This document shows positions 1 through 64,000 of a DNA stretch of 64,000 nt, piece after piece (the stretch's first letter is position 1; the number at the start of each line of letters is the position of its first letter). Below the pieces are notes generated by a model, which worked only from the letters and a program-made list of their open reading frames with translations, did not search any database and had not been told where the DNA came from. This DNA is from Numidum massiliense (GTDB taxonomy: Bacteria > Bacillota > Bacilli > Thermoactinomycetales > Novibacillaceae). Both the position numbers and the translations under genes were made by a program. The stretch is taken from assembly GCF_001375555.1 (NCBI RefSeq), contig NZ_CTDZ01000009.1:861758-925757 (forward strand). Direction: 5' to 3'.

Positions 1-193
1 CCTGGATGACCGATTCGAGAGGGAGGATCGTCATTTTCGATGCGAGGTGGCCGTCTTCGAAACATCCCCAGACGTGTTCCGCTTTGGTGCGAGCCCGTTT
101 ACTTTCTCTTTCGGCTGGACTTAATTTATATTGAAACGCAAACTCGGACAGGTCTAAGCTTTTATCGATTTCCGCAGTGGTCAGTTGTCTCAT
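1..193 (-). CDS. Eis-like GNAT N-acetyltransferase, N-terminal part
   Basis: Only the first 64 codons lie in the window; the gene runs off the left edge. The start ATG is at 193-191, behind an AGGAAAGGAAG ribosome site. The residues read MRQLTTAEIDKSLDLSEFAF, followed by QYKLSPAERE and then HVWGCFEDG and MTILPLESV. That is the characteristic N-terminus of the Eis/enhanced-intracellular-survival group of GNAT acetyltransferases, which move an acetyl group from acetyl-CoA to amines. The acetyl-CoA-binding and sterol-carrier-like domains are outside the window, so the substrate cannot be inferred. The call rests on recognising the N-terminal pattern. Confidence 0.7.
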   Translation of the reverse strand, partial: MRQLTTAEIDKSLDLSEFAFQYKLSPAERESKRARTKAEHVWGCFEDGHLASKMTILPLESVIQ

Positions 194-390
194 CTCGGGC
201 AAATTAATCTTCCTTTCCTGTCTTTGTCGCAGCTCTCACTAGGTGTGACAAATAGTAAAAATGATATTTTGCGAAGCGATATTATTCATACGCGCGTGTT
301 AATATGCTACCATATGTGTAAGCGATTTGTAACCTTCGTTTGCCGAAACATATTTTTTTAAATGGGCAGCATTTAGGAGGGACATAGTAG

Positions 391-1272
391 ATGAAAGTTT
401 TAGTGTTAGGTGGTACGCGCTTTTTCGGTGTGCGTCTGATTAAGCACGCGCTCGATGCAGGACATACAGTCGTCGTGGCGACAACGGGGCGTTCTCCGGT
501 GCCGTTCGCGGACAGAGTGGAACACGTGACGGTCGATCGCCACGACCGCGCGTCGATGGAGGCGGCGCTGAAAGGGCGGGAGTTCGACGTCGTATATGAC
601 CAGGTCGGATACTCTCCAGACGACGCAAGTGTCGCGTGCGACGTGTTCCAAGGGCGCATCGGTCGCCTCATCTTTACGTCTTCCGCTTCCGTTTACGAAC
701 CGCAAACGATACCGCTCAAAGAAGAGATGTTCGATCCGCGCGTTGCGCCATTGCGCCACGGTGGGAAAGATGAGCTGACATATCCGGAAGGGAAGCGCTA
801 TGCGGAGGCGATGTACTTCCAGCAGGCGACATTCCCTGTTACTGCTGTCCGCTTTCCGATCGTCGTTGGAGAAGACGATTATACCGGTCGTTTTCAGTTT
901 CACGTCGAACGCGTTTTACACGGCGAGGAAATCGGTATTCCGAGCAAGGCGGCGAAGATGTCGTTCATTTCCGCTGACGAGGCGGCGGCGTTCTTACATT
1001 GGTTAGGGATGTCGGAGTTACGTGGACCGGTAAACGCGGCGGCGCACACGCCGTTAACAGCGCAGGAAGTCGTCGACATTGTTGCTGGCGTCGTCGGCAA
1101 GGTGCCCGTCGTTAGCGACAGTGGTGCGGACGGGGTGCGTTCCCCGTACGATACGCCGGTTAACTTTACCTTAAATTTAGCGAAAGCGACAGCACATGGC
1201 TACCGTTTTTCGAGCAGTCGTGACTGGCTACCGGAAGTGACGGCGCGCGTCTTAGCTAATCTGCATACGTAA
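391..1272 (+). CDS. NAD-dependent epimerase/dehydratase family protein
   Basis: A 293-residue extended short-chain dehydrogenase. The N-terminus MKVLVLGGTRFFG is the Rossmann dinucleotide-binding turn. The acidic VDRHD segment near residue 45 and the FTSSASVYEP segment near residue 95 follow the usual order. YPEGK near residue 130 gives the catalytic Tyr-x3-Lys. It probably acts on a nucleotide sugar or similar carbohydrate, but nothing here names the substrate. TAGGAGGGA sits eight bases before the ATG. The gene appears monocistronic and ends at a strong terminator. Confidence 0.85.
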   Translation: MKVLVLGGTRFFGVRLIKHALDAGHTVVVATTGRSPVPFADRVEHVTVDRHDRASMEAALKGREFDVVYDQVGYSPDDASVACDVFQGRIGRLIFTSSASVYEPQTIPLKEEMFDPRVAPLRHGGKDELTYPEGKRYAEAMYFQQATFPVTAVRFPIVVGEDDYTGRFQFHVERVLHGEEIGIPSKAAKMSFISADEAAAFLHWLGMSELRGPVNAAAHTPLTAQEVVDIVAGVVGKVPVVSDSGADGVRSPYDTPVNFTLNLAKATAHGYRFSSSRDWLPEVTARVLANLHT

Positions 1273-1284
1273 GTGAAACGAGTG

Positions 1285-1312
1285 CCCTCCTGTAAAGCGC
1301 AGGAGGGTTTTG
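1285..1312 (+). terminator. Rho-independent terminator after the epimerase gene
   Basis: CCCTCCTG at 1285-1292 pairs with CAGGAGGG at 1300-1307 and is followed by TTTTG. Confidence 0.8.
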
Positions 1313-1465
1313 TTCGCGTTTGTTTATTCGTTCTCGACCGTGCACAGCAAGTACAACTGGCAGCAAGCCACGGACGGAAGGCGTTTAATGCGGCTTGGAG
1401 AGTGAATAGTTGGGGCGGTCATGGTATGATAAGGAAAGCATTTGAACAGGGAGGAGCATGTGCAA

Positions 1466-1957
1466 GTGGCTAAAGAATCTTCATTCGATATCGTGTCAAA
1501 AGTTGACGTGAGTGAAGTCGACAACGCGGTAAACATCGCGAATAAAGAAATCCAAAACCGCTACGATTTCAAAAACAGCGTCAGTACGATTGAACTGCAA
1601 GATGAGGAGCTGGTGGTTCTCGCCGACGATGACTTTAAATTAGAGCAAGTGAAAGATATTTTAGCGAGCAAACTCATTCGGCGCGGCGTGTCGCTTAAAA
1701 GCGTACAGTACGGCAAAGTAGAGCCGGCGAGTGGCGGCAATGTCCGGCAGCGGGCGACACTCCTGCAAGGGATCGACCAAGACAACGCGAAAAAGATTAA
1801 CAAAGCGATTCGCGACAGCAAGTTGAAGGTGAAAGGGCAAATTCAAGGTGATCAATTGCGCGTGAGCGGCAAAAGTAAGGACGACCTGCAAAAAGTGATT
1901 GCCCTCGTCAAAGAAATGGACTTGCCGATCGACGTGCAGTTCGTCAACATGCGTTAG
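1466..1957 (+). CDS. YajQ family nucleotide-binding protein (UPF0234)
   Basis: A 163-residue YajQ protein, with the typical opening [13 protein letters not shown], then [11 protein letters not shown] and the closing [12 protein letters not shown]. The family is a small cytosolic protein with two ferredoxin-like halves; some members bind cyclic di-GMP or RNA, and the physiological role in Firmicutes is not settled. GTG at 1466 is chosen because it lies nine bases after GGAGGAG and matches where homologues begin. The in-frame GTG at 1460 is only three bases from the ribosome site. Confidence 0.92.
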
Positions 1958-2185
1958 GGAACATGCGCTAAGAATAGGAACGAAGGGCCGCGTACCGAGG
2001 TACGAAAAAAAGTAATACATACTATGTCATGCCACACGGCGGAAATGCGACGGAATAAGTGAGAAATTCAATAAAAAAACCGACTAGAACAGGAACTTTT
2101 TTATATGTGTGCCATATATTAAGACTGTGCGCAAGTCGAGCGCTATCACTTGTTTGGTAAGCACACAGCCGAAGGAGGCATGGTC

Positions 2186-2845
2186 ATGAGTTTCCGTTCC
2201 GAAGCGAAAGTGCGTGCATCGATGCCGCGCATCGGGGATGCGGCGCCCTTGTTTCAAGCGAAAAGCACACACGGGGATCTGTATTTGTCCGATTACCGCG
2301 GCGAGTGGGTGTTGCTATTTTCCCACCCCGCCGACTTTACACCGGTCTGTACGACCGAATTTATCGCGCTTGCGAAGCGGTATGACGATTTTAAACAGCG
2401 CAACGTACAGCTCATCGGGCTAAGTATTGACAGTTTGTCCGCGCATTTAGCTTGGGTTCGCAACATCGAAGAAAAAATGGGCGTCACCATTCCGTTTCCA
2501 GTGATCGCCGATTTGACGGGAGAAGTCGCGCAGCAGTACGGGATGATCCACGCCCAAGCGAGTGACACGGCGACAGTGCGCTGCGTATTCCTCATCGATG
2601 ACCGGCAAACGGTGCGCGCCGTCATTTATTACCCACTCAATGTCGGTCGCAATGTCGACGAACTGTTGCGCCTCATCGACGCTTTACAGACGGTGGACGC
2701 GTACAGTGTCGCTACGCCAGCAAATTGGCACCCTGGCGACAAAATTGTCGAACCGGCGCCACTAACGGTTGCTGCCCTAAATGAGCGGTTAGCGACTTGT
2801 GACTTAGAAGGTAGCGATTGGTACTTACAGCGGCGGCAGTTGTAG
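2186..2845 (+). CDS. Peroxiredoxin, Prx6-like
   Basis: A 219-residue thioredoxin-fold peroxidase that reduces hydrogen peroxide and organic hydroperoxides. The active-site motif HPADFTPVCTTEF holds the peroxidatic Cys near residue 48. The later motif RCVFLIDDRQTVRA and the long C-terminal arm (PANWHPGDKIVEPAP) are typical of the Prx6 group. A Cys in the last 20 residues could act as resolving Cys, as in two-Cys archaeal-type Prx6. ATG 2186 lies seven bases after AAGGAGG; ATG 2180 is too close to it. A weak hairpin follows. Confidence 0.9.
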   Translation: MSFRSEAKVRASMPRIGDAAPLFQAKSTHGDLYLSDYRGEWVLLFSHPADFTPVCTTEFIALAKRYDDFKQRNVQLIGLSIDSLSAHLAWVRNIEEKMGVTIPFPVIADLTGEVAQQYGMIHAQASDTATVRCVFLIDDRQTVRAVIYYPLNVGRNVDELLRLIDALQTVDAYSVATPANWHPGDKIVEPAPLTVAALNERLATCDLEGSDWYLQRRQL

Positions 2846-2905
2846 AAATCGTTCGAGAAAGTCCGTATTGCCTTTCGTCGCTCGATTAGCAACATTTATT
2901 TTCGA

Positions 2906-2951
2906 CAGCCTCTAGCCAACTGTCGCCAGACAGAAGGTGGGGCTTTTTTTA
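2906..2951 (+). terminator. Probable terminator after the peroxiredoxin gene
   Basis: An imperfect stem with core CTGTC-GCCA-GACAG and outer GC pairs, followed by seven or more T. Confidence 0.5.
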
Positions 2952-3049
2952 AATCGGCGGCAACCGAATGTGCGACCGATTTTCGACAGAGAAAAAAACT
3001 AAAAAAACGACCATTTGGAAAAACTGCAACAAGTTATCGACGAACAGCG

Positions 3050-3095
3050 AAAAAAAAGGGCGCTCCCGTAAGCGACGAACTTCGCTCGGGAGCGC
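3050..3095 (-). terminator. Rho-independent terminator of the symporter gene
   Basis: Arms GCGCTCCCG (3060-3068) and CGGGAGCGC (3087-3095). On the minus strand the stem is followed by a run of eight T. Confidence 0.85.
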
Positions 3096-3104
3096 ATTGG
3101 AGCC

Positions 3105-4271
3105 TCAACCGAGTTTGTGCCCAGATATTTTGTTGACGACGAGGGCGATCGCCCCGTCGCCAGTAACGTTGCAGGCGGTGCCAAAGCTGTCTTGCGCGAT
3201 GTACAGCGCCATCATTAAGGCGAGCATCGTCTCGTCAAAATGGAGCATCGAGCCGATGATACCGAGCGCGGCCACGATCGCACCTCCGGGGACGCCAGGT
3301 GCGGCGACCATCGTCACCCCGAGGGCGAGAATGAACGGAAACATCGTCGCGAACGACGTCGACATGCCACCCAGCATCATGACAGCGAGCGAACAGCTGA
3401 CGATCGTAATCGTACTGCCCGAGAGGTGGATGGTCGCCCCGAGCGGGATGACAAAGTCAGCTACCCTTTCGTTGACTCCCATTTTTTTCGTCCGCTCCAG
3501 CGTGACTGGAATGGTTGCTGCAGACGATTGCGTACCGATCGCGGTCACATAGGCGTGCACCATGTTTTTCAGCAGTTTAAAAGGGTTCGCCCCTGACAGA
3601 CTGCCGCCGACGGTGTATTGCAGCAACAAGTAAAGTAAGTGTAAGCAAATGATGACGATGAACACTTTGGAAAACGTGACGAGAATGTCGGCGACTTGAC
3701 CGGCATACGTCATATTGGCGAAAATTCCTAAAATGTGCAGCGGTAACAATGGAATAATAATGAACGTAATCGTCTTTTCTACGATTTGCTGGAAATCGCC
3801 CATCACGCGTTTCAGTGTATCTCCTTGAATGACTGCAATGCCGATCCCGATTGTAAACGCCAATAAAAGAGCGGTGAACACATCCATGAGCGGTGTGATT
3901 TCTATTTCAAAAAATGGCTTCACAAGCGCGCTTTCCGGGTTAGCAGCACTGTCGTTGAAGTTGTCCGTGTTTAACAACCGCGGGAATAAAGCCGAACCGG
4001 TGACGTAGGCGAGTGTCCCGGCGACGATCGTCGACAAATAGGCGATGCCGGTTGTCAATGCCAATAATTTACCGGCGCCCCGCCCTAATTCGCCGATACC
4101 TGGAGCGATAAACCCGAGAATGATCAGCGGAATCACAAAGCCGAGAAACGCACTGAACACGTTGTTAAAGCTAGCCAACACTTTAACGACTACTTCTGGG
4201 CTGAATGCTCCGATGAGGCACCCGAGTGCAATGGCCAACAGGAGCCTCGGCAACAGTCCAAACTTCTTCAT
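3105..4271 (-). CDS. Dicarboxylate/amino acid:cation symporter (DAACS family)
   Basis: A 388-residue, highly hydrophobic secondary transporter of the GltP/DctA/SstT fold, expected to import a dicarboxylate or amino acid with Na+ or H+. Family marks include the first membrane segment (LLPRLLLAIALGCLIGAFSP), FVIPLIILGFIAPG, and ATIHLSGSTITIVSC, which corresponds to the serine-rich/TM7 region. APGVPGGAIVAALG and DSFGTACNVTGDGA correspond to HP2 and TM8, including the conserved NxxGD. ATG 4271 follows AGGAGGGATTGT; upstream codons in the same frame have no ribosome site. The substrate cannot be told from sequence. Confidence 0.88.
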   Translation of the reverse strand: MKKFGLLPRLLLAIALGCLIGAFSPEVVVKVLASFNNVFSAFLGFVIPLIILGFIAPGIGELGRGAGKLLALTTGIAYLSTIVAGTLAYVTGSALFPRLLNTDNFNDSAANPESALVKPFFEIEITPLMDVFTALLLAFTIGIGIAVIQGDTLKRVMGDFQQIVEKTITFIIIPLLPLHILGIFANMTYAGQVADILVTFSKVFIVIICLHLLYLLLQYTVGGSLSGANPFKLLKNMVHAYVTAIGTQSSAATIPVTLERTKKMGVNERVADFVIPLGATIHLSGSTITIVSCSLAVMMLGGMSTSFATMFPFILALGVTMVAAPGVPGGAIVAALGIIGSMLHFDETMLALMMALYIAQDSFGTACNVTGDGAIALVVNKISGHKLG

Positions 4272-4416
4272 ACAATCCCTCCTGGGAAGTGTCAATAAGT
4301 AAAAATTAAGCCTTTTAGCTGTAGTAAATAAAAGTATATCTTGTTTGCCATAATAAGTACAGGTGATCTTCATGGAAATTATATTTCGTCGGCTAGCACG
4401 CTGTCGGTTAGCTACA

Positions 4417-4447
4417 CAAAAAAAGCGGTGGCAACATCGCACACCGC
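4417..4447 (-). terminator. Rho-independent terminator of the S8 protease gene
   Basis: On the minus strand GCGGTG pairs with CACCGC across an 11-base loop and is followed by seven T. Confidence 0.7.
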
Positions 4448-4480
4448 GGAAGGGGAATGGGGAATTGAAACTGTACGCTT

Positions 4481-5569
4481 TCAGTCCGCCGTTTGTGTGA
4501 CGATTTGCAAGGCGCGAAAGGCGTTAACGAGTCCGTGTCCTGCAGCTGTTTTGTCTCCAGCGAGTCGGTATGTGGTACGGATGAGGGCGTTTTTCACTTC
4601 GTCGGGGGTTAAGTTGGGGCGTTTTTGTAGCAGTTGTGCGGCGATCCCGGCAACGATCGGCGTGGCCATCGAGGTGCCAGACATACGGGTATAATAGTGA
4701 TCGACGATGTTTTCTGCGGCGACCTCGTCTAAGTAACTGCCTTTGACGCGGAGTGAAACGATCGCCGTGCCGGGTGCGACGAGATCCGGTTTTGCGACGC
4801 CCTCGTGCGTCGGTCCTCTGCCCGAGAAGTTAGCGACCGCAACGTTCGCTCGTTTGGCTGTTTTGCCACTTTTGCGATTGTCCGCCCTTGTGCAACGATT
4901 GCAATCGTCCACAGCGCCAACGGTGATGATTTCTGGAACGATGCCCGGGCTGGCAATCGTACCGTGTTCGGGGCCGAAGTTACCGGCGGCAGCCACGACG
5001 ACGAGGCCGCTGTGCCAAGCCTTTTGGACGACGCGCGCGAGTGGGTCGCTAGCGACTGGGGCTAGGGCATGTGTCCCTAATGACACGGATAAGATGCGGA
5101 TGCGGTACTTGTTGCAGTTTTTAATGCACCAATCGATGCCTGCTACGAGATCGGATAACTTGCCGTCACCTATCTCATTGAGCACTTTTATCCCAATGAG
5201 GTGGGACTCGTACGCGGGTCCGCGACACTTTCCGGCGGACGCGTACCCGTTGCCTGCCGCGTCCCCGGCACAGTGTGTCCCGTGGCCGTTATCGTCGTAC
5301 GGTGTGGTCTTATTGGCGACAAAGTCTTTAAATGCGACGATGCGGTTAGTTGGTAGCGTGAGGTCGGGGTGCGGTGCGATCCCTGTATCGATAATGGCGA
5401 TGCCGATCCCTTTACCGGATGCACCGCCCTCCCACAGCAGCGGGCTACGGACGGCAGGGGTGGCGACGTCGAGGAATATTGTGACAGGTCGATCCACACG
5501 AAAGTTGGCAACGTGTCCAGGAGTAGCTGATTGGCGTAATAGGCGCGGTGACTTCACAGTTTGCTGCAT
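4481..5569 (-). CDS. Subtilisin-like serine protease (S8 family, AprX-like)
   Basis: A 362-residue S8 protease. The catalytic Asp is in AIIDTGIAPHPDL (about residue 60), the His in DNGHGTHCAGDAAG (about 97) and the Ser in SGTSMATPIVAGIA (about 297). The oxyanion Asn lies in VVAAAGNFGPEHG. The N-terminus has no signal peptide. The segment FLDVATPAVRSPLLWEGG resembles the intracellular AprX proteases of Bacillus, so a cytosolic enzyme without a long propeptide is the best reading. ATG 5569 lies behind TAGGAGGGGTG. It is transcribed alone towards the symporter gene and has its own terminator. Confidence 0.9.
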   Translation of the reverse strand: MQQTVKSPRLLRQSATPGHVANFRVDRPVTIFLDVATPAVRSPLLWEGGASGKGIGIAIIDTGIAPHPDLTLPTNRIVAFKDFVANKTTPYDDNGHGTHCAGDAAGNGYASAGKCRGPAYESHLIGIKVLNEIGDGKLSDLVAGIDWCIKNCNKYRIRILSVSLGTHALAPVASDPLARVVQKAWHSGLVVVAAAGNFGPEHGTIASPGIVPEIITVGAVDDCNRCTRADNRKSGKTAKRANVAVANFSGRGPTHEGVAKPDLVAPGTAIVSLRVKGSYLDEVAAENIVDHYYTRMSGTSMATPIVAGIAAQLLQKRPNLTPDEVKNALIRTTYRLAGDKTAAGHGLVNAFRALQIVTQTAD

Positions 5570-5693
5570 CTTACACCCCTCCTACTAAGGCTTGCTCTAT
5601 TTTATGAGCCGCCAATAGTAGGAGGAAGTGCGTGAAACTATGTGAGGGGCAATAATTTTAAATTGTTCTTAAAAAAATCGTTAAATATCCTGC

Positions 5694-7379
5694 TTAAAAA
5701 AGACCTACTGCTTTCCCGTCGTCCGTCACATCCATGTTTAACGCGGCGGGCTGCTTCGGCAAGCCAGGCATTGTCATGACGTCTCCGGTAAGGGCGACGA
5801 TGAAGCCGGCACCGAGCGATGGACGCAATTCGCGCACCGTAATCGTAAACCCTTCCGGTCGCCCGAGCAATTTCGGATCGTCGGAGAGCGAGTACTGCGT
5901 TTTTGCCATACAAATCGGCAAGTTGTCCCACCCAGCGTCCGCGAATTCAGTCAGTTGACGCTCAGCTTTTGCAGTAAAGGCGACGTCTTTCGCCCCGTAT
6001 ACTTTTTGTGCGATACAAGTGATCTTTTCACGGATCGGCTCATTGAGTGCGTAAAGCGGGGTGAAACGACCTTCCGACTGTTCGACGAGCTGTACGACTT
6101 TTTCCGCGAGATCTTCGCCGCCGCGGCCACCCTTCTCCCACACTTCCGTTAACGATACGGGGATGCCTTGGCTTTCGCACCACTGTTCGACAAAGGCGAG
6201 TTCCCGTTCGCTGTCGTGGACGAAACGGTTAATCGCGACGACGAGCGGTAGCCCGAACGCTTGGATGGTTTCGATGTGCTTATTTAAGTTGGCGATTCCT
6301 TTGCGCAAAGCAGCGACGTTTTCTTCTGCTAGCTCGTTTTGCGGGAGACCGCCGTTCATTTTTAAGGCGCGAATCGTCGCCACGATCACGACGGCACTCG
6401 GCGCCGTGTTCGCCGTGCGCATTTTAATATGTAAAAACTTTTCTGCACCGAGATCCGCGCCGAACCCCGCCTCGGTGACGACGTAATCGGCTAGCTTGCT
6501 CGCCATTTTCGTCGCGATTAAACTGTTGCACCCGTGGGCAATGTTCGCAAACGGCCCGCCGTGAACGAGTGCAGGCGTATTTTCCAACGTTTGCACGAGA
6601 TTGGGGCGAACGGCGTCTTTTAGCAATAAGGTGAGGGCGCCTTCCACACCGAGATCGCGCACCGTCACGGGTTGTTTGTCGAATGTGTAGCCGATGACCA
6701 TGCGTGCGAGGCGTTTTTTAAGGTCGTCGATGCCGTCTGCGAGGCACAGGACGGCCATAATTTCTGACGCGACGGTAATGTCAAAGCCGTCTTCGCGCGG
6801 TACCCCGTGGGCAGGTCCGCCTAGTCCTACGACGATGTGGCGCAAGGCACGGTCGTTAAAGTCGAGGACGCGTTTCCAAATAATGCGCCGCGGGTCGATT
6901 TGCAAGTCATTTCCTTGGTGGATGTGGTTGTCGATTAAGGCGGCGAGGGCGTTGTGCGCCGTCGTAATCGCGTGCATGTCGCCAGTAAAGTGGAGATTAA
7001 TGTCTTCCATCGGTACGACTTGCGCATAACCGCCGCCGGCAGCGCCGCCCTTTTTCCCCATGTTCGGCCCGAGCGACGGTTCGCGTACGGCGACGATCGC
7101 CTGTTTGCCAATGCGGTTCATCGCTTGTCCCAATCCGACGGTGACCGTTGACTTTCCTTCGCCAGCCGGCGTCGGGTTAATTGAAGTAACTAAAATAATT
7201 TTTCCGTCCGGTCTCGTTTGCCGCTTTTGAAAGACGTCTAGGGATATTTTCCCTTTGTAGCGGCCATAAGGCTCCCAATCGGCGGTGTCGAGCCCTAGGC
7301 CATCAGCAATTTGTTCAATCGGTTGCAATGTCGCCGCTTGGGCTATGTCAATGTCTGATTTCACGAGTGGTGCTTTCAT
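5694..7379 (-). CDS. fhs: Formate--tetrahydrofolate ligase
   Basis: A 561-residue enzyme that makes 10-formyl-THF from formate, THF and ATP, feeding purine synthesis and one-carbon metabolism. Visible marks are the P-loop [15 protein letters not shown] (about residue 67), [13 protein letters not shown], the [19 protein letters not shown] block, and the C-terminal [12 protein letters not shown]. Length is normal for the family. The reading frame stays open upstream to 7553, but only ATG 7379 has a ribosome site (GGAGGT, eleven bases) and matches the family start. No convincing terminator is seen downstream. Confidence 0.97.
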
Positions 7380-7632
7380 CGTAGGCAGTGACCTCCGTGT
7401 TGTAATTTGGAAAAAGTGGTGTGTCGTATTGTGTGGAACTAATGATTCGTGCCGAAATTGGTTCGTTCTTTCAAACATAGCGAGGGTCGCCTTTGAATAA
7501 GGATGGTACATAAGAAGAATAACAAAATACGTGGGACAAAGCCAACCGCTCAAAGCGGCAAGTTGCCCTCGAGTATACAGGGGGTAACGGGCAATTGACT
7601 GTTACAAGAAAACGATAGGGGGAAGGACTCAC

Positions 7633-8262
7633 GTGGAGCCCGAACAATATGTAGCGCAGCTCGTCGGGCAAGATGATCCGATATTGGCGCGCGTGCGCGA
7701 GCGCATGGCGGCGGCGAACATGCCGATGATTTCAGTAGCACCGGAGTGGGGAACGCTTTTGACGATGCTCGTGCGGATGGTGCGGGCGCAGCGCGTGTTG
7801 GAAATTGGCGCGCTTGGCGGGTACAGTGGGATCTGCCTAGCGCGTGGACTTGTGCCGTCCGGTAAGCTCGTATCGTTAGAAATTGAGCAGCGGTATGCGG
7901 ACATTGCGCGCGACAGTTTGGCTGAAGCAGGATTCGCGCATCTCGTCGAATATCGCATCGGTCACGCACGGGACTCGCTCGCACAGCTGGCGCGTGAAGG
8001 TGTACTCTTCGATCTTATTTTTATCGATGCCGATAAAGAGAACTACCCACATTACTTGGAGGGAGCGATTGCCTTATCACATGCGGGGAGTGTGATTGTC
8101 GCCGATAATACGATGCTCGGCGGGCGCGTCTACGATTCGACCGACGTCAGTAGTGCCGCGCTAGCGATGCGAAAATTTAACGAAATGATCGTACACGATG
8201 GGCGTTTGGAGGGTATCGTCGTACCACACCGCGACGGGTTAGCCATCGCTTGCGTGAAATAG
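7633..8262 (+). CDS. Class I SAM-dependent O-methyltransferase (CCoAOMT/YrrM type)
   Basis: A 209-residue cation-dependent O-methyltransferase of family 3. SAM motif I is VLEIGALGGYSG (about residue 56). FIDADKENYPHYL holds the metal-binding Asp and the conserved Lys-Asn-Tyr. IVADNTMLGGRVYD provides the second metal-ligand Asp-Asn pair. It probably methylates a hydroxyl on a small catechol-like molecule or a tRNA-linked hydroxyuridine (the TrmR subgroup is related); the choice cannot be made here. GTG 7633 is preceded by GGGGGAAGGA. The manganese riboswitch that follows drives the next gene, not this one. Confidence 0.85.
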   Translation: MEPEQYVAQLVGQDDPILARVRERMAAANMPMISVAPEWGTLLTMLVRMVRAQRVLEIGALGGYSGICLARGLVPSGKLVSLEIEQRYADIARDSLAEAGFAHLVEYRIGHARDSLAQLAREGVLFDLIFIDADKENYPHYLEGAIALSHAGSVIVADNTMLGGRVYDSTDVSSAALAMRKFNEMIVHDGRLEGIVVPHRDGLAIACVK

Positions 8263-8332
8263 CATGAAAAAACATGTTGTCTTTTGCTCACATTTTCGGT
8301 AAAATAAAAGCAACCAAATAAGAACGATCCCA

Positions 8333-8458
8333 CAAAAGGGGAGTAGCTTTAACAGCAGAGTCGTCATGACAGGAGACCGTTCTCCTCGGCTTTGTTGGCG
8401 GCCGCGGTTGCTAGCGAGACCTTTTGCCTATACTACCATAGGCAAAAGGTCTTTTTAT
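8333..8458 (+). promoter_or_regulatory. yybP-ykoY manganese riboswitch with expression platform
   Basis: AAAAGGGGAGTAGC at the 5' side and CTAGCGAGACCTTTTGCC at the 3' side are the conserved Mn2+-binding loops of the yybP-ykoY class. CAAAAGG at 8333-8339 can pair with CCTTTTG at 8420-8426 (P1). The same 3' strand also forms a perfect 14-bp terminator stem (8417-8430 with 8439-8452) followed by T. The two pairings exclude each other, so Mn2+ binding should stabilise P1 and switch on the TerC gene downstream. Confidence 0.93.
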
Positions 8459-8487
8459 TTGGAAACAGATACAGGAGGAATTAGCGA

Positions 8488-9153
8488 ATGTTTGACCTAA
8501 CGTTTTTCACAGGACTATTGTCGATCATAATGATTGATATCGTATTAGGGGGCGACAACGCTGTCGTCATTGCGATGGCGAGTCGTCGGCTGCCAAAAAA
8601 AAAGCGCAACCAGGCGATCTTTTGGGGGACGGGAGCGGCTATTATCGTGCGTGTCGGTCTGACGTTTCTCGCTGTCTATTTGCTAAAAATCCCCTTACTA
8701 CACTTTTTAGGGGGATTGCTACTCATATGGATCGCTTATAAGCTGCTCGTCACTCACGACGAACACGCCGAGGTGAAGGAAGGCGACAGTTTGTTTCAAG
8801 CGATTCGTACGATTGTCGTCGCCGACGTCGTCATGGGGCTGGACAATGTGTTGGCGATCGCGGGCGCGGCGCGAGGAAATTTTGTCCTCGTCATCCTCGG
8901 TCTGTTAATTAGTGTGCCAGTGATCATTTGGGGTAGCAAAATCATTTTGTCACTCATTGACCGTTTTCCGATCATTACGTATATCGGTTCTGGGATCTTA
9001 GCGTGGACGGCGGGGACGATGATCGTAGAGGACCGGATCGTATACCCTTACTTGGCGGCAATTCCTTTTGTCGAGATTGTCTTGCCCATGGCGCTCATCG
9101 TTCTCATCTTAGGATTGGGAAAACTGCAGAACACTCGGGTTGCCAATAGTTAG
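8488..9153 (+). CDS. TerC family membrane protein, probable Mn2+ exporter (YkoY-like)
   Basis: A 221-residue TerC protein with about seven membrane segments. The two conserved acidic sites are IDIVLGGDNAVVIAMA (near residue 14) and VVMGLDNVLAIAGAA (near residue 124), which line the metal path in this family. Proteins of this type under a yybP-ykoY riboswitch export manganese and supply metal to exoenzymes (Bacillus MeeF/MeeY). The link here rests on the Mn riboswitch immediately upstream. ATG 8488 follows AGGAGGAATTAGCGA. Confidence 0.92.
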   Translation: MFDLTFFTGLLSIIMIDIVLGGDNAVVIAMASRRLPKKKRNQAIFWGTGAAIIVRVGLTFLAVYLLKIPLLHFLGGLLLIWIAYKLLVTHDEHAEVKEGDSLFQAIRTIVVADVVMGLDNVLAIAGAARGNFVLVILGLLISVPVIIWGSKIILSLIDRFPIITYIGSGILAWTAGTMIVEDRIVYPYLAAIPFVEIVLPMALIVLILGLGKLQNTRVANS

Positions 9154-9205
9154 AAACCGCAAATAAACAGCTGCGCTAGCGTTCCTTTGTTATAATAAGT
9201 AGATA

Positions 9206-9297
9206 GTATCCCCTAAGGTGTTTACGTGGAAACTATGTTATTTTTATTTTGGTGAAAACTTTTTGCTCAACGTTACGTCTATATATATAGGGGATAC
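9206..9297 (+). repeat. Perfect 10-bp inverted repeat in the leader of the glycosyltransferase gene
   Basis: GTATCCCCTA at 9206-9215 is the exact complement of TAGGGGATAC at 9288-9297, with 72 bases between. TATAAT at 9191-9196 could be the -10 box, which would place the left arm near the transcript start. It could be a long-range leader stem or an operator pair. Confidence 0.4.
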
Positions 9298-9345
9298 GAA
9301 AGATAAAAAGGTGTTTAAGATTTTATTTGGGGGGAGAATCGTACA

Positions 9346-10491
9346 ATGAGATATAAATACAATATTCTCATTTCAACAGCGAATTACGGCGAAGGGCATA
9401 AACAAGCGGCACGTGCCTTACAACAGGCGTTTGGACAATACAAAGATACGTTCGACGTCGACGTGCTTGATTTTGCGAACATGGTGCATCCGGTGTTCAG
9501 TTCGGTCACGCAGTACTGTTATGAACAGAGTGTAAAAAAAGCACCGAAATTATACGGGTTGCTCTATAAACAGACGGAACGGTTTACGCCAACCTCCCGA
9601 TTCCACCGACGCGTCAGCATGCTCGGCGTGGAAAAGATGAAAGCTTATTTGCGAGACAAGCAGCCGGATGCGATCGTCAACACATTTCCTTTTCCGGCGG
9701 GCTCTGCTTCTTTGTTGAAAGAACACGGGTTACTAGACGTACCGACGACGACGGTCATTACGGATCACGCGTTGCATCCGCAGTGGATTCATAAACGGAC
9801 GGATTTTTATTTTGTCGGATCGGAACGCGTTAAACGCGGCTTGATCAACTACGGCATTCCCGCAGAAAACGTACAAATTACGGGCATTCCGATTAGGCAA
9901 GGTTTTCATGAAACGTATGATCGGCAAGCGTTGAAACAGAAATACGATCTCGACGAACGTCCGACCGTGTTAGTGATGGGCGGGTGGCACGGCGTGTTCA
10001 ACGCTGCATTATGCGAATGGCTCGTAAAGGCGAGCGACCGCGTGCAAGTCATCTTTGTGTGTGGGCGCGATCAAAAGTTGCAACATAAACTGTGGCCGTT
10101 GCAAGTAAATTACGCAGATCGGGTGCGCGTCTTCGGGTTCGTAAACAACATTCCTGAACTGATGGCCGTGTCTGACTTTATAATGACGAAGGCGGGCGGA
10201 CTGACGACGTCTGAAGCGCTGGCGATGGGACTGCCGATGCTCCTTTTCCGGCCGATTCCCGGTCAGGAGGAAGAGAACGCGCGCTACTTGATCGGCGAGG
10301 GCGCGGCGTACATTGCCCGTAACCAACAACAGTTAATGCGCACTTATTCTATGTTATGCAACAGCCCAGAGACTCTCGCAAGTATGAAAAAAAATGTGGA
10401 GCGTATTAAACCATTCAATTGCTCTGATAAAATTATACGCAGTACGCTCAAACTCATCCATGCGCGCGAAAAAGCTGCCGTTCCGTTCTAA
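9346..10491 (+). CDS. MGDG synthase-type glycosyltransferase (UgtP-like)
   Basis: A 381-residue GT-B glycosyltransferase. The N-terminal half carries ISTANYGEGHKQAARAL, typical of the MGDG-synthase N-domain. The C-terminal half has VMGGWHGVFN, a FGFVNNIPELMAVSD block and the nucleotide-sugar site TKAGGLTTSEALAMGLP, followed by PGQEEENARYL. Relatives transfer glucose or galactose to diacylglycerol to make glycolipids at the inner membrane face. Bacillus UgtP also serves in lipoteichoic acid anchoring and in size control of division. The exact sugar is not visible. A GGGGGGAG ribosome site precedes the ATG, and a terminator follows. Confidence 0.85.
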   Translation: MRYKYNILISTANYGEGHKQAARALQQAFGQYKDTFDVDVLDFANMVHPVFSSVTQYCYEQSVKKAPKLYGLLYKQTERFTPTSRFHRRVSMLGVEKMKAYLRDKQPDAIVNTFPFPAGSASLLKEHGLLDVPTTTVITDHALHPQWIHKRTDFYFVGSERVKRGLINYGIPAENVQITGIPIRQGFHETYDRQALKQKYDLDERPTVLVMGGWHGVFNAALCEWLVKASDRVQVIFVCGRDQKLQHKLWPLQVNYADRVRVFGFVNNIPELMAVSDFIMTKAGGLTTSEALAMGLPMLLFRPIPGQEEENARYLIGEGAAYIARNQQQLMRTYSMLCNSPETLASMKKNVERIKPFNCSDKIIRSTLKLIHAREKAAVPF

Positions 10492-10500
10492 CGCGTCTTT

Positions 10501-10547
10501 AATCCCCATATCATGTCCTTAGGGACAAGATTGGGGGTTTTTATTTT
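10501..10547 (+). terminator. Terminator after the glycosyltransferase gene
   Basis: AATCCCC (10501-10507) pairs with GGGGGTT (10533-10539). A small inner TGTCC/GGACA hairpin sits between, and TTTTTATTTT follows. The last bases overlap the start region of the next gene. Confidence 0.7.
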
Positions 10548-11601
10548 GAAAACGGATTGGAAAACCGTGTTTAAAATTGCGTTTACGTACATCGGGACGG
10601 TCGTCGGTGCCGGCTTTGCTTCTGGGCAGGAGATCGTGCAATTTTTTACTTCCAAAGGTCCGTTTAGTTTCATCGCCATCGCGCTAGCGTCGGGTGGCTT
10701 CGCTTGGCTAGGGAACCGCATGATGTTGATCGGCGCGAGGCTTGAGGCAAGTTCATACGAAGCGTTTAACGATTATTTGTTCGGGAAGCGATTCGGGCGG
10801 ATCATGAACGGGTTTGTGACGATCATTTTGTTTGGGGTAACGACGGCGATGATTTCCGGGACGGGGGCGATGGCAGAGGAGCAAGTCGGGGTGTCCTTTC
10901 ACTTCGGTGTACTGTTCACGCTTTTGCTCGCATACATCACGATTGTACGCGGTTTGGACGGCATCCTTGCCGTCAATTCGCTCGTCGTACCGATGATGGT
11001 CGTTTTTTGCGCCGTGCTCGGCATTAGCAGTTTCCTCACGTGGAGCGAAACGACAGCACTACCCGCAACTCCGTCTGCGGCGGTCCCCCCTCTTGCGTGG
11101 CTCGTTTCCGCCGTCACCTATTTGTCCTACAATTTAGCGATGGCGCAATGTGTATTAGTGCCGATGGGCAGCGAAATTGCCGATGAACGTACGATCAAAA
11201 AAGGTGGGCTAATCGGCGGCATCGGTTTAGGGTTAATGTTATTGACGACTAATTTTGCGTTATCACTCGAAAATTCCGCGGTGACACAATTGGAAATTCC
11301 GCTCGCACCGATTATTGCCGAATTGGGCACGTTCGTGAAAGTGTTGTTTTTGGCGGTCATGTGGGCAGAGATTTTTACGACGTTAATTGGGAATGTGTAC
11401 GGGTTAGCCGCCAATTTAGAGACCGTGTTTGTGCTTGGTCACAATAAAATGTTGCTGCTGTTATTCGCCCTCGGTTATGCGTGCTCGCTGATCGGTTTTT
11501 CTAATATGGTCGGTTACGCGTACCCGCTGTTCGGGTATACGGGCATTGCGACGATGGTTTTGCTCGCCTTTAGTCGGTTACCGCAGCACAAGTCACATTA
11601 A
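10546..11601 (+). CDS. YkvI family membrane protein
   Basis: A 351-residue polytopic membrane protein, about ten hydrophobic segments, of the APC-like YkvI family, probably a transporter of unknown substrate. The segment FTYIGTVVGAGFASGQEIVQ at the first membrane helix is diagnostic. TTG 10546 is preferred because GGGGG lies eight bases before it and KTDWKTVFKIAF then starts as in homologues. The in-frame ATG at 10513 lies inside the preceding terminator hairpin. This makes initiation dependent on transcripts crossing or starting inside that terminator. Confidence 0.85.
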   Translation: MKTDWKTVFKIAFTYIGTVVGAGFASGQEIVQFFTSKGPFSFIAIALASGGFAWLGNRMMLIGARLEASSYEAFNDYLFGKRFGRIMNGFVTIILFGVTTAMISGTGAMAEEQVGVSFHFGVLFTLLLAYITIVRGLDGILAVNSLVVPMMVVFCAVLGISSFLTWSETTALPATPSAAVPPLAWLVSAVTYLSYNLAMAQCVLVPMGSEIADERTIKKGGLIGGIGLGLMLLTTNFALSLENSAVTQLEIPLAPIIAELGTFVKVLFLAVMWAEIFTTLIGNVYGLAANLETVFVLGHNKMLLLLFALGYACSLIGFSNMVGYAYPLFGYTGIATMVLLAFSRLPQHKSH

Positions 11602-11639
11602 GTTATGGTGTTGCTCACGTTTAGCTGGTTCCCGCGGCG

Positions 11640-11681
11640 CATGTCGTGTAGTGCATGTCGTGTAGTGTATGTCGTGTAGTG
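11640..11681 (+). repeat. Three tandem copies of a 14-bp repeat
   Basis: The unit CATGTCGTGTAGTG occurs at 11640, 11654 and 11668; the third copy begins with T. It lies between the YkvI gene and the nitroreductase gene and no role is apparent. Confidence 0.85.
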
Positions 11682-11802
11682 TAAGTTGTTAAGCTGGTTT
11701 GTGACGCAGACACTGCAGTGGTCCGGGTGGAACAGAATAGAGTGGAGGCGAGGGCGTCAGTTGCTTTTATCGCCCCTAACGTATATACTCAGTTGTAGTA
11801 AA

Positions 11803-11817
11803 TGATAACCATTATCA
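11803..11817 (+). promoter_or_regulatory. Fur-type box upstream of the nitroreductase gene
   Basis: TGATAACCATTATCA fits the 7-1-7 Bacillus Fur box (TGATAATnATTATCA) with one mismatch. It lies about 50 bases before the ATG, where a promoter would be expected, so iron-dependent repression is likely. Confidence 0.65.
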
Positions 11818-11869
11818 TTACTTATAATTGATGCAGATATAACGATTATGTGGAGTGGAGTGTATACAT

Positions 11870-12457
11870 ATGGAAGTGTTGGATGCCATTTTTTCGCGTA
11901 AAAGTGTCGGTAAGGTGAAAACCGATCCGGTTGATCAAGAAACGGTAGAGAAACTGTTAGCAGCAGCTGTCGCTGCGCCAAACCATCGCCGAACTGAACC
12001 GTGGAAGTTTTTCGTGTTGAGCGGCGAAGGGAGGCGCCCGCTCGGACGGACGATGGCCGCCATTGCCGCCGAAGAGATGACGGATCCTCAGTCGGCAGAA
12101 AATGAAAAGCGCCTCGCGAAAATAGCGGAAAAGCCGTTTCGCGCGCCACTCGTCATCGCCGTCGCCGTATCTCCCGTATCTCAGCCCAACGTCTTTTGGC
12201 AGGAGGAATTAGCCGCCGTGAGTGCTGCGGTGGAAAATATGTTGTTAGCGGCGACTGGGTTAGGGTTAGGCGCGATATGGCGAACAGGGCGCGCGGCTTA
12301 TCATGCGAAGATGAAAAAGCTGTTCGGTCTACAGGGAGAGGAGCAGATCGTCGGATTCGTCTATGTCGGTTATCCGGAGATCCCGCCGCAAGCGAAAGAA
12401 AAACCGACCTTTCAGGAAAAAACCGTGTGGGTTGACCACGATCAACCGTACGCGTGA
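11870..12457 (+). CDS. Nitroreductase family FMN oxidoreductase
   Basis: A 195-residue nitroreductase-fold protein: DAIFSRKSVGKV at the N-terminus (FMN phosphate-binding SRRS-like motif), AAVAAPNHRRTEPWKF, a central EELAAVSAAVENMLLAATGLGLGAIWRTG helix region given here in outline, and FVYVGYPEIPP near the end. It should use FMN and NAD(P)H to reduce nitro compounds, quinones or similar acceptors. ATG 11870 follows TGGAGTGGAGTG. A Fur-type box upstream suggests a role when iron is limiting, for example flavin-dependent reduction of iron chelates; that is inference. Confidence 0.85.
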   Translation: MEVLDAIFSRKSVGKVKTDPVDQETVEKLLAAAVAAPNHRRTEPWKFFVLSGEGRRPLGRTMAAIAAEEMTDPQSAENEKRLAKIAEKPFRAPLVIAVAVSPVSQPNVFWQEELAAVSAAVENMLLAATGLGLGAIWRTGRAAYHAKMKKLFGLQGEEQIVGFVYVGYPEIPPQAKEKPTFQEKTVWVDHDQPYA

Positions 12458-12837
12458 CGATAGGACTCGTCGCATAACGTCGCACTGTTTAACGTCGCAC
12501 TTTTTAAGTCTAGCTGTTAAACGTCTCGCCGTATAACCTTAAACAAAGCGCTGTCTTACAGCGAATCGCAACGGGAAAGGCGTGTCGTAGTGAGGTGTGA
12601 TGTAATAGTGGGATACGATGTAATAGTGGGGATATGATACAGTTGTAAGCAAACTAACAGTCGAACGACAAGTTGCCGACCGATGGATCGTCAGGTGTTC
12701 GTTGGCGGACGACGTCTTGTGGTGTACCTAAAAAAGTCATTGCATCGCTTTACTTTTTCCTGGATTGGACTAGCTACTTCCCGTTGTTTCCTTTAGAATA
12801 TATACAAAGAGATGTTCGTTATAAGGGATGTGTCTAA
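12458..12837. other. Intergenic region with short direct repeats
   Basis: No gene is seen in these 380 bases. AACGTCGCAC is repeated near 12476-12500, and GATGTAATAGTGGG occurs twice near 12600-12630. No terminator or promoter stands out, except that the region must contain the YesL promoter. Confidence 0.4.
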
Positions 12838-13728
12838 GTGCCAGAATCCGGTTTTTTTGGTGCGATTTACCGCATCACAGACATCATTTACAAGTTAGCT
12901 TGGAGTAACGTGTTATGGTTTTTTACCGCGGGGTTCCCGTTCGTCTTTTTACTTCATCCAGAATTGCTTGAAGGGGCCTGGATCGTGCCGTTCGTGCTTA
13001 GCCTCGTTATTTTGCCGCCGGGGACAGCGGCGTTGTTCCACGTGATGCGCCGGTGGCAAGAAGACGAAGACATTTCTGTGTGGCGGGAGTATTGGCGCGG
13101 TTGGAAAGAAAATTGGAAACAAGCATACGCTGTCATCGACTTATACATTTTGATCGGGTTCGTCTTAGTGGTCGACGTATTCGTCGTTACGAACGTGAAA
13201 GACAGCGGGTTGCAATGGTTAAGTTTTGTATTTTTGCCGTTAGGGCTTCTTTACACGCTAACGGGGATTTCGTTATGTTCGGTGCTTGTGCACTTTCAGT
13301 TAAAAGTACGGCACATCTTCCGCAATGCCTTCGTTATGGCAGTGAGCCACCTGTTTTCTTCGCTAGCGATCCTCATCGTCCTCGGGATTGTCCTCTGGAC
13401 GGCGCTATGGAAAATGCCGGCTCTGTTCTTCTTCTTTTTCGGCAGTGTGACGGCATGGGCATTCACGTGGCAGACGAGGCGTATCATCCATAAATTCCAG
13501 CAGATGGAGGCCGATCGGGCTGAGGAGGCTAAGGAAGCTGCAGAGGCTGGGGAAGCAGAAGAGTCGGCTAATCAGCGAGAGAAGGTAGCTGTGAGCGATC
13601 AGCGGAGGGATGATACTGCAGGCGATCAACGGGGAGAAGGTGCTGCAGGCGATCAACGGGGACAGGACCGTGCAAGTAATGAGCAAGTAGAAGCTGTTGA
13701 ACGGCAAGGTAAGGCGGCGGAGCAGTAG
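12838..13728 (+). CDS. YesL family (DUF624) membrane protein with repetitive C-terminal tail
   Basis: A 296-residue protein. Residues 1-215 form a DUF624/YesL domain with about five membrane segments, opening with SGFFGAIYRITDIIYKLAW and NVLWFFTAGFPFV. Family members often sit beside carbohydrate uptake genes, but their function is unknown. Residues 220-296 form a charged, low-complexity cytosolic tail. It includes four 9-residue repeats (SDQRRDDTA, GDQRGEGAA and similar), and ordinary YesL proteins lack it. GTG 12838 follows AAGGGA at a usable distance. Confidence 0.8.
   Translation: MPESGFFGAIYRITDIIYKLAWSNVLWFFTAGFPFVFLLHPELLEGAWIVPFVLSLVILPPGTAALFHVMRRWQEDEDISVWREYWRGWKENWKQAYAVIDLYILIGFVLVVDVFVVTNVKDSGLQWLSFVFLPLGLLYTLTGISLCSVLVHFQLKVRHIFRNAFVMAVSHLFSSLAILIVLGIVLWTALWKMPALFFFFFGSVTAWAFTWQTRRIIHKFQQMEADRAEEAKEAAEAGEAEESANQREKVAVSDQRRDDTAGDQRGEGAAGDQRGQDRASNEQVEAVERQGKAAEQ
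13567..13674 (+). repeat. Four 27-bp in-frame tandem repeats in the YesL tail
   Basis: Units begin at 13567, 13594, 13621 and 13648 and encode ANQREKVAV, SDQRRDDTA, GDQRGEGAA and GDQRGQDRA. The last two are nearly identical in DNA, so expansion is recent. Confidence 0.85.
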
Positions 13729-13857
13729 GGCGGGGGTGCTGCTAAGCGGTTGAAGGGGACGCGAAAGGGATGAGTAACCCCTGTTGATTTTATGAAGTGT
13801 AATGAAAAAGATGCGTTAGCACGTCGCCAATACGTGGAAGTTATAATGTAAAGACGT

Positions 13858-13885
13858 AAAAAGGGACAGCCGACGACGACTGTCC
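13858..13885 (-). terminator. Terminator of the regulator-peptide operon
   Basis: On the minus strand GGACAG pairs with CTGTCC across a 10-base loop, followed by CTTTTTACG. It lies 75 bases past the stop of the peptide gene. Confidence 0.75.
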
Positions 13886-13959
13886 TATTGAATTCGCACT
13901 TCGGCGTTTTGGGGATAAACCGAAGTAAGTGTGTTATACGAAGGCAGGTACGGATCCTT

Positions 13960-14082
13960 TTATTTTTCGTTTACGATTCTCTTTATGTGTGAACCTTCCG
14001 ACGGGCTACCATTTCCGGCTAACGCCGTCAAGGGCATGACTAATAGGGCGACCGCGATGATTGAAAGGACGAGCTTTTTCAC
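13960..14082 (-). CDS. Small exported peptide, candidate quorum-sensing pheromone precursor
   Basis: A 40-codon gene starting with GTG at 14082, four bases after the stop of the HTH-TPR regulator gene. Its GGGAGG ribosome site lies inside that gene's last codons, so translation is probably coupled. Residues 1-23 (MKKLVLSIIAVALLVMPLTA, then LAG) form a clean Sec signal peptide with a TALA-type cleavage site. The remaining 18 or so residues (NGSPSEGSHIKRIVNEK) would be released. Regulator followed by a small exported peptide is the layout of RRNPP systems such as NprR-NprX and PlcR-PapR. The active peptide would be a short C-terminal fragment re-imported by an oligopeptide permease. Function is inferred from context. 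Confidence 0.72.
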   Translation of the reverse strand: MKKLVLSIIAVALLVMPLTALAGNGSPSEGSHIKRIVNEK

Positions 14083-14086
14083 TGTA

Positions 14087-15415
14087 TTACCTCCCGTTAA
14101 TGATCGATTCTACTTGATACATATTTTTGGTTTCCCGCTGCAATGCGTCTTCGTTACCCACTTGTTCGTAGTAATTGGCTAACACGAGGTGAAACTCCTT
14201 TTTTTTGCTGTACAGCATGCTCTGTTCTGCGAGGCGAATACCTTCCTCGCAAATCGCTTTCACTTCGTCGGAGTTTTCCCCTAACGCGATTTTTGCACGA
14301 AGCAACAGAAGCGGTAAGTACTCCGACGTCAATTCCATCTGTTCTTTCAATGCAGCTGCTTTTTCCACATATTCCGTCGCTAGCCCCAATTGATTTGTCG
14401 CGAAGTACACCTCACCGTACGAAAAATAGATCGTGGCGAGAATATTTTTGTCTTTTGCCTTTTGACTCAATTCGTAGGCGAGGTCATAATAAGCTAGCGA
14501 CTGCTCGTACGCTTTGTCGCGGTAATACGTATCCCCTAAATTAAGGTAGAGTAGGCTTCCGATACGCGGATCGGGAAAATGCTGACTAGAGAGATGGATC
14601 GCCTTCTGAAACACGTCAACCGCTTGTGCGTAAAGTTGTTGGTGGGCAACGATGATGCCTTCCAAGTTGTATCCGAGCAGCAACGTCTTGAAGTCCTGAG
14701 TCTGTTCGCATACCTGCTGCGTTTCGATTACGTGCTTGTACGCTTGCGCCTTGCGGTCGAGGTGGTAAAAACAGTTTGCCTTATGGTACGTAAGGCGTCC
14801 CGTAATTTGCGGGCACTCCCTTTCTGCTGATAGCGTCTCGAGTCCTAGATCAGCATATTCGATCGCTTTTTCGTAATCTTGTTCGCCGTAAAACACAGTA
14901 AGCGACTAGTGGTAGTACGCTTCAGCGGCTAATGCGTTTCCCGGATCGGCCACATCGGTTTCGCGTAGGAGACGCAACACTTGCTGGAAGGCGTTTTTGG
15001 CTCGTTCCCATTGGCCTTGCTTACGCAAGACGAAGCCCTTCAAAAGCTGGGTTTTCGTCGCCTCGAGGGGGAAAGAAGACAACGTGTCATCACTTTCTAA
15101 AGCGCTTACTCTTTTACGCGCTTCACCCAGCACATTCACCTCAATTAAGTGTCGCACGACGGCCAGCTGTTGCTGTAGCCGCTTCTGCTCGTCCTCTGTG
15201 CTTTGCAGCATTTGCTTGATCAGATCGTCGGACAGATCGAGTTGCTGGCGAATGTAATGCACCTTTTCACTCGCGAGGTTGTTCGTGATCCCGCGCTCGA
15301 TGTTACTAATCGTCGGCACGGAAATGTGGTCATTAGCCAGATCGCTTAAGGTTAGTCCGAGCTCCTTTCGGCGCTGGCGAATGAGTGATCCGAGGCTGAT
15401 CGGATCAAGATCCAT
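14087..15415 (-). pseudogene. HTH-TPR transcriptional regulator (RRNPP-like) with in-frame amber codon
   Basis: Read through, this frame encodes about 442 residues, close to NprR-type regulators. Residues 5-60 are an XRE helix-turn-helix (LGSLIRQRRKELGLTLSDLA, then VPTISNIERG). Residues 75-440 are degenerate TPR repeats, for example AYYHxSLTVFYGEQDYEKAIEYA and GDTYYRDKAYEQSLAYYDLA. A single TAG at 14908-14906 interrupts the frame after residue 169, exactly at a TPR helix, and the frame is otherwise intact on both sides. It is therefore either a recent pseudogene, a base-call error or an amber-suppressed gene. A GTG at 14896 could restart the TPR part. The start ATG at 15415 follows GGAGGG. 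The peptide gene follows directly. Confidence 0.75.
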
Positions 15416-15433
15416 AACTAAAACCCTCCATTC

Positions 15434-15491
15434 GTCGCGAAGTATATGCAGATATAGCTTCTATTCGACTATTCGACAAAAGCGGTCGAAT
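15434..15491 (-). promoter_or_regulatory. Repeat-rich promoter region of the HTH-TPR regulator
   Basis: ATTCGAC occurs twice in direct orientation near 15463 and 15471 and once inverted as GTCGAAT near 15485. It lies just upstream of the regulator start, and is a plausible site for autoregulation. No firm -10/-35 pair is assigned. Confidence 0.35.
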
Positions 15492-15608
15492 TCCTTCTTC
15501 GGTTTCAAAAATTTTTTCGTATGTATAGCGGAGCCACTGTGACATTGTATGTGTAACATTTCTCTCGAAGGGTTTTAGCAGGAATTTGGAGGGAGAATAT
15601 AGAAAAGG

Positions 15609-17116
15609 AAGACCTAAATAGTACTCCTAACCACCACGAAAGGAGAGGTCTTCCTTGAAAACCATTATACCAGAAATCGCTACTATCTTGGAACAGTCTA
15701 CAGATATGTTGTCGTTTTGGGAAAGCTTACGTATTCGCCTGATGGAAGTGATGGCTGATCTGTTCGGAGAATTTTTGGAGCAGCTCGATCAGATGATGAC
15801 GACGCATTACAAGGAAAAATACGGTTGGAAAAGTGAGCGATTGGACAGCCGGGAGTTCACCAGTTTTTTTGGGACAGTGTCCTATAAACGCCACTTGATG
15901 TACGACCGAAACGGAAACGCACATTACCCTGTCGATGAGGCAATCGGTTTAAAACGCCGTAAAAGATACAGCCCAGACCTTATGATGCTCGGAGCAGAGT
16001 TAGCTGCAGCGCCGGGAATGACCTACCGCCTCGCCTCAGAGGTCACGCAAAAACTTGCCGGTATAACGATCAGCCATACGACGTTTCAGCGCTTAGTAAA
16101 AGAAGCAGGTGAAGCTCAAGCTGTCATGGATGCTGAAAAAAGGGATCGAATTTTTGAGGATACGGTAATTCCTAACTCTCCGTCCGTTAAGCACTTATAT
16201 TGCGAAGCAGATGGCTTATACGTCAAAGGGAGAGGCAAAGGAATAGAGATCAAAAATATGCTTGCCTATACCGGGTGGGAGCAAAACGGACAGCGTGTCT
16301 CGTTAACAGATCGTCACGTCTTTTCTACCGTTGAATCGGTGGATGACTTTTGGGAAATAGGTTATGCAGCGATTCGACATCGTTGGGATCTCTCACATAC
16401 ACATGTGGCGACTAATGCGGATGCGGCTTCATGGATCTCTGAGGAACGCGTTCAAAATACCTTTTCTGAAGCGACATCGGTTGTCCGCCAATTGGATCCT
16501 TTTCACGTAAAGAGGAGTATTCGTCGCGGGTTGAGCCGCCAGCCAAGGCTCATTCCTCAAATTGAAAAGGCAATATCCGAAAAAAATAAGGATAGGTTTA
16601 AAGCGGTGATTGATACGGCACAGGGAAATGCAGAGACGGAGCGAGAGGAAAAGCGTATCGAGAACATGCAGAAGTATCTTGAAGGGCACTGGGAGATCCT
16701 CTGCGACTGGCGTGAGGTTAGTCCAGACGTGCCAAAAAATGCTCGTAGGATGGGATGCATGGAATCGAACCAGAGACGTCTGGCATACCGCATGAAACGT
16801 CGTGGCATGTACTGGAGTGAAGAAGGGGCTCAAGCCATCGCCAAAGTACAACAAGGCGTTACCAATGGGACGTTGAGACAGGCATTATTAACTGTCTGGC
16901 CCAACCGCCAAGTGACACAAAAACTAAAACGCCATGCGAGGCGAATAGGTAAGTCGGATCACATTGGGGTTCAAGTTGGCAGGATCCAAGTAGGTGCCGC
17001 ATCAGCTTCAAGTGCTATTGGGTATTTGGATAAGGTGGTTAATCGCCGTCCTTGAAGAGTTAACTCCTCAAGGGCGGACAACAAGTGAACGTTAGGGAAT
17101 GACATATTTAGGTCTT
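15609..17116 (+). mobile_element. ISLre2 family insertion sequence
   Basis: The 12-bp ends AAGACCTAAATA (15609-15620) and TATTTAGGTCTT (17105-17116) are inverted repeats, with a further partly matching CCTAAC inside. They bracket one ISLre2 transposase gene, giving about 1.5 kb, the usual size. No target duplication is evident in the immediate flanks. At the left end GGAAGACCT and AGGTCTTCC (15607-15615, 15646-15654) can form a hairpin that covers the transposase ribosome site. This would damp translation on read-through transcripts. Confidence 0.8.
15655..17055 (+). CDS. ISLre2 family transposase (UPF0236)
   Basis: A 466-residue protein of near-normal length for ISLre2. Recognisable segments are SREFTSFFGTVSYKRHLM, RRKRYSPDLMMLGAELAA, HLYCEADGLYVKGRGKG, THVATNADAASWI and LDPFHVKRSIRRG. 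Acidic residues in EADG and NADAA probably belong to the catalytic centre. TTG 15655 follows AGGAGAGG. The frame is open throughout and may be active. It sits between the regulator operon and the FMN riboswitch. Confidence 0.9.
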   Translation: MKTIIPEIATILEQSTDMLSFWESLRIRLMEVMADLFGEFLEQLDQMMTTHYKEKYGWKSERLDSREFTSFFGTVSYKRHLMYDRNGNAHYPVDEAIGLKRRKRYSPDLMMLGAELAAAPGMTYRLASEVTQKLAGITISHTTFQRLVKEAGEAQAVMDAEKRDRIFEDTVIPNSPSVKHLYCEADGLYVKGRGKGIEIKNMLAYTGWEQNGQRVSLTDRHVFSTVESVDDFWEIGYAAIRHRWDLSHTHVATNADAASWISEERVQNTFSEATSVVRQLDPFHVKRSIRRGLSRQPRLIPQIEKAISEKNKDRFKAVIDTAQGNAETEREEKRIENMQKYLEGHWEILCDWREVSPDVPKNARRMGCMESNQRRLAYRMKRRGMYWSEEGAQAIAKVQQGVTNGTLRQALLTVWPNRQVTQKLKRHARRIGKSDHIGVQVGRIQVGAASASSAIGYLDKVVNRRP

Positions 17117-17199
17117 TAAATCCTTGATCCTGTAAGGTCGTCGAGTAAAGCTTGACACATACTGTGACATTTCTTTCATGGAAACGAATACGCGTGTTG

Positions 17200-17208
17200 T
17201 GCTATACT
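17200..17208 (+). promoter_or_regulatory. Extended -10 promoter of the riboflavin operon
   Basis: TGCTATACT is an extended -10 element lying about 20 bases before the FMN riboswitch. No good -35 lies 17 bases upstream, which fits an extended -10 promoter. Confidence 0.55.
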
Positions 17209-17229
17209 AGATTTATTGAATTGAATACA

Positions 17230-17455
17230 ACCTTCGGGGCATGGTGAGATTCCTGACCGGCGGTGATCGCCACAACGGTGGCGTAAGCCCGCGACTCACA
17301 GATCATAAGAGGCGTTTCGACGACTCGACATGCGGTTGACGACGCATTTTCCCCGCAGTTGTTATGCGAGGAAAAAAGGTTGTCGCCAGCAGGTGATCGT
17401 GACTGACTTAGTGTAACTCTAAGGCCGACGGTATAGTCCGGATGGTAGAAGGTGA
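17230..17455 (+). promoter_or_regulatory. FMN riboswitch (RFN element)
   Basis: All conserved blocks are present: CCTTCGGGGCATGGTGAGAT, TTCCTGACCGGCGGTGAT, AAGCCCGCGA, the late AAGGCCGACGGTATAGTCCG block and GGATGGTAGAAGG. FMN binding should favour the terminator at 17509-17540 and shut the rib genes off. The variable stem between the halves (about 17300-17390) is longer than usual. Confidence 0.95.
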
Positions 17456-17508
17456 ACAAGGACTTTGCTATTTTTTTCAAGAAATTAATAGTAAGGTTTA
17501 TTTCACTA

Positions 17509-17540
17509 TGCCCAGATAATTGTGTCTGGGTATTTTTATT
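17509..17540 (+). terminator. FMN riboswitch-controlled terminator
   Basis: TGCCCAGATA pairs with TGTCTGGGTA around ATTG, followed by TTTTTATTT. It is the expression platform between the RFN element and ribD. Confidence 0.85.
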
Positions 17541-17588
17541 TGGGTTGCATTCAATTTCAAAAATCTAACCAAAAGGAGGATTTTTGGA

Positions 17589-18875
17589 ATGGCGATATTT
17601 TTTGGTAGCGCTGGCGAAGGCGAACATGACGAACGAGCGGATCGCGCATACTTCACGGAGTACGCGGATCCTACGGACCGAGTATACCTTACGGAGCACG
17701 CGGACCCCATAGACCGCGCATACCTTACGGATCTCACGAACCGTGCGGACGGCCATACACGCTATATGTCACTCGCGCTACAGTTGGCGCGCGCGACGCA
17801 AGGGCAAACGTCGCCGAACCCGCCAGTCGGGGCTGTCGTCGTCAACGGCGGGAAAATCGTCGGCATCGGTGCTCATCTCGCCGCCGGTCAGCCACATGCC
17901 GAAGTGCACGCGCTACAGATGGCTGGGCAAGAGGCGAGCGGCGCCACGCTGTATGTGACGTTGGAACCGTGTAACCACCACGGTCGCACGCCACCTTGTA
18001 CAGAGGCAATCATCACATCTGGGGTACGAAAAGTAGTCGTCGGTAGTACAGATGCCAACCCGGCCGTCAACGGCGCAGGCTTGGCGCGGTTGCGCGAGGC
18101 TGGCATCGACGTCGTAACTGGCGTACTGCAGCGAGAATGTGCCACATTGAACGAAGCATTTTTTCACTATATGACGACGAAGCGGCCCTTTGTGACCGTG
18201 AAGACGGCGAGTACGTTAGACGGAAAGATTGCGACGAAAACAGGCGACAGTCGCTGGGTGACTGGCGAGCAGGCGCGGGCTTACGTCCATCGGCTGCGGC
18301 ATGTGCACGATGCGGTTATGGTCGGTATTGGCACGGTGTTGGCGGACAACCCCCTCTTAACGACCCGTTTGCCGGAAGGGGGACGAGACGCGGTGCGCGT
18401 CGTCGTCGACAGCCAGCTCCGTACGCCCTTAGAGGCATACGTTTGTGACACATCGCAGGCGCCGACGTGGATTTTTTGCACGGAGAGGCGCGACAGAGGG
18501 AAAGAGGCGGCGCTCGCGGCGCGCGGGGTGCGCGTATTCACGGCGGGCGCGGGTCCGCGGGTCGATTTAAGTGAACTATTCGCTATACTCGGTCGGGAAC
18601 ACATCGTGTCCGTACTCGTCGAAGGGGGCAGTGCGCTGAACGGTTCCTTGTTAGAGGGACGTTTCGTGAACAAGGTCGTAGCGATGATCGCTCCGAAGCT
18701 TATAGGAGGAAGGGACAGCATGACGTCTTACGGTGGCGTGGGAAGTGATCGTATGAACGACGCCTTGTCTCTATCCGCTGCCAGGGTGCATAAGTTAGGC
18801 AACGATTTGTGCGTTGAAGGATATGTGTCACGCCCGCGGGCAGGAGGGGATCGACATATTTACCGGGATAATTGA
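17589..18875 (+). CDS. ribD: Bifunctional pyrimidine deaminase/reductase RibD with repetitive N-terminal extension
   Basis: RibD catalyses the second and third steps from GTP towards riboflavin. The deaminase part carries HAEVHAL and EPCNHHGRTPPC, the zinc ligands. The reductase part carries VKTASTLDGKIAT, GIGTVLADNPLLTTR and VLVEGGSALNGSLL. Homologues normally start just before RYMSLALQLA, which is residue 59 here. The preceding 58 residues hold three 12-residue repeats of the form DRAYFTEYADPT. ATG 17589 follows AAAAGGAGG at a good distance; ATG 17766 would give the standard length but has no ribosome site. First gene of the rib operon. Confidence 0.95.
   Translation: MAIFFGSAGEGEHDERADRAYFTEYADPTDRVYLTEHADPIDRAYLTDLTNRADGHTRYMSLALQLARATQGQTSPNPPVGAVVVNGGKIVGIGAHLAAGQPHAEVHALQMAGQEASGATLYVTLEPCNHHGRTPPCTEAIITSGVRKVVVGSTDANPAVNGAGLARLREAGIDVVTGVLQRECATLNEAFFHYMTTKRPFVTVKTASTLDGKIATKTGDSRWVTGEQARAYVHRLRHVHDAVMVGIGTVLADNPLLTTRLPEGGRDAVRVVVDSQLRTPLEAYVCDTSQAPTWIFCTERRDRGKEAALAARGVRVFTAGAGPRVDLSELFAILGREHIVSVLVEGGSALNGSLLEGRFVNKVVAMIAPKLIGGRDSMTSYGGVGSDRMNDALSLSAARVHKLGNDLCVEGYVSRPRAGGDRHIYRDN
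17640..17747 (+). repeat. Three 36-bp in-frame tandem repeats in ribD
   Basis: Units at 17640-17675, 17676-17711 and 17712-17747 encode DRAYFTEYADPT, DRVYLTEHADPI and DRAYLTDLTNRA. They are clearly homologous in DNA and lie between the ribosome site and the conserved deaminase domain. Confidence 0.88.
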
Positions 18876-19506
18876 GGAAATGGGCTGTGTGCGTCGCCTC
18901 GTCCGAAAAGGGGGAGCACTTGTCCTAACGGTCGACTGTCAATCCGTGTTAACCGATTTGAAAATAGGAGATAGTGTTGCCGTTAACGGCAGTTGTTTAA
19001 CGGCTACCCGCGTCGACGATTACAGTTTTACGGCGGACGTGAGCGGCGAGACCATTAAGCGTACGACATTAGGTAATTTACGCGTCGGCAGCCAAGTGAA
19101 TTTGGAACGTGCACTCGCGGCGGGCGAGCGGTTCGGCGGTCATTTTGTCAGTGGGCACGTCGATGCGACCGCGGTCGTAACTGAACGAAGACAGATGACA
19201 AATGCCGTCTTGTTTCGATTCAAAACAGCGCCCGAGTGGGCAACTTATATGGTCGACAAAGGTTCAATAGCTGTGGATGGGATCAGTTTAACCATTTTCG
19301 ACGTGGCAGAGAACGGTTTCTCCGTCACCGTCATTCCGCACACGTTGCGCGAGACGACTTTGTATGACTCTCATGTCGGGGATCGCGTCAACATCGAGTG
19401 TGACATGATCGGCAAGTACGTTGTCAAAGTGTGCCTGAACAAGGCAGAACATGCGGCGCCAGCAGGTGTGAGCATCGAATTATTGAATGAGAACGGTTTT
19501 ATATAA
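18856..19506 (+). CDS. ribE: Riboflavin synthase alpha subunit, apparent ATA start
   Basis: About 216 residues with two homologous lumazine-binding halves: [19 protein letters not shown] and [13 protein letters not shown] in the first; [13 protein letters not shown] in the second. It dismutates two 6,7-dimethyl-8-ribityllumazine molecules to riboflavin. Homologues begin M-F-T-G, and here the codon at that place is ATA (18856-18858), seven bases after AGGAGGGG. The in-frame ATG 18823 and TTG 18814 would add 11-14 residues and have poor ribosome spacing. The start therefore lies inside the end of ribD, overlapping it by 20 bases. Confidence 0.92.
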
Positions 19507-19532
19507 CGGATAAATATAGAGGAGGAATGGTT

Positions 19533-20735
19533 GTGACGTTTCACACAGTAAGTGAGGCAATTGACGATTTGCGGCAAGGGCGACCAGTGATCGTCGTCGA
19601 CGACGAAGATCGCGAAAACGAAGGCGATTTGGTGGCACTAGCTGAACACGCGACGCCGGAAGTGATCAACTTCATGATTACACACGGACGGGGGTTAGTG
19701 TGTGCACCTCTGACGGAAGAACGGGCACGCACGTTAGACTTGCCGTTAATGGTCGAAAAGGAGCAAAACGTGGACCGCTACGGGACGGCTTTCACCGTGT
19801 CTGTCGACCACAAAACGACGACGACCGGCATCTCGGCCCACGAACGCGCCCGAACCGTCCAAGCGTTAATTCGCCCCGATGCCCGCGCGCACGACTTTCG
19901 GCGTCCGGGACATATTTTTCCACTCATTGCAAAAAAAGGTGGCGTCCTCAAGCGCGCCGGCCATACGGAGGCTGCGGTCGACTTGGCGCAACTCGCAGGT
20001 AGTGTACCTGCCGGTGTCATATGTGAAGTGGTCAAATCAGATGGGACGATGGCACGCGTCCCGGAATTAACGCGACTAGCGGAACAGCATGCGCTAAAGA
20101 TGATCACCATTGAAGACTTAATCCGTTATCGGATCGTTGAGGAACACTTAGTGACGCGGGAAGCTTCCGTGCAAATGCCGACCGCATACGGCCGTTTCAC
20201 GGCGATCGCGTATACGAACCCTGTCGACGATCAAGAAGTTGTCGCCCTCGTCAAAGGGGAAATGACCCCCGATGAACCGATCCTCGTGCGCATCCACTCC
20301 GAATGTTTGACAGGCGATGTGTTCGCTTCCCTCCGCTGCGACTGTGGGCCGCAGCTCCACGCTGCCTTGCGCCAGATTGAAGCGGCAGGCAAGGGCGTGC
20401 TCGTCTATATGCGACAGGAAGGTCGCGGGATTGGTCTGTTGAACAAATTGCGCGCCTACGAATTACAAGAGCAAGGTCTCGATACGGTGGAGGCGAACGA
20501 GCGCCTCGGTTTCCCGCCCGATTCGCGCGATTACGGGATCGGCGCACAAATTTTGCGTGACTTAGGTGTCGAGCGATTGAAACTAATGACGAACAACCCG
20601 CGCAAAATCAAAGGATTGACGGACTACGGCTTGGACATCGCGGAAGTTGTGCCGCTCCAAATGCCGGCCAATGCGGAGAACGAAAAGTATTTGACGACGA
20701 AAAAAAGCAAACTAGGACATTTATTAACGATTTAA
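19533..20735 (+). CDS. ribBA: Bifunctional DHBP synthase/GTP cyclohydrolase II
   Basis: A 400-residue fusion that supplies both riboflavin precursors. The N-terminal DHBP synthase half has [12 protein letters not shown] and [11 protein letters not shown]. The C-terminal GTP cyclohydrolase II half has [20 protein letters not shown] with the zinc cysteines, then [15 protein letters not shown] 19533 lies seven bases after GGAGG; ATG 19527 is only one base away. It lies 26 bases after ribE in the same operon. Confidence 0.97.
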
Positions 20736-20751
20736 GAGGAGGTCATCTGTT

Positions 20752-21243
20752 ATGGTAAAAGTTTATGAAGGACATCTCATCGGCAAGGGACTTAAGGTTG
20801 GCATCGTCGTGAGTCGTTTTAATGAACTCATTACGAACAAGTTGCTCAGCGGAGCGATCGATGCGTTAAAACGACACGGTGTAGAAGAGGAAAACATAGC
20901 GGTCGCATGGGTGCCGGGGGCGTTTGAAATCCCTTTTGCCGCAGACAAAATGGCCGCGTCGAAAACGTATGACGCTGTCATTACGTTAGGAACGGTCATT
21001 CGAGGTGCGACGCCGCATTTCGATTTTGTCGCCAACGAAGTGGCGAAAGGGGTAGCGAACTTGAATGGTAAACACGGGCTGCCCGTCATTTTTGGCGTAT
21101 TGACCGTGGAGACGATCGAGCAGGCGATCGAACGCGCCGGAACGAAGGCAGGCAACAAAGGGTACGAAGCGGCCGTCTCGGCGATCGAAATGGCCAATTT
21201 GCACGAGAGCCTGCACAATATAAGCGGAGCGCAAACCGTCTGA
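20752..21243 (+). CDS. ribH: 6,7-dimethyl-8-ribityllumazine synthase
   Basis: A 163-residue lumazine synthase that condenses the two RibBA/RibD-derived precursors. Family marks are [38 protein letters not shown] with the catalytic His, and [12 protein letters not shown]. It forms 60-mers in relatives. An AGGAGG ribosome site precedes the ATG by a short gap. Last gene of the rib operon. Confidence 0.97.
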
Positions 21244-21365
21244 TCTGCTTTGGCGGGAACTGCGTCGCGAACTCTGTCGGGAACTATTTTGCCCGCGGTT
21301 TTGCTTGCTTAAAAGGTTATATTGCGAGTGCTCGTTAGCGAAAGAAGTCGCTGCCTGCATAGGAG

Positions 21366-21406
21366 AGGCCGCTGTCTGCATACCGCAGATGGCGGCTTTC
21401 GTTTTT
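21366..21406 (+). terminator. Terminator of the riboflavin operon
   Basis: GGCCGCTGTCTGC pairs imperfectly with GCAGATGGCGGC (outer GCCGC/GCGGC, inner TCTGC/GCAGA), then TTTCGTTTTT. Confidence 0.7.
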
Positions 21407-21443
21407 CAACAGGTTGTCCCGCGCCCGTTTCGGATTTTCATTC

Positions 21444-21472
21444 TTTACTTATAATCATTATTAAGTTATAAT
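21444..21472 (+). promoter_or_regulatory. zosA promoter overlapped by a PerR-type box
   Basis: TTTACT (21444-21449) and TATAAT (21467-21472) are 17 bases apart. Between them TTATAATCATTATTA (21449-21463) matches the PerR consensus TTATAATnATTATAA at all but two fixed positions. PerR would block the promoter until peroxide inactivates it, as for Bacillus zosA. Confidence 0.7.
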
Positions 21473-21545
21473 GAGTATATAAAAGTTTCCCGACCAACAT
21501 TAGTTTGGGGTACAACAACATACGATTATTATTCTCACTGGACAT

Positions 21546-21577
21546 CATGCTGCCTTCGGGCAGCATGTCTCTGTTTT
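21546..21577 (+). terminator. UUCG-capped hairpin in the zosA leader, possible attenuator
   Basis: CATGCTGCC and GGCAGCATG form a perfect 9-bp stem closed by TTCG, followed by TCTCTGTTTT. It lies after the promoter and before the zosA ribosome site, so it should act on zosA transcripts. The T-run is interrupted, so termination may be partial. Confidence 0.55.
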
Positions 21578-21590
21578 AAGGAGTTTAATA

Positions 21591-21662
21591 ATGAAAGTCG
21601 TTATCAACTACAAAAACGGGGAGGATGAATCACATGGAAGTCATTTCGAAGACGTCGGCTAA
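21591..21662 (+). CDS. Possible 23-residue leader peptide overlapping zosA
   Basis: ATG 21591 has a good AAGGAG site seven bases upstream. The frame reads MKVVINYKNGEDESHGSHFE and ends DVG, stopping at 21662 inside zosA. It contains the zosA ribosome site, so ribosomes on this frame would cover or uncover it. No homologue is recognised. A regulatory short ORF is plausible but unproven. Confidence 0.4.
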   Translation: MKVVINYKNGEDESHGSHFEDVG

Positions 21663-23565
21663 TCTCAAACGCCGTCAACCGAAAAAACCGTCGAAATGGC
21701 GTAAGCTAATCGCCGAGAACGGCGAAATGGCTGCCGCGGCAATCAGTGGGGTACTTATTCTCGGGGGATGGGTGCTCAGTACGGTAGACTTGTCCGTAGC
21801 GTCTGTCATCTCGTACCTCGCCGCTTTTGTGATCGGAGGATATGCAAAGGCAAAAGAAGGTATTGAGGAGACCGTTGCGGAGAAATCGTTAAACGTCGAG
21901 TTGTTAATGGTTTTCGCCGCGATTGGTTCGGCGCTGATCGGCTATTGGGCCGAGGGGGCGATGCTCATCTTTATCTTTGCCGTCAGCGGTGCACTCGAGA
22001 CGTATGCGATGAACCGCAGTCACAGTGAAGTATCGAAGTTAATGGCTTTGCAACCGGAAGAAGCGCGCCTGTACGAAAACGGCGTCGAGCGAAAAGTGCC
22101 GGTCAGCGAGTTGCGCATCGGGCAGACGATTATCGTTAAACCGGGCGATCTCGTGCCGGTTGACGGTACGGTCACCGACGGCTCGACCGCCATTGATCAG
22201 GCGGCAATTACTGGGGAATCTGTTCCGGTAGAGAAGAAGACTGGGGATGAGGTGCTCGCGGGGACATTAAACGTCAACGGCGGCATTTATGTCCGCGTCG
22301 ACAAAGAGCAAGCAGATACACTGTTTCAGAAAATGATTAAGCTCGTGCAGCAAGCGCAGGCAGAAAAACCGCAAAAACAACTGTTTGTGGAACGGTTTGA
22401 AAAAATTTACGTAAACATTGTCATTGCCATGACCGCCCTCGTCGCTATCGTGCCGCCACTCGCCCTCGGTTGGACGTGGAACGATGCGATTTATCGGGCG
22501 ATGGTCCTGCTCGTCGTCGCCTCGCCGTGTGCACTCGTCGCCTCAGTCATGCCGGCGCTGCTGTCGGCAATATCGAACGGGGCCCGTCGCGGGGTACTAT
22601 TTAAAGGCGGTTCACATTTGCAGCAGTTAACGAACATCCGTGCCATCGCTTTTGACAAAACAGGCACGTTGACGCGCGGGGTTCCCGAAGTTCAGGAAGT
22701 GATTCCTTTTGCCGACTTTTCGGAGGAACAATTGTTAGCTAACGCGGCATCGATTGAACAATTGTCGACGCACCCGCTCGCCGAAGCGATTGTGCGCCAG
22801 GCACAAGTTGCCGGCGTATCGTTCGTCCAGCCACAAGGGATGATCTCGACGACTGGCTTCGGGGTGGAAGCAAAAATAGACGGGACGCTGTGGAAAATCG
22901 GGAAACGTGATTACATGGACGTTTCTTTTGGTGATGAAGTTGAGGAAGCACGGCACCGTTTGGCCAGCGAAGGAAAAACCGCTGTCTACATTCAGTGTGG
23001 GGAGCAGTTAGTCGGCATGCTCGCGATTCAAGATGCGATCCGTCCGAAAGCAGCTGCAGCAGTTGCTGCCTTGAAAAAGCTTGGGATTCATACAGTCATG
23101 ATCACCGGCGATTCCGAAGAAACGGCGCGGGCGCTGGCCAAGCAGTGTGCCGTCGACCGCTATTACGCGAACTGCTTGCCCGACGAAAAAGTGAACATCG
23201 TCCGCGAATTGCAGCAAACGCACGGGCAAATCGCCATGGTCGGGGACGGTGTCAACGACGCACCGGCGCTCGCGACAGCTTCAGTCGGCATCGGCATGGG
23301 GGCAGGGACGGACGCCGCGCTGGAGACGGCCGATGTCGTGCTCGTCAACGACGAACTGAAGCGCCTGCCGTACGTGATCAAACTGGCCAAACGGTCCGAT
23401 ACGATTATTAAGCAAAACATTGTCTTCTCAATCGGCGTCATTCTCACGCTCATCGTCGCTAACTTCCTCGACTCGATGACGTTGCCGCTCGGGGTGATCG
23501 GGCACGAAGGTAGTACGATCCTCGTCATCCTCAACGGGCTGAGGCTGCTGAAGTATAAGGAGTGA
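21634..23565 (+). CDS. zosA: Heavy-metal P1B-type ATPase, ZosA-like
   Basis: A 643-residue P-type metal ATPase without an N-terminal metal-binding domain. Marks in order are AAITGESVPVEK (actuator), VVASPCALVASV (membrane metal site), AFDKTGTLTRG with the phosphorylated Asp, STHPLAEAI (HP motif) and GDGVNDAPALA. Size and architecture match Bacillus ZosA, a peroxide-induced zinc uptake ATPase, and the PerR-type box upstream strengthens the assignment. ATG 21634 lies nine bases after GGGGAGG; ATG 21625 touches it. Direction of transport rests on homology. Confidence 0.88.
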   Translation: MEVISKTSANLKRRQPKKPSKWRKLIAENGEMAAAAISGVLILGGWVLSTVDLSVASVISYLAAFVIGGYAKAKEGIEETVAEKSLNVELLMVFAAIGSALIGYWAEGAMLIFIFAVSGALETYAMNRSHSEVSKLMALQPEEARLYENGVERKVPVSELRIGQTIIVKPGDLVPVDGTVTDGSTAIDQAAITGESVPVEKKTGDEVLAGTLNVNGGIYVRVDKEQADTLFQKMIKLVQQAQAEKPQKQLFVERFEKIYVNIVIAMTALVAIVPPLALGWTWNDAIYRAMVLLVVASPCALVASVMPALLSAISNGARRGVLFKGGSHLQQLTNIRAIAFDKTGTLTRGVPEVQEVIPFADFSEEQLLANAASIEQLSTHPLAEAIVRQAQVAGVSFVQPQGMISTTGFGVEAKIDGTLWKIGKRDYMDVSFGDEVEEARHRLASEGKTAVYIQCGEQLVGMLAIQDAIRPKAAAAVAALKKLGIHTVMITGDSEETARALAKQCAVDRYYANCLPDEKVNIVRELQQTHGQIAMVGDGVNDAPALATASVGIGMGAGTDAALETADVVLVNDELKRLPYVIKLAKRSDTIIKQNIVFSIGVILTLIVANFLDSMTLPLGVIGHEGSTILVILNGLRLLKYKE

Positions 23566-23597
23566 GGGATGGTTGTACGCGTTTGGATGCAACAGGC

Positions 23598-26219
23598 CTA
23601 CGTGCGCTGCATCGCCTTTAGCACATCTAACTTCGCCACCCACATCGCTGGTACGAGCGAGACGAGCAAACCGACGAGCGGACTGAGTAACAAGGTTACT
23701 AATAGCCAAGTCGTAGGGAAGACGTCGTGAGAAGCGTCCATCGCCCCGAGTATTTGATGGCCGAAGATTGTGCTACTTAGAACGCCGATGATGCCGCCTG
23801 CCGTTGCTACGAGCATTCCTTCGATTAGGATTAAACGCGTCAGTTGGCGCGGTTCACTGCCGATCGCACGTAGCACGGCCAACTCGCGGCTTCGTTCGCG
23901 GACGCTGCTGGCCATATTATTGAATAGCCCGAGCAAGGCGATGACCGTCATCATGGTGAAAGTGGCCATTAGGAGAAGCCAGCGTTGCAAAAACTGCTGC
24001 TTGATCATTTGCATTTCTTCGTCGCGGTCGTACAGGACGACGTCCGAGAACTCTGGCTGCTGCAGTAACGTTTCAATGCGCTCCTTGACCTTTCCTTTAT
24101 GCGGAGAGGTCATTTTGACAGATAGTTGTTGAAGTGACACTTCGCCGAATTGTTCGCGGATATATCTAGCATCCGTGTATATGTGTTGCGAGTCATCTCG
24201 GCCTCGCGTCGGCATCCTATCGACAATACCGACTACTTTGAGCGCTATTTCCGGTGAGTTTTTAGCCACAGTTGGAATTGCGGGAGGTGGAACCGTGCGG
24301 TGGAAGGTAATCGTGTCCCCGACGCGGTAACCTAGATTTTCTGCATTGTATTGTGAAATGACGACACCTCCTCGCCGCAAAGCTTCGGCGTCAAACGTCC
24401 CGGCGAGAACTTTGATAGGTAGTAATTTCTTGATTTGCTCCGTTTCAATACCAAATAAACCGTACGAAAGCTGTCGTTTATCGTCTGGTCCTCGTACATA
24501 TTGTACTTTGTCGCGATAGTTTGGATGAAGTTGATCAACGTTGAGATTAGTCGTCATAATAGAGATCGGGTTTTGAAAACCTATCACTTCTACGTCCGGT
24601 ATCTTTTTTATTTGTTTGTACAGATCCGGGGAAAATCCACTGAATGATCCGTGAGCTGTGTCGAGTAATAGATCAAGTGGGTATTTCTCAGCTATCTCTT
24701 TCTCCATATTGTTATTAATAAACGTTAAGATCATTGAACCGACGAGCGCAAGCGTTATCGCGAGGGTCAAGATGCCGGCGATTAACGCATTGCGGCGCCC
24801 GTGCCGCAACACGTTGCGCCCGGCGAGTTTTCCTTCGCTACCCGAGAATGGACGGGTGAGAACTGTCATGATAGTAACGGTCGCTTGTAGCATCGGCGGT
24901 ATGCCGAGAAACATCGCGACTAACACACCTAAACCGCAAAGAAGATAGACCCAATATGGCCCCTGAAATAAATAATTGCCGATCGATACCGCGATGGATA
25001 AGGTGAGCAGAATGAGAATAGCCCAACGCTTCCACTTGTTGTATCCGCTCGGTTGTGGCGCTTCAAGGCGGTACGCGTCGATCGGCGACAACTGACCGGC
25101 TAAGGTGGCGGGGATCAGGCCAGCGAGTAGGATGAGGACAATCGCACCGCCTCCGCTTAGGAGCAATTGTTTCCACGGAAAGACGATCGTGACTAATGGC
25201 ATGTCTATCCATATTGCGGCAGCGCTTTTTAAGGCAAACGAACAGGCCATCCCAAGCCCCGTACCGACGAGTGTCGCCGCAAGACCAATCACGAGCGATT
25301 CTTGTAAGATCAATGTCCTAATTTGCTTCGGTTGGGCGCCGAGTAAGCGCAAGGTTGCTAAGTCGTGGTGACGCTCCTGCATACTAATGAACAACGTACT
25401 GACGACGATTAAAGCACTGGCGATGAGTGCGGCAATCGACAAACCGTGCACGATCGGTTTAAGGCCGCCTAAATTGTCGCGCGCCTTGTCTTGGGCTATG
25501 CGCAAATCGATGATGATGTCGGGATATGCGGCGCGTAGATGGCTAGATAAGCGTTGTTTATCGGTTCCTTTGCCCAGTTTCAGAAGGATCGCAGTCGTGT
25601 GCCCTTCGTTGTTTGTTATTTGTTGTAACCAGTCGTAGTTAAACAAGATGAAGTAATTGGCGCGTTCATCGCGTACAAATTCGCCAGCAACACGCACTTT
25701 CTGCTTGCCGTACGGCGGGAACGGAAGCTCTACTTCGGATCCGATGGACAAACCTTTAGCTTTTAGATATTTCGTTGAAAATACAGCTTCCCCTGCTTTA
25801 GGAAAGTGCCCTTTGGCTAGGCGTAAATGGGTCAGTTCTTTGGAAAGAGGGATGTCGCGCAAACCGACGTAGGTCGGTAGGCCTATGATGTCTTGCGCTA
25901 GCGGGTCATCGATCGCTGATTCTAAACCGATGTACGGATACAGTGTTGGCGCAATGTCCGCAACTCCTGGTTCGCGGGCAATTGACTCGACTTGTTTAGC
26001 GGTGAAATACTTTTCGTGTGACTGGTAACCGGCCATCACATCGTAGTTGCCGTGTTGTTGTTGAATCGATTGTTCGACGACGTGTTCCATGGACACAACT
26101 AAGATGTGCATCGTCGTCATGAGCATGATGCCGAGGGCGACACCGAGTACTGAAAAGAGCGCACGCCCTTTGCGTGCGGCAAAAAAGCGCCAGGTGAGTG
26201 AAAACAAATGGCGAAGCAC
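23598..26219 (-). CDS. ABC transporter permease with two FtsX domains (MacB-like)
   Basis: An 873-residue membrane protein. Residues 1-40 hold TM1 (GRALFSVLGVALGIMLM), followed by a large extracytoplasmic MacB-PCD-like domain. A first FtsX block lies near 250-390 (ATLRLLGAQPKQIRTLILQE), then a second TM-periplasmic unit near 470, and a final FtsX block near 745-870 (AVLRAIGSEPRQLTRLILIE). Proteins of this kind move lipoproteins or peptides, or act as mechanotransmitters, rather than importing solutes. GTG 26219 starts three bases after the stop of the ATPase gene, so the two are cotranslated. Confidence 0.88.
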   Translation of the reverse strand: MLRHLFSLTWRFFAARKGRALFSVLGVALGIMLMTTMHILVVSMEHVVEQSIQQQHGNYDVMAGYQSHEKYFTAKQVESIAREPGVADIAPTLYPYIGLESAIDDPLAQDIIGLPTYVGLRDIPLSKELTHLRLAKGHFPKAGEAVFSTKYLKAKGLSIGSEVELPFPPYGKQKVRVAGEFVRDERANYFILFNYDWLQQITNNEGHTTAILLKLGKGTDKQRLSSHLRAAYPDIIIDLRIAQDKARDNLGGLKPIVHGLSIAALIASALIVVSTLFISMQERHHDLATLRLLGAQPKQIRTLILQESLVIGLAATLVGTGLGMACSFALKSAAAIWIDMPLVTIVFPWKQLLLSGGGAIVLILLAGLIPATLAGQLSPIDAYRLEAPQPSGYNKWKRWAILILLTLSIAVSIGNYLFQGPYWVYLLCGLGVLVAMFLGIPPMLQATVTIMTVLTRPFSGSEGKLAGRNVLRHGRRNALIAGILTLAITLALVGSMILTFINNNMEKEIAEKYPLDLLLDTAHGSFSGFSPDLYKQIKKIPDVEVIGFQNPISIMTTNLNVDQLHPNYRDKVQYVRGPDDKRQLSYGLFGIETEQIKKLLPIKVLAGTFDAEALRRGGVVISQYNAENLGYRVGDTITFHRTVPPPAIPTVAKNSPEIALKVVGIVDRMPTRGRDDSQHIYTDARYIREQFGEVSLQQLSVKMTSPHKGKVKERIETLLQQPEFSDVVLYDRDEEMQMIKQQFLQRWLLLMATFTMMTVIALLGLFNNMASSVRERSRELAVLRAIGSEPRQLTRLILIEGMLVATAGGIIGVLSSTIFGHQILGAMDASHDVFPTTWLLVTLLLSPLVGLLVSLVPAMWVAKLDVLKAMQRT

Positions 26220-26222
26220 GTC

Positions 26223-26999
26223 TTACACCTCCTCGACTCGGCGATGGCTTTCGGCGAGGGCGTCGGTGTGCGATTCTTGAAACGGTGCCATCTCCAGTTT
26301 TTCGGTCAGTTCGCCGTCGCGCATGTAGAGGATGCGGTCGGCGTAAGAGGCGACGTGGGCATCGTGCGTGACAACGATTAACGACTGGTTCAAACGGTTG
26401 CAGCACTCGCGCAAAAGGGACATAATGTCTTTCGTCGTCTTCGAATCTAAGTTGCCGGTCGGCTCGTCGGCGACGATGATTTGCGGGTTGGCGATGAGGG
26501 CGCGCGCGATCGCCACGCGCTGCTGCTGCCCGCCAGACATCTCCGACGGACGTGCGTCAATCTTCTGTTCAAGACCGACCGTTGTCAGAAGTTGTTTGGC
26601 GCGCTGTACGGTTGCTTTTTCCTGCTTTTTTGCCAGTAGCAGGGGGAGTGTTACATTTTCTAGGGCGCTCAGAACCGGGATGAGGTTGAAAAATTGAAAG
26701 ATAAACCCGATATGTTCCCGACGCCGTTTGGTGAGTTCGCTCTCGGTGCATTCGTTCAAGTTGCGGCCGTTCCACACGACGTGCCCGGTCGTCGGGCGGT
26801 CGAGACCCGAGAGGATGTTGAGCAGTGTCGATTTTCCAGAGCCACTCGCCCCCATAATCGCTACGAATTCACCGCGTCGGAGTTGCAAGTTCACCTTTTT
26901 AAGTGCTTGAAACTGCGTTGCTCCTTCGCCATACACTTTGCCGATAGAGATTGCTTCTAAAACAACAGACATTTCTTGAGCTCCCTTAACAACAGACAT
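26223..26999 (-). CDS. ABC transporter ATP-binding protein (MacB/LolD type)
   Basis: A 258-residue ATPase partner of the FtsX permease. Walker A is [12 protein letters not shown], the signature [15 protein letters not shown], Walker [13 protein letters not shown] and the switch His in VVTHDAHVA. The start region is duplicated: ATG 26999 and ATG 26972 each follow their own AAGGGAG site and both begin MSVV. Homologues suggest the shorter form suffices. The C-terminus is slightly longer than usual. Confidence 0.9.
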
Positions 27000-27014
27000 T
27001 TCCTTATCTCCCTT
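26961..27014 (-). repeat. 27-bp tandem duplication of a ribosome site and start codon
   Basis: Units 26961-26987 and 26988-27014 agree at 24 of 27 bases. Each holds AAGGGAG and ATGTCTGTTGTT, in the same frame. Confidence 0.85.
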
Positions 27015-27329
27015 TCCCAGTTATATGGTAAAAACTAATTAACGATCATTTTGGATCGTATCACCTAATTGGGCGATGGGGTCTTAACGATTTCATAATT
27101 ATTTCTTAAATAAGCGTCGGCGCGTTTCGGGAGATTGGGTGGCCCTGACGTGGTCGGATTTTGCCCAACCACGTCACGACACAAGTTCGCGTTGCAAGGC
27201 AAGCGAGGAGGGAGGGCAGAAGGTCTATGTACACTTACAGGCATTCTCTCGGTAATTTTTTGGACAGAAGTCACATGACCGGTGCCTAATTGCTGTGCTG
27301 GAAATAGACGGTGAAAAGGCGATCATATG
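27015..27329. other. Intergenic region with a GC-rich hairpin
   Basis: No gene is seen. TGACGTGGT (27146-27154) and ACCACGTCA (27168-27176) form a perfect 9-bp stem, without a T-run, so it is not a typical terminator. Confidence 0.45.
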
Positions 27330-28070
27330 TTAGAGTTCTAAACGACTGTACAGTTTGGGAAAATTGCTTTTACTCAAGTAAAGAATATCTGAGACTGTTT
27401 TCAAGTAGATGAGGTATGTGTTTCCTGAGGGTTCGATTCTCCTAACTTGTCGGATGTTGACGATAAAACTTCTATGTGTCCGGATAAACAGGTTGGTGTT
27501 TAGTCTCCTTTCTATTTGTTTTAATGGCTCATTCGTTTTAATAGTCGTCTGTTCAGTGTCGACAACGCAAATCTTAGTTTCTTTAAGATCTGACGTTAAA
27601 TAAGCAATTTTTTCTTGATCGATTAACTCAATCCCTCGACGGACTTTCACGGGTAGTGGATCCGGATTTTGTGCCACTTGGAGACCTTTGAGATAACGAA
27701 TAGTCTTTTTTAAACTTAAAAGAAATCGCTCTTCAGTAAGCGGTTTGACTAAAAAATCAATCGCGTCAATCTCAAAGGCTGTGACGGCATGCTGGTCTAG
27801 TCTGGAAATGAGTACGATCGCCGAATAAGGGAAGGACGCACGAATCTGATTAGCAATAGAAGTGGGAGGAACATCAATGGTTAAATGATCAATATCAAGA
27901 AAAATAATTTGGGGGATGGTTTTTTTAATCACGTCGCCTAATTCGTCCAAGTTGTTAACCGTAGAAATCATGTCAATATTAGACCCGAAGAGGAGAGACT
28001 CTACTTTTGTCAGTGTGTCGTGACATTCCCCAACTATAATTGCAGAATATAGCTTTGAAGAAAACGACAT
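27330..28070 (-). CDS. LytTR-family response regulator (orphan)
   Basis: A 246-residue two-domain regulator. Residues 8-120 are a receiver domain with the phosphorylation Asp in IIFLDIDHL and the conserved Lys in DFLVKPLTEE. Residues 145-245 are a LytTR DNA-binding domain (GIELIDQEKIAYLTS, then FIRTHRSFIVNIRQVRRIEP). LytTR regulators commonly control bacteriocins, competence and virulence genes. No sensor kinase is adjacent. The gene faces away from the bacteriocin gene that starts 450 bases away, so local control is possible but not shown. ATG 28070 follows AGAGGGAG. Confidence 0.9.
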   Translation of the reverse strand: MSFSSKLYSAIIVGECHDTLTKVESLLFGSNIDMISTVNNLDELGDVIKKTIPQIIFLDIDHLTIDVPPTSIANQIRASFPYSAIVLISRLDQHAVTAFEIDAIDFLVKPLTEERFLLSLKKTIRYLKGLQVAQNPDPLPVKVRRGIELIDQEKIAYLTSDLKETKICVVDTEQTTIKTNEPLKQIERRLNTNLFIRTHRSFIVNIRQVRRIEPSGNTYLIYLKTVSDILYLSKSNFPKLYSRLEL

Positions 28071-28103
28071 GTTTAACTCCCTCTTTTCCTCTTTATAGGA
28101 GAT

Positions 28104-28132
28104 ATTATATATGTGTTTATCCTTTAATTCAA
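28104..28132 (-). promoter_or_regulatory. SigA-type promoter of the LytTR gene
   Basis: On the minus strand TTGAAT (28132-28127) and TATAAT (28109-28104) are 17 bases apart, just upstream of the regulator's ribosome site. Confidence 0.65.
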
Positions 28133-28418
28133 GTGTTTCTATACGTTCGAAAAGTGACTATAATTTCAACCCGCACGTCTATCGTTCTTTCTGTGATGAT
28201 CGTGTCGCAAACTTAGCCGCGAAGCTTATTGGACTTCTTGGTAAGGTGTTAGAAAGTGATTAGAAACTAATAGGTTATCATTTAGATTTACCGTTCATCG
28301 TAAAAAAAAATAGCTTCATCCTAATAAAACACCTTTTCGTGCCAATATTATAGATTTAAAGTTATTAGCCCGTTATTATTTGTTTAACGTAACTTGTACC
28401 TTCACTAGCAAGGGCAAG
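28133..28418. other. AT-rich intergenic region between regulator and bacteriocin
   Basis: No gene is recognised. It must hold the bacteriocin promoter. One LytTR-like half-site (ACCGTTCAT, 28290-28298) is present but without the expected partner. Confidence 0.4.
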
Positions 28419-28451
28419 AAAAAACCCTCCCGCATCGACATGGTGGTGAGC
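28419..28451 (+). repeat. Left arm of an imperfect inverted repeat flanking the bacteriocin gene
   Basis: AAAAAACCCTCCCGCATCG and the bases after it match, in inverted orientation, 29000-29034, with only a few differences over about 33 bases. The arms enclose the whole bacteriocin gene. Confidence 0.65.
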
Positions 28452-28521
28452 GGAGACAAACTGGATCGGGAAGTAGAAATATTGGCAAAAATGGCCGAAT
28501 GGAAGAGGAGGAATGAACGAA

Positions 28522-28899
28522 ATGGAAAAACTATCTTATAAGCAAAAGAGGAAACCCTTGACTCGAACGATCAAAGCGACCCTCGCCGCGATGGCGCTCA
28601 CGATCGCTTTGGTAGGGGGAGCCGCAGTGCCGGCATATGCTTGGGTGAATCCGGGTTGGCACTCCCAGTACCCGTCGGAAGGAGGACATTGGAGGTACGG
28701 ATTCGTGAACGCTGGGCTCCGTTCCGAGTACAATCACCCGACGAAGGTTCACGGCTCGACGGTGTATAAGCTCATCGACGGCAAGGTGGTAAAGAAAAAC
28801 AGGAGCTTAGACACGGCTAAGGGGAGATACTCTCACGCCTATGTCGGAACCTTAAACTCGCCGGGTCTCAAGGGTCGTTACTTCTACCGTACCAATTGA
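28522..28899 (+). CDS. Lactococcin 972-family bacteriocin precursor
   Basis: A 125-residue secreted protein. Residues 1-40 form a long Sec signal peptide: [14 protein letters not shown], hydrophobic [12 protein letters not shown], cleavage after PAYA. The mature part has the lactococcin 972 pattern: EGGHWRYGF, then [26 protein letters not shown] and a C-terminal GRYFYRTN. Lactococcin 972 binds lipid II and blocks septum formation in related Gram-positives; activity here is inferred. ATG 28522 is preferred over 28513, because in the duplicated remnant at 29469 only this second ATG stays open. AGGAGG lies upstream. Confidence 0.85.
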
Positions 28900-28903
28900 T
28901 CCA

Positions 28904-28951
28904 GGCGATACCGGTTGGGCTCGGTCGCCGTGGCTTAACATGGCGAGTTCC
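28904..28951 (+). repeat. Spacer repeat after the bacteriocin gene, copy 1
   Basis: GGCGATACC, then GTCGCCGTGGCTTAACATGG and CGAGTTCC. A shortened copy at 30811-30854 precedes the membrane-protein gene. It probably marks the original bacteriocin-to-membrane-protein junction. Confidence 0.7.
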
Positions 28952-28999
28952 GATTTGTTCTTGTAGGTTAGAGTACCTGTCAAATTAGCTTGTCTTAAC

Positions 29000-29034
29000 G
29001 CGCACCTACCATGTCGGTGCGGGAGCGGTTTTTT
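29000..29034 (+). terminator. Probable bacteriocin terminator, also right arm of the flanking inverted repeat
   Basis: CGCACC and GGTGCG form a stem at 29001-29021, followed by GGAGCGG and six T. The same bases are the inverted match of 28419-28451. Confidence 0.5.
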
Positions 29035-29103
29035 CCTCAGAAGCGGAATCTTTACCAGCTCGTAGTTTTTATCCCGGTGCTTTCGTTTAGAATCCTCAGG
29101 TAA

Positions 29104-29283
29104 TGTTCAGGATGTACTGGCGATCTGATTGATGAAGGTTTTTTTGCGTCGATATATCAAAATCCTTCATGGTATATATCCAACGGAAAGGAAATATCTA
29201 TTGATGTCCTGCCAGAGTACCACATCAAAAAAATGGTGCATATCTACGAAAAACAAAATGTGACCGTAGGATATTTTTTTTGA
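29104..29283 (+). pseudogene. Unrecognised C-terminal ORF fragment
   Basis: A 59-codon open frame follows a TAA at 29101 and has no start codon. It reads DLIDEGFFASIYQNPSWYIS, then DVLPEYHIKKMVHIYEK, ending VTVGYFF at TGA 29281. It looks like the tail of a lost gene. I do not recognise the family. Confidence 0.3.
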
Positions 29284-29468
29284 GGATCTAGGCCTCAAAA
29301 ACTAAGAATCCTTGAACCTTTTTCCTGTTCAGTCGTCTCTATAGTAGATAAGTAAATATGGAAGGAGCAGGATATCAAAATCTGGATAAGCAACAAAGAA
29401 AAACACAACCCCCCTGGCCAGCTATGAGATGTTGGTACCGGTCATTTGAATGAGGAGGAATGAGTTAA

Positions 29469-29585
29469 ATGAAACAACTTTTTTATAGGCAAAAGAGGGA
29501 GCCCTTGACTGGAACAATCAAAGCGACGTTTGACGCGTTGGCGATGTCCTCAGTAGACGTCGCATGTGATCGGTGGTGCAGATAG
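29469..29585 (+). pseudogene. Truncated second lactococcin 972-type leader
   Basis: The frame reads MKQLFYRQKREPLTGTIKAT, then FDALAM, clearly homologous to the signal-peptide start of the bacteriocin at 28522. The upstream GAGGAGGAATGA is conserved too. From about 29547 it changes into the 3' tail of the membrane-protein gene family and stops at TAG 29583. It is therefore a recombination-fused remnant, with the ABC ATPase gene beginning at its end. Confidence 0.75.
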
Positions 29586-29623
29586 TGATTGAAGCCCAGG
29601 ACATTTCAGTAGCAATTGGTGGG
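29550..29623 (+). repeat. 74-bp direct repeat, copy 1
   Basis: By hand alignment 64 of 74 bases match 32863-32936, without gaps. It contains the last codons of a membrane-protein gene and the first 13 codons of the ABC ATPase. Confidence 0.85.
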
Positions 29624-30277
29624 CGGACAGTGCTTGATGGTGAAACCCTTCGTTGCGCGCCTGGGATGATGACAGCCCTCATTGGTCCGAGTGGATGTGG
29701 GAAGACCACACTCTTGCACTGCCTCGGGCTGTTGCTCCCAGTGGAACAGGGGCGCATCTTGATCGACGGAGCCGATGTGACACGTTACGGTACTGCGGCA
29801 CGACGTCGGTTCTGGCGTGATCGCGCGGCGTTCGTCCTACAGGATTACGGCATCATGGATGAGGAGTCGGTTGCCTTCAATGTCACCATGCAGGCGAGCG
29901 TCCTCGGACGACGCGTCACGGGAAACCGGGAGCGGTTGGCGCAGGCGCTCGAGCAGACAGGTCTCGAGGAGCGAGAAGGTGAGTTGGCCAGCCACCTGAG
30001 TGGAGGCGAGAAGCAGCGACTCGCACTGGCTCGTGCCATCTACAAGGACGCTGCGATCCTGTACGCCGACGAACCCACTGCCTCCCTTGACGCAACCAAC
30101 CGGCGAAAGGTCATCGACCTGTTTGCGGACTTCGCCGCGCGTGGCCGCACGGTTATTGTGTCGACGCACGACTCCGAGATGATCAACGCGTGTGACGCCC
30201 GGCATGAAGTAGGTTCGAACAGCCCATCACACTATTCGTCGACGAGTGATCTCGCTAGCCTAGGAGGATCCTCATGA
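29585..30277 (+). CDS. Bacteriocin-associated ABC transporter ATPase (lactococcin 972 group)
   Basis: A 230-residue ATPase. Walker A is GPSGCGKTTLLH, signature LSGGEKQRLALARAIY, Walker B ILYADEPTASLD, switch His STHD. It resembles the ATPases found with lactococcin 972-like genes, thought to export or give immunity together with the large membrane protein. GTG 29585 is favoured because it and its counterpart at 32898 are conserved in the direct repeat and give a MIE-type start; GTG 29576 is possible. The ribosome site is weak. Codon use is richer in GC than in the flanks and looks actinobacterial. The stop overlaps the next ATG by four bases. Confidence 0.85.
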   Translation: MIEAQDISVAIGGRTVLDGETLRCAPGMMTALIGPSGCGKTTLLHCLGLLLPVEQGRILIDGADVTRYGTAARRRFWRDRAAFVLQDYGIMDEESVAFNVTMQASVLGRRVTGNRERLAQALEQTGLEEREGELASHLSGGEKQRLALARAIYKDAAILYADEPTASLDATNRRKVIDLFADFAARGRTVIVSTHDSEMINACDARHEVGSNSPSHYSSTSDLASLGGSS

Positions 30278-30630
30278 AGTTGACATCTAAGATTATTATC
30301 GGTGTCGTTGTCGTCTTACTACTGGTAGCGGGCGTTGCGTTCCTAAACGGCTGGATCCCAGTATCAACGAGGGACACGCATCCGCCGTGCGACAAGCTGC
30401 CGACCGTAGCGGAGGCCACTGCGGCGCTTGCCAGCCATCAAGGCCTCGCCGAGGAGATCAAAGCGCTAGGTGATGGTATTGCGGTCGAAGTGGGAAAGCC
30501 GTGTCCCGATGACCAGGACCGAGGCTTAGTCACGGTAAGCTATCGTTCGACATCAGAGCGCGACGCTATCTCCGACCTACTCAGCAACCGCGACGGGTTT
30601 GGGGTTCCGGTTCAGTTAGTGAAGCGCTAA
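30274..30630 (+). CDS. Small membrane-anchored protein of the bacteriocin island
   Basis: A 118-residue protein with one N-terminal membrane segment (IIIGVVVVLLLVAGVAFL) and an extracytoplasmic part with two Cys (HPPCDKL, GKPCPDD). ATG 30274 overlaps the ATPase stop as ATGA, with AGGAGG upstream, so the two are cotranslated. I do not recognise the family. An immunity or export accessory role is plausible from position only. The base composition matches the GC-rich block. Confidence 0.65.
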   Translation: MKLTSKIIIGVVVVLLLVAGVAFLNGWIPVSTRDTHPPCDKLPTVAEATAALASHQGLAEEIKALGDGIAVEVGKPCPDDQDRGLVTVSYRSTSERDAISDLLSNRDGFGVPVQLVKR

Positions 30631-30675
30631 CGCGGATTTTCGCACATCCGGTTCGCGCAACCGTTGTCTGCCTCT

Positions 30676-30789
30676 TGTGTGCAGGGCTGGCTCGCCGATG
30701 GCGTCAAGCCGAACCTAGCGCCGACCACCTAAGCCAAGTACGAGGCGCTGTTTCGGCTATACATCATGGCGCCTTTGGCGAATGATCGG
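30676..30789 (+). pseudogene. Remnant of a tyrosine recombinase (integrase) N-terminal domain
   Basis: One frame reads QGWLADGVKPNLAPTT, a stop (TAA 30730), then AKYEALFRLYIMAPLA. This is the core-binding SAM-like domain of actinobacterial phage-type integrases, whose pattern is W-L-x-x-G-V-x-P-x-L-x-P-T-T-x-x-K-Y-E. No catalytic domain remains. It lies inside the GC-rich block. Confidence 0.5.
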
Positions 30790-30810
30790 TGGGCGGCGAC
30801 GCCGGGTCTC

Positions 30811-30854
30811 GGCGATACTCGTTGCCGTCGCCGGGGCTTAGCATGGTGAGTTCC
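30811..30854 (+). repeat. Spacer repeat before the membrane-protein gene, copy 2
   Basis: GGCGATACTCG, then CGTCGCCGGGGCTTAGCATGG and TGAGTTCC align with 28904-28951, given a short gap. Confidence 0.7.
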
Positions 30855-30878
30855 AGATAAATATTGGAGGGTTCGCTT

Positions 30879-32882
30879 GTGTATAAGCGTATTATAGTAG
30901 CTGTCGCGGGCGCGTTGTTTGCACTACTTGCGCTGCTGGCAGCGATCATCACTGATCTATATGATCGAGACTTTCCGCAGGCTATTGGTGTCGAGAGCAG
31001 GCTTAGCCTCGACTTTAGCGAATCGGGCTTGTCCGTCACCGAAGCGTTTGCGAAGCTGGAGGAGCTCGATGCGCGCTGGGATCTCGGTCTGGTCAAGGTC
31101 GCGCCGGACCTTGATCGCGACGGCGATGGCCAGATCTTCGTCGCACTTAACGATGGCGATCTGCCCGCCGAATTTACGTGGTTCGGCGGCGATGGTGTCG
31201 GCAAGATCGTTGGCAAGGATCGACTTGCCAGCTCCTATCCCGATGGATTCTATCTTGTAACCGGCGAAAAAACCCACTTGGGCAAGTTCGCTGACACGCT
31301 AAAAAGTGCCGGTGTGAAGATTGGCCGGGGGGATGCGTCCATTTTTGACAGTCTTGAAATCGTGGTGTGGGAAAGAGGATTTGCTGCCGCCGTTCTTGCG
31401 GCGCTGGCGCTAATCGCTGCGCTGGCACTGTTCTGGTTGTCGCTGAGGGCGCGTGGGCGCGCCCTTCGAGTTCTCGGGGGGTGCCCGACCGTGCGGATCC
31501 AGGTGCAGGACTTGGCCGGGTTCGGGGGTGCGCTGCTCGTTTCGGCGGGCGTCGTGGCGCTGGCTGCGGCGGGCTATGTGGGGGTGTTTCATGGCTGGAT
31601 GTACGTCGGTACCTTCCTCAAGGCGCTGGTCAGCCTAGAGGCCGCTGTCATCGCCGTATCTTTAATCACTGCGCTTATCATGTCAGCTTCAGCTTGGCCG
31701 AGCGCTACCATGCTCGCCACCAGACAACCCGCGGTAAAGAGCCTGCGTTCGGCGGCGATCGTGATCAAGGCGCTAACGTTCCTCTTAGTGGTGGCCGCGG
31801 CTGGGCCTGCTTGGTCTGCATACAAACACTCATCCGCGATGGCTGCTGAAATGGCGCAGTGGAAGCAACTCAAAGACCAGGTCGCCCTTGTGTTCGCGGT
31901 AGAAGGCGATGACGGGGGTGACGGGGATGGAGAGGATGACGGAATGGAGCGCGTAGAGTCGCAGATTGGCGAGCTAGTGAAGGATGCGGAATCGCGTGAT
32001 GCGGCCGCGCTTTCCTACACTTACACTAAAGAAATGCAAACGCCGGTCGATTTTGGAAAGTATTCGGCCGTATCCTTCGTGAACCAGCGTTGGCTCGATC
32101 TGGTGACAAGGGGTGCACCACAGCCGGCGGTCACATCGGTGCCTGGCCACAGCATTCCAGAAGGGCTTGTTAGAATGGTTCGAGAAGAAGCTGAGCTCTT
32201 GTCCAGGGGAGAGCTTTCCGAGGAGCTGTTCGCACAGTTCCAGTTCTTGCAGCCGATCGACGGGTTCCAGATCCCGGTGGCCCAAGGAGGGGGGGGCACA
32301 AACCTTCACTTTGCGGACGATGTCCTGCTCGTCGTCGTCCCTTCGGTCTACGACACCTATGACGATTTTAACTTGACATCCTTAGCCTCGAGCAGCAACA
32401 TCGTGTTCACCGATGTGACTGCTACGAAGCAATTGCTAAAACGACACGGTCTCGACGTGCCGGGGCTGCGCGATCGTGGCCTCAAAGGCGAACTAAATGT
32501 TGTCTACGTGGCCGAAGAGGGGATGCTCCTCGCGCAGTTCGCAGCGTACGTGGTGTGGTTGCAGAATCTTGCGCTAGTTGCATTAGTTGTTGCTTTCACT
32601 GTCGCTGCTGCAATCAGTGCGTTGATCACCGCGCTGCTGCAGGCGAAGCGTGACTTCCCACTGCGAGTGGCAGGCCGGTCATGGGTGCGGATCCTCCAGA
32701 GCCGCGTGGCCAAGGAATTGCTTGTCGGAGCCGGTATCGTAGGCGTCGTGGTGCTGTTCCAAAGGCCTGATGAGATGGGTGCCATACTCGTGGCCGCAGC
32801 GTATGGGTTGCTTGTTGTGCCGCTAAGCCATCTGTTTACTGCGCGTTGGTGTTTCGACGGCGTCAGTAGACGTCGCATTTGA
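30879..32882 (+). CDS. Bacteriocin-associated integral membrane protein (lactococcin 972 immunity/transport type)
   Basis: A 667-residue protein with an N-terminal membrane anchor (IIVAVAGALFALLALLAAII) and an extracellular domain to about residue 160. Four membrane segments follow in 165-320, then a second extracellular domain with an acidic stretch (GDDGGDGDGEDDG), and three membrane segments near the C-terminus. This is the layout of the large proteins encoded with lactococcin 972-like bacteriocins, proposed to act in immunity or export with the ATPase. GTG 30879 lies seven bases after GGAGGG; the longer TTG start at 30864 lacks a ribosome site. Composition matches the ATPase, pointing to joint transfer. 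Confidence 0.82.
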   Translation: MYKRIIVAVAGALFALLALLAAIITDLYDRDFPQAIGVESRLSLDFSESGLSVTEAFAKLEELDARWDLGLVKVAPDLDRDGDGQIFVALNDGDLPAEFTWFGGDGVGKIVGKDRLASSYPDGFYLVTGEKTHLGKFADTLKSAGVKIGRGDASIFDSLEIVVWERGFAAAVLAALALIAALALFWLSLRARGRALRVLGGCPTVRIQVQDLAGFGGALLVSAGVVALAAAGYVGVFHGWMYVGTFLKALVSLEAAVIAVSLITALIMSASAWPSATMLATRQPAVKSLRSAAIVIKALTFLLVVAAAGPAWSAYKHSSAMAAEMAQWKQLKDQVALVFAVEGDDGGDGDGEDDGMERVESQIGELVKDAESRDAAALSYTYTKEMQTPVDFGKYSAVSFVNQRWLDLVTRGAPQPAVTSVPGHSIPEGLVRMVREEAELLSRGELSEELFAQFQFLQPIDGFQIPVAQGGGGTNLHFADDVLLVVVPSVYDTYDDFNLTSLASSSNIVFTDVTATKQLLKRHGLDVPGLRDRGLKGELNVVYVAEEGMLLAQFAAYVVWLQNLALVALVVAFTVAAAISALITALLQAKRDFPLRVAGRSWVRILQSRVAKELLVGAGIVGVVVLFQRPDEMGAILVAAAYGLLVVPLSHLFTARWCFDGVSRRRI

Positions 32883-32936
32883 TTGGAAGTGCAGATGGTG
32901 ATTGAAGTCTCGGATGTTTCAGTAGCAATTGGTGGG
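32863..32936 (+). repeat. 74-bp direct repeat, copy 2
   Basis: It matches 29550-29623 at 64 of 74 bases. It begins in the last codons of the membrane-protein gene and ends in an ATPase remnant. Confidence 0.85.
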
Positions 32937-32951
32937 TATTGCGGTAGATGA
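32889..32951 (+). pseudogene. Truncated start of a second bacteriocin ABC ATPase
   Basis: The frame reads VQMVIEVSDVSVAIGG, parallel to VQIVIEAQDISVAIGG of the intact ATPase, then diverges to YCGR and stops at TGA 32949. GGAAG lies eight bases before GTG 32898, supporting that as the ancestral start. It shows the original gene order was membrane protein, then ATPase. Confidence 0.75.
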
Positions 32952-33070
32952 GGTGCTGAAGTTTGCAAGTTTAACGATTCAGAAACTGACTATAGGTTTC
33001 TATAGGATATGAGGTATATTGTGCCTGTACCACAATAACTGACAGTCGTTGCTGGTAATCGCTAGCTACA

Positions 33071-33109
33071 GAGAGAGAAACGTATCTGCTGTTTCTCTCT
33101 CTTTTTTTT
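33071..33109 (+). terminator. Strong terminator closing the bacteriocin island
   Basis: GAGAGAGAAAC and GTTTCTCTCTC form a perfect 11-bp stem, followed by eight T. Confidence 0.88.
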
Positions 33110-33181
33110 GAAAAACGTTATATTCAGTGAATTGTTGAGGCGTTTTCGTTAGTTTTCAGACAAGGTGAAGGAGGGATCATC

Positions 33182-33451
33182 TTGCATGTAGGAATCGCAC
33201 TTGTAGGGCTATTGGTTTCGCGTTATTTACTACTCGAGAAGTGGCGAAAGGGGGCTGTGCTTATTTGTGTAACGGGTGGATGTGATCAAGAATGTTTAAG
33301 ATATGCCATCTTCGTGTCTAGTACTCGATGTGATGAACAGGCCCGCGATCGAATGGCAACAGGTCAGCCAATAGCCAAATCGTCGGGAACACGGTGTGAA
33401 ACGCCCATCGCCCTACCTTCACATAGTGCGCCTTCGAAAGATGGTATATAA
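33182..33451 (+). pseudogene. Truncated membrane ORF joined to a permease remnant
   Basis: TTG 33182 follows GGAGGG, and the frame opens MHVGIALVGLLVSRYLLLEK, a single membrane segment. After about residue 45 the DNA becomes, on the other strand (33355-33410), a relative of the last membrane helix of the FtsX permease at 23598 (AFHTVFPTIWLLADLL against SHDVFPTTWLLVTLL). So the tail of the frame is antisense to permease debris. The N-terminus may be a real gene start that lost its body. Confidence 0.35.
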
Positions 33452-33528
33452 TACGGGTTGATTGAACGCATACAAATTTGGATAATCTCCAACACATAAG
33501 TACGAACAGATGAAAGGTGACCGTTACG

Positions 33529-34611
33529 ATGTTTAACGAAGAGATCGTTACAGAGATTAGAGAGCAGTCGTTAAAAATGGAACAAGCCGGTGTGCTCACA
33601 CCGCAAGTATTAGATTTTATTTACGAACAGGGATTATTTAAATTGTTTGTGCCGCGCGAACTCGGTGGGAAGATGACGGCACTACCAAAGGCGTTGCAGA
33701 TTTTCGAGGAGGCCGCATGGATCGACGGCAGTTTTGGCTGGTTGGTCAACATCGGTTCCGGGGGAGGATACTTTACTTCTTGGATGTTGCCGTCTGTGTC
33801 GCAAAAACTATTTCAAGAAAAACAAGCTGTCATTGCCGGAAGTGGATACCCTTCGGGAACAGCGAAAAAAGTGGCAGGCGGTTATTTGGTCAGCGGGCGG
33901 TGGAAGTATTGCAGTGGTTCGACGCACGCCACACTCTTTACCGCGAATTGCCTCGTTGAAAATAGTGTACCATCGCCGCATCCAAGCATTCGTTCCTTTA
34001 TCTTTTTACCGGAACAAGTGAACATCGTTAAAGATTGGAATGCGTTCGGGTTAAAAGCGACTGCGAGTCACACGATCACCGTGGAACATGTGTTTGTGCC
34101 CGACGACATGACCTTCGATATTTTGAGTGTGCACACATACTTTGACGATCCGATCTTTCGCTATCCGTTTGTGCTCTTTGCGGAGACGTCTTTTGCCACT
34201 GTAGCCATAGGCATTTGTCGTCACTTGATCGATGAAGCGAAAGTGATACTAGAACAAAAACGAGAGGCGTGGGACTCTATAGATACTAGTCGCTACCCAT
34301 TTGTAATGGGCAAAGTAAAGGAAATGGAACGGTTCTTTCAGCAAACTGTGGCTGACTTTTACGAAATTGTGGACCGTTCATGGGAAATGAATGTGAACCG
34401 CCAGCTCACCTCAGAGACAGAGATCCAACGGCAAGTGAGTGAACAGTGTAAGAGAATGGCAAAAACCGCTTTGCACTGTGCAGAAGCTATTTTCCCCTAT
34501 TTAGGCATGCCAGCGGTGATGGCACATACACCCGTTAATCGCATTTGGCGGGATTTACACACGGCCTGTCAACATACGATGCTCGTCCCGTTTTACGATT
34601 TAGCCCTTTGA
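33529..34611 (+). CDS. Acyl-CoA dehydrogenase-fold flavoprotein (monooxygenase-like)
   Basis: A 360-residue protein with the acyl-CoA dehydrogenase fold. The N-terminal helical domain contains YEQGLFKLFVPRELGG, the middle beta domain WKYCSGSTHATLF and FGLKATASHTITVEHVFVP, and the C-terminal four-helix domain AETSFATVAIGICRHLIDEAK. The C-terminal half resembles the DszC/HsaA flavin-dependent hydroxylases more than fatty-acid dehydrogenases. No reductase partner or pathway gene is nearby, so the substrate is unknown. ATG 33529 lies nine bases after AAAGGTG. Confidence 0.78.
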   Translation: MFNEEIVTEIREQSLKMEQAGVLTPQVLDFIYEQGLFKLFVPRELGGKMTALPKALQIFEEAAWIDGSFGWLVNIGSGGGYFTSWMLPSVSQKLFQEKQAVIAGSGYPSGTAKKVAGGYLVSGRWKYCSGSTHATLFTANCLVENSVPSPHPSIRSFIFLPEQVNIVKDWNAFGLKATASHTITVEHVFVPDDMTFDILSVHTYFDDPIFRYPFVLFAETSFATVAIGICRHLIDEAKVILEQKREAWDSIDTSRYPFVMGKVKEMERFFQQTVADFYEIVDRSWEMNVNRQLTSETEIQRQVSEQCKRMAKTALHCAEAIFPYLGMPAVMAHTPVNRIWRDLHTACQHTMLVPFYDLAL

Positions 34612-34622
34612 ACACGTGTTCT

Positions 34623-34650
34623 GGAGCCCACACGACATTGTGTGGGCTCC
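34623..34650 (+). terminator. Hairpin after the flavoprotein gene
   Basis: GGAGCCCACAC and GTGTGGGCTCC make a perfect 11-bp stem with a 6-base loop. Only AATTGTT follows, so termination is likely but not textbook. Confidence 0.6.
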
Positions 34651-34815
34651 AATTGTTAACAATGGTTAACACTTCAATCCTCATAAAATCAAGGCGTCAT
34701 CCACTCAACGCAAGATTAAGAATGTAACCTTTATGATTTGCGTTCCTCCGTATGGCGTTCGTGAACCGTGCGTATAACCTGTTTTTACAACATATTTTGC
34801 TTATATCTTATATAC

Positions 34816-34898
34816 TTAAGAAGATGTCACTTAACAGGATATCTTCTTAACAAATAATAACCATTACTATTTACATCTCTCCGCCACTCGTTTATAAT
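34816..34898 (+). promoter_or_regulatory. znuA promoter with Zur-like box and upstream inverted repeat
   Basis: TTTACA (34870-34875) and TATAAT (34893-34898) are 17 bases apart. TAATAACCATTACTA (34855-34869) abuts the -35 and matches the Zur 7-1-7 box at about 10 of 14 fixed positions. Further upstream TTAAGAAGAT (34816-34825) and ATCTTCTTAA (34841-34850) are perfect inverted repeats. Confidence 0.5.
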
Positions 34899-34949
34899 GA
34901 CAATAACACATAATGAGCACTCAAAAACGATGGATAGGGGAGAAGCTGG

Positions 34950-36155
34950 TTGAACAATTTGACACGAAGCGTTTTTATGTTATGTTTAGTGGTGTTTTTA
35001 ATGGCTATGCCGCTCGCCGCTTGCAGTCAACAAGCGTCAGGCGATCAGGGGAACGGCGATAAAAAAGGGACGGCGTCCGACAAAGACCTACTGCAAGTGT
35101 ACGCGAGTGTTTACCCGTTATACGATTTTGCAACAAAAATTGGCGGCGAGTTTGTGGACGTGCACGCGATGATGCCGCCGGGAGTGGAAGGGCACGATTT
35201 TGAGCCGACGCCTAAAGATATGGCTGCCTTGCACGATGCCGATTTGTTCCTTTACAACGGCGCTGGCTACGAGGCGTGGGCGGAGAAGGCACTCGAATCG
35301 CTCGATAAAGAAAAAACGGCTGTCGTCGAAGCGACGGCAGGCGTGAAGTTAATGACGAACGAGGAGAGCGGTCACGTGCACGCGGAGGACGACCACGGTG
35401 ACGATCACGATGAGCATGGCGATGATCATAAGCGCGATGGCGACCATGACGAGGATGGAGACGATCACAAGCACGATAGCGATCATGACGAGCATAGCGA
35501 CGACGGTAAACATAGTGACGATCACGATGAGCATGGCGATGATCATAAGCATGATGGCAACCATGACGAGGACGACGACGCTCATGCGCACGCTCATGGG
35601 CACGATCACGACCACGATCACGGCGCGTACGATCCGCACGTGTGGCTTGATCCGGAGCTAGCAAAAGAACAGGCGCGCGCAATTAAAGATGCACTCGTGA
35701 AGCTGGACAAAAAGAACGAAAAAGTGTATGAAGCGAACTTCGACAAATTAGCAAAACAACTGGACGAGTTGGATAGTGAATTGCAACAGGTCGCCCAATC
35801 GGCTGAACGCAAACAAATTATCGTCTCCCATGCCGCGTTCGGCTACTTGACGCACAAATACGGGCTCGAACAGAAAGCGATCGCTGGACTTTCGCCGTCC
35901 GAAGAACCGGGACAGCAAAAAATGCGCGACATTATTGAGTTTGCAAAAGCTAACGATGTAAAGTACATTATGTTTGAAACGCTTGTCAGCTCGAAAGTGG
36001 CCGACGCAATTAAAAACGAACTCGGTGCAGAAGCGTTAACACTCAATCCGATCGAAAACGTCACGAAGGAGGAAAAGGAGCGGGGGGAAGATTTCCTTTC
36101 GATCATGAAGCGAAACATCGATAATTTGCGGACAGCTCTCGGCTCCAAAAAATAG
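34950..36155 (+). CDS. znuA: Zinc ABC transporter substrate-binding lipoprotein (ZnuA/AdcA-like)
   Basis: A 401-residue lipoprotein with lipobox MPLAACS (Cys about residue 25). Zinc ligands are visible in the A-1 cluster family positions: GVEGHDFEPTPKD, YDPHVWLDP and IVSHAAFGYL. Between the first and second ligand lies a very long His/Asp-rich loop (about residues 150-228; blocks such as DDHDEHGDDHKHDG and HAHAHGHDHDHDH) that probably gathers zinc. Part of the loop arose by a 117-bp period duplication. TTG 34950 follows AGGGGAGAAG. It heads the znuA-znuC-znuB operon. Confidence 0.92.
   Translation: MNNLTRSVFMLCLVVFLMAMPLAACSQQASGDQGNGDKKGTASDKDLLQVYASVYPLYDFATKIGGEFVDVHAMMPPGVEGHDFEPTPKDMAALHDADLFLYNGAGYEAWAEKALESLDKEKTAVVEATAGVKLMTNEESGHVHAEDDHGDDHDEHGDDHKRDGDHDEDGDDHKHDSDHDEHSDDGKHSDDHDEHGDDHKHDGNHDEDDDAHAHAHGHDHDHDHGAYDPHVWLDPELAKEQARAIKDALVKLDKKNEKVYEANFDKLAKQLDELDSELQQVAQSAERKQIIVSHAAFGYLTHKYGLEQKAIAGLSPSEEPGQQKMRDIIEFAKANDVKYIMFETLVSSKVADAIKNELGAEALTLNPIENVTKEEKERGEDFLSIMKRNIDNLRTALGSKK
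35398..35573 (+). repeat. Duplicated His/Asp-rich coding segment in znuA
   Basis: About 59 bases from 35398 recur from 35515 with three or so differences, a period of 117 bp (39 codons, in frame). Confidence 0.8.
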
Positions 36156-36160
36156 CAGCT

Positions 36161-36919
36161 ATGGAACAACGACCTGTACTCGACGTCCAACACGTTAGTT
36201 TTGCCTACGAAGGTGAGCCGGTGCTCGAAGAGGTCAATTTGACCTTATTTGCCGGGGACTTCCTCGGGTTGGTCGGACCGAACGGCTCTGGGAAAACGAC
36301 GCTCATCAAATGCATTCTAGGGCTGGAGAAGCCGATGCGCGGCAACATTTCCTTATTCGGAAGCGAACCGGCGCAGGCGCGTACGGCAGCGAAAGTCGGT
36401 TACGTCTCGCAAAAGGCGAACAGTTTCAATACAAATTTTCCAGCGACTGTCTTCGAAGTCGTCTCGACCGGCCTTTACGGTCAGCTTGGTCTCTTTAAAC
36501 GGTTATCGAAGCAAGATAAACAACGCGTACACGACGCAATCGATCGCGTCGGCTTGGCGCACTTTAGCAAACGCCCGATCGGAAAACTGTCCGGCGGGCA
36601 ACAACAGCGGGCATTTATCGCCCGCGCTTTAGTGAGTGAGCCGAAACTGCTCATCCTCGATGAGCCGACCGTCGGTGTCGACGCGAAATCGGTCGAACAA
36701 TTTTATGCACTTATCGCCGATTTGCGCCGCCAGTACGAACTGACTGTTTTACTCGTCAGTCACGACATCGGGGTGATGACGTCAAAAGTGAACCGCGTTG
36801 CTTGTTTAAACAAACGGTTGTACTTTCACGGTAATCCGGAAGAGTTCGAGCAGCGGCAGAACGACATTTTGTCGGCTGCGTACGGTCACGAGGTACGGCT
36901 GTTAGAGCACAGTCACTAA
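36161..36919 (+). CDS. znuC: Zinc ABC transporter ATPase (ZnuC/AdcC-like)
   Basis: A 252-residue ATPase: Walker A GPNGSGKTTLIK, signature LSGGQQQRAFIARAL, Walker B LLILDEPTVGVD, switch His VSHDIGVM. It lies five bases after znuA and 21 before the permease gene, so the three are one operon energising zinc (possibly also manganese) uptake. ATG 36161 has only a weak ribosome site and probably relies on coupling. Confidence 0.92.
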   Translation: MEQRPVLDVQHVSFAYEGEPVLEEVNLTLFAGDFLGLVGPNGSGKTTLIKCILGLEKPMRGNISLFGSEPAQARTAAKVGYVSQKANSFNTNFPATVFEVVSTGLYGQLGLFKRLSKQDKQRVHDAIDRVGLAHFSKRPIGKLSGGQQQRAFIARALVSEPKLLILDEPTVGVDAKSVEQFYALIADLRRQYELTVLLVSHDIGVMTSKVNRVACLNKRLYFHGNPEEFEQRQNDILSAAYGHEVRLLEHSH

Positions 36920-36940
36920 AAAGTTAGAAGGGGAACAAAC

Positions 36941-37804
36941 GTGTTAGATGCTTTTTTTCAATATACGTTTTTACAACATGCGCTCTGGTCCGGCATAATC
37001 GTCGGCCTCGTTAGCCCGGTCGTCGGCGTCTTTCTCGTGACGCGGCGCTTATCGCTCATGGCCGACGCGTTGTCCCACGTCACACTATCCGGCGTCGCCG
37101 CCGGTTTGTTGTTGCGGGATGCGTCACCGTCACTCGCCTTCGTCAATCCCGTCTACGTCGGTATGGCTTTCTCAGTGGCAGGGTCGTTATTTGTGGAGAA
37201 GTTGCGCAAAGTGTACGACTCGTTTTCCGAATTGGCGATCCCGATTATGTTATCGACGGGGGTCGCGCTCGGCGTCGTCCTTATTAGTATTGCCAACGGT
37301 TTTAACGCCGACCTGTTCGGCTACTTGTTCGGGAGTGTCCTGTCGGTGACGTTTTCCGATCTGGTGACGATCGGCGTTGTCGGGGTGATCGTGTTAGGAG
37401 TCGTCGTCCTTTTTTACAAAGAGCTGTTTTACTTGTCCTTTGACGAAGAAAGTGCCGTCTTATCCGGTTTGCCGCAGAAGCGGCTTAACTTGCTTTTCAT
37501 GGTCGTCGTTGCGCTCGTCATCGCCACGGCGATGCGCATCGTCGGCATTATGCTGGTCTCGGCGATGATGACGTTGCCGGTCGCTACCAGTTTGCAAGTG
37601 GCCAAGAGCTTTAAACAAACGTTTTTTTACGCCATCTTTTTTGCGGAGGCTGCTGTTGTCGGCGGGCTCATCTTGTCGTTTTACTTGGACTGGGCCTCCG
37701 GCGGCACGATCGTCTTACTGGCAGTAACGATGCTGCTCGCCGTTTTGGGTGGCAAGCGGATGCTGCGCAGACGTCAAGCGGCAGTCGCGAGCGAAGGGAC
37801 TTGA
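36941..37804 (+). CDS. znuB: Zinc ABC transporter permease (ZnuB/AdcB-like)
   Basis: A 287-residue ABC-3 family permease with about eight membrane segments. Marks are SGIIVGLVSPVVGVFLVTRR, LMADALSHVTLSGVAAGLLL, and the ATPase-contact loop around AMRIVGIMLVSAMMTLPVAT. GTG 36941 follows AAGGGGA. It completes the zinc import complex; the Fur-family gene follows after a short gap with its own ribosome site. Confidence 0.92.
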   Translation: MLDAFFQYTFLQHALWSGIIVGLVSPVVGVFLVTRRLSLMADALSHVTLSGVAAGLLLRDASPSLAFVNPVYVGMAFSVAGSLFVEKLRKVYDSFSELAIPIMLSTGVALGVVLISIANGFNADLFGYLFGSVLSVTFSDLVTIGVVGVIVLGVVVLFYKELFYLSFDEESAVLSGLPQKRLNLLFMVVVALVIATAMRIVGIMLVSAMMTLPVATSLQVAKSFKQTFFYAIFFAEAAVVGGLILSFYLDWASGGTIVLLAVTMLLAVLGGKRMLRRRQAAVASEGT

Positions 37805-37921
37805 AAGGCTTAAGGGGCATGAAGTTGCAAGGATCGCGCCTTAAGGTTTAAAATAAAGGTAAACCCTTTAACGTAGCAATTACGAATGGTCGTGCACAAC
37901 GGTTGGAGGAGGTGCGTGCTT

Positions 37922-38344
37922 GTGAATGTGACGAAAGCTCTCGATCAATTAAAGGCGCAAGGTTATAAATATACGAGCAAGCGGGAGCTCATCCTAGAGA
38001 TTTTTTACCGCGAAGGGCGTTACTTGAACGCGAAGTACGTGTTAGAACAGATGCAAAAAGAGCACCCGCAGCTTAGTTTTGACACGGTCTACCGCAATTT
38101 AACGTTACTTTCTGAGTTGGGCATTCTCGAAGTGACCGCCATGCACGGCGAACGGTATTACCGCATGGCGTGCAGCGGCGATGACCATCATCACCACCTC
38201 ATCTGTACCGAGTGCGGCAAAGCGAAAAAAATCGACATCTGTCCCATGCAGGGCGTCTTTGGCGAACCGGAAGGGTTCCAAATTACCGGTCACAAGTTTG
38301 AAATATACGGTTTGTGCAGCGATTGCGGTGCAACCCACGCATAA
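37922..38344 (+). CDS. zur: Fur-family metalloregulator, probably Zur
   Basis: A 140-residue Fur-family protein. The winged helix has LSFDTVYRNLTLLSELGILEV. The dimerisation half has the metal site GDDHHHHLICTECGK and structural-zinc CxxC pairs CTEC and CSDC. Location after the zinc permease gene favours Zur over Fur or PerR; the motifs alone do not decide. GTG 37922 lies seven bases after GGAGGAGGTG. It may act on the Zur-like box before znuA, closing a feedback loop. Confidence 0.82.
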   Translation: MNVTKALDQLKAQGYKYTSKRELILEIFYREGRYLNAKYVLEQMQKEHPQLSFDTVYRNLTLLSELGILEVTAMHGERYYRMACSGDDHHHHLICTECGKAKKIDICPMQGVFGEPEGFQITGHKFEIYGLCSDCGATHA

Positions 38345-38368
38345 AGCCGAACGAAGGAGAAAGTAAAG

Positions 38369-38408
38369 ATCCACTTACGGGCGATTAGCTCGTAGGTGGA
38401 TTTTTTTG
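38369..38408 (+). terminator. Terminator of the zinc operon
   Basis: ATCCACTTACG pairs with CGTAGGTGGAT (one G-T pair), followed by seven T. Confidence 0.88.
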
Positions 38409-38602
38409 CGTTTGGATGAGCAGACTCTCGTTCGGTTGTTCGGTCGATGCATACGTGACCAAAAAGTGTATCCTTCATCTAATTGGTGAATACATGGGCA
38501 AAAAAGTGTATACGATGGGAATACGAAAGTTAACGAGTGGTGAAACTATTTGATATATACTAACGTCTTGCGCTTGTATATGACAAAGAAGGGGAATGCC
38601 TA

Positions 38603-38716
38603 ATGTTTAATTACAAACTGATCATTAGAATTTTTGGTATTAAAATATACAAAAACCTGAATGACGGGAAGTTGTACTACGAGCGAAAAGGGAAATTGAA
38701 GCGATTATACTTGTAA
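38603..38716 (+). CDS. Hypothetical 37-residue basic peptide
   Basis: ATG 38603 is preceded by AAGGGGAATGCCTA. The peptide MFNYKLIIRIFGIKIYKNLN continues DGKLYYERKGKLKRLYL. It is rich in Lys, Tyr and Ile and has no signal peptide. No family is recognised. The ribosome site and composition make a real small gene possible. Confidence 0.4.
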   Translation: MFNYKLIIRIFGIKIYKNLNDGKLYYERKGKLKRLYL

Positions 38717-38786
38717 CATGTAATGTAGAATTTAACTATAAATTTTATTGCAACTCTAAAGTGGAAATGTTTCTTTGCAAATAGTA

Positions 38787-38815
38787 TTGACAATATATCT
38801 TTATTAATTTATTAT
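38787..38815 (+). promoter_or_regulatory. Promoter upstream of the hypothetical membrane protein
   Basis: TTGACA (38787-38792) and TATTAT (38810-38815) are 17 bases apart in AT-rich DNA, about 110 bases before the GTG start. Confidence 0.5.
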
Positions 38816-38929
38816 AATCCGTAAATAACAAAGGTTAAGGGATCTGAATAACGTGATCAGGGGCACTCTTGATTTGCAAAAATAGTAAATATAGTAAAAA
38901 AGGGAAATACGAGTAAAAGAGGGGAATAC

Positions 38930-39520
38930 GTGTCCATATTCGGAGTCATTACTACAATCGTCGTCGTCGTAGCGCTCGTCGGGCTTAAGAAGTATTATAA
39001 AAACAAAAAAGAAAACGCACTAATAAGAGGCTGTATTGTCTGGATGACACCTATTTTTATTTTACAAATCGTATTCATGTTTAATGATGCCTTTTGTTTA
39101 TGGAACTTATTCCAGCATTACACACAAATACTGTTAATTTTTGGAGTAGCTATCGGCCTGTTTTTATTCATTCGATTTATCCTCCTGCACGGAACAGTGT
39201 CAACCGTTGTGGGGGCTAAAATGCTTCTTTTACTTGCTGTTTTCGTCTCCTTAATTTATACAGAATATTTTAACGGAAGCTATACTTTTAGCGACTATCG
39301 GGCGTTTAGCCAATACAACCTTCCGCTGAAAAAGTACTATTTTGTCCTACCGTATAAATTGTTGGCAGACGATGGCGCCAGCGTTTATAAGTTCCCTTGC
39401 TCTTTTTCGATACCGATCAAAAAGGTGGGAGAGCGCCTGTATTACTACGAACACACCGGGTTCGGCCGGCCGGGAAGGTGGTATGAATTCGGGATCCCAC
39501 GCCGACAGCAAGGGGCGTGA
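38930..39520 (+). CDS. Hypothetical membrane protein
   Basis: A 196-residue protein with four predicted membrane segments: residues 3-20 (VITTIVVVVALVGL), about 35-55, about 65-88 (ILLIFGVAIGLFLFIRFILL) and about 95-113. A C-terminal domain of about 75 residues, rich in Tyr, follows (YKLLADDGASVYKFP, RLYYYEHTGFGRPGRW). GTG follows AGAGGGGAATAC. It is monocistronic with lower GC than its neighbours. I do not recognise the family. Confidence 0.65.
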   Translation: MSIFGVITTIVVVVALVGLKKYYKNKKENALIRGCIVWMTPIFILQIVFMFNDAFCLWNLFQHYTQILLIFGVAIGLFLFIRFILLHGTVSTVVGAKMLLLLAVFVSLIYTEYFNGSYTFSDYRAFSQYNLPLKKYYFVLPYKLLADDGASVYKFPCSFSIPIKKVGERLYYYEHTGFGRPGRWYEFGIPRRQQGA

Positions 39521-39606
39521 TGCCCCCGCTAATGGCTGGCGCAGTCTAACGTAACAGTTTTATTTAAACACGTAAAATCACGTGTAACATATGGCTCCGG
39601 AACACG

Positions 39607-41127
39607 CTAACTTAACGGTTCCGCCGTCCTTTTTTTTGCGGGTGCGCGGTTAGTCCGCTTTACCCATCCCCATAAAAAGCCGAGCGCACCGCCGACGAGT
39701 GCTGGGAGAAGCCAGCCCATCCCTTGGGTGTATAGCGGTAAGTGAATGTACACACCTGTGAGTGTGTCCGCCCCTGTCTGCAGCTTGTCCAACCCAATAT
39801 TGAACCATTTCTCGACTACCGACGCCGCCGATTCCGTCGCGGCAGTCGGCCGTTCGATGGCGTTGAAGCCATCGACGAAGCTAATGGCACCCGTAAAAAG
39901 GAGTGCGCCGCGATACACGTGTGGGCAACTGCGAATCGCGCGTGGCGCAAGCCCTAAGATAATAATGACGATCGCCAGCGGGTAAATCGCCACTAAGACG
40001 GGATAAGAAATCGCAATAATATTCGTCAGTCCGAGGTTGGCGATGGCAAAGCCGACGAGTGTACACAGTATGGCCAGCCGTTTGTACGTCAATCGCGACG
40101 AAAATCGCGTAAAATACATACTTACTGCGGTGACGAGCCCGACTGACGTCGTCAAACAGGCGACCGTGACCGCCACCCCGAGTAACAGTAGGCCAGCCGT
40201 CCCAAATAGTTCGTAACAAATAGCAGCTAAAAGTTGTCCGCCGTTGTCCATCGCCCCAAGCGATTGGCTCGTCGCGCCGAGGTAGGCGAGCGCCAAATAG
40301 ACGGCTGCCAGCGCGAGGCCGGCGACGACTCCCGCGCGAATCACTGCGCGGCGCGCCCCGTTGCTGTCAGTTACCCGGTAGGCGAGCGCCAAATAGACGG
40401 CTGCCAGCGCGAGGCCGGCGACGACTCCCGCGCGAATCACTGCGCGGCGCGCCCCGTTGCTGTCAGTTACCCCTTTTGCCTTGAACGCGTTTATAGCGAC
40501 AATGCCGAAAGCGAGGCCAGCCAGTGCATCTAACGTTAAATAGCCTTCGGTAAATCCTTTAAAAAACGATGCCTCTAAGTAGTCGCCGCTCGCCGTGCCG
40601 GGGAGGCCGATCGGTTGCAGCCACCCTTTGACGAACAGGGCGAACACGACGAACAGTAAAGTGGGCGTCAATATTTTGCCAATTCGGTCTACAAGTTTCG
40701 TCGGATTTAAACTGAGCCACAGTGTTAAAGTAAAATAACCGATCGTATAAAGTAGTAACGGCCAGCTTTCCGCTTGCAAGCTGTCGGGCAAAAAGGGGAT
40801 GACCCCGATCTCGTAGCCGACACTCGCCGTGCGCGGGATGGCGAATAATGGCCCAATCGCCAAGTAAGTGACGATTGAAAAGACGAGACCAAAGACGCGG
40901 TGGGCGCGCCCCGCAATGTCTTCCATACTCCCGTTGAGGACGACGGCAATGACGCCCATCATCGGCAGTCCGATGCCAGTTATTAAGAAGCCGAGCATCG
41001 CCGTCCACGTCTGTGTGCCTGCAGTTTGTGCGAGTGCAGGTGGAAAAATCAAGTTGCCCGCTCCGAAAAAAAGTGCAAATAACATGAAGCCGATCGTCAC
41101 TATGTCTCGTGTGCGCAATGGTTGCAT
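39607..41127 (-). CDS. brnQ: Branched-chain amino acid transporter BrnQ with a 32-residue internal duplication
   Basis: A 506-residue LIVCS-family carrier that imports Leu, Ile and Val with Na+ or H+. Family marks are IGFMLFALFFGAGNLIFPP at the N-terminus, PRTASVGYEIGVIPF and TTSVGLVTAVSMYFTRFS. A perfect 96-bp tandem duplication repeats VTDSNGARRAVIRAG plus the following membrane helix VVAGLALAAVYLALAY. This adds one membrane segment and would invert the topology after it, unless the extra helix is accommodated. Without it the length is 474, normal for BrnQ. No good ribosome site is seen before ATG 41127. Confidence 0.88.
   Translation of the reverse strand: MQPLRTRDIVTIGFMLFALFFGAGNLIFPPALAQTAGTQTWTAMLGFLITGIGLPMMGVIAVVLNGSMEDIAGRAHRVFGLVFSIVTYLAIGPLFAIPRTASVGYEIGVIPFLPDSLQAESWPLLLYTIGYFTLTLWLSLNPTKLVDRIGKILTPTLLFVVFALFVKGWLQPIGLPGTASGDYLEASFFKGFTEGYLTLDALAGLAFGIVAINAFKAKGVTDSNGARRAVIRAGVVAGLALAAVYLALAYRVTDSNGARRAVIRAGVVAGLALAAVYLALAYLGATSQSLGAMDNGGQLLAAICYELFGTAGLLLLGVAVTVACLTTSVGLVTAVSMYFTRFSSRLTYKRLAILCTLVGFAIANLGLTNIIAISYPVLVAIYPLAIVIIILGLAPRAIRSCPHVYRGALLFTGAISFVDGFNAIERPTAATESAASVVEKWFNIGLDKLQTGADTLTGVYIHLPLYTQGMGWLLPALVGGALGFLWGWVKRTNRAPAKKRTAEPLS
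40281..40472 (-). repeat. Perfect 2 x 96-bp tandem duplication inside brnQ
   Basis: Units 40281-40376 and 40377-40472 are identical, which implies a very recent, in-frame event (32 codons) or an assembly artefact. Confidence 0.92.
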
Positions 41128-41375
41128 CTACTAGTACACCCTTTTTAAATCATTAAACAATTGTAGTTAAAGCTATTCGTGAAAAATAAAGACAATGGAC
41201 AATGTACAATTCACGAGTATATTTTTGATCATGCTTTGATCATGTATAGCATTCTACTATAAAACTGAAGAATTTTAAAGTGTCCCCCACGCTGCTGCCG
41301 TTATGCGAAAGAAAGAAGAAAACATATTTAGTTCCATCGATCGTCATCATGTGACATAATTGTCATAGCGAGCCG

Positions 41376-41432
41376 ACTTGTCTTATACAAGTGTCGATCA
41401 GACAGAAGGTTAGATGTGTTGTCGATCGGACA
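41376..41432 (+). promoter_or_regulatory. Candidate operators before the secreted-protein gene
   Basis: ACTTGT-CTTAT-ACAAGT (41376-41392) is a perfect palindrome. TGTCGATCAGACA (41392) and TGTCGATCGGACA (41420) are direct repeats 28 bases apart. All lie within 100 bases of the GTG start. Confidence 0.45.
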
Positions 41433-41478
41433 AGTTAGGTAGCGCGAAGAGAAGGAAAATTGACATGGGGGGAGAAGC

Positions 41479-43704
41479 GTGAATAACGAACAACGTCGTC
41501 GCAAGTTCATTCACTTATGGGTGACCGCTTTACTAGCCGTCGCACTGGCCATAACGCCACTGCCACTTAGCAGCTTTTTTGTCGTGCAAGCGGAAACAGC
41601 GGACGATCCGCCGCCGGAAATATGGCCGCGTGTGGAAAACGGCAAGAAAGTACTATTCGATAACACGCACGGTCAGACGGCAGGCGCCGCCGATTGGGTG
41701 ATCGACGGCGGGTTTTCCGACTTTGCTAACGCCTTAGCGGACGATGGTTATTATGTGAAAGAACTGCGGCAGACGACAGCGATTACATACGACGATCTGC
41801 GCAACTACGACGTGTTTGTCATCGGCGAAGCGAACGTACCGTATAAAGCGTCGGAACAGCAGGCTATGCTCAAGTATGTGAAAAACGGTGGCAGTATCTT
41901 TTTTATCGCCGACCACTATAACGCGGATCGCAACAAAAACCGCTGGGACGCGTCGGAAGTGTTTAACGGCTACCGCCGCGGCGCGTTTTTCGATCCGGCC
42001 AAAGGGATGAGTGAGGAAGAAGCGGGATCTTCCGCGATGCAAGGGGTTGAAAGTTCGGATTGGCTGGCGGAACATTTCGGCGTCCGCTTCCGCTACAATG
42101 CGCTCGGCGACGTCATGGCCGACCACATCGTCGCACCGCAGCAAGCGTTCGGAATTACGGCTGGCGTTCGCGAAGTGGCGATGCACGCCGGCTCGACACT
42201 AGCGATTATCGATCCGACAAAAGCGAAAGGGATCGTCTATTTACCGCCAACGGAGGAAAAGTGGCCACACGCCGTCGACCAAGGAGTGTACGCTGGCGGC
42301 GGCATTGACGAAGGGCCGTTCGTCGCCGTCGCGAAAGTAGGAAAGGGGAAAGCGGCTTTTATCGGTGACTCTTCCCCGGTCGAAGATGCGACGCCAAAAT
42401 ACGTGCGCGAAGAAACGGGACAAAAAAAGGTGACGTACGACGGCTTTAAAGAGGTGGACGATGGGACGTTGCTCGTCAATACGGTCCGCTGGTTGGCGGA
42501 GCGAGAAAACTATACGAAGTTGACGCAAGTGAAAGGGTTAACGTTGGATGAGCCGACACCGCTGTTACCGTTCGAAGAACCGGAACAGTCGACCGAGCCA
42601 CAGGAGGAACCGTGGGCGCCGCCAGCGCCGGGCTACAAATGGTGGGACACGGCGACGTTTAAACCAGGCGCTTACGGTTCGCCAGAACCGGCTCCACGCG
42701 AAGCTGAATACGACGTCGAGTACCAAGCCGTATTGCCTAATACCGGTGAATTTAATATCCGCGTCATCGGGCGTCACCTTAAGCCGGGACAAACAGTACC
42801 TGATTTCACATTCGGCATTTATCGCACTGGCGGAGAACAAGTGGCTAAAGTGCAGCGCGACGACGGCAGCTGGCCGAGCGGTTACGGGTACAGTGCGCCG
42901 TTTTCGCTGAAGGCGAACGCGCGTGGGGTGGCGGTTAAAGAGTTGACCGTTAAAATTAAGCCAGACGTCGCGGGGAACGCCAACTTACGCCTGCGACAAA
43001 ACAAAAACAACTTACTCACAAAAGCGGTGACGATCGACAACGTGGCGCCGGAGCCATTGCCAGAAGACACACTCAGTAACGATTCCGAACCGCCTGCAAC
43101 GGCTGTACAATTGGACGGTGAGCAGCTAAGTGACGGTTCGTACGTGCACAATGTACGCGTCGCTTTGACCGCAACGGACGACCGTTCCGGCGTCGACCGT
43201 AGCGAATACCGTTTAGGGGAGTCCCCGTCGTGGAACTTGTACGAAGAGCCGGTCGTCCTCGGATTTAGCGGCGAGCGGACCTTCCACTACCGCTCCCTCG
43301 ACCGTGCGGGCAACGCGGAACAAGTGCAGGATGTAGACGTCCGCGTGACGAAAGCGACAGCCAAAGCCGTCGAACAGACGATTCGCGAGGCGCGTATTAC
43401 GAATCCGGCCTTGAAAAAGGTGTGGCTCGCGCAAGCAAAACACGCCGATCGCTGGCTAAAGAAGGCTGAGCAAGCCCGTCTTAAAGGACAAAAGAAACAA
43501 GCGGAGGCCTTCGAAACATCTGGATTCTTATTGTTAAAACAGACGGCACGGGATATGAAACGCACTCCGGACCGCGTCGTGCCTCGCAGCGCGAAAGACG
43601 ACGTGCAAATGCTCGTCGATTACGTGACGAAGGTGAAGCCGCAGCAGCGGGGTCAGGGGAAAGATGCGGCTTCTGCTAGTGAAGGAAGGGAAAAAGCGGC
43701 ATAG
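41479..43704 (+). CDS. Large secreted multidomain protein (GATase-like plus Ig-like/OmpL47-type domain)
   Basis: A 741-residue exported protein. The signal peptide is residues 1-38 (LLAVALAITPLPLSSFFVV, cleavage near VQAE). Residues 50-350 resemble a DUF4350/GATase-like Rossmann domain: KVLFDNTHGQTAG, YDVFVIGEANVPY, GGSIFFIADHYNADR and GKGKAAFIGDSSPVED. Residues 400-540 look like a beta-sandwich (YQAVLPNTGEFNIRV). Residues 550-640 have an OmpL47-type repeat (TATDDRSGVDRSEYRLG, FHYRSLDRAGNAEQV). The C-terminus is helical and basic. Its role is not known; a surface or polysaccharide-associated protein is plausible. A GGGGGGAG site precedes the GTG. Confidence 0.72.
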   Translation: MNNEQRRRKFIHLWVTALLAVALAITPLPLSSFFVVQAETADDPPPEIWPRVENGKKVLFDNTHGQTAGAADWVIDGGFSDFANALADDGYYVKELRQTTAITYDDLRNYDVFVIGEANVPYKASEQQAMLKYVKNGGSIFFIADHYNADRNKNRWDASEVFNGYRRGAFFDPAKGMSEEEAGSSAMQGVESSDWLAEHFGVRFRYNALGDVMADHIVAPQQAFGITAGVREVAMHAGSTLAIIDPTKAKGIVYLPPTEEKWPHAVDQGVYAGGGIDEGPFVAVAKVGKGKAAFIGDSSPVEDATPKYVREETGQKKVTYDGFKEVDDGTLLVNTVRWLAERENYTKLTQVKGLTLDEPTPLLPFEEPEQSTEPQEEPWAPPAPGYKWWDTATFKPGAYGSPEPAPREAEYDVEYQAVLPNTGEFNIRVIGRHLKPGQTVPDFTFGIYRTGGEQVAKVQRDDGSWPSGYGYSAPFSLKANARGVAVKELTVKIKPDVAGNANLRLRQNKNNLLTKAVTIDNVAPEPLPEDTLSNDSEPPATAVQLDGEQLSDGSYVHNVRVALTATDDRSGVDRSEYRLGESPSWNLYEEPVVLGFSGERTFHYRSLDRAGNAEQVQDVDVRVTKATAKAVEQTIREARITNPALKKVWLAQAKHADRWLKKAEQARLKGQKKQAEAFETSGFLLLKQTARDMKRTPDRVVPRSAKDDVQMLVDYVTKVKPQQRGQGKDAASASEGREKAA

Positions 43705-44007
43705 ACGGAGTCGTCAGGGACGAGATCGGCAAGGACTTCTCCGCTGGCTAATGGCTTTTCTTCACGAGTTTTTAACCGGATTTAACCAGATATGTTTGAA
43801 AAAAAGGCCAGTCGTATCTTATTATTCCTACTTTATTTTCACCGTAGCTTTCCGTGCCAAACCATGCTATATTAGTGTAATAACATTTGCTACAGTGTCA
43901 TATACAGCAATGAACGCGATTTTGTGCAAGTGGCGCCGGATCACGTACACATTGTCACACCAAATAATGGTCAGAGGAAACAAAAATCTACATAGCCGAC
44001 GTCCGTT

Positions 44008-44046
44008 AGGAGTTTTCATTCAAAATGAAGACTCCTATACCTTTTT
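44008..44046 (+). terminator. Probable terminator of the secreted-protein gene
   Basis: AGGAGTTTTCATT and AATGAAGACTCCT pair with one mismatch, followed by ATACCTTTTTC. It lies 300 bases after the stop codon. Confidence 0.6.
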
Positions 44047-44320
44047 CTAATGTTACACCCCGAAAGTAAGCATCCAACCATATGTGCCATGTATTCGTAT
44101 GTTAGCGAGTAACTGCAAGCAAGGTAAGTAACTGTGTGCAAGTAGCTGTTTAGCTGTGTAGCTGTACAGCTGTACGTATGAAATGATACGCCGTGTTTAA
44201 AAAGTAATGTAAGTGCTGGATCGACGTGAGGAGAGGGTGTTTATTTATGTAAGATGCGTTTGCGCAAAAAAAAGGAGGGAACGGGTGATTTTCTAAACTT
44301 TTTATTGTGGATGACCTCGT

Positions 44321-44349
44321 TTGTCAGGCGTGACAATTCGGTGTAAACT
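44321..44349 (+). promoter_or_regulatory. ABC exporter promoter with palindrome over the -35
   Basis: TTGTCA (44321-44326) and TAAACT (44344-44349) are 17 bases apart. TTGTCA-GGCG-TGACAA (44321-44336) is a perfect inverted repeat covering the -35, so a repressor site is likely. Confidence 0.5.
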
Positions 44350-44409
44350 GCTTAACCGTCAATAAAAAGGGTATATAAACAGTGACAAAGAGAAAAGAAG
44401 GTTGATATC

Positions 44410-46176
44410 GTGGAAGTTTTTAGGCGTCTTAAACATTATTACATGCCACACATAAAGTGGTTCATCCTTTCAGTCGTGACGCTCGTACTCGTAACTGCCC
44501 TCGGCCTTGTCTACCCTAAATTGCTACAATTTTTAATCGACGATATCGTCATCGCCGGCAAGTATGAATGGTTGCCTTACGCGTCGCTCGCTGTGTTGCT
44601 GGCAGCGGGGTTGCGTGCACTGTTCCGCTTTTACCACCAGTATACGGGGCACTTGTTCGGCATCGATTCGGTGTACGATCTGCGCATGGGGCTGTACAAC
44701 AAACTGCAAAGTTTGTCCTTTACGTACTTTGACAACGCGAAGACAGGGGATTTAATGGCGCGTTTGACGGGCGACGTCGAGGCGTTTCGCATGTTTTTAT
44801 CGTTCGGGGTTGTGCAGTTGCTCAACATTGTGCTCATGCTTTCCTTTGGCTTAGTCATGATGGCCTCGATCAACGTCGAGCTGACCGTCGTCACCTTCAT
44901 CGTGACGATTCCGCTGCTCGCGTTCGTCAGTTTGCGCTTTGACAAGCAGGCGTTTTCCGGATTTATGCGCATCCGCCGCGCGATTGCAAAAATGACGACG
45001 CGGGCGCAAGAGAACATAACAGGTGTGCGGACGGTGAAGTCGTTTTCCCGTGAATCGCACGAAATTGAACGGTTTGCCGACACGAACGAACAATACTTAC
45101 AAACGTATTTAAAAACAGCAGACGTCTGGGCGAAGTACTTCCCGATTATGGAGACGATCGCCAACTTAAGTATCGTCCTGTTGCTCGGGTACGGCGGCTT
45201 TCTCGTCATTCAAGGGAGGATGTCCCCCGGGGATTTAGCAGCTTTCTTTACGTTGATTTGGTATATAATCGGTCCGATTTGGTCGCTCGGATTTCAACTG
45301 AACAACTTGACCCAGGCGCGGGCTGCTGGTGAGCGGTTGCTAGAAATATTTGACGCTGAGCAGCACGTGCAAGAAAAAACGGATGCTCGGGAGCTGCCGC
45401 AAATCAAAGGACATGTGACGTTCGACAATGTGACGTTTAACTACGACGGCACCGAGCTGCCAGCGCTAACCGACATTAACATCGACGCGAAGCCGAATTC
45501 AGTTATCGCGCTCCTCGGCGCCACCGGTTCGGGGAAAACGAGTGTCGTGCAGCTGTTAATGCGAAGTTACGACGTCTCGGAAGGGAAAGTGACGATCGAC
45601 GGCTACGACGTGCGCGATGTGACGCTAAAAAGTTTGCGCGAGCAAATCGGCATCGTGTTTCAGGAGACGTTTCTGTTTTCTGCGCGCATTCGCGATAACA
45701 TCGCCTACGGCAATCCTGCGGCGACGGAAGAGCAAATTGTACGCGCGGCGAAAATTGCTCAGGCTCACGACTTTATTACCGAAATGCCAGACGGTTACGA
45801 AACGGTCGTCGGCGAACGGGGGATGGGCTTGTCCGGGGGGCAAAAGCAGCGCATTGCGATTGCTCGTTCGATTTTGACCGATCCGCGCATTCTCATTCTC
45901 GACGACGCGACGAGTGCCGTCGATATGGAGACAGAGATGGCGATTCAATCGTCGCTCCGCTCGGTGATGAAAGGGCGGACGACGTTCGTCATCGCCCACC
46001 GCATTTCGACGTTGAAAAGTGCGGATGAAATTATTGTGCTCGATGCGGGGCGCATCGTGCAGCGAGGGACGCACGACGAGTTGGTGAAACAGCCGGGTGC
46101 TTACCGCCGCGTGTTCGACGTACAATTTAAAGATCAGCTAGATGTTATGCGGGAGATGGAGAGGATGCAAGCATGA
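44410..46176 (+). CDS. ABC exporter half-transporter with degenerate catalytic site
   Basis: A 588-residue TM6-NBD half-exporter. The membrane domain covers about residues 15-320 and the ATPase the rest: Walker A GATGSGKTSVVQ, Q-loop VFQETFLFSA, signature LSGGQKQRIAIARSIL, Walker B ILILDDATSAVD, switch His IAHRIST. The residue after Walker B is Asp instead of the usual catalytic Glu, so this half probably forms the weak ATP site of a heterodimer. GTG 44410 starts after GAAGG. It overlaps the next gene by four bases. Substrates, drugs or lipids, cannot be told. Confidence 0.9.
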   Translation: MEVFRRLKHYYMPHIKWFILSVVTLVLVTALGLVYPKLLQFLIDDIVIAGKYEWLPYASLAVLLAAGLRALFRFYHQYTGHLFGIDSVYDLRMGLYNKLQSLSFTYFDNAKTGDLMARLTGDVEAFRMFLSFGVVQLLNIVLMLSFGLVMMASINVELTVVTFIVTIPLLAFVSLRFDKQAFSGFMRIRRAIAKMTTRAQENITGVRTVKSFSRESHEIERFADTNEQYLQTYLKTADVWAKYFPIMETIANLSIVLLLGYGGFLVIQGRMSPGDLAAFFTLIWYIIGPIWSLGFQLNNLTQARAAGERLLEIFDAEQHVQEKTDARELPQIKGHVTFDNVTFNYDGTELPALTDINIDAKPNSVIALLGATGSGKTSVVQLLMRSYDVSEGKVTIDGYDVRDVTLKSLREQIGIVFQETFLFSARIRDNIAYGNPAATEEQIVRAAKIAQAHDFITEMPDGYETVVGERGMGLSGGQKQRIAIARSILTDPRILILDDATSAVDMETEMAIQSSLRSVMKGRTTFVIAHRISTLKSADEIIVLDAGRIVQRGTHDELVKQPGAYRRVFDVQFKDQLDVMREMERMQA

Positions 46177-48026
46177 GTGAAAGTGCCAACAGGTCGCGTA
46201 CGAACAGGGCTCAAGCCAACAGCGTGAGTTCCGAACGGTTTGTGTACGAAGATGACCGCAAAATGGAGAAACCGTTCGACTGGCAACAGTTCTTGCGGCT
46301 ACTGAAATATTTAGCGCCATACAAGTCGAAGATGTGGATCGTCGCCGTAACAATGCTCATCGTCACGGCGAGCAAGCTAGCTGTTCCTTACTTGATCAGC
46401 GTGGCAATTGACGATGCGATCGTCGGCGCGGGCGGAAATGTGAGATTACTTTTGACGATCGTCGGCGTTATTCTCGCACTCTACTTAGCGGGGTGGGTCG
46501 CTAACTCCTTGCGCATTAAGTGGACGAATTGGATTGGGCAGAAAGTTATTTACGATTTGCGCATGGCGCTGTTTAAAAACATTCAGCGGCTGTCGTTCCG
46601 CTTTTTCGATCAGCGTCCGGCGGGATCGATTCTCGTCCGCATTACGAACGACATTAACTCGCTGCAAGACTTGTTTACGAACGGGATTATTAACTTGCTC
46701 ACCGATCTGTTACTGCTGATCGGGATTACGGGTGTCTTGCTCAGCTTAAACGTCAAGCTAGCGTTGGCGCTGTTAGTGACGGTGCCGATGATGTTTTTCC
46801 TATCGACGAAGTTGCGCTTAAAAATTCGTCGTGGCTGGCAACAAGTGCGCGTCCAACAGTCGCGCATTAACTCCCACTTGAACGAGAGCATCCAAGGGAT
46901 GCGTGTGACGCAGGCGTTTACGCAAGAGGGGCACAATACGAATTTTTTCGCGGGGATGAACGAGGAAAACAGCCGCGTGTGGCGCAATGCCGTGCGGCGC
47001 AATGACAAGTTTGGGCCGCTCGTCGACCTGACGTCCGCGATCGGCACGTGTATATTGTTTTGGTACGGCGCGTATTTGTTGCAGACGGAGCCGGAGTCGA
47101 TGTCAATCGGGATTTTGCTCGCCTTTTCCTTTTATCTAGGGAACTTCTGGGAGCCGATCTCCCGTTTGGGGCAAATATATAGCCAACTGCTCGTGACGAT
47201 GGCTTCCTCGGAGCGCATTTTTGAATTTCTCGATGAACAGCCGCTCGTCGCTGAACGGGAACAGGCGCGGGCATTGCCGCCGATCAAGGGAGATGTTGAA
47301 TTTAAGAGCGTCGAATTTGCTTACGAAGAAGGGCGTCCTGCCTTGAACGGCATCGGACTGTCGGCCGCAGCAGGGGAGACGATCGCCCTCGTCGGTCACA
47401 CAGGTTCCGGGAAAAGTACGATCATTAATTTGCTCTGCCGCTTTTACGATCCGAACAAAGGAAGTATTACGATCGACGGCATCGATTTGCGCGACGTGAC
47501 GCTCGACAGTTTGCGCTCCCAGATCGGCATCGTACTGCAGGACACGTTTATTTTCTCTGGCACGATTCGCGAGAACATTCGCTTCGGGCAGTTGGACGCG
47601 ACAGACGAAGAGGTCGAGGCGGCGGCTAAAGCGGTGCAAGCGCACGAGTTTATTAGCCGCTTGCCCGACGGGTATGAGACGGAAGTGGAGGAGCGCGGCA
47701 GTGTGTTGTCCGTCGGCGAACGGCAGCTCATTTCGTTCGCGCGGGCGATTTTGGCCGATCCACGCATTTTGATTCTCGACGAAGCGACGGCCTCGATCGA
47801 TACGGAGACGGAAGTGCGCATTCAAGAGGCGTTACAGACGTTGCTGCAAGGCCGTACGTCATTCATTATCGCCCACCGCCTCTCGACGATCCGCCACGCC
47901 GACAAAATTATCGTGTTAGACCACGGGAACATCGTCGAATGTGGCACACACGAAAGCTTAATGGAACGGCGCGGCGTGTATTACGGACTAATGAAAGCCC
48001 AGTTTACGTTTTTTGAAGCAAGTTAA
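46173..48026 (+). CDS. ABC exporter half-transporter, partner
   Basis: A 617-residue half-exporter with an N-terminal soluble extension of about 40 residues, then TM1-6 and an ATPase: Walker A GHTGSGKSTIIN, signature LSVGERQLISFARAIL, Walker B ILILDEATASID, switch His IAHRLST. Here the Walker B Glu is intact while the signature reads LSVGE, the complement of the neighbouring half. That matches heterodimeric exporters of the BmrC/BmrD type. ATGA overlap indicates one transcript and coupled synthesis. Confidence 0.9.
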   Translation: MSESANRSRTNRAQANSVSSERFVYEDDRKMEKPFDWQQFLRLLKYLAPYKSKMWIVAVTMLIVTASKLAVPYLISVAIDDAIVGAGGNVRLLLTIVGVILALYLAGWVANSLRIKWTNWIGQKVIYDLRMALFKNIQRLSFRFFDQRPAGSILVRITNDINSLQDLFTNGIINLLTDLLLLIGITGVLLSLNVKLALALLVTVPMMFFLSTKLRLKIRRGWQQVRVQQSRINSHLNESIQGMRVTQAFTQEGHNTNFFAGMNEENSRVWRNAVRRNDKFGPLVDLTSAIGTCILFWYGAYLLQTEPESMSIGILLAFSFYLGNFWEPISRLGQIYSQLLVTMASSERIFEFLDEQPLVAEREQARALPPIKGDVEFKSVEFAYEEGRPALNGIGLSAAAGETIALVGHTGSGKSTIINLLCRFYDPNKGSITIDGIDLRDVTLDSLRSQIGIVLQDTFIFSGTIRENIRFGQLDATDEEVEAAAKAVQAHEFISRLPDGYETEVEERGSVLSVGERQLISFARAILADPRILILDEATASIDTETEVRIQEALQTLLQGRTSFIIAHRLSTIRHADKIIVLDHGNIVECGTHESLMERRGVYYGLMKAQFTFFEAS

Positions 48027-48060
48027 AAAAAGAATCGATTTCTGTCTATAAAAACGGAAA

Positions 48061-48096
48061 GGCTCACCCCGAGTTGATGAGGGGTGAACCCTTTTT
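48061..48096 (+). terminator. Terminator of the ABC exporter operon
   Basis: GGCTCACCCC pairs with GGGGTGAACC with one mismatch, followed by CTTTTTC. Confidence 0.8.
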
Positions 48097-48176
48097 CATA
48101 CCGTACATTTGTACCGTATAGGTGATCGTTGAATGGTGTCATACGGCGCGGTTATTGCAGTTATAGATAACCTTGT

Positions 48177-51065
48177 TTAGTCTTGCCCTTTTTCAGACGG
48201 TTTCTTGTCCGACTTTTGCGGTTCGGTAGGGGGCTTGTTTTGCTGCTCCCATTTTTCCAGTAGCTCCTCCAACTGCTTAAGTGCGCGTCCCGCTTCTTCG
48301 TAGTTGCCGTCTTTGTTCGCTTGGCGGTAGCGGTTGAACGTCGATTGAATGTCTTTGACGAGTTCATCCGGTGTTTGCGGCAGGGCACGAGGGTCGTCCT
48401 TTTGTTGGCTATCCTTGCCCTTCGCTTTGTCCGACTCCTTCGAATCCTCCTCGTCTGAGTTGTCCCCGTCTTTGTCTGCTTTTCCGCTGTCGCCAGTCGC
48501 TTCGTCGAGTTCGGAGGGATCGACGCCAGCGTCGACGTAGCTGACGAGTTTCTCGATCGCCTCGCCGAGTGTCGGCTCCATGACGATATAATCCTGGTAG
48601 GCGACGATCACTTGTTTCACTTCTGGCAGCGACGTTTCGTTGCTCGATTCGATGTAGAGCGGTTCGACATACAGTAGCGTGTCTTCGATCGGGATGACGA
48701 GCAAATTGCCGCGAATGACGCGCGAGCCGCCTTGTGACCATAAGTTTAACTGTTGCGAGATGGTGGCGTCTTGGTTGATGCGGTTTTCGATTTGCTGCGG
48801 GCCGTAAATATTCCGCTGCTTCGTGTACTCGTACACGACCATGTCGCCGTAGCGGTCGCCGTCGTTACGCACTGCCATCCAGGCGATCATGTTTTGCTTC
48901 GTATTCGGAGTGAACGGAATTAACATGATGAATTCTTCTCGCTCCGAATCGTCTAACTTCATCGTCACGTAGTACGGTTCCATTTCGATATCTTTGTCCC
49001 CGTATTTTTCCGTCGGAAATTGCCACATGTCCTCCCGGTTGTAGAACAGCTCCAAGTTCGTCATATGGTAGACGCGGTACACGTCGGCTTCGATTTTAAA
49101 CAAATCGAACGGGTAGCGGAAGTGGCTGCGGATGTCCTCCGGGATGTCTGTCGTAAACAAACGCGGGAACATGTTTTGATACGTCTTGGCGATCGGTTCG
49201 TCCGGATCGACTAAGTAAAACGTCACTTCCCCCGTATAGGCGTCAACGGCGATTTTGATCGGATTTTTAATGTAGTTGTACGGCTTTTCCATCGAGTCGG
49301 CGTACGGGTAACGGTTCGTTTTCGTATAGGCATCTAGGAGCCAAACGATACTACCGTCATCGCGCACGACCGGGTACGGGTCTTCACCGAGGTCTAAAAA
49401 CGGCGCAATGCGCTTCACGCGGTCGACGATGTTACGCGTTTGCAGTAACTTGCTCTCTTTCGTAATTTGTTCCGAGACGAGATAGCGGAAGTTGCCTTCG
49501 TTCCACGCGAACAACACGCGGTTCAACATCGTCATCGGAATGCCGGAGTTCATTTCGTAGCGGTGCGATTTGTTTTCGTTCGACGAAGGGTAGTCAAATT
49601 CATCGACGGCAGTGTTGACGACAACGGTCCGGTAGTCGTTCTCTCCGAAGTAAATTTGCGGACGCTTAATGTCGAGCGGACCTTGCGGCGGCAAGTCTTT
49701 GACGACGTACTTCGGTTGTCCTTCCTTCGTTACTTCGTTCACATTGCTCATGGAGATGCCGTAACCGTGCGTGTAACGCAAGTTTTTGTTCACCCACGTC
49801 TGCGCTTGATCAGGTAGCTTGTTTTGCCTGAGCTCGCGTGCGGAAATGAACACTTGTCGGTACTCCCCGTCGATGACGTAACGGTCGACGTCGACGTCGA
49901 GAAAATCGTAGTACGGACGAAACGTCTGTAACTGGTTGTACACATTTTCCAGCGGCCGACTGTCGTTAATTCGAATGTTCTTTACCGTTAAGTCATTGCG
50001 CGCGAGCATTTTTTTCGACAGCGAATCATTAACTTCTTTACTCGTCACTTTCACTTCGTCTAAGCCGTAAGCTTTGCGCGTGTAGTCGAGGTTGTGCTGC
50101 AAATACGGTTTTTCCTTCGCGTATTCGTTTGGCGAGACGATAAAGCTTTGCACGGCCCACGAAGCGACTCCGCCGAGTAACGAGGTGCCGATAAACAGGG
50201 CGGCACCGATGACGGCAAAGCGGACGCGTCGTTTGACGATTGCTACGATGATGAGTGCAGCGGTGACGATCGCGAGTGCCGCCATGATGTAGTTGAGTGG
50301 GATATTGATCAAGTTGTCGGTGTAACTAATGCCGTACACGACAGAGTCTTTCAAGCCGCTGACGCTTTTCGTCAATGCCTTGTCATACGGGGCGAGCGCA
50401 AATTGGCAGGCGATGAGCAGGCCGAGCAAGCCAATGCTGACGAGGAAGTGGCGCTGCGCGCGGTTAGAGTGCAAGATGAGACCGCGCAACGAGTAAAAGA
50501 CGAGTTTGACGACGATTGACCCGCCGACGATAAACAAGAAGACCGAGAGGGCGAACTTCCACATCGGCAGCGTATACACGAAGAAGGATACGTCGCGTCC
50601 GAAATAAGGGTCGGTCACGTTAAACGACGCCTGGTTTAAAAAAGTGAGAAACGGTTCCCATCCGAGTCCTTGCACGACGAAGCTACCCAACAATCCTACC
50701 AACAAAGAGAGGGCGATGTTGAGGCGGAAGAACCGTTTCCGATCGGTGATGAGTGAAATAAATGTTTCATTCGGGAATTCACGCATGTACGTGGCGCGAA
50801 TGTTGACGAATAAACTATACGTACATGCGGAAAAAAGGACAAATCCGATCCCCCATAAACTGATTTTTGCCGTGTAAATGGTCGTAAAGACGGAGCCGTA
50901 GCCCAGGTTATCCATCCAGACGTAGTCGGCGAGCAATTTCACGCCGAACGTCGCAAACAAGATGACGGCGACGATCGCGCTGAGCCAGATCCCCAGCTTG
51001 ATTAATGCACGAGGTGGTCGAAAGCGGATTGGCCGCTCGTTGCGAATGACTTTAAAATTCAACAC
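48177..51065 (-). CDS. UPF0182 family membrane protein
   Basis: About 962 residues, COG1615/UPF0182, function unknown. Seven membrane segments lie in residues 10-310 (LIKLGIWLSAIVAVILFATF is the first). A large extracytoplasmic domain follows, with family marks TWVNKNLRYTHGYG, NNKIYFGEN-like GENDYRTVVVNT, and SQQLNLWSQGGSRVIRGNLL. The last 110 residues are a charged tail (GKADKDGDNSDEEDS and Lys/Glu/Gln-rich runs). GTG 51065 or TTG 51062 lie just after GAGAGGAG; ATG 51083 would put the ribosome site inside the gene. Confidence 0.9.
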   Translation of the reverse strand: MLNFKVIRNERPIRFRPPRALIKLGIWLSAIVAVILFATFGVKLLADYVWMDNLGYGSVFTTIYTAKISLWGIGFVLFSACTYSLFVNIRATYMREFPNETFISLITDRKRFFRLNIALSLLVGLLGSFVVQGLGWEPFLTFLNQASFNVTDPYFGRDVSFFVYTLPMWKFALSVFLFIVGGSIVVKLVFYSLRGLILHSNRAQRHFLVSIGLLGLLIACQFALAPYDKALTKSVSGLKDSVVYGISYTDNLINIPLNYIMAALAIVTAALIIVAIVKRRVRFAVIGAALFIGTSLLGGVASWAVQSFIVSPNEYAKEKPYLQHNLDYTRKAYGLDEVKVTSKEVNDSLSKKMLARNDLTVKNIRINDSRPLENVYNQLQTFRPYYDFLDVDVDRYVIDGEYRQVFISARELRQNKLPDQAQTWVNKNLRYTHGYGISMSNVNEVTKEGQPKYVVKDLPPQGPLDIKRPQIYFGENDYRTVVVNTAVDEFDYPSSNENKSHRYEMNSGIPMTMLNRVLFAWNEGNFRYLVSEQITKESKLLQTRNIVDRVKRIAPFLDLGEDPYPVVRDDGSIVWLLDAYTKTNRYPYADSMEKPYNYIKNPIKIAVDAYTGEVTFYLVDPDEPIAKTYQNMFPRLFTTDIPEDIRSHFRYPFDLFKIEADVYRVYHMTNLELFYNREDMWQFPTEKYGDKDIEMEPYYVTMKLDDSEREEFIMLIPFTPNTKQNMIAWMAVRNDGDRYGDMVVYEYTKQRNIYGPQQIENRINQDATISQQLNLWSQGGSRVIRGNLLVIPIEDTLLYVEPLYIESSNETSLPEVKQVIVAYQDYIVMEPTLGEAIEKLVSYVDAGVDPSELDEATGDSGKADKDGDNSDEEDSKESDKAKGKDSQQKDDPRALPQTPDELVKDIQSTFNRYRQANKDGNYEEAGRALKQLEELLEKWEQQNKPPTEPQKSDKKPSEKGQD

Positions 51066-51255
51066 AATTCTCCTCTCCGTCATTTAAACGGTATATATAT
51101 AATCTCTTCATACGTGCACTTAAGTGATCCGTTTCACCTCGTGTCCACGTTCACAAAGGTGAAACAAAGGCGGAGCCACTTTGATTATAGCGAAACGCAT
51201 CCGGCGTGCCAAGGGATGGCGGCGCTTGGCATGCGGGAAAATGTTTTTTACTGGC
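51066..51255. other. Intergenic region upstream of UPF0182
   Basis: No gene is seen. On the minus strand it must carry the UPF0182 promoter, but no clear -10/-35 pair was found. Confidence 0.3.
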
Positions 51256-51293
51256 ATAAAAAGAATTGGCCTAGCCACTGACGACTAAGCCAA
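51256..51293 (-). terminator. Terminator of the MFS gene
   Basis: TTGGCCTAG (51266-51274) pairs imperfectly with CTAAGCCAA (51285-51293). On the minus strand TTCTTTTTAT follows. Confidence 0.6.
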
Positions 51294-51363
51294 CAAAATA
51301 ATCTGGCACAGAAGGTTATGCACACCGTTCTGAAGGACATGCCCCGTAATGAGTGCAAGCGAA

Positions 51364-52545
51364 TCAATGGGTCACTTCGCGGTGCCGATACGCGCGTAAA
51401 CCGAGAAAGGAGACGACGACGTAAACAGAGAGGGCAATGCCGCCACCGACAAATACCGTCTCAATCGACCACAAATCGACCAAGCGACCACCCAACAGCG
51501 GCCCGACGATGATCGCGACACCTTCTGACAGGTTGAATAGCGAATAGACCGCACCGTAGGAGCCGATACCGGTGCGGTCGACAATTTTGCCGAGCGTCGA
51601 CAGCGTCGGAGCGAGTGCAAAACCGAGGCTCGTGCCGACGAGGGCGATGGCGGCGACTTCTTGCCACACGGTGCGGGCAAGGGTGAGTAGCGGCAAACCG
51701 ACGACGAGCACACTTAAGCCGATCAGCATGAGCGCATAAGGGTTGTAACGGTCAGCTAATGCGCCCGCTACCGGAGAGATTGCGGCATAGCCTACGGTGG
51801 CGGCGCCGAACATCATCCCGATGAGGGCGGCGGAAGAAGTAAATCGTTGCTCTAAAAACATCGGCAAGATCGGTTCCAACGCACACAAGATGATTTGTCC
51901 GGCAACGATGACACTTGCGACGAAAAGGATTGCCGGATTGCGCAGCAGCGACAAGGCTCCGCCTTCTTTGTTATCGTTTTTCTTTATCGGAGCCGTCGGG
52001 AGAAATAACAGGACGACGATTAAAATGACAACCGAGAGAATCGCGCTAAAGATGAATGGCGCGAGGAATCCGCCGATTTCCATTAGCCAGCCGCCTACAG
52101 GTGCCCCGAGCAACGTACCAGTCGAAATGCCGGTGAGCGCCGTGCCCATCGCTGCCCCGCGCATGTGTGTTGGAAATAAGTCGGCGAGTAGGGCGAGGGA
52201 GGCGACCCAAGCGGACGCTCCCGCGACTCCTTGCACGAACCGGGCGGCGATTAGCCAATACATGTCGAAGGCGAAAGCAAACATCACGGTGGATAAAGCC
52301 ATGCCGATCAAACCGAACACAATCGGTTTTTTTCGGCCGATGCGATCCGTCAGTGAACCGAGAAACGGTGTTGTCACCATTAGCCCAACTGCATAACTGC
52401 TGAACAGCACCCCGATCATCGTCGGCGACAGCTTAAAGTTTTCTTCTAAAAACGGAACTAACGGAATGAGCAAGCTATACAGCATCATATCGAGAAACAA
52501 AATAGAAACAACTAAGATCAAACCGATTTTTTGCTTTTTGTTCAT
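51364..52545 (-). CDS. MFS transporter, drug efflux type
   Basis: A 393-residue, 12-segment major facilitator. Marks are LYSLLIPLVPFLEE in TM1, the loop motif GSLTDRIGRKKPIV between TM2 and TM3, and AAMGTALTGISTGTLLGAPVGG in TM5 (antiporter motif C). It resembles drug:H+ antiporters. It lies 140 bases downstream of a TetR gene on the same strand, so probably is that regulator's target and forms a two-gene operon. A GAGGTGA site lies rather far from ATG 52545. Confidence 0.87.
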   Translation of the reverse strand: MNKKQKIGLILVVSILFLDMMLYSLLIPLVPFLEENFKLSPTMIGVLFSSYAVGLMVTTPFLGSLTDRIGRKKPIVFGLIGMALSTVMFAFAFDMYWLIAARFVQGVAGASAWVASLALLADLFPTHMRGAAMGTALTGISTGTLLGAPVGGWLMEIGGFLAPFIFSAILSVVILIVVLLFLPTAPIKKNDNKEGGALSLLRNPAILFVASVIVAGQIILCALEPILPMFLEQRFTSSAALIGMMFGAATVGYAAISPVAGALADRYNPYALMLIGLSVLVVGLPLLTLARTVWQEVAAIALVGTSLGFALAPTLSTLGKIVDRTGIGSYGAVYSLFNLSEGVAIIVGPLLGGRLVDLWSIETVFVGGGIALSVYVVVSFLGLRAYRHREVTH

Positions 52546-52689
52546 TTTTAATTGACTAATCTTTGGTCACCTCAATATTATTGTAAAGAAGAACGCCTTT
52601 CCGTTTGTCGCGTGAGTTCGGGAAGTATGCCAGCAGATCCGAAATGAAGAAAACTATTTTCGTTTCATTAGTTTCAGCAAAAAAAAGAG

Positions 52690-53253
52690 CTAGCGTTTCT
52701 GTTCCGGGATCAATCCATACATTAAAATGTCGACGATGGACGTGAGCGCTTCGTCGACCGTGATATGGTTTTCGGCGAAAAAGCGCTGGTCGAGAATCGT
52801 ATTCGTCGCGTCGATCGCCAGTTTGATCACTAACGGTACGTTGACGTCGACAATCTCGCCCTCCCGGATGCCTTGCTCGATCAACAGTTGCAGCTGATCC
52901 CACTCGGCTCTTAGGGCGGTGTCGACTTTATGCCACTGCTCGGGATAGTAACGCTTCATCTGTTCGAGGTTGCGCAAATCGTAAAACTCGAAGTGAGACG
53001 GCAGCACCATCATGACTGCTTTTATTTTTTCTACTAGCGACAAACGGTCGTCTTGCATAATGTGCATCGTCTTTTGATCCATGTGTTCGAGGGAGCGTTC
53101 GATGATTGTGTCCAAAATGCTTACTTTAGACGAAAAATGCTCGTAAAGCGTCCGTTTGCTGATGCCGATTTTTTTACTTAAATCGTCCATCGTAAATTTC
53201 ATGCCGTGCAAGCGTACTTCGTCGATAAACGCGTCCATAATCCGCTCTTTCAC
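52690..53253 (-). CDS. TetR/AcrR family regulator
   Basis: A 187-residue repressor. Residues 5-50 are the helix-turn-helix domain (FTMDDLSKKIGISKRTLYEHF). The rest is a ligand-binding domain of unassigned type (FYDLRNLEQMKRYYPEQW). GTG 53253 follows GAGGAGG. Being upstream of the MFS gene, it likely senses that pump's substrate and represses the operon. Confidence 0.9.
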   Translation of the reverse strand: MKERIMDAFIDEVRLHGMKFTMDDLSKKIGISKRTLYEHFSSKVSILDTIIERSLEHMDQKTMHIMQDDRLSLVEKIKAVMMVLPSHFEFYDLRNLEQMKRYYPEQWHKVDTALRAEWDQLQLLIEQGIREGEIVDVNVPLVIKLAIDATNTILDQRFFAENHITVDEALTSIVDILMYGLIPEQKR

Positions 53254-53653
53254 ATCAATCCTCCTCGTACGTAAGCCGTATTGCGGGTAGTTTTTACGGT
53301 AAGGTACTTCACAAACGGTGTGATCCCACCTGTCACAACAAGCATATAGGCGGATGGAAACTAATAAAACTGTAATAGTTTACATTATAACATGTGCGTT
53401 CGGGGTTAAGCAACAGTGACCATTTGTGTCTGTATTTGTCATCGTTTATGAAGCGGAGGCGTGTCATTGCGAGCGGATTTCCAAGAGAAAAAGCAAAGGT
53501 CTTCAACCTAAGCGTAAAGGTTAACTGCCCAAGCGATTAGAGGGGGCGTTCTTTATCCACAAGTGGATAAAGGGAAATGCAATCGTTTATAGTTATTATA
53601 AGGGACGACCGCTGTGATAACGATGGTACGGAAGGGAAGACGAGGGTAAACAT
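53254..53653. other. Intergenic region with probable TetR operator and promoter
   Basis: On the minus strand TATAAT lies near 53390. AAACTAAT (53358-53365) and AATAGTTT (53374-53381) are near-perfect inverted repeats just downstream of it, where a TetR-type repressor would block transcription. The rest, towards DUF488, shows an inverted CCAC-AAGTGG-like element but no gene. Confidence 0.45.
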
Positions 53654-54022
53654 ATGGCGCACATTCAATTGAAACGCGTGTATACAGCAGCACAGAGAGA
53701 GGACGGCGTTCGCGTGTTAGTTGATCGCCTGTGGCCGCGCGGCGTGGTGAAGGGAGATGGGCGCGTCTCGTGCTGGTTAAAAGAAGTGGCGCCGACGCAC
53801 GAACTACGCCGTACCTTTCATCGCGATCACGACTTTGCCGCCTTTGCGCGCAACTACCGCACCGAGCTCTCCGAACGGGAAGAGGCAAAGGAGGCGCTCA
53901 GGCAGTTGTGCGCACTGGCAAAGACAGTTGAACGCGTTACACTCGTCTTTGCCAGTAAGGATGAGCAGCACAACAATGCCGTCGTTTTGCGGAATGTACT
54001 ATTCAAGACGTGTCACTTGTAA
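53654..54022 (+). CDS. DUF488 family protein (YeaO-like)
   Basis: A 122-residue protein with the DUF488 pattern: KRVYTAAQREDGVRVLVDRL, WPRGV, WLKEVAPTHELRR and VTLVFASKDEQHNNAVVL. Function is unknown; some relatives are near stress or metal genes. Its 3' end overlaps the end of the convergent lipoprotein gene by ten bases. The ribosome site before ATG 53654 is weak. Confidence 0.85.
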   Translation: MAHIQLKRVYTAAQREDGVRVLVDRLWPRGVVKGDGRVSCWLKEVAPTHELRRTFHRDHDFAAFARNYRTELSEREEAKEALRQLCALAKTVERVTLVFASKDEQHNNAVVLRNVLFKTCHL

Positions 54023-55083
54023 AAACCGTGGTAATGGGCGTGCAGCAGGTATTGCTCCTCTTTACCGGCTTTAAAATCACTCAAATGCTTAAACGTGAGC
54101 GATCCGGGGTTGGGGATCATTGCGACATAGAAGCGGTCGCTCCCTGATTGTTTAATCGTCTCGTGCGGAACGGGGATAAACAAGTCTTTGTCTTTCGGTT
54201 GCTGTAGAGTGAGGGAAGGCTGACCGTCTAAAGGAATCAAGTTACCGTTCCAATCGAACAGAATGACTTCTTGAACAAGTTGTTTCGGCGTTTGGTCAAT
54301 GGCAATGTAAGCCCCCTTGGCTAGGGAGCGTTCTGCCTCTAGTTCAACGAATGATTGATCGCTTATGAAAACGAATGGAAACCCTGGTTCCTCCGAGATG
54401 CTTTTGTGCGTTTGCACTGATGTCGTTTCGGTTAAAGCTGGTTTGGTGTCAATGCGGAATGGGTCTTCCATTGTCGTCAGTAAGCGGCGGCTTGCTGGAG
54501 AAATTGAATCTTTATAATGTTTGTCGATTAAGAAAACGACTAGTGACGATGTACCGTTAGCAACTTCCGGTTCGACAGTAAGCGGCAGTTTGAGCGACGC
54601 TTCACCCGGCATCTTAAAGTCTAAGTATGGTACTTGCTTCCCGGCGACAGTGAACGGAAGGAAGCGTTTGCCTTCGTATAGGAATAGGCGGAAGTGACGT
54701 TGTTTGACGTCTTTCAAGCTGTCTACGACGAACTCCAAGTTGAGCGTTTTATTGTTTGGATCGAGCTGGGCATACGGCACGGATTCACCTGCGATGACGA
54801 CTTCTTTTTGCTGCTTCTTATCTATGAGCAGTTCGTCAACTGTATCGGGCATAAAACCGATCTTCTCTTCTAAGTCTTCCTCGATAAGCAAATGCGTGTC
54901 TTTTTGAATGTAGCGCTGTATGTCGACGTGAGTAGAAGACGCTGTTTTTGATTGATTAGGCTTATCTTGCTGGGCAACTGGCGCCGTCCTGCCTTTATTG
55001 CTACTTTCCGTCGGTGTAGACGGGGAACAGCTTACTAATAGCAACGCGCTGAATATACTAATGAAGACTGTATGTAATCGCAT
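54013..55083 (-). CDS. Unrecognised lipoprotein
   Basis: A 356-residue lipoprotein: signal MRLHTVFISIFSALLLVSCS with the lipobox Cys at about residue 19, then a low-complexity linker. The rest is probably beta-rich, including DVKQRHFRLFLYEGKRFLPF and KDLFIPVPHETIK. No family is recognised. ATG 55083 lies seven bases after AGGTGG. It is monocistronic and convergent with DUF488. Confidence 0.7.
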   Translation of the reverse strand: MRLHTVFISIFSALLLVSCSPSTPTESSNKGRTAPVAQQDKPNQSKTASSTHVDIQRYIQKDTHLLIEEDLEEKIGFMPDTVDELLIDKKQQKEVVIAGESVPYAQLDPNNKTLNLEFVVDSLKDVKQRHFRLFLYEGKRFLPFTVAGKQVPYLDFKMPGEASLKLPLTVEPEVANGTSSLVVFLIDKHYKDSISPASRRLLTTMEDPFRIDTKPALTETTSVQTHKSISEEPGFPFVFISDQSFVELEAERSLAKGAYIAIDQTPKQLVQEVILFDWNGNLIPLDGQPSLTLQQPKDKDLFIPVPHETIKQSGSDRFYVAMIPNPGSLTFKHLSDFKAGKEEQYLLHAHYHGFYK

Positions 55084-55390
55084 CAAGTTACCACCTTTCG
55101 TTCACAGTCCCCCTCCGAATGAGAGGAGAGGGACTGTGTCAAATTAAAAACTGACGCAATTGTCTTGCCGACCCATTTCATTTTCATACCTTAGCAACTC
55201 CTTTACAAGTTATTTTATTGACAATATATGAATTCGCGACATTCTCGCATTAGCCTGCTATTTTCGTCAAATTTATGTGGCGCATTTGTGACAATTGGCT
55301 CTTATAATGCGAATCATCATACTAGGGAAGGCGGAAGAAGTGCTCAGTCTCGACCCGGATGAGGATATGTTCATGTTTGGGGATCTCATT
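55084..55390. other. Intergenic region
   Basis: AT-rich with TTGACA near 55219. A 28-codon frame (55307-55393) starting MRIIILGKAEEV has no ribosome site and ends in the neighbouring terminator, so is not called as a gene. Confidence 0.35.
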
Positions 55391-55449
55391 TAAAAATAAA
55401 AACTGGCCCTTCCACTTCTGCACTTCCGTTGCAGTAGGGCGGGCCAGTT
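55391..55449 (-). terminator. Terminator of the ftsW gene
   Basis: AACTGGCCC (55401-55409) and GGGCCAGTT (55441-55449) form a 9-bp stem. On the minus strand TTTATTTTTAAA follows. Confidence 0.75.
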
Positions 55450-55528
55450 ATTTGTGTCTCCCGGCTTATTCTCGTCTTCCACTAACTACGTAAAAGTACC
55501 AACGTCAGGTCAGTGAAAACATAAGCCG

Positions 55529-56692
55529 TCATTTCGTCACCGTCGGAATGACGGTCAGCCGCGGTTTTTCGGGCTGCTTATTTTTTGGCGCTCGTTTTTG
55601 CACTTGCTTCGTCGCGCGGTGGCGCGAAATGTTGAGCAAAATGCCGCCGATTGCCGCGTTAATGACGAGTGACGTCCCGCCGTAACTAATAAAAGGCAGC
55701 GTCACGCCGGTTACTGGAACGAGGGCGGTGGCGACGGCGATGTTAAGCACGACTTGCACGCCGACTAACGTCACTAAACCGACGGCGAGCAATAAGCCGA
55801 ACTGATCAGGTGCGCGCAAGGCGATCACGAAGCCGCGATAGAACAAGGCGAAGTAAAATAGAATGAGTAAACAGCTGCCAAAAAACCCTAGCTCTTCCGC
55901 AATGATCGAAAAAATAAAGTCGGTGTGCGCCTCTGGCAAGTAGAGCATTTTTTGGATGCTGTTGCCGAGTCCGACTCCGGTCCAGCCGCCGGGGGCAATC
56001 GCGTACAGCGACTGCACCGTTTGAAACCCTTGGTCACTCGACGTGGCAAACGGATCGAGAAACGTATGTAGGCGGGTCACCCGATACCCTTTCAATAATA
56101 AGAAGCCGATTAGGATCGGGACGGAAGCAGCGCCTAAAAAGAACAAGTGCTGTTTTTTCACTCCCGCACTAAAAACGATTGCGGTGCACGCGCAAAACAA
56201 AATAAGCGCCGAACTGAAGTGTGGCTCAAACACAATAAGTAAAAACAACAGACCGATCACGATGAGCGGTGGCAGCAGACCGCGCCAAAAATCTTGCAGC
56301 CGGTGTTGTTTTTTGGAAAAAATATGCGCGGCGTACATGACGGCTGTGACCCGTGCGATCTCCGAAGGTTGGAAAGAGAAACTGCCGAGGTAGATCCAAC
56401 GGCGCGCCCCATTTGTTGGGGGCATGAAAAAAACGGTGATCAACAAAATAACCGTCAGGAAAAACAACAGCCCGAGTAGTTTTCGATACGCTTTATAGTT
56501 AATGTTCATACAGACGACGAGTGCGATGACGGCTAACACTGCGTACGCGAGCTGACGTTTGAAATAGTAGTAGCTATCGCCCTTTTCCGATAGGCCGAAA
56601 TAAAAACTAGAACTAAAAACCATCACGAGGCCGAAGCCGATCAGTGAAAGTAGTATGAACATCAAAATAAAATCTGGTTTTCCGCGGCTCAT
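55529..56692 (-). CDS. ftsW: SEDS peptidoglycan polymerase, FtsW-like
   Basis: A 387-residue, ten-segment SEDS protein that polymerises lipid II together with a class B PBP. Marks are GFGLVMVFSSS in TM1, NGARRWIYLGSFSFQPSEIAR, LPEAHTDFIFSIIAEELGFFG, and LVPVTGVTLPFISYGGTSLV. These patterns fit FtsW/SpoVE better than RodA. ATG 56692 is six bases after GGAGAG; ATG 56698 abuts it. It is divergent from a RodA-type paralogue. Confidence 0.88.
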   Translation of the reverse strand: MSRGKPDFILMFILLSLIGFGLVMVFSSSFYFGLSEKGDSYYYFKRQLAYAVLAVIALVVCMNINYKAYRKLLGLLFFLTVILLITVFFMPPTNGARRWIYLGSFSFQPSEIARVTAVMYAAHIFSKKQHRLQDFWRGLLPPLIVIGLLFLLIVFEPHFSSALILFCACTAIVFSAGVKKQHLFFLGAASVPILIGFLLLKGYRVTRLHTFLDPFATSSDQGFQTVQSLYAIAPGGWTGVGLGNSIQKMLYLPEAHTDFIFSIIAEELGFFGSCLLILFYFALFYRGFVIALRAPDQFGLLLAVGLVTLVGVQVVLNIAVATALVPVTGVTLPFISYGGTSLVINAAIGGILLNISRHRATKQVQKRAPKNKQPEKPRLTVIPTVTK

Positions 56693-56787
56693 GCGCATCT
56701 CTCCAATTGTAGCCGTAGATTTTCCGTTTTATATCGAGTGATTATATGATAGCATGTTATAGCAGAGGAATCACGCGGAAGGGTGTC

Positions 56788-57939
56788 ATGATGAAAGAAA
56801 AACGTGAGCAACCGATGTTGCGCTACTTTGATTTCCCGCTAATTATTATTCTTTTAGGGCTAATGGCGGTAAGCATTTTAGCAATTTCGAGTGCGAAATT
56901 TAACGAGCCTTCGTTTGTACAAAAACAACTTATTTTTTACGGATTAGGCTTTGCCGCGATCATTGTCATACAGTTTTTTGACTACCGACATTTAAAACGG
57001 TTTTCTTTCTGGTTATATGGGATTGGCGTCGTTTTGCTCGTCCTCGTTAGAGTGATCGGAAGGGAGGAAAAAGGGGAGACCCGTTGGCTCGGTATCGGTG
57101 GCTTTCAGTTTCAACCGTCTGACCTAATGAAAATTTTCCTTATTATTGCACTAGCCAAAGTGATGGCCGACTTGAACGAAGCGCCGATCCGCAGTTGGAA
57201 ATCGCTAGGGAAAATTTTCGGCCTCTTTATCGTGCCATTCGCTTTTGTCGTGCAAGGCGATTTAGGGACGGCGATTATTATGATGGCAATCTTTGCCAGT
57301 ATGTTGCTCGTGGCTGGTTTAGATTGGCGCATATTAGTCACTTGCGTCTTAATCGTCGTGCTTGCGATCGGAAGCGTATTTTACGTGTACTTTAATCACA
57401 CAGATATGTTGGAAAAAGTACTAAAGCCACACCAGTTTCAGCGAATTCAAACGTTCGTCGAGCCGACAGCGGACATTTCCGCCAAGGGCTATCAAGTGTA
57501 TCAAGGAACAGTAGCGATCGGTTCCGGGGGGTTAATGGGTAAAGGGTTCCGTGAAGGCACGCAAGTTCAAGGTCGGTGGGTCCCAGAATCGCACAACGAC
57601 TTCGTCTTTACTGTGATTGGCGAAGAGTATGGCTTTATTGGCGTGAGTGTACTAATCTGTCTGTTTATTTTTCTCATTTACCGCATGGTGCTCATTGCGC
57701 TCAGCTCCAATGACTTTTTCGGGAGTTATATCGTTGCTGGAGTTATCGGGATGCTTGTGTTTCAAGTGTTTCAAAATATCGGGATGACGATCGGCTTAAT
57801 GCCTGTAACGGGCATCAACTTACCATTTATTAGTTATGGGGGAACTTCGTTGCTATCGGTTATGATCGCGGTCGGTCTCGTGATCAATGTCGGCATGCGG
57901 CGCAACAAACCGTTTTATTACGACGCGGTCGACAAATAG
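56788..57939 (+). CDS. rodA: SEDS peptidoglycan polymerase, RodA-like
   Basis: A 383-residue SEDS protein with GETRWLGIGGFQFQPSDLMK, VVQGDLGTAIIMMAIFASML, VPESHNDFVFTVIGEEYGFIG and LMPVTGINLPFISYGGTSLL. The KGYQVYQGTVAIGSGGLMGKG loop is typical of RodA, the elongation polymerase. ATG 56788 follows GGAAGGGTG. It lies head-to-head with ftsW, 95 bases apart, so both are driven from the same short region. Confidence 0.88.
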   Translation: MMKEKREQPMLRYFDFPLIIILLGLMAVSILAISSAKFNEPSFVQKQLIFYGLGFAAIIVIQFFDYRHLKRFSFWLYGIGVVLLVLVRVIGREEKGETRWLGIGGFQFQPSDLMKIFLIIALAKVMADLNEAPIRSWKSLGKIFGLFIVPFAFVVQGDLGTAIIMMAIFASMLLVAGLDWRILVTCVLIVVLAIGSVFYVYFNHTDMLEKVLKPHQFQRIQTFVEPTADISAKGYQVYQGTVAIGSGGLMGKGFREGTQVQGRWVPESHNDFVFTVIGEEYGFIGVSVLICLFIFLIYRMVLIALSSNDFFGSYIVAGVIGMLVFQVFQNIGMTIGLMPVTGINLPFISYGGTSLLSVMIAVGLVINVGMRRNKPFYYDAVDK

Positions 57940-57992
57940 CGACCGTATAATTGTCCGTTTGCTGCCGATGCTATGAGCAGGAGGTGATCTCG

Positions 57993-58214
57993 TTGCCCGA
58001 AGTGCGCTGCAGTGTCGCCAACTGCTTTTTTTGGAATGAAGGTAACCTTTGCGGGGCAGATGCGATCATGGTTGAAATCGACAAAAACGCCCAACAGACG
58101 TTTGACGAGGAAATTGGCGGGGAAATGATTAACACGTCTCGCGCCTACCCGAATGGCGCCAGTCGTTCCGAAGACACGTGTTGTCATACGTTTCGCCCCC
58201 GCCCAAAAGCTTAG
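57993..58214 (+). CDS. DUF1540 domain Cys-rich protein
   Basis: A 73-residue protein starting PEVRCSVANCFFWNEGNLCGA, with Cys at about residues 6, 11, 20, 62 and 63, as in DUF1540, a family of small putative zinc-binding proteins common in spore formers. TTG 57993 lies six bases after AGGAGGTGAT, an exceptionally strong site. It probably shares the rodA transcript. Confidence 0.85.
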   Translation: MPEVRCSVANCFFWNEGNLCGADAIMVEIDKNAQQTFDEEIGGEMINTSRAYPNGASRSEDTCCHTFRPRPKA

Positions 58215-58284
58215 ATCTACCGCAGATCTACCGCAATCATCCAGTCGGTGATTAGTGGCTCTATGTTTTGTTGACGAAGTTTTA

Positions 58285-58342
58285 GGGGTTGCACAAGGCG
58301 CTGCTTCCAGTCGGATGCGCACCAGGCAGCCCCCCTTTTTTT
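58285..58342 (+). terminator. Terminator after the DUF1540 gene
   Basis: GGGGTTGC pairs with GCAGCCCC across a long loop, followed by CCTTTTTTTT. Confidence 0.6.
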
Positions 58343-58395
58343 TGCGGAAAATGTGTACATTGTTTTTCATAAAAGCATACTAAGTTCACGTACGT

Positions 58396-58543
58396 TATGC
58401 TATAATATAATTAAAATAGTATTCGTTTCCGAAAAAGCGAATAGAGGATGCACATTCGTTAGAAAAGTCGCCAAATAAAACTTTAAAGCGGCGACATTCA
58501 CCCAAACTTGACGTTTGACGAATGAGGGAGGATGAATGCGTAA
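58396..58543 (+). promoter_or_regulatory. yugP promoter and structured leader
   Basis: TGCTATAAT (58398-58406) is an extended -10. The 130-base leader can form ATTCG/CGAAT and GTCGCC/GGCGAC stems before the GGGAGGA ribosome site. Confidence 0.45.
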
Positions 58544-59230
58544 ATGCCTTTGATGGGACTTATGATGGTGCTTTTGGTCGCCTGTATTGGGTTGACGTTT
58601 TACGCCCAGTTTAAGGTGAAAAGAAACTACAAAAAATGGTCTGAAGTGGCGGCTTCTTCCGGGTTGACCGGCGAACAAGTAGCGCGGCAAATTTTAGATC
58701 AAAATGGGCTGTACGACGTGCCAGTCGAACCGGTGAAAGGCACGTTATCGGACCACTACGATCCGCTCAACCGTGCCGTTCGGTTGTCCGAAGATAACTT
58801 TTACGGCCATTCGATCGCGGCGATCTCTGTCGCTGCACACGAAGTTGGACACGCCATTCAGCATAAAGAAGATTACAGCATGCTCGTTTTGCGACATCGC
58901 ATGTTCCCGCTCGTGAACTTCACGTCGGGAATTGCCCCGTACTTAATTCTTGCTGGATTTATTTTCAGCTACTTTAAGTTAGCGACCGTCGGCGTGGTAT
59001 TTTTCTCCTTTGCCGTTGCCTTCCAATTGGTGACTCTGCCGGTAGAATTTAACGCCAGCAGTCGGGCAAAAACGATCATGGTAAAGAACGGTTTTATTCG
59101 CAATAACGAGGAGTACGGTGTCAATAAGGTGTTAGGTGCAGCCGCTTTTACGTACGTCGCTGCGGCATTACTCGCCGTTGTCGAATTGCTGCGCTTTATC
59201 CTCATGCTCGTGCTCTCGAGTGACGATTGA
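58544..59230 (+). CDS. YugP-type membrane zinc metallopeptidase
   Basis: A 228-residue protein. An N-terminal membrane helix is followed by a cytosolic or lumenal part with the zinc site SVAAHEVGHAIQH (HExxH). Two or three C-terminal membrane segments close it, with the third ligand region PVEFNASSRA. This is the Zn_protease_2/YugP family, whose substrate is unknown. ATG follows GGGAGGATGAATGCGTAA at moderate distance. It is monocistronic, with a strong terminator. Confidence 0.92.
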   Translation: MPLMGLMMVLLVACIGLTFYAQFKVKRNYKKWSEVAASSGLTGEQVARQILDQNGLYDVPVEPVKGTLSDHYDPLNRAVRLSEDNFYGHSIAAISVAAHEVGHAIQHKEDYSMLVLRHRMFPLVNFTSGIAPYLILAGFIFSYFKLATVGVVFFSFAVAFQLVTLPVEFNASSRAKTIMVKNGFIRNNEEYGVNKVLGAAAFTYVAAALLAVVELLRFILMLVLSSDD

Positions 59231-59244
59231 TTCGCTCACGCTTT

Positions 59245-59277
59245 AACCCCCCTTAGCTCAGCTGAGGGGGGTTTTTT
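59245..59277 (+). terminator. Terminator of yugP
   Basis: AACCCCCC (59245-59252) pairs with GGGGGGTT, followed by six T. Confidence 0.9.
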
Positions 59278-59338
59278 GTATAATTCCTCCGCATTCGCTC
59301 ACACTAACAGCGACATTCACTAAAGGAGGAATGCACCT

Positions 59339-59896
59339 ATGAATAGCAGGAAATATGTGTGGCTCTGTTTCGCACTCGCAATTGTCTTTGTCGCTACCAC
59401 GGTTGCTGGGTGTGGGATGACCAATCGACCGAATCGCTCCGTAACCCCGGCGCCAGCGCCGACGCGGACGCCTGATGGCAATTTAGGCGTCAGCGATTAC
59501 CGGGCGAATGACAACCGCAATCTTAACCGCAATTTCGGTATGAACCGTGCCCGTCCGAGCAACACGATGCGCTTGGCTGACGATGTCGCTGACAAAGTGG
59601 CAGACATGCGTGAAGTGAAGTCGGCGACGGTCATGTTGATGGGTAACACCGCATATGTCGCTGTCGATATGCCGGCTCGAGAGCAAGGGCGCTTGACGAA
59701 CCGGTTGAAAGACCGCATCGGCGACGTCGTACGCCGTGCAGACAGCCGCATTGACAACGTCTACGTGTCTGCGGACGCAGATTTCTTCCAGCGCATGGGC
59801 GGTTATGCGCGCGACATTCGCGGTGGCAAACCGATCCGCGGTATGGTGAACGAAATCACGGAGACGTTTCGTCGCACCTTTCCAACCGCGCATTAA
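59339..59896 (+). CDS. YhcN/YlaJ family sporulation lipoprotein
   Basis: A 185-residue lipoprotein: signal VWLCFALAIVFVATTVAGCG with lipobox VAGC (Cys about 25), a Pro/Arg/Asn-rich linker, then the YhcN/YlaJ domain (LADDVADKVADMREVKSATVML, given in part; GNTAYVAVDM, RIGDVVRRADSRIDNVYVSAD). Relatives are in the spore inner membrane and help germination. AAAGGAGGA lies upstream. Its presence supports an endospore former. Confidence 0.9.
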   Translation: MNSRKYVWLCFALAIVFVATTVAGCGMTNRPNRSVTPAPAPTRTPDGNLGVSDYRANDNRNLNRNFGMNRARPSNTMRLADDVADKVADMREVKSATVMLMGNTAYVAVDMPAREQGRLTNRLKDRIGDVVRRADSRIDNVYVSADADFFQRMGGYARDIRGGKPIRGMVNEITETFRRTFPTAH

Positions 59897-59928
59897 CACA
59901 TCCCACACTAAACATAGTCACCATTTCG

Positions 59929-59958
59929 GGGGTTCACAAAAAGCCCCCTTTTTTTGTG
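59929..59958 (+). terminator. Terminator of the YhcN-type gene
   Basis: GGGGG and CCCCC around an A-rich loop, followed by seven T. Confidence 0.75.
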
Positions 59959-60041
59959 CTTTAAATGGACAAATATGTGAACTTATACGATATAATTAAA
60001 TAAGGAAAAGACAGTTCCGTTTACGTTAAGGGGGGTACTGG

Positions 60042-60305
60042 ATGAAACGGTTAACGCCAATCGATATATTCAATAAAGACTTTAAATATGCGCTTCGTGG
60101 CTACGAGGTCGACGAAGTGAACGAGTTTTTGGACTTAGTCATTAAAAATTTCGAGGCGCTCATCGAAGAGAACCGGCAGTTAAAAGAACAGTTGAAGACG
60201 GTTCAGGAAGCAGCTGTTTCCGATACTGGTGACGATGCAGTACTGAAGGACATCATGCGTCGCATCGAGCGGCTAGAAGAGCGCGTATACCGTAACCATT
60301 CGTAA
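60042..60305 (+). CDS. DivIVA-domain protein (GpsB-like size)
   Basis: An 87-residue protein. The N-terminal DivIVA motif reads LTPIDIFNKDFKYALRGYEV, then DEVNEFLDLVIKNFEAL. A coiled coil (EENRQLKEQLKTVQEA) and a short C-terminal helix (MRRIERLEERVYRN) follow. The size fits GpsB, which coordinates peptidoglycan synthases at the division site, though other short DivIVA paralogues exist. GGGGGG upstream serves as ribosome site; TATAAT lies near 59990. Confidence 0.82.
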   Translation: MKRLTPIDIFNKDFKYALRGYEVDEVNEFLDLVIKNFEALIEENRQLKEQLKTVQEAAVSDTGDDAVLKDIMRRIERLEERVYRNHS

Positions 60306-60353
60306 AAGTGGACCTACAATGTAACGATACAGGATGGGAGAGTTGGCTTTTTT

Positions 60354-60728
60354 ATGTCGGCTTTTAAACGTTTTTTTAGTGGGGTAACCGACACCGGGGA
60401 TAAAGTGAGGGACAAACGATTCCGCACGCGTTATTATCGAGCAGAGCGCAAAAAGGTGTGCAGCGAACTGGCTAAATTTTTTCAGCGAGAAAAAGATATA
60501 GAGCTCGTTCACGAAAGTTTAGAACGCGGTGAGATCATGATCGAGTATCGCAACGGGATCGGCATGACTCACGATCTCGTCGTCACGGTCTTACCGGTTA
60601 CGCCTGTACAGGCTTCGGTCGATATGCACGCAGCTGTACGCAGCCGCTTCTTCGATTTTGGCACGAACGGCAAAATGATTACGCGTATTTATCGTTTTTT
60701 GGATAAACAGTTTACGACTGTGGAATGA
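60354..60728 (+). CDS. Hypothetical cytosolic protein
   Basis: A 124-residue basic protein without membrane segments: RTRYYRAERKKVCSELAKFF, then GEIMIEYRNGIGMTHDLVVTV and FFDFGTNGKMITRIYRFL. No family is recognised, but the lack of low complexity and good codon use point to a real gene. It lies 48 bases after the DivIVA-like gene, so probably is in its transcript. Both the DivIVA-like protein and this may serve the cell envelope, but that is guesswork. Confidence 0.65.
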   Translation: MSAFKRFFSGVTDTGDKVRDKRFRTRYYRAERKKVCSELAKFFQREKDIELVHESLERGEIMIEYRNGIGMTHDLVVTVLPVTPVQASVDMHAAVRSRFFDFGTNGKMITRIYRFLDKQFTTVE

Positions 60729-60741
60729 AAAGACAGTGGAG

Positions 60742-60800
60742 GGAAGGACTTCCGCTAACGAACGGAATGGCCCGGGTGAGCGGAAAGTCCTTCTTTGTTA
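60742..60800 (+). terminator. Bidirectional terminator
   Basis: AAGGACTTCCGCT pairs with AGCGGAAAGTCCTT with one bulge, then CTTTGTTATTTT. It lies between the hypothetical gene and the convergent VTT-domain gene. Confidence 0.7.
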
Positions 60801-61394
60801 TTTTGTACGCGAGAGAGAACGCGCTTTGTACACGCGGTAACCGACATACGCAAGGATGATCGCTACGACGAGCGCGATCGAGACGACGCCGAGATACTCG
60901 TCGATCAGTTTCACGGCGTACTGGCCAAAGGCGAGGATGGCTACTGCCTCTAACATAAAGCGCGCACCGCGGCCGAGCAAGGACCACCAAATGAGGTCGT
61001 TTAGTTTCACTTTCGACATTCCGGAAGCGATTGTAAACACTTTGTACGGAATAGGCGTAAAGCCGGCAATGGCTAACGCGGCACCGCCGTATTTCTGAAA
61101 GTACTGCTCCACTTTTTCGATTTTATCGGCGGAAAAAAATTTATTCATTAACGGGCGTCCCGCTCTTTTACCGATCCACCATCCGAATACTGCGCCTAAT
61201 ACGGAAGAGGCGGTCGTTAAGACGCCGTACCAGAGCGCCAACTCCCGATTGGCCAACGCAAGTGGAATGAGTAGCACATCCGGTATGACCGGGAAAAAGG
61301 AACTTTCGATAAAGGAGACGATGATTAGTCCCCAGACCCCGTACTGTAGAAAAAAATCTGCTAACGCCGCAATCATTTCGCGAATGAGATCCAT
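60798..61394 (-). CDS. VTT-domain (DedA/YqaA-like) membrane protein
   Basis: A 198-residue protein with four to five membrane segments: FIESSFFPVIPDVLLIPLAL, SVLGAVFGWWIGKRAGRP, YFQKYGGAALAIAGFTPIPYKVF, and a C-terminal VSIALVVAIILAYVGY. These re-entrant patterns (P-V-I-P-D, GxxxG and FTPIPYK) mark the VTT/SNARE-associated family. Members flip lipids or act on membrane potential. Substrate unknown. ATG 61394 has only a distant GGGGA. Confidence 0.85.
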   Translation of the reverse strand: MDLIREMIAALADFFLQYGVWGLIIVSFIESSFFPVIPDVLLIPLALANRELALWYGVLTTASSVLGAVFGWWIGKRAGRPLMNKFFSADKIEKVEQYFQKYGGAALAIAGFTPIPYKVFTIASGMSKVKLNDLIWWSLLGRGARFMLEAVAILAFGQYAVKLIDEYLGVVSIALVVAIILAYVGYRVYKARSLSRTK

Positions 61395-61632
61395 ATTGTG
61401 TGTGTTCCCCTTACTGTTTATTGTGAGCTTATCGCTGGAATAATGTCCTAATCATCTTATCACGATGTGAACGACATCGCCATGATTTTTCCATTTAGAT
61501 CATCTCAAATGGCTTAGATCATACATATGCGTAAACAGGATATACTCATGCATGAGGTGGTCAAAACTGCCAATATAGATCTTACCCGAGAGACCATACT
61601 AACGGTACACCTTTGTAAAGGAGGGTTGCCGT

Positions 61633-62271
61633 GTGGCGGAAGACGAACGGCGCGATCTCGGAAACGATCGAGGGCAAGGGAGTGGACGAAAAGTCGTCCC
61701 GTATACGCAAAGGACCGGCCTGACAAATAAACGAACGGCCGCTGATGTGACGGAAAAACGCATGGCCACTGAATGGGGGCCGGCAAATGCCAAGATCGAC
61801 GACCCGATTGAAGGAGGCGATGACGCGCCTCTTCGTAACCTCGATGCGAACGATATTTGGGCGAGTGCGAATGACGTCCGCGGATACGGGACGCCGGCTA
61901 CTCGTGATGAAAACGACCGAAGCGATGACAACAATCGCCACCCTTTAGACGATGTCGGTCTAAGTAAAGACGATTTTAGGTCACTTGTGAGCGATGTCGA
62001 CGATGTTGAAACTGCACAAGAGTTAACGGCGAACGATGCACCCGTCGACGGGACAGAGGAAAAAACAGGCGGGAACGGCCTAGGCGTAACTGGGCTTATC
62101 CTTTCGCTCGTTAGCATCTTTATCTATCCCATCATTTTTGCTCCGGCAGGGATGATTGTCGGTTATTTCGCGTTCCGCTCGGGCGCGCGAACGAGTGGCA
62201 TGTGGGCGATCGCCATCAGCGCGCTCGCACTGCTAATGGCCGTCTGGATCTTACCCGCATTTTACCGCTAA
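61633..62271 (+). CDS. DUF4190-like membrane protein with long acidic N-terminal region
   Basis: A 212-residue protein. Residues 1-145 are hydrophilic, disordered and acidic (DDVGLSKDDFRSLVSDVDD). Residues 150-210 hold two membrane segments with Gly-rich turns (GNGLGVTGLILSLVSIFI, APAGMIVGYFAFRSG, MWAIAISALALLMAV), as in DUF4190 proteins. Function unknown. GTG 61633 follows AGGAGGG at five bases. Confidence 0.7.
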   Translation: MAEDERRDLGNDRGQGSGRKVVPYTQRTGLTNKRTAADVTEKRMATEWGPANAKIDDPIEGGDDAPLRNLDANDIWASANDVRGYGTPATRDENDRSDDNNRHPLDDVGLSKDDFRSLVSDVDDVETAQELTANDAPVDGTEEKTGGNGLGVTGLILSLVSIFIYPIIFAPAGMIVGYFAFRSGARTSGMWAIAISALALLMAVWILPAFYR

Positions 62272-62306
62272 CGACTGTTATTGTTTTGAATCGCAATCAG
62301 GAAATA

Positions 62307-62332
62307 GGAGATCCCGCGCGGGGTCTCCTTTG
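62307..62332 (-). terminator. Hairpin between the DUF4190-like gene and selB
   Basis: GGAGATCCC and GGGGTCTCC around GCGC. CTTTG follows on the plus strand and CTATTTCC on the minus strand, so it could serve both convergent genes. Confidence 0.65.
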
Positions 62333-64000
62333 TCAATGCGAATGGCTCGTTTTTGACAACAGTCGTTTATTTCCTTCCCGTCGCGTCACACCTTCTCGGT
62401 CCATCAGTTCGAGTAACGGCACTAAATGTTTGCGCGACAAGTGTAGTAAGTCGCGTGCATCTTGTAATGTCAGTTCACCGTGTGTCGTTAAAAAGTCGAC
62501 GATCTTTCGCTCGGCGTCGCGGAAATAGGCTGAGTGAATGACCTGATTGCCGTCAGTCGTGTACAACGTGCCGTTATTAACGAAATAGGTGAGCAGGTCG
62601 ACGCTCGTTTGTTCGTCGAGCTGTACGTCGTCAGAGGTGGTGAGTTCCCGCCAAGGGGTCGCTTCTCCCCCGCGTTGTTTAACGGCGGCGAGTAGCTGTT
62701 CGCTTTTTTTCTGTAAATTTTTCGGAATAGCTGTCTGGAAGGAACGAGTCGCAATGTGTTCCCCGCGCGCTGTCAAGTGGTCGGACCACAGCTGAAAGAG
62801 TGCCGCAACTGTCTTTGGCGGCGTCTGAGGTAAAAAGCGGGTGACCCATTCGGCGCGTGACGGCCCCTGACGCAGCGGGAAGTCGTCGTGATAGCGCGCC
62901 ACCCACGCCTGGCCCTCCCGGAGGACGCGTGCCAACCGTTCCGTCAAAGCGATCTCTGAAGGTAACACCTCTTGAATTTCGCGCTTTTTACTTAGGAGGG
63001 ACAGGGCGTGGCGAACGTTGGCCTCGGACTCGCCGAGTCGTTGCGCGATGTAGGCGATGCTCTGCACGATGGGCCCTTTAGTCAACACATCGCGTAGGCG
63101 CTCTGCGTCATCCCCGGTGTGGAGTTGTTGCAAATAGGTCGCTGAGGCGGCCGCATATTTCATTTTTTGGCCATAAGGACGGATCACTTCGCCCCCTCCG
63201 AGTGTCGTCGCCGGACTCGGGCGACGAAAAATAAAGCGATCGTCGCGGCTAGCTACCGTACGTTCTCGCAAGCGAAACGTCACATATGCCTCGTCATCTG
63301 CACGCAGGACGGAACGGTCGTACAAAATAATCTGTGCGGTACATTCGGCACTTCCGATGTATACGTTAACAGACGCTTGGTGTTTCACGTCGGGCGCATC
63401 TGGTAAGGTGCGAATGAAGGCGTCAATGCGGTCGGTCGGAAACAAGTGCCCACGAGCAGCGAGGACGGAGCCGCGCGCGAGGTCACTCTTCTTAACTTGT
63501 GCTAAGTTGAGCGCGGCTCGCTCGCCAGCGTAAGCTGTGTCGACGTCTGTTCCGTGCACTTGGACGTGCCGCACTTTTGCCGTTTGTCCGTCAGGCAAAA
63601 GATCGACCTCGTCTCCAGGTTGGACGTGCCCTGCATAAACCGTTCCAGTGACGACTGTGCCAACGCCTTTGAGCGAAAAGACGCGGTCGACCGGTAAGCG
63701 AAAAGGTGCATCGTGAGAGCGGGCGGGAACGGTCGCGAGTTGCCGCTCAATTTCGCGTTTTAAGTTCGGGATTCCTTCCCCGGTAACAGTAGATGTTTCG
63801 CATATGGGGGCATTTGCTAAAAACGTGCCGCGCACCGTTTGCGCGACGTCTTCCCGCACTAGGGTGAGAAATAGTTCGTCGACGAGGTCGGTTTTTGTGA
63901 GCACGATTATTCCGCGGGAAATACCGAGCAAGCTTAATATGTGCAAATGTTCCACCGTTTGTGGCATGACACCTTCATCCGCAGCTACGACGAACAGTAC
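62333..64000 (-). CDS. selB: Selenocysteine-specific elongation factor SelB, C-terminal part
   Basis: At least 555 residues; the N-terminal G-domain start lies beyond the right edge. The visible part begins VLFVVAADEGVMPQT (switch II-like region), then IVLTKTDLVDE (NKxD-type guanine motif). EF-Tu-like domains II and III follow (FSLKGVGTVVTGTVYAG, VHVQVHGTDVD-like). The C-terminal winged-helix repeats bind the selenocysteine insertion element (VDFLTTHGELTLQDARDLL, SRKHLVPLLELMDREGVT). SelB delivers Sec-tRNA to UGA codons, so the organism should make selenoproteins. No selenoprotein or selC was found in this window. Confidence 0.92.
   Translation of the reverse strand, partial: VLFVVAADEGVMPQTVEHLHILSLLGISRGIIVLTKTDLVDELFLTLVREDVAQTVRGTFLANAPICETSTVTGEGIPNLKREIERQLATVPARSHDAPFRLPVDRVFSLKGVGTVVTGTVYAGHVQPGDEVDLLPDGQTAKVRHVQVHGTDVDTAYAGERAALNLAQVKKSDLARGSVLAARGHLFPTDRIDAFIRTLPDAPDVKHQASVNVYIGSAECTAQIILYDRSVLRADDEAYVTFRLRERTVASRDDRFIFRRPSPATTLGGGEVIRPYGQKMKYAAASATYLQQLHTGDDAERLRDVLTKGPIVQSIAYIAQRLGESEANVRHALSLLSKKREIQEVLPSEIALTERLARVLREGQAWVARYHDDFPLRQGPSRAEWVTRFLPQTPPKTVAALFQLWSDHLTARGEHIATRSFQTAIPKNLQKKSEQLLAAVKQRGGEATPWRELTTSDDVQLDEQTSVDLLTYFVNNGTLYTTDGNQVIHSAYFRDAERKIVDFLTTHGELTLQDARDLLHLSRKHLVPLLELMDREGVTRREGNKRLLSKTSHSH

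Follow-up and report, generated by a model that had tools for sequence, protein, structure and literature searches.

A probable RRNPP-type quorum-sensing cassette from a multi-copy family in Numidum massiliense, in which the receptor of one copy appears cut and its signal gene kept

Organization of the cassette

The window, by which we mean the whole stretch of 64,000 nucleotides that was analysed, carries what is very probably a chromosomal quorum-sensing cassette of the RRNPP type that is NprR-NprX-like in anatomy and is part of a family that expanded within this lineage, with about 19 loci in this genome of the order Thermoactinomycetales; in this copy, L001, the receptor is cut at codon 170 and the signal gene is kept. 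Judged from sequence, three general features of RRNPP systems are present, namely a C-terminal TPR domain, an adjacent gene for an exported propeptide, and a conserved leader combined with a diversified signal region. The features of the locus are listed below.

15415-14087, minus strand: frame of the receptor in the receptor and propeptide cassette, with ATG at 15415 and TAA at 14087-14089
15500..15519, minus strand: A-tract/T-tract CGAAAAAATTTTTGAAACCG immediately 5' of the promoter, which may be UP-element-like or an operator
15471..15495, minus strand: sigma-H-type promoter AGGAAT-N12-GTCGAAT, 56 nt 5' of the receptor start codon
14906..15415, minus strand: receptor part 1, XRE HTH and beginning of the TPR region, ATG and 169 codons, with the TAG at 14906-14908 as codon 170
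14087..14905, minus strand: rest of the receptor frame, codons 171-442 followed by TAA, which covers most of the TPR array and is free of further lesions
14090-14095, minus strand: Shine-Dalgarno sequence GGGAGG of the propeptide gene, within the final receptor codons
13960..14082, minus strand: propeptide (pro-pheromone) gene, GTG, 40 codons and TAA, with 12 family members in the genome
14017..14082, minus strand: signal-peptide part MKKLVLSIIAVALLVMPLTALA, 22 codons, of equal length in 12/12 family members
13990..14013, minus strand: candidate pheromone core, approximately NGSPSEGS, with the conserved Pro at tail position +5, proposed from that Pro and from Pro-centred units in relatives
13864..13885, minus strand: intrinsic-terminator-like hairpin, 9-bp stem followed by CTTTTT
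15547..17162, plus strand: insertion sequence outside the cassette, with an ISLre2-family transposase at 15655-17055; its 1,616 bp recur unchanged in two further copies elsewhere in the genome

An earlier note on this DNA had placed a GTG-started gene of 40 codons four bases past the receptor stop, with a strong ribosome site before it and a terminator after it, and this gene order is confirmed: the gene lies on the minus strand at 14082..13960, its GTG is separated from the receptor TAA by 4 bases, GGGAGG stands at the expected place, and a terminator-like hairpin with a T run is found at 13885-13864. The two genes thus form one apparent transcription unit. The same note had described an XRE HTH plus TPR frame, and as to the domains this stands, as the Pfam families HTH_3 and TPR match the receptor above cut-off, but the frame is not open, the TAG at codon 170 having been overlooked. 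Under translation table 11 this in-frame TAG leaves an HTH ORF of 169 aa and a separate TPR ORF of 269 aa, which read mechanically begins at GTG 14896 (14896-14087). The edge of the insertion sequence lies about 50 bp 5' of the cassette promoter.

The receptor family in the genome

When the 3.76-Mb genome was searched with the receptor, 21 matching stretches were found at about 19 loci, and the cassette, earlier taken for a lone new signal pair, is actually one member of this paralogous set. The family peptide gene is present at 12 of the receptor loci. An intact receptor is accompanied by a canonical peptide gene at eight loci (L003, L004, L005, L006, L007, L008, L009, and L014) and by an atypical short ORF at L016; L010 and L011 have an intact receptor and no peptide gene, and at L015 the receptor is intact and the peptide gene is disrupted. 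In L001 and L002 there is a stop in the receptor and the peptide gene is kept, that of L002 starting with CTG. L013 and L018 are receptor fragments, each with an intact peptide gene, and L012, L017, L019, and L020/L021 are fragments.

The pairing of receptor and peptide gene was examined by a scan for exported ORFs of 30-70 aa with a ribosome site that begin at most 30 nt past the stop of ORFs of at least 200 aa, and it covered 121 such ORFs in the window and in 14 other stretches of the genome. Ten of the 121 had an exported ORF downstream and all 10 belong to the receptor family, compared to 0 of the 111 others, and the pairing is therefore far beyond chance. The earlier note had asked whether a small signal-peptide gene with a variable tail stands behind related receptors, and this holds for most homologs in the genome. 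Its assignment to the RRNPP type is likewise supported by the fact that the paralogous receptors mostly precede a signal-peptide gene whose leader is conserved and whose tail is variable.

In the tandem pairs L007/L008 and L002/L004 the DNA is 89-100% identical from the promoter region through the first 380-470 or so coding bases, and beyond this 5' half, in the TPR part and the peptide, identity is mostly 56-89%. This pattern is consistent with a 5' half that was duplicated or converted and a sensing half that diverged. When 51 receptors were placed in a tree, nine of this genome formed a supported clade (100/99) that excludes the sister genus, and the window copy paired with L006 (95/79). 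Among nine paralogs of this genome, variability is lowest in the HTH (residues 1-60), with an entropy of 0.43 compared to about 1.0 in the TPR array. The variable TPR columns of this clade are not concentrated in the A helices, and for this reason we propose no specificity residues. A search beside the cassettes for a conserved target gene, whether Spo0E or another, found none. A possible account, which we put forward tentatively and would sooner expect to fail than to hold, is that the repertoire grows within the genome by duplication in which the promoter, the HTH, and the N-terminal half are kept (89-100% DNA identity) and the TPR half and the peptide diverge, which would give many private signals acting on the same DNA target, with some copies losing the receptor, as in the window, or the signal, as in L010 and L011.

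The locus L018/L019 (G000:C9:186.5-187.1 kb) is split and rearranged, with an HTH fragment and a sigma-H-type promoter on one strand and the receptor end and an intact peptide gene on the opposite strand, and the tail of this peptide has an internal near-repeat, DRTPPGHGTQV / DDMTPPATKHSSHV. The two other identical copies of the ISLre2-type insertion sequence of the window are found near 1,693-1,700 kb, where they flank the receptor remnant L020/L021.

Receptor fold and relatives in the order

An AlphaFold2 model of the receptor protein read through the stop, made from a 51-row alignment of family proteins, had a pLDDT of 92 and a pTM of 0.84. In a VIA fold comparison the best chain was apo NprR (5dbk; Z 29.9 over 353 residues), followed by RapJ with peptide (Z 28.5) and RapF with its peptide (Z 28.2). 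The matches to NprR and to the peptide-bound Rap proteins span 340-356 residues at Z 28-30, which is true of the read-through frame that the TAG cuts here. Several unrelated TPR proteins (APC subunits, LGN) come close, with scores of 27-28, and the fold therefore supports membership of the RRNPP family but cannot prove it alone. The family profile matches NprR (6e-11) and RapF (3.5e-10) with similar E-values.

In a search of 399 genomes of the class, profile matches with E <= 1e-18 were found in all 38 genomes of the order, this genome included, and in one of the approximately 360 others, where the match was partial. An origin from a mobile element finds no support, as no full-length relative is present in the plasmid records or among the viral contigs. 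Across the order, 29-30 of 68 receptors directly precede an exported propeptide, which mostly ends in a Pro-centred unit that is sometimes repeated in tandem, and in 38 of the 68 an exported peptide ORF was absent by the filter used. The question raised earlier, whether a small gene always follows related regulators, is thus answered mostly in the affirmative within the genome, but about half of the relatives in the order have none by this filter. Orphan receptors are known in other RRNPP families (PMC7425212, PMC9765709).

In the propeptides of relatives the tandem unit is SAFPGPT in L121 (about seven copies), QSEPGGL in L058 (four copies), NSEPGGL in L133 (three copies), and NPGEY in L056; taken together, the propeptides of L121, L123, L133, and L119 each repeat a single short unit in tandem (SAFPGPT, NSEPGGL, IKLDSDPRPA). 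In G001, a genome of the same family as that of the window, L084:1369-3051 (+) encodes a 366-aa TPR protein that matches TPR families only, with no recognised HTH, and after it a 170-aa exported protein with about 11 tandem copies of ETAKIMVPGPHGI / EKPKILVPGPHGI. The repeat protein is likely a poly-pheromone precursor, and the two genes adjoin an HTH-TPR pair. At L071 and L144, leaderless minigenes of 14 codons with strong ribosome sites, read by eye, are located just downstream of receptor genes (MSRQVRLSDDPPGG and MALIIVQHTEPPGT), and they resemble bare pheromones that have no signal peptide.

The propeptide and its likely active part

The propeptide of the window consists of the leader MKKLVLSIIAVALLVMPLTALA, a signal peptide of the Sec type, followed by the tail GNGSPSEGSHIKRIVNEK. 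In the 12 propeptides of the family the 22-residue leader has a mean identity of 61% and ends in an A-x-A-like site, whereas the tails, which are 16-35 residues long, have about 20% identity. In a nucleotide comparison pN/pS was 0.38 for the leader and 0.86 for the tail, values that are near saturation and show the contrast but do not prove positive selection. Between L003 and L013 there is no amino-acid change at all in the leader and the pN of the tail is 0.52. A Pro is found at tail position 5, counted from the predicted signal-peptidase site, in 11 of the 12 propeptides and at position 6 in the remaining one, and the last residue of the tail is Lys in all 12.

The small gene could be thought to encode a secreted antimicrobial or membrane-active peptide under the control of the adjacent HTH protein, as the product is small and exported, its gene adjoins that of a regulator, and no peptide family was matched. 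This we regard as very improbable because the tails are short (16-35 aa) and hydrophilic and diversify among paralogs with the leader kept, the regulator has the peptide-receptor fold of NprR and Rap, and the relatives carry short units in tandem as pheromone precursors do. With the gene read as a pheromone gene, the question is which part of the tail is active. The earlier note had favoured the extreme C-terminal octapeptide IKRIVNEK, and in favour of it are the invariant C-terminal Lys of the 12 members and the C-terminal position of most known RRNPP pheromones (PMC10075063) and likewise of the apparent ones of many relatives in the order. We nevertheless consider it unlikely. The end of the tail has no shared feature beyond the last Lys, compared to the Pro at +5 in nearly every member, and the distance from this Pro to the end differs among paralogs. 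Furthermore, in the closest structural analogue the active part of NprX is central in the C-terminal region of its propeptide, the pheromone being taken from the middle of that region (PMC4147580). Tandem repeats probably mark the unit that is read as the signal. Since the Pro at +5 is conserved and the repeated units of the relatives are Pro-centred, the pheromone of the window is more likely to lie around NGSPSEGS (13990-14013), itself Pro-centred, than to be IKRIVNEK.

Promoter and proposed mechanism

A simple sigma-70 scan of the minus strand gave no useful promoter, and the sigma-H reading was derived by comparing the DNA ahead of the paralogs. What the receptors of this genome have in common upstream is an A-tract/T-tract followed by AGGAATT and, past a spacer, by GTCGAAT or GTAGAAT, which is the form of the sigma-H promoter of Bacillus; this sigma-H-type promoter is present upstream of the window copy and of most paralogs, and an A5-6/T3-7 block like that of the window precedes most paralogs. 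The pattern AGGAWTN10-14GTNGAAT has 20 matches in the genome compared to 4 for the reversed control, and 10 of the 20 are directly upstream of family receptors, including that of the window copy (15471-15495). One further match serves as an internal positive control, as it precedes a spoVG-like gene, presumably spoVG since its product begins like SpoVG, and the SpoVG gene is a classical sigma-H target. The genome has a gene for sigma-H and encodes oligopeptide-binding proteins. Promoters of the sigma-H type drive nprX and most phr genes in Bacillus (PMC4147580).

We propose that sigma-H would transcribe the receptor-peptide pair at entry to stationary phase and that the propeptide would then leave the cell and be trimmed to a short peptide centred on Pro. 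The trimmed peptide would be re-imported by the oligopeptide permease and would bind its own receptor on the concave face of the TPR domain, which would change the DNA binding of the near-invariant HTH, and the HTH would control a regulon.

Comparison with known systems

The cassette resembles NprR-NprX of the Bacillus cereus group in that an HTH is followed by a TPR array and the receptor gene is followed by a gene for an exported propeptide of about 40 aa; NprR is also the best structural match of the family receptor, and the active NprX peptide, SKPDIVG, is internal in the tail and has a central Pro (PMC4147580, PMC5641580). Both have a sigma-H promoter, which in that system stands in front of nprX and here before the receptor. 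Unlike NprR-NprX, the family is large and multi-copy and has no adjacent protease gene of the nprA type, and the sequences are distant, with about 14% identity in the structural alignment. AloR-AloP of the Paenibacillaceae (PMC7425212) is similar in having many paralogous pairs of HTH-TPR receptor and exported peptide per genome, as well as some orphan receptors and degenerate peptides. It differs in host order and from the Pro-centred core seen here, and its frequent but not universal Spo0E-like neighbour is not matched, as the two Spo0E-like genes of this genome are not near any family locus. In the profile search of the class, strong matches beyond the order were nearly absent, which makes a close relationship to AloR less likely.

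With Rap-Phr of Bacillus the family shares the TPR peptide-receptor fold, the downstream exported peptide, sigma-H-driven expression of the peptide, and many copies per genome, but Rap has no DNA-binding HTH and the family receptor has an N-terminal HTH_3, and it is therefore not a Rap. Horizontal transfer is reported as the main source of the Rap-Phr copies of Bacillus (PMC5199041), whereas the genome-specific supported clade and the tandem pairs of this family suggest duplication. The candidate clusters of RRNPP_detector have an equal two-gene signature across Firmicutes, and because the Thermoactinomycetaceae are among the families for which candidate RRNPP systems close to biosynthetic clusters have been listed (PMC10075063), we rank the cassette within the known RRNPP kind. 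The genome would thus have about a dozen receptor-pheromone pairs with a near-identical DNA-binding domain and promoter type and different peptides. Such a series of paralogs would help to decipher the specificity code of RRNPP receptors and to learn how private channels arise by duplication, as opposed to the horizontal transfer reported for Rap-Phr.

The interrupted receptor of the window copy

At codon 170 the 11 paralogs have TTG in nine, TTA in one, and TGG in one, that is Leu in 10 of 11, and a single T-to-A change (TTG to TAG) would explain the stop of the window copy. An unusual reading of TAG was ruled out, as TAG is the stop codon of other family genes and the codon is for Leu in 10 of the 11 paralogs. 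Past the stop, pN/pS of the window copy is 0.37 compared to 0.29-0.37 in nine sister copies, and no second lesion was found in the 270 codons that follow the TAG in the receptor frame. With constraint past the stop equal to that of the sister copies and the frame otherwise undamaged, the stop is either recent or an assembly error.

An error of sequencing or assembly would mean that the locus encodes a normal full-length receptor and its peptide, and what favours it is that a single base is changed in an otherwise clean and constrained frame. It is nonetheless improbable, as the stop lies in a 3.6 Mb contig of an assembly rated 100% complete, at a site with no sign of poor quality, and sister loci also carry stops and truncations. 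What must be taken more seriously, with a chance that we put a little short of even, is that the window copy is a dead remnant in which both genes are without a role and decay has merely not yet reached the peptide gene. The in-frame TAG and the recent insertion about 50 bp 5' of the promoter of an element whose copies are 100% identical point in this direction, and so does the visible decay of other family loci (L002, with a stop near the C-terminus, and the fragments L012, L013, L017, L018/L019, and L020/L021). Against this, the promoter, the Shine-Dalgarno sequence, the leader, the P and K of the tail, and the terminator are all intact, and over the 270 codons past the stop the frame is as constrained as that of intact copies and undamaged. 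This possibility concerns the present state of the window copy only and is compatible with the family being an RRNPP cassette. As the sequence stands, the receptor of the window should be cut and its signal gene intact, unless the TAG is an assembly error or is read through. The locus would then make a signal and have no full-length receiver of its own, and the window copy resembles a signal gene that has outlived its receptor.

Other features of the window

An FMN riboswitch is located at 17226-17457 (+), ahead of a riboflavin gene cluster. A gene for a bacteriocin of the Lactococcin-972 family at 28513-28899 (+) is followed by genes for an ABC ATPase and a large membrane protein (29573-32882). 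A perfect direct duplication of 96 bp (40281-40472) lies in a branched-chain amino-acid transporter gene (39607-41127), to which it adds 32 residues in frame.
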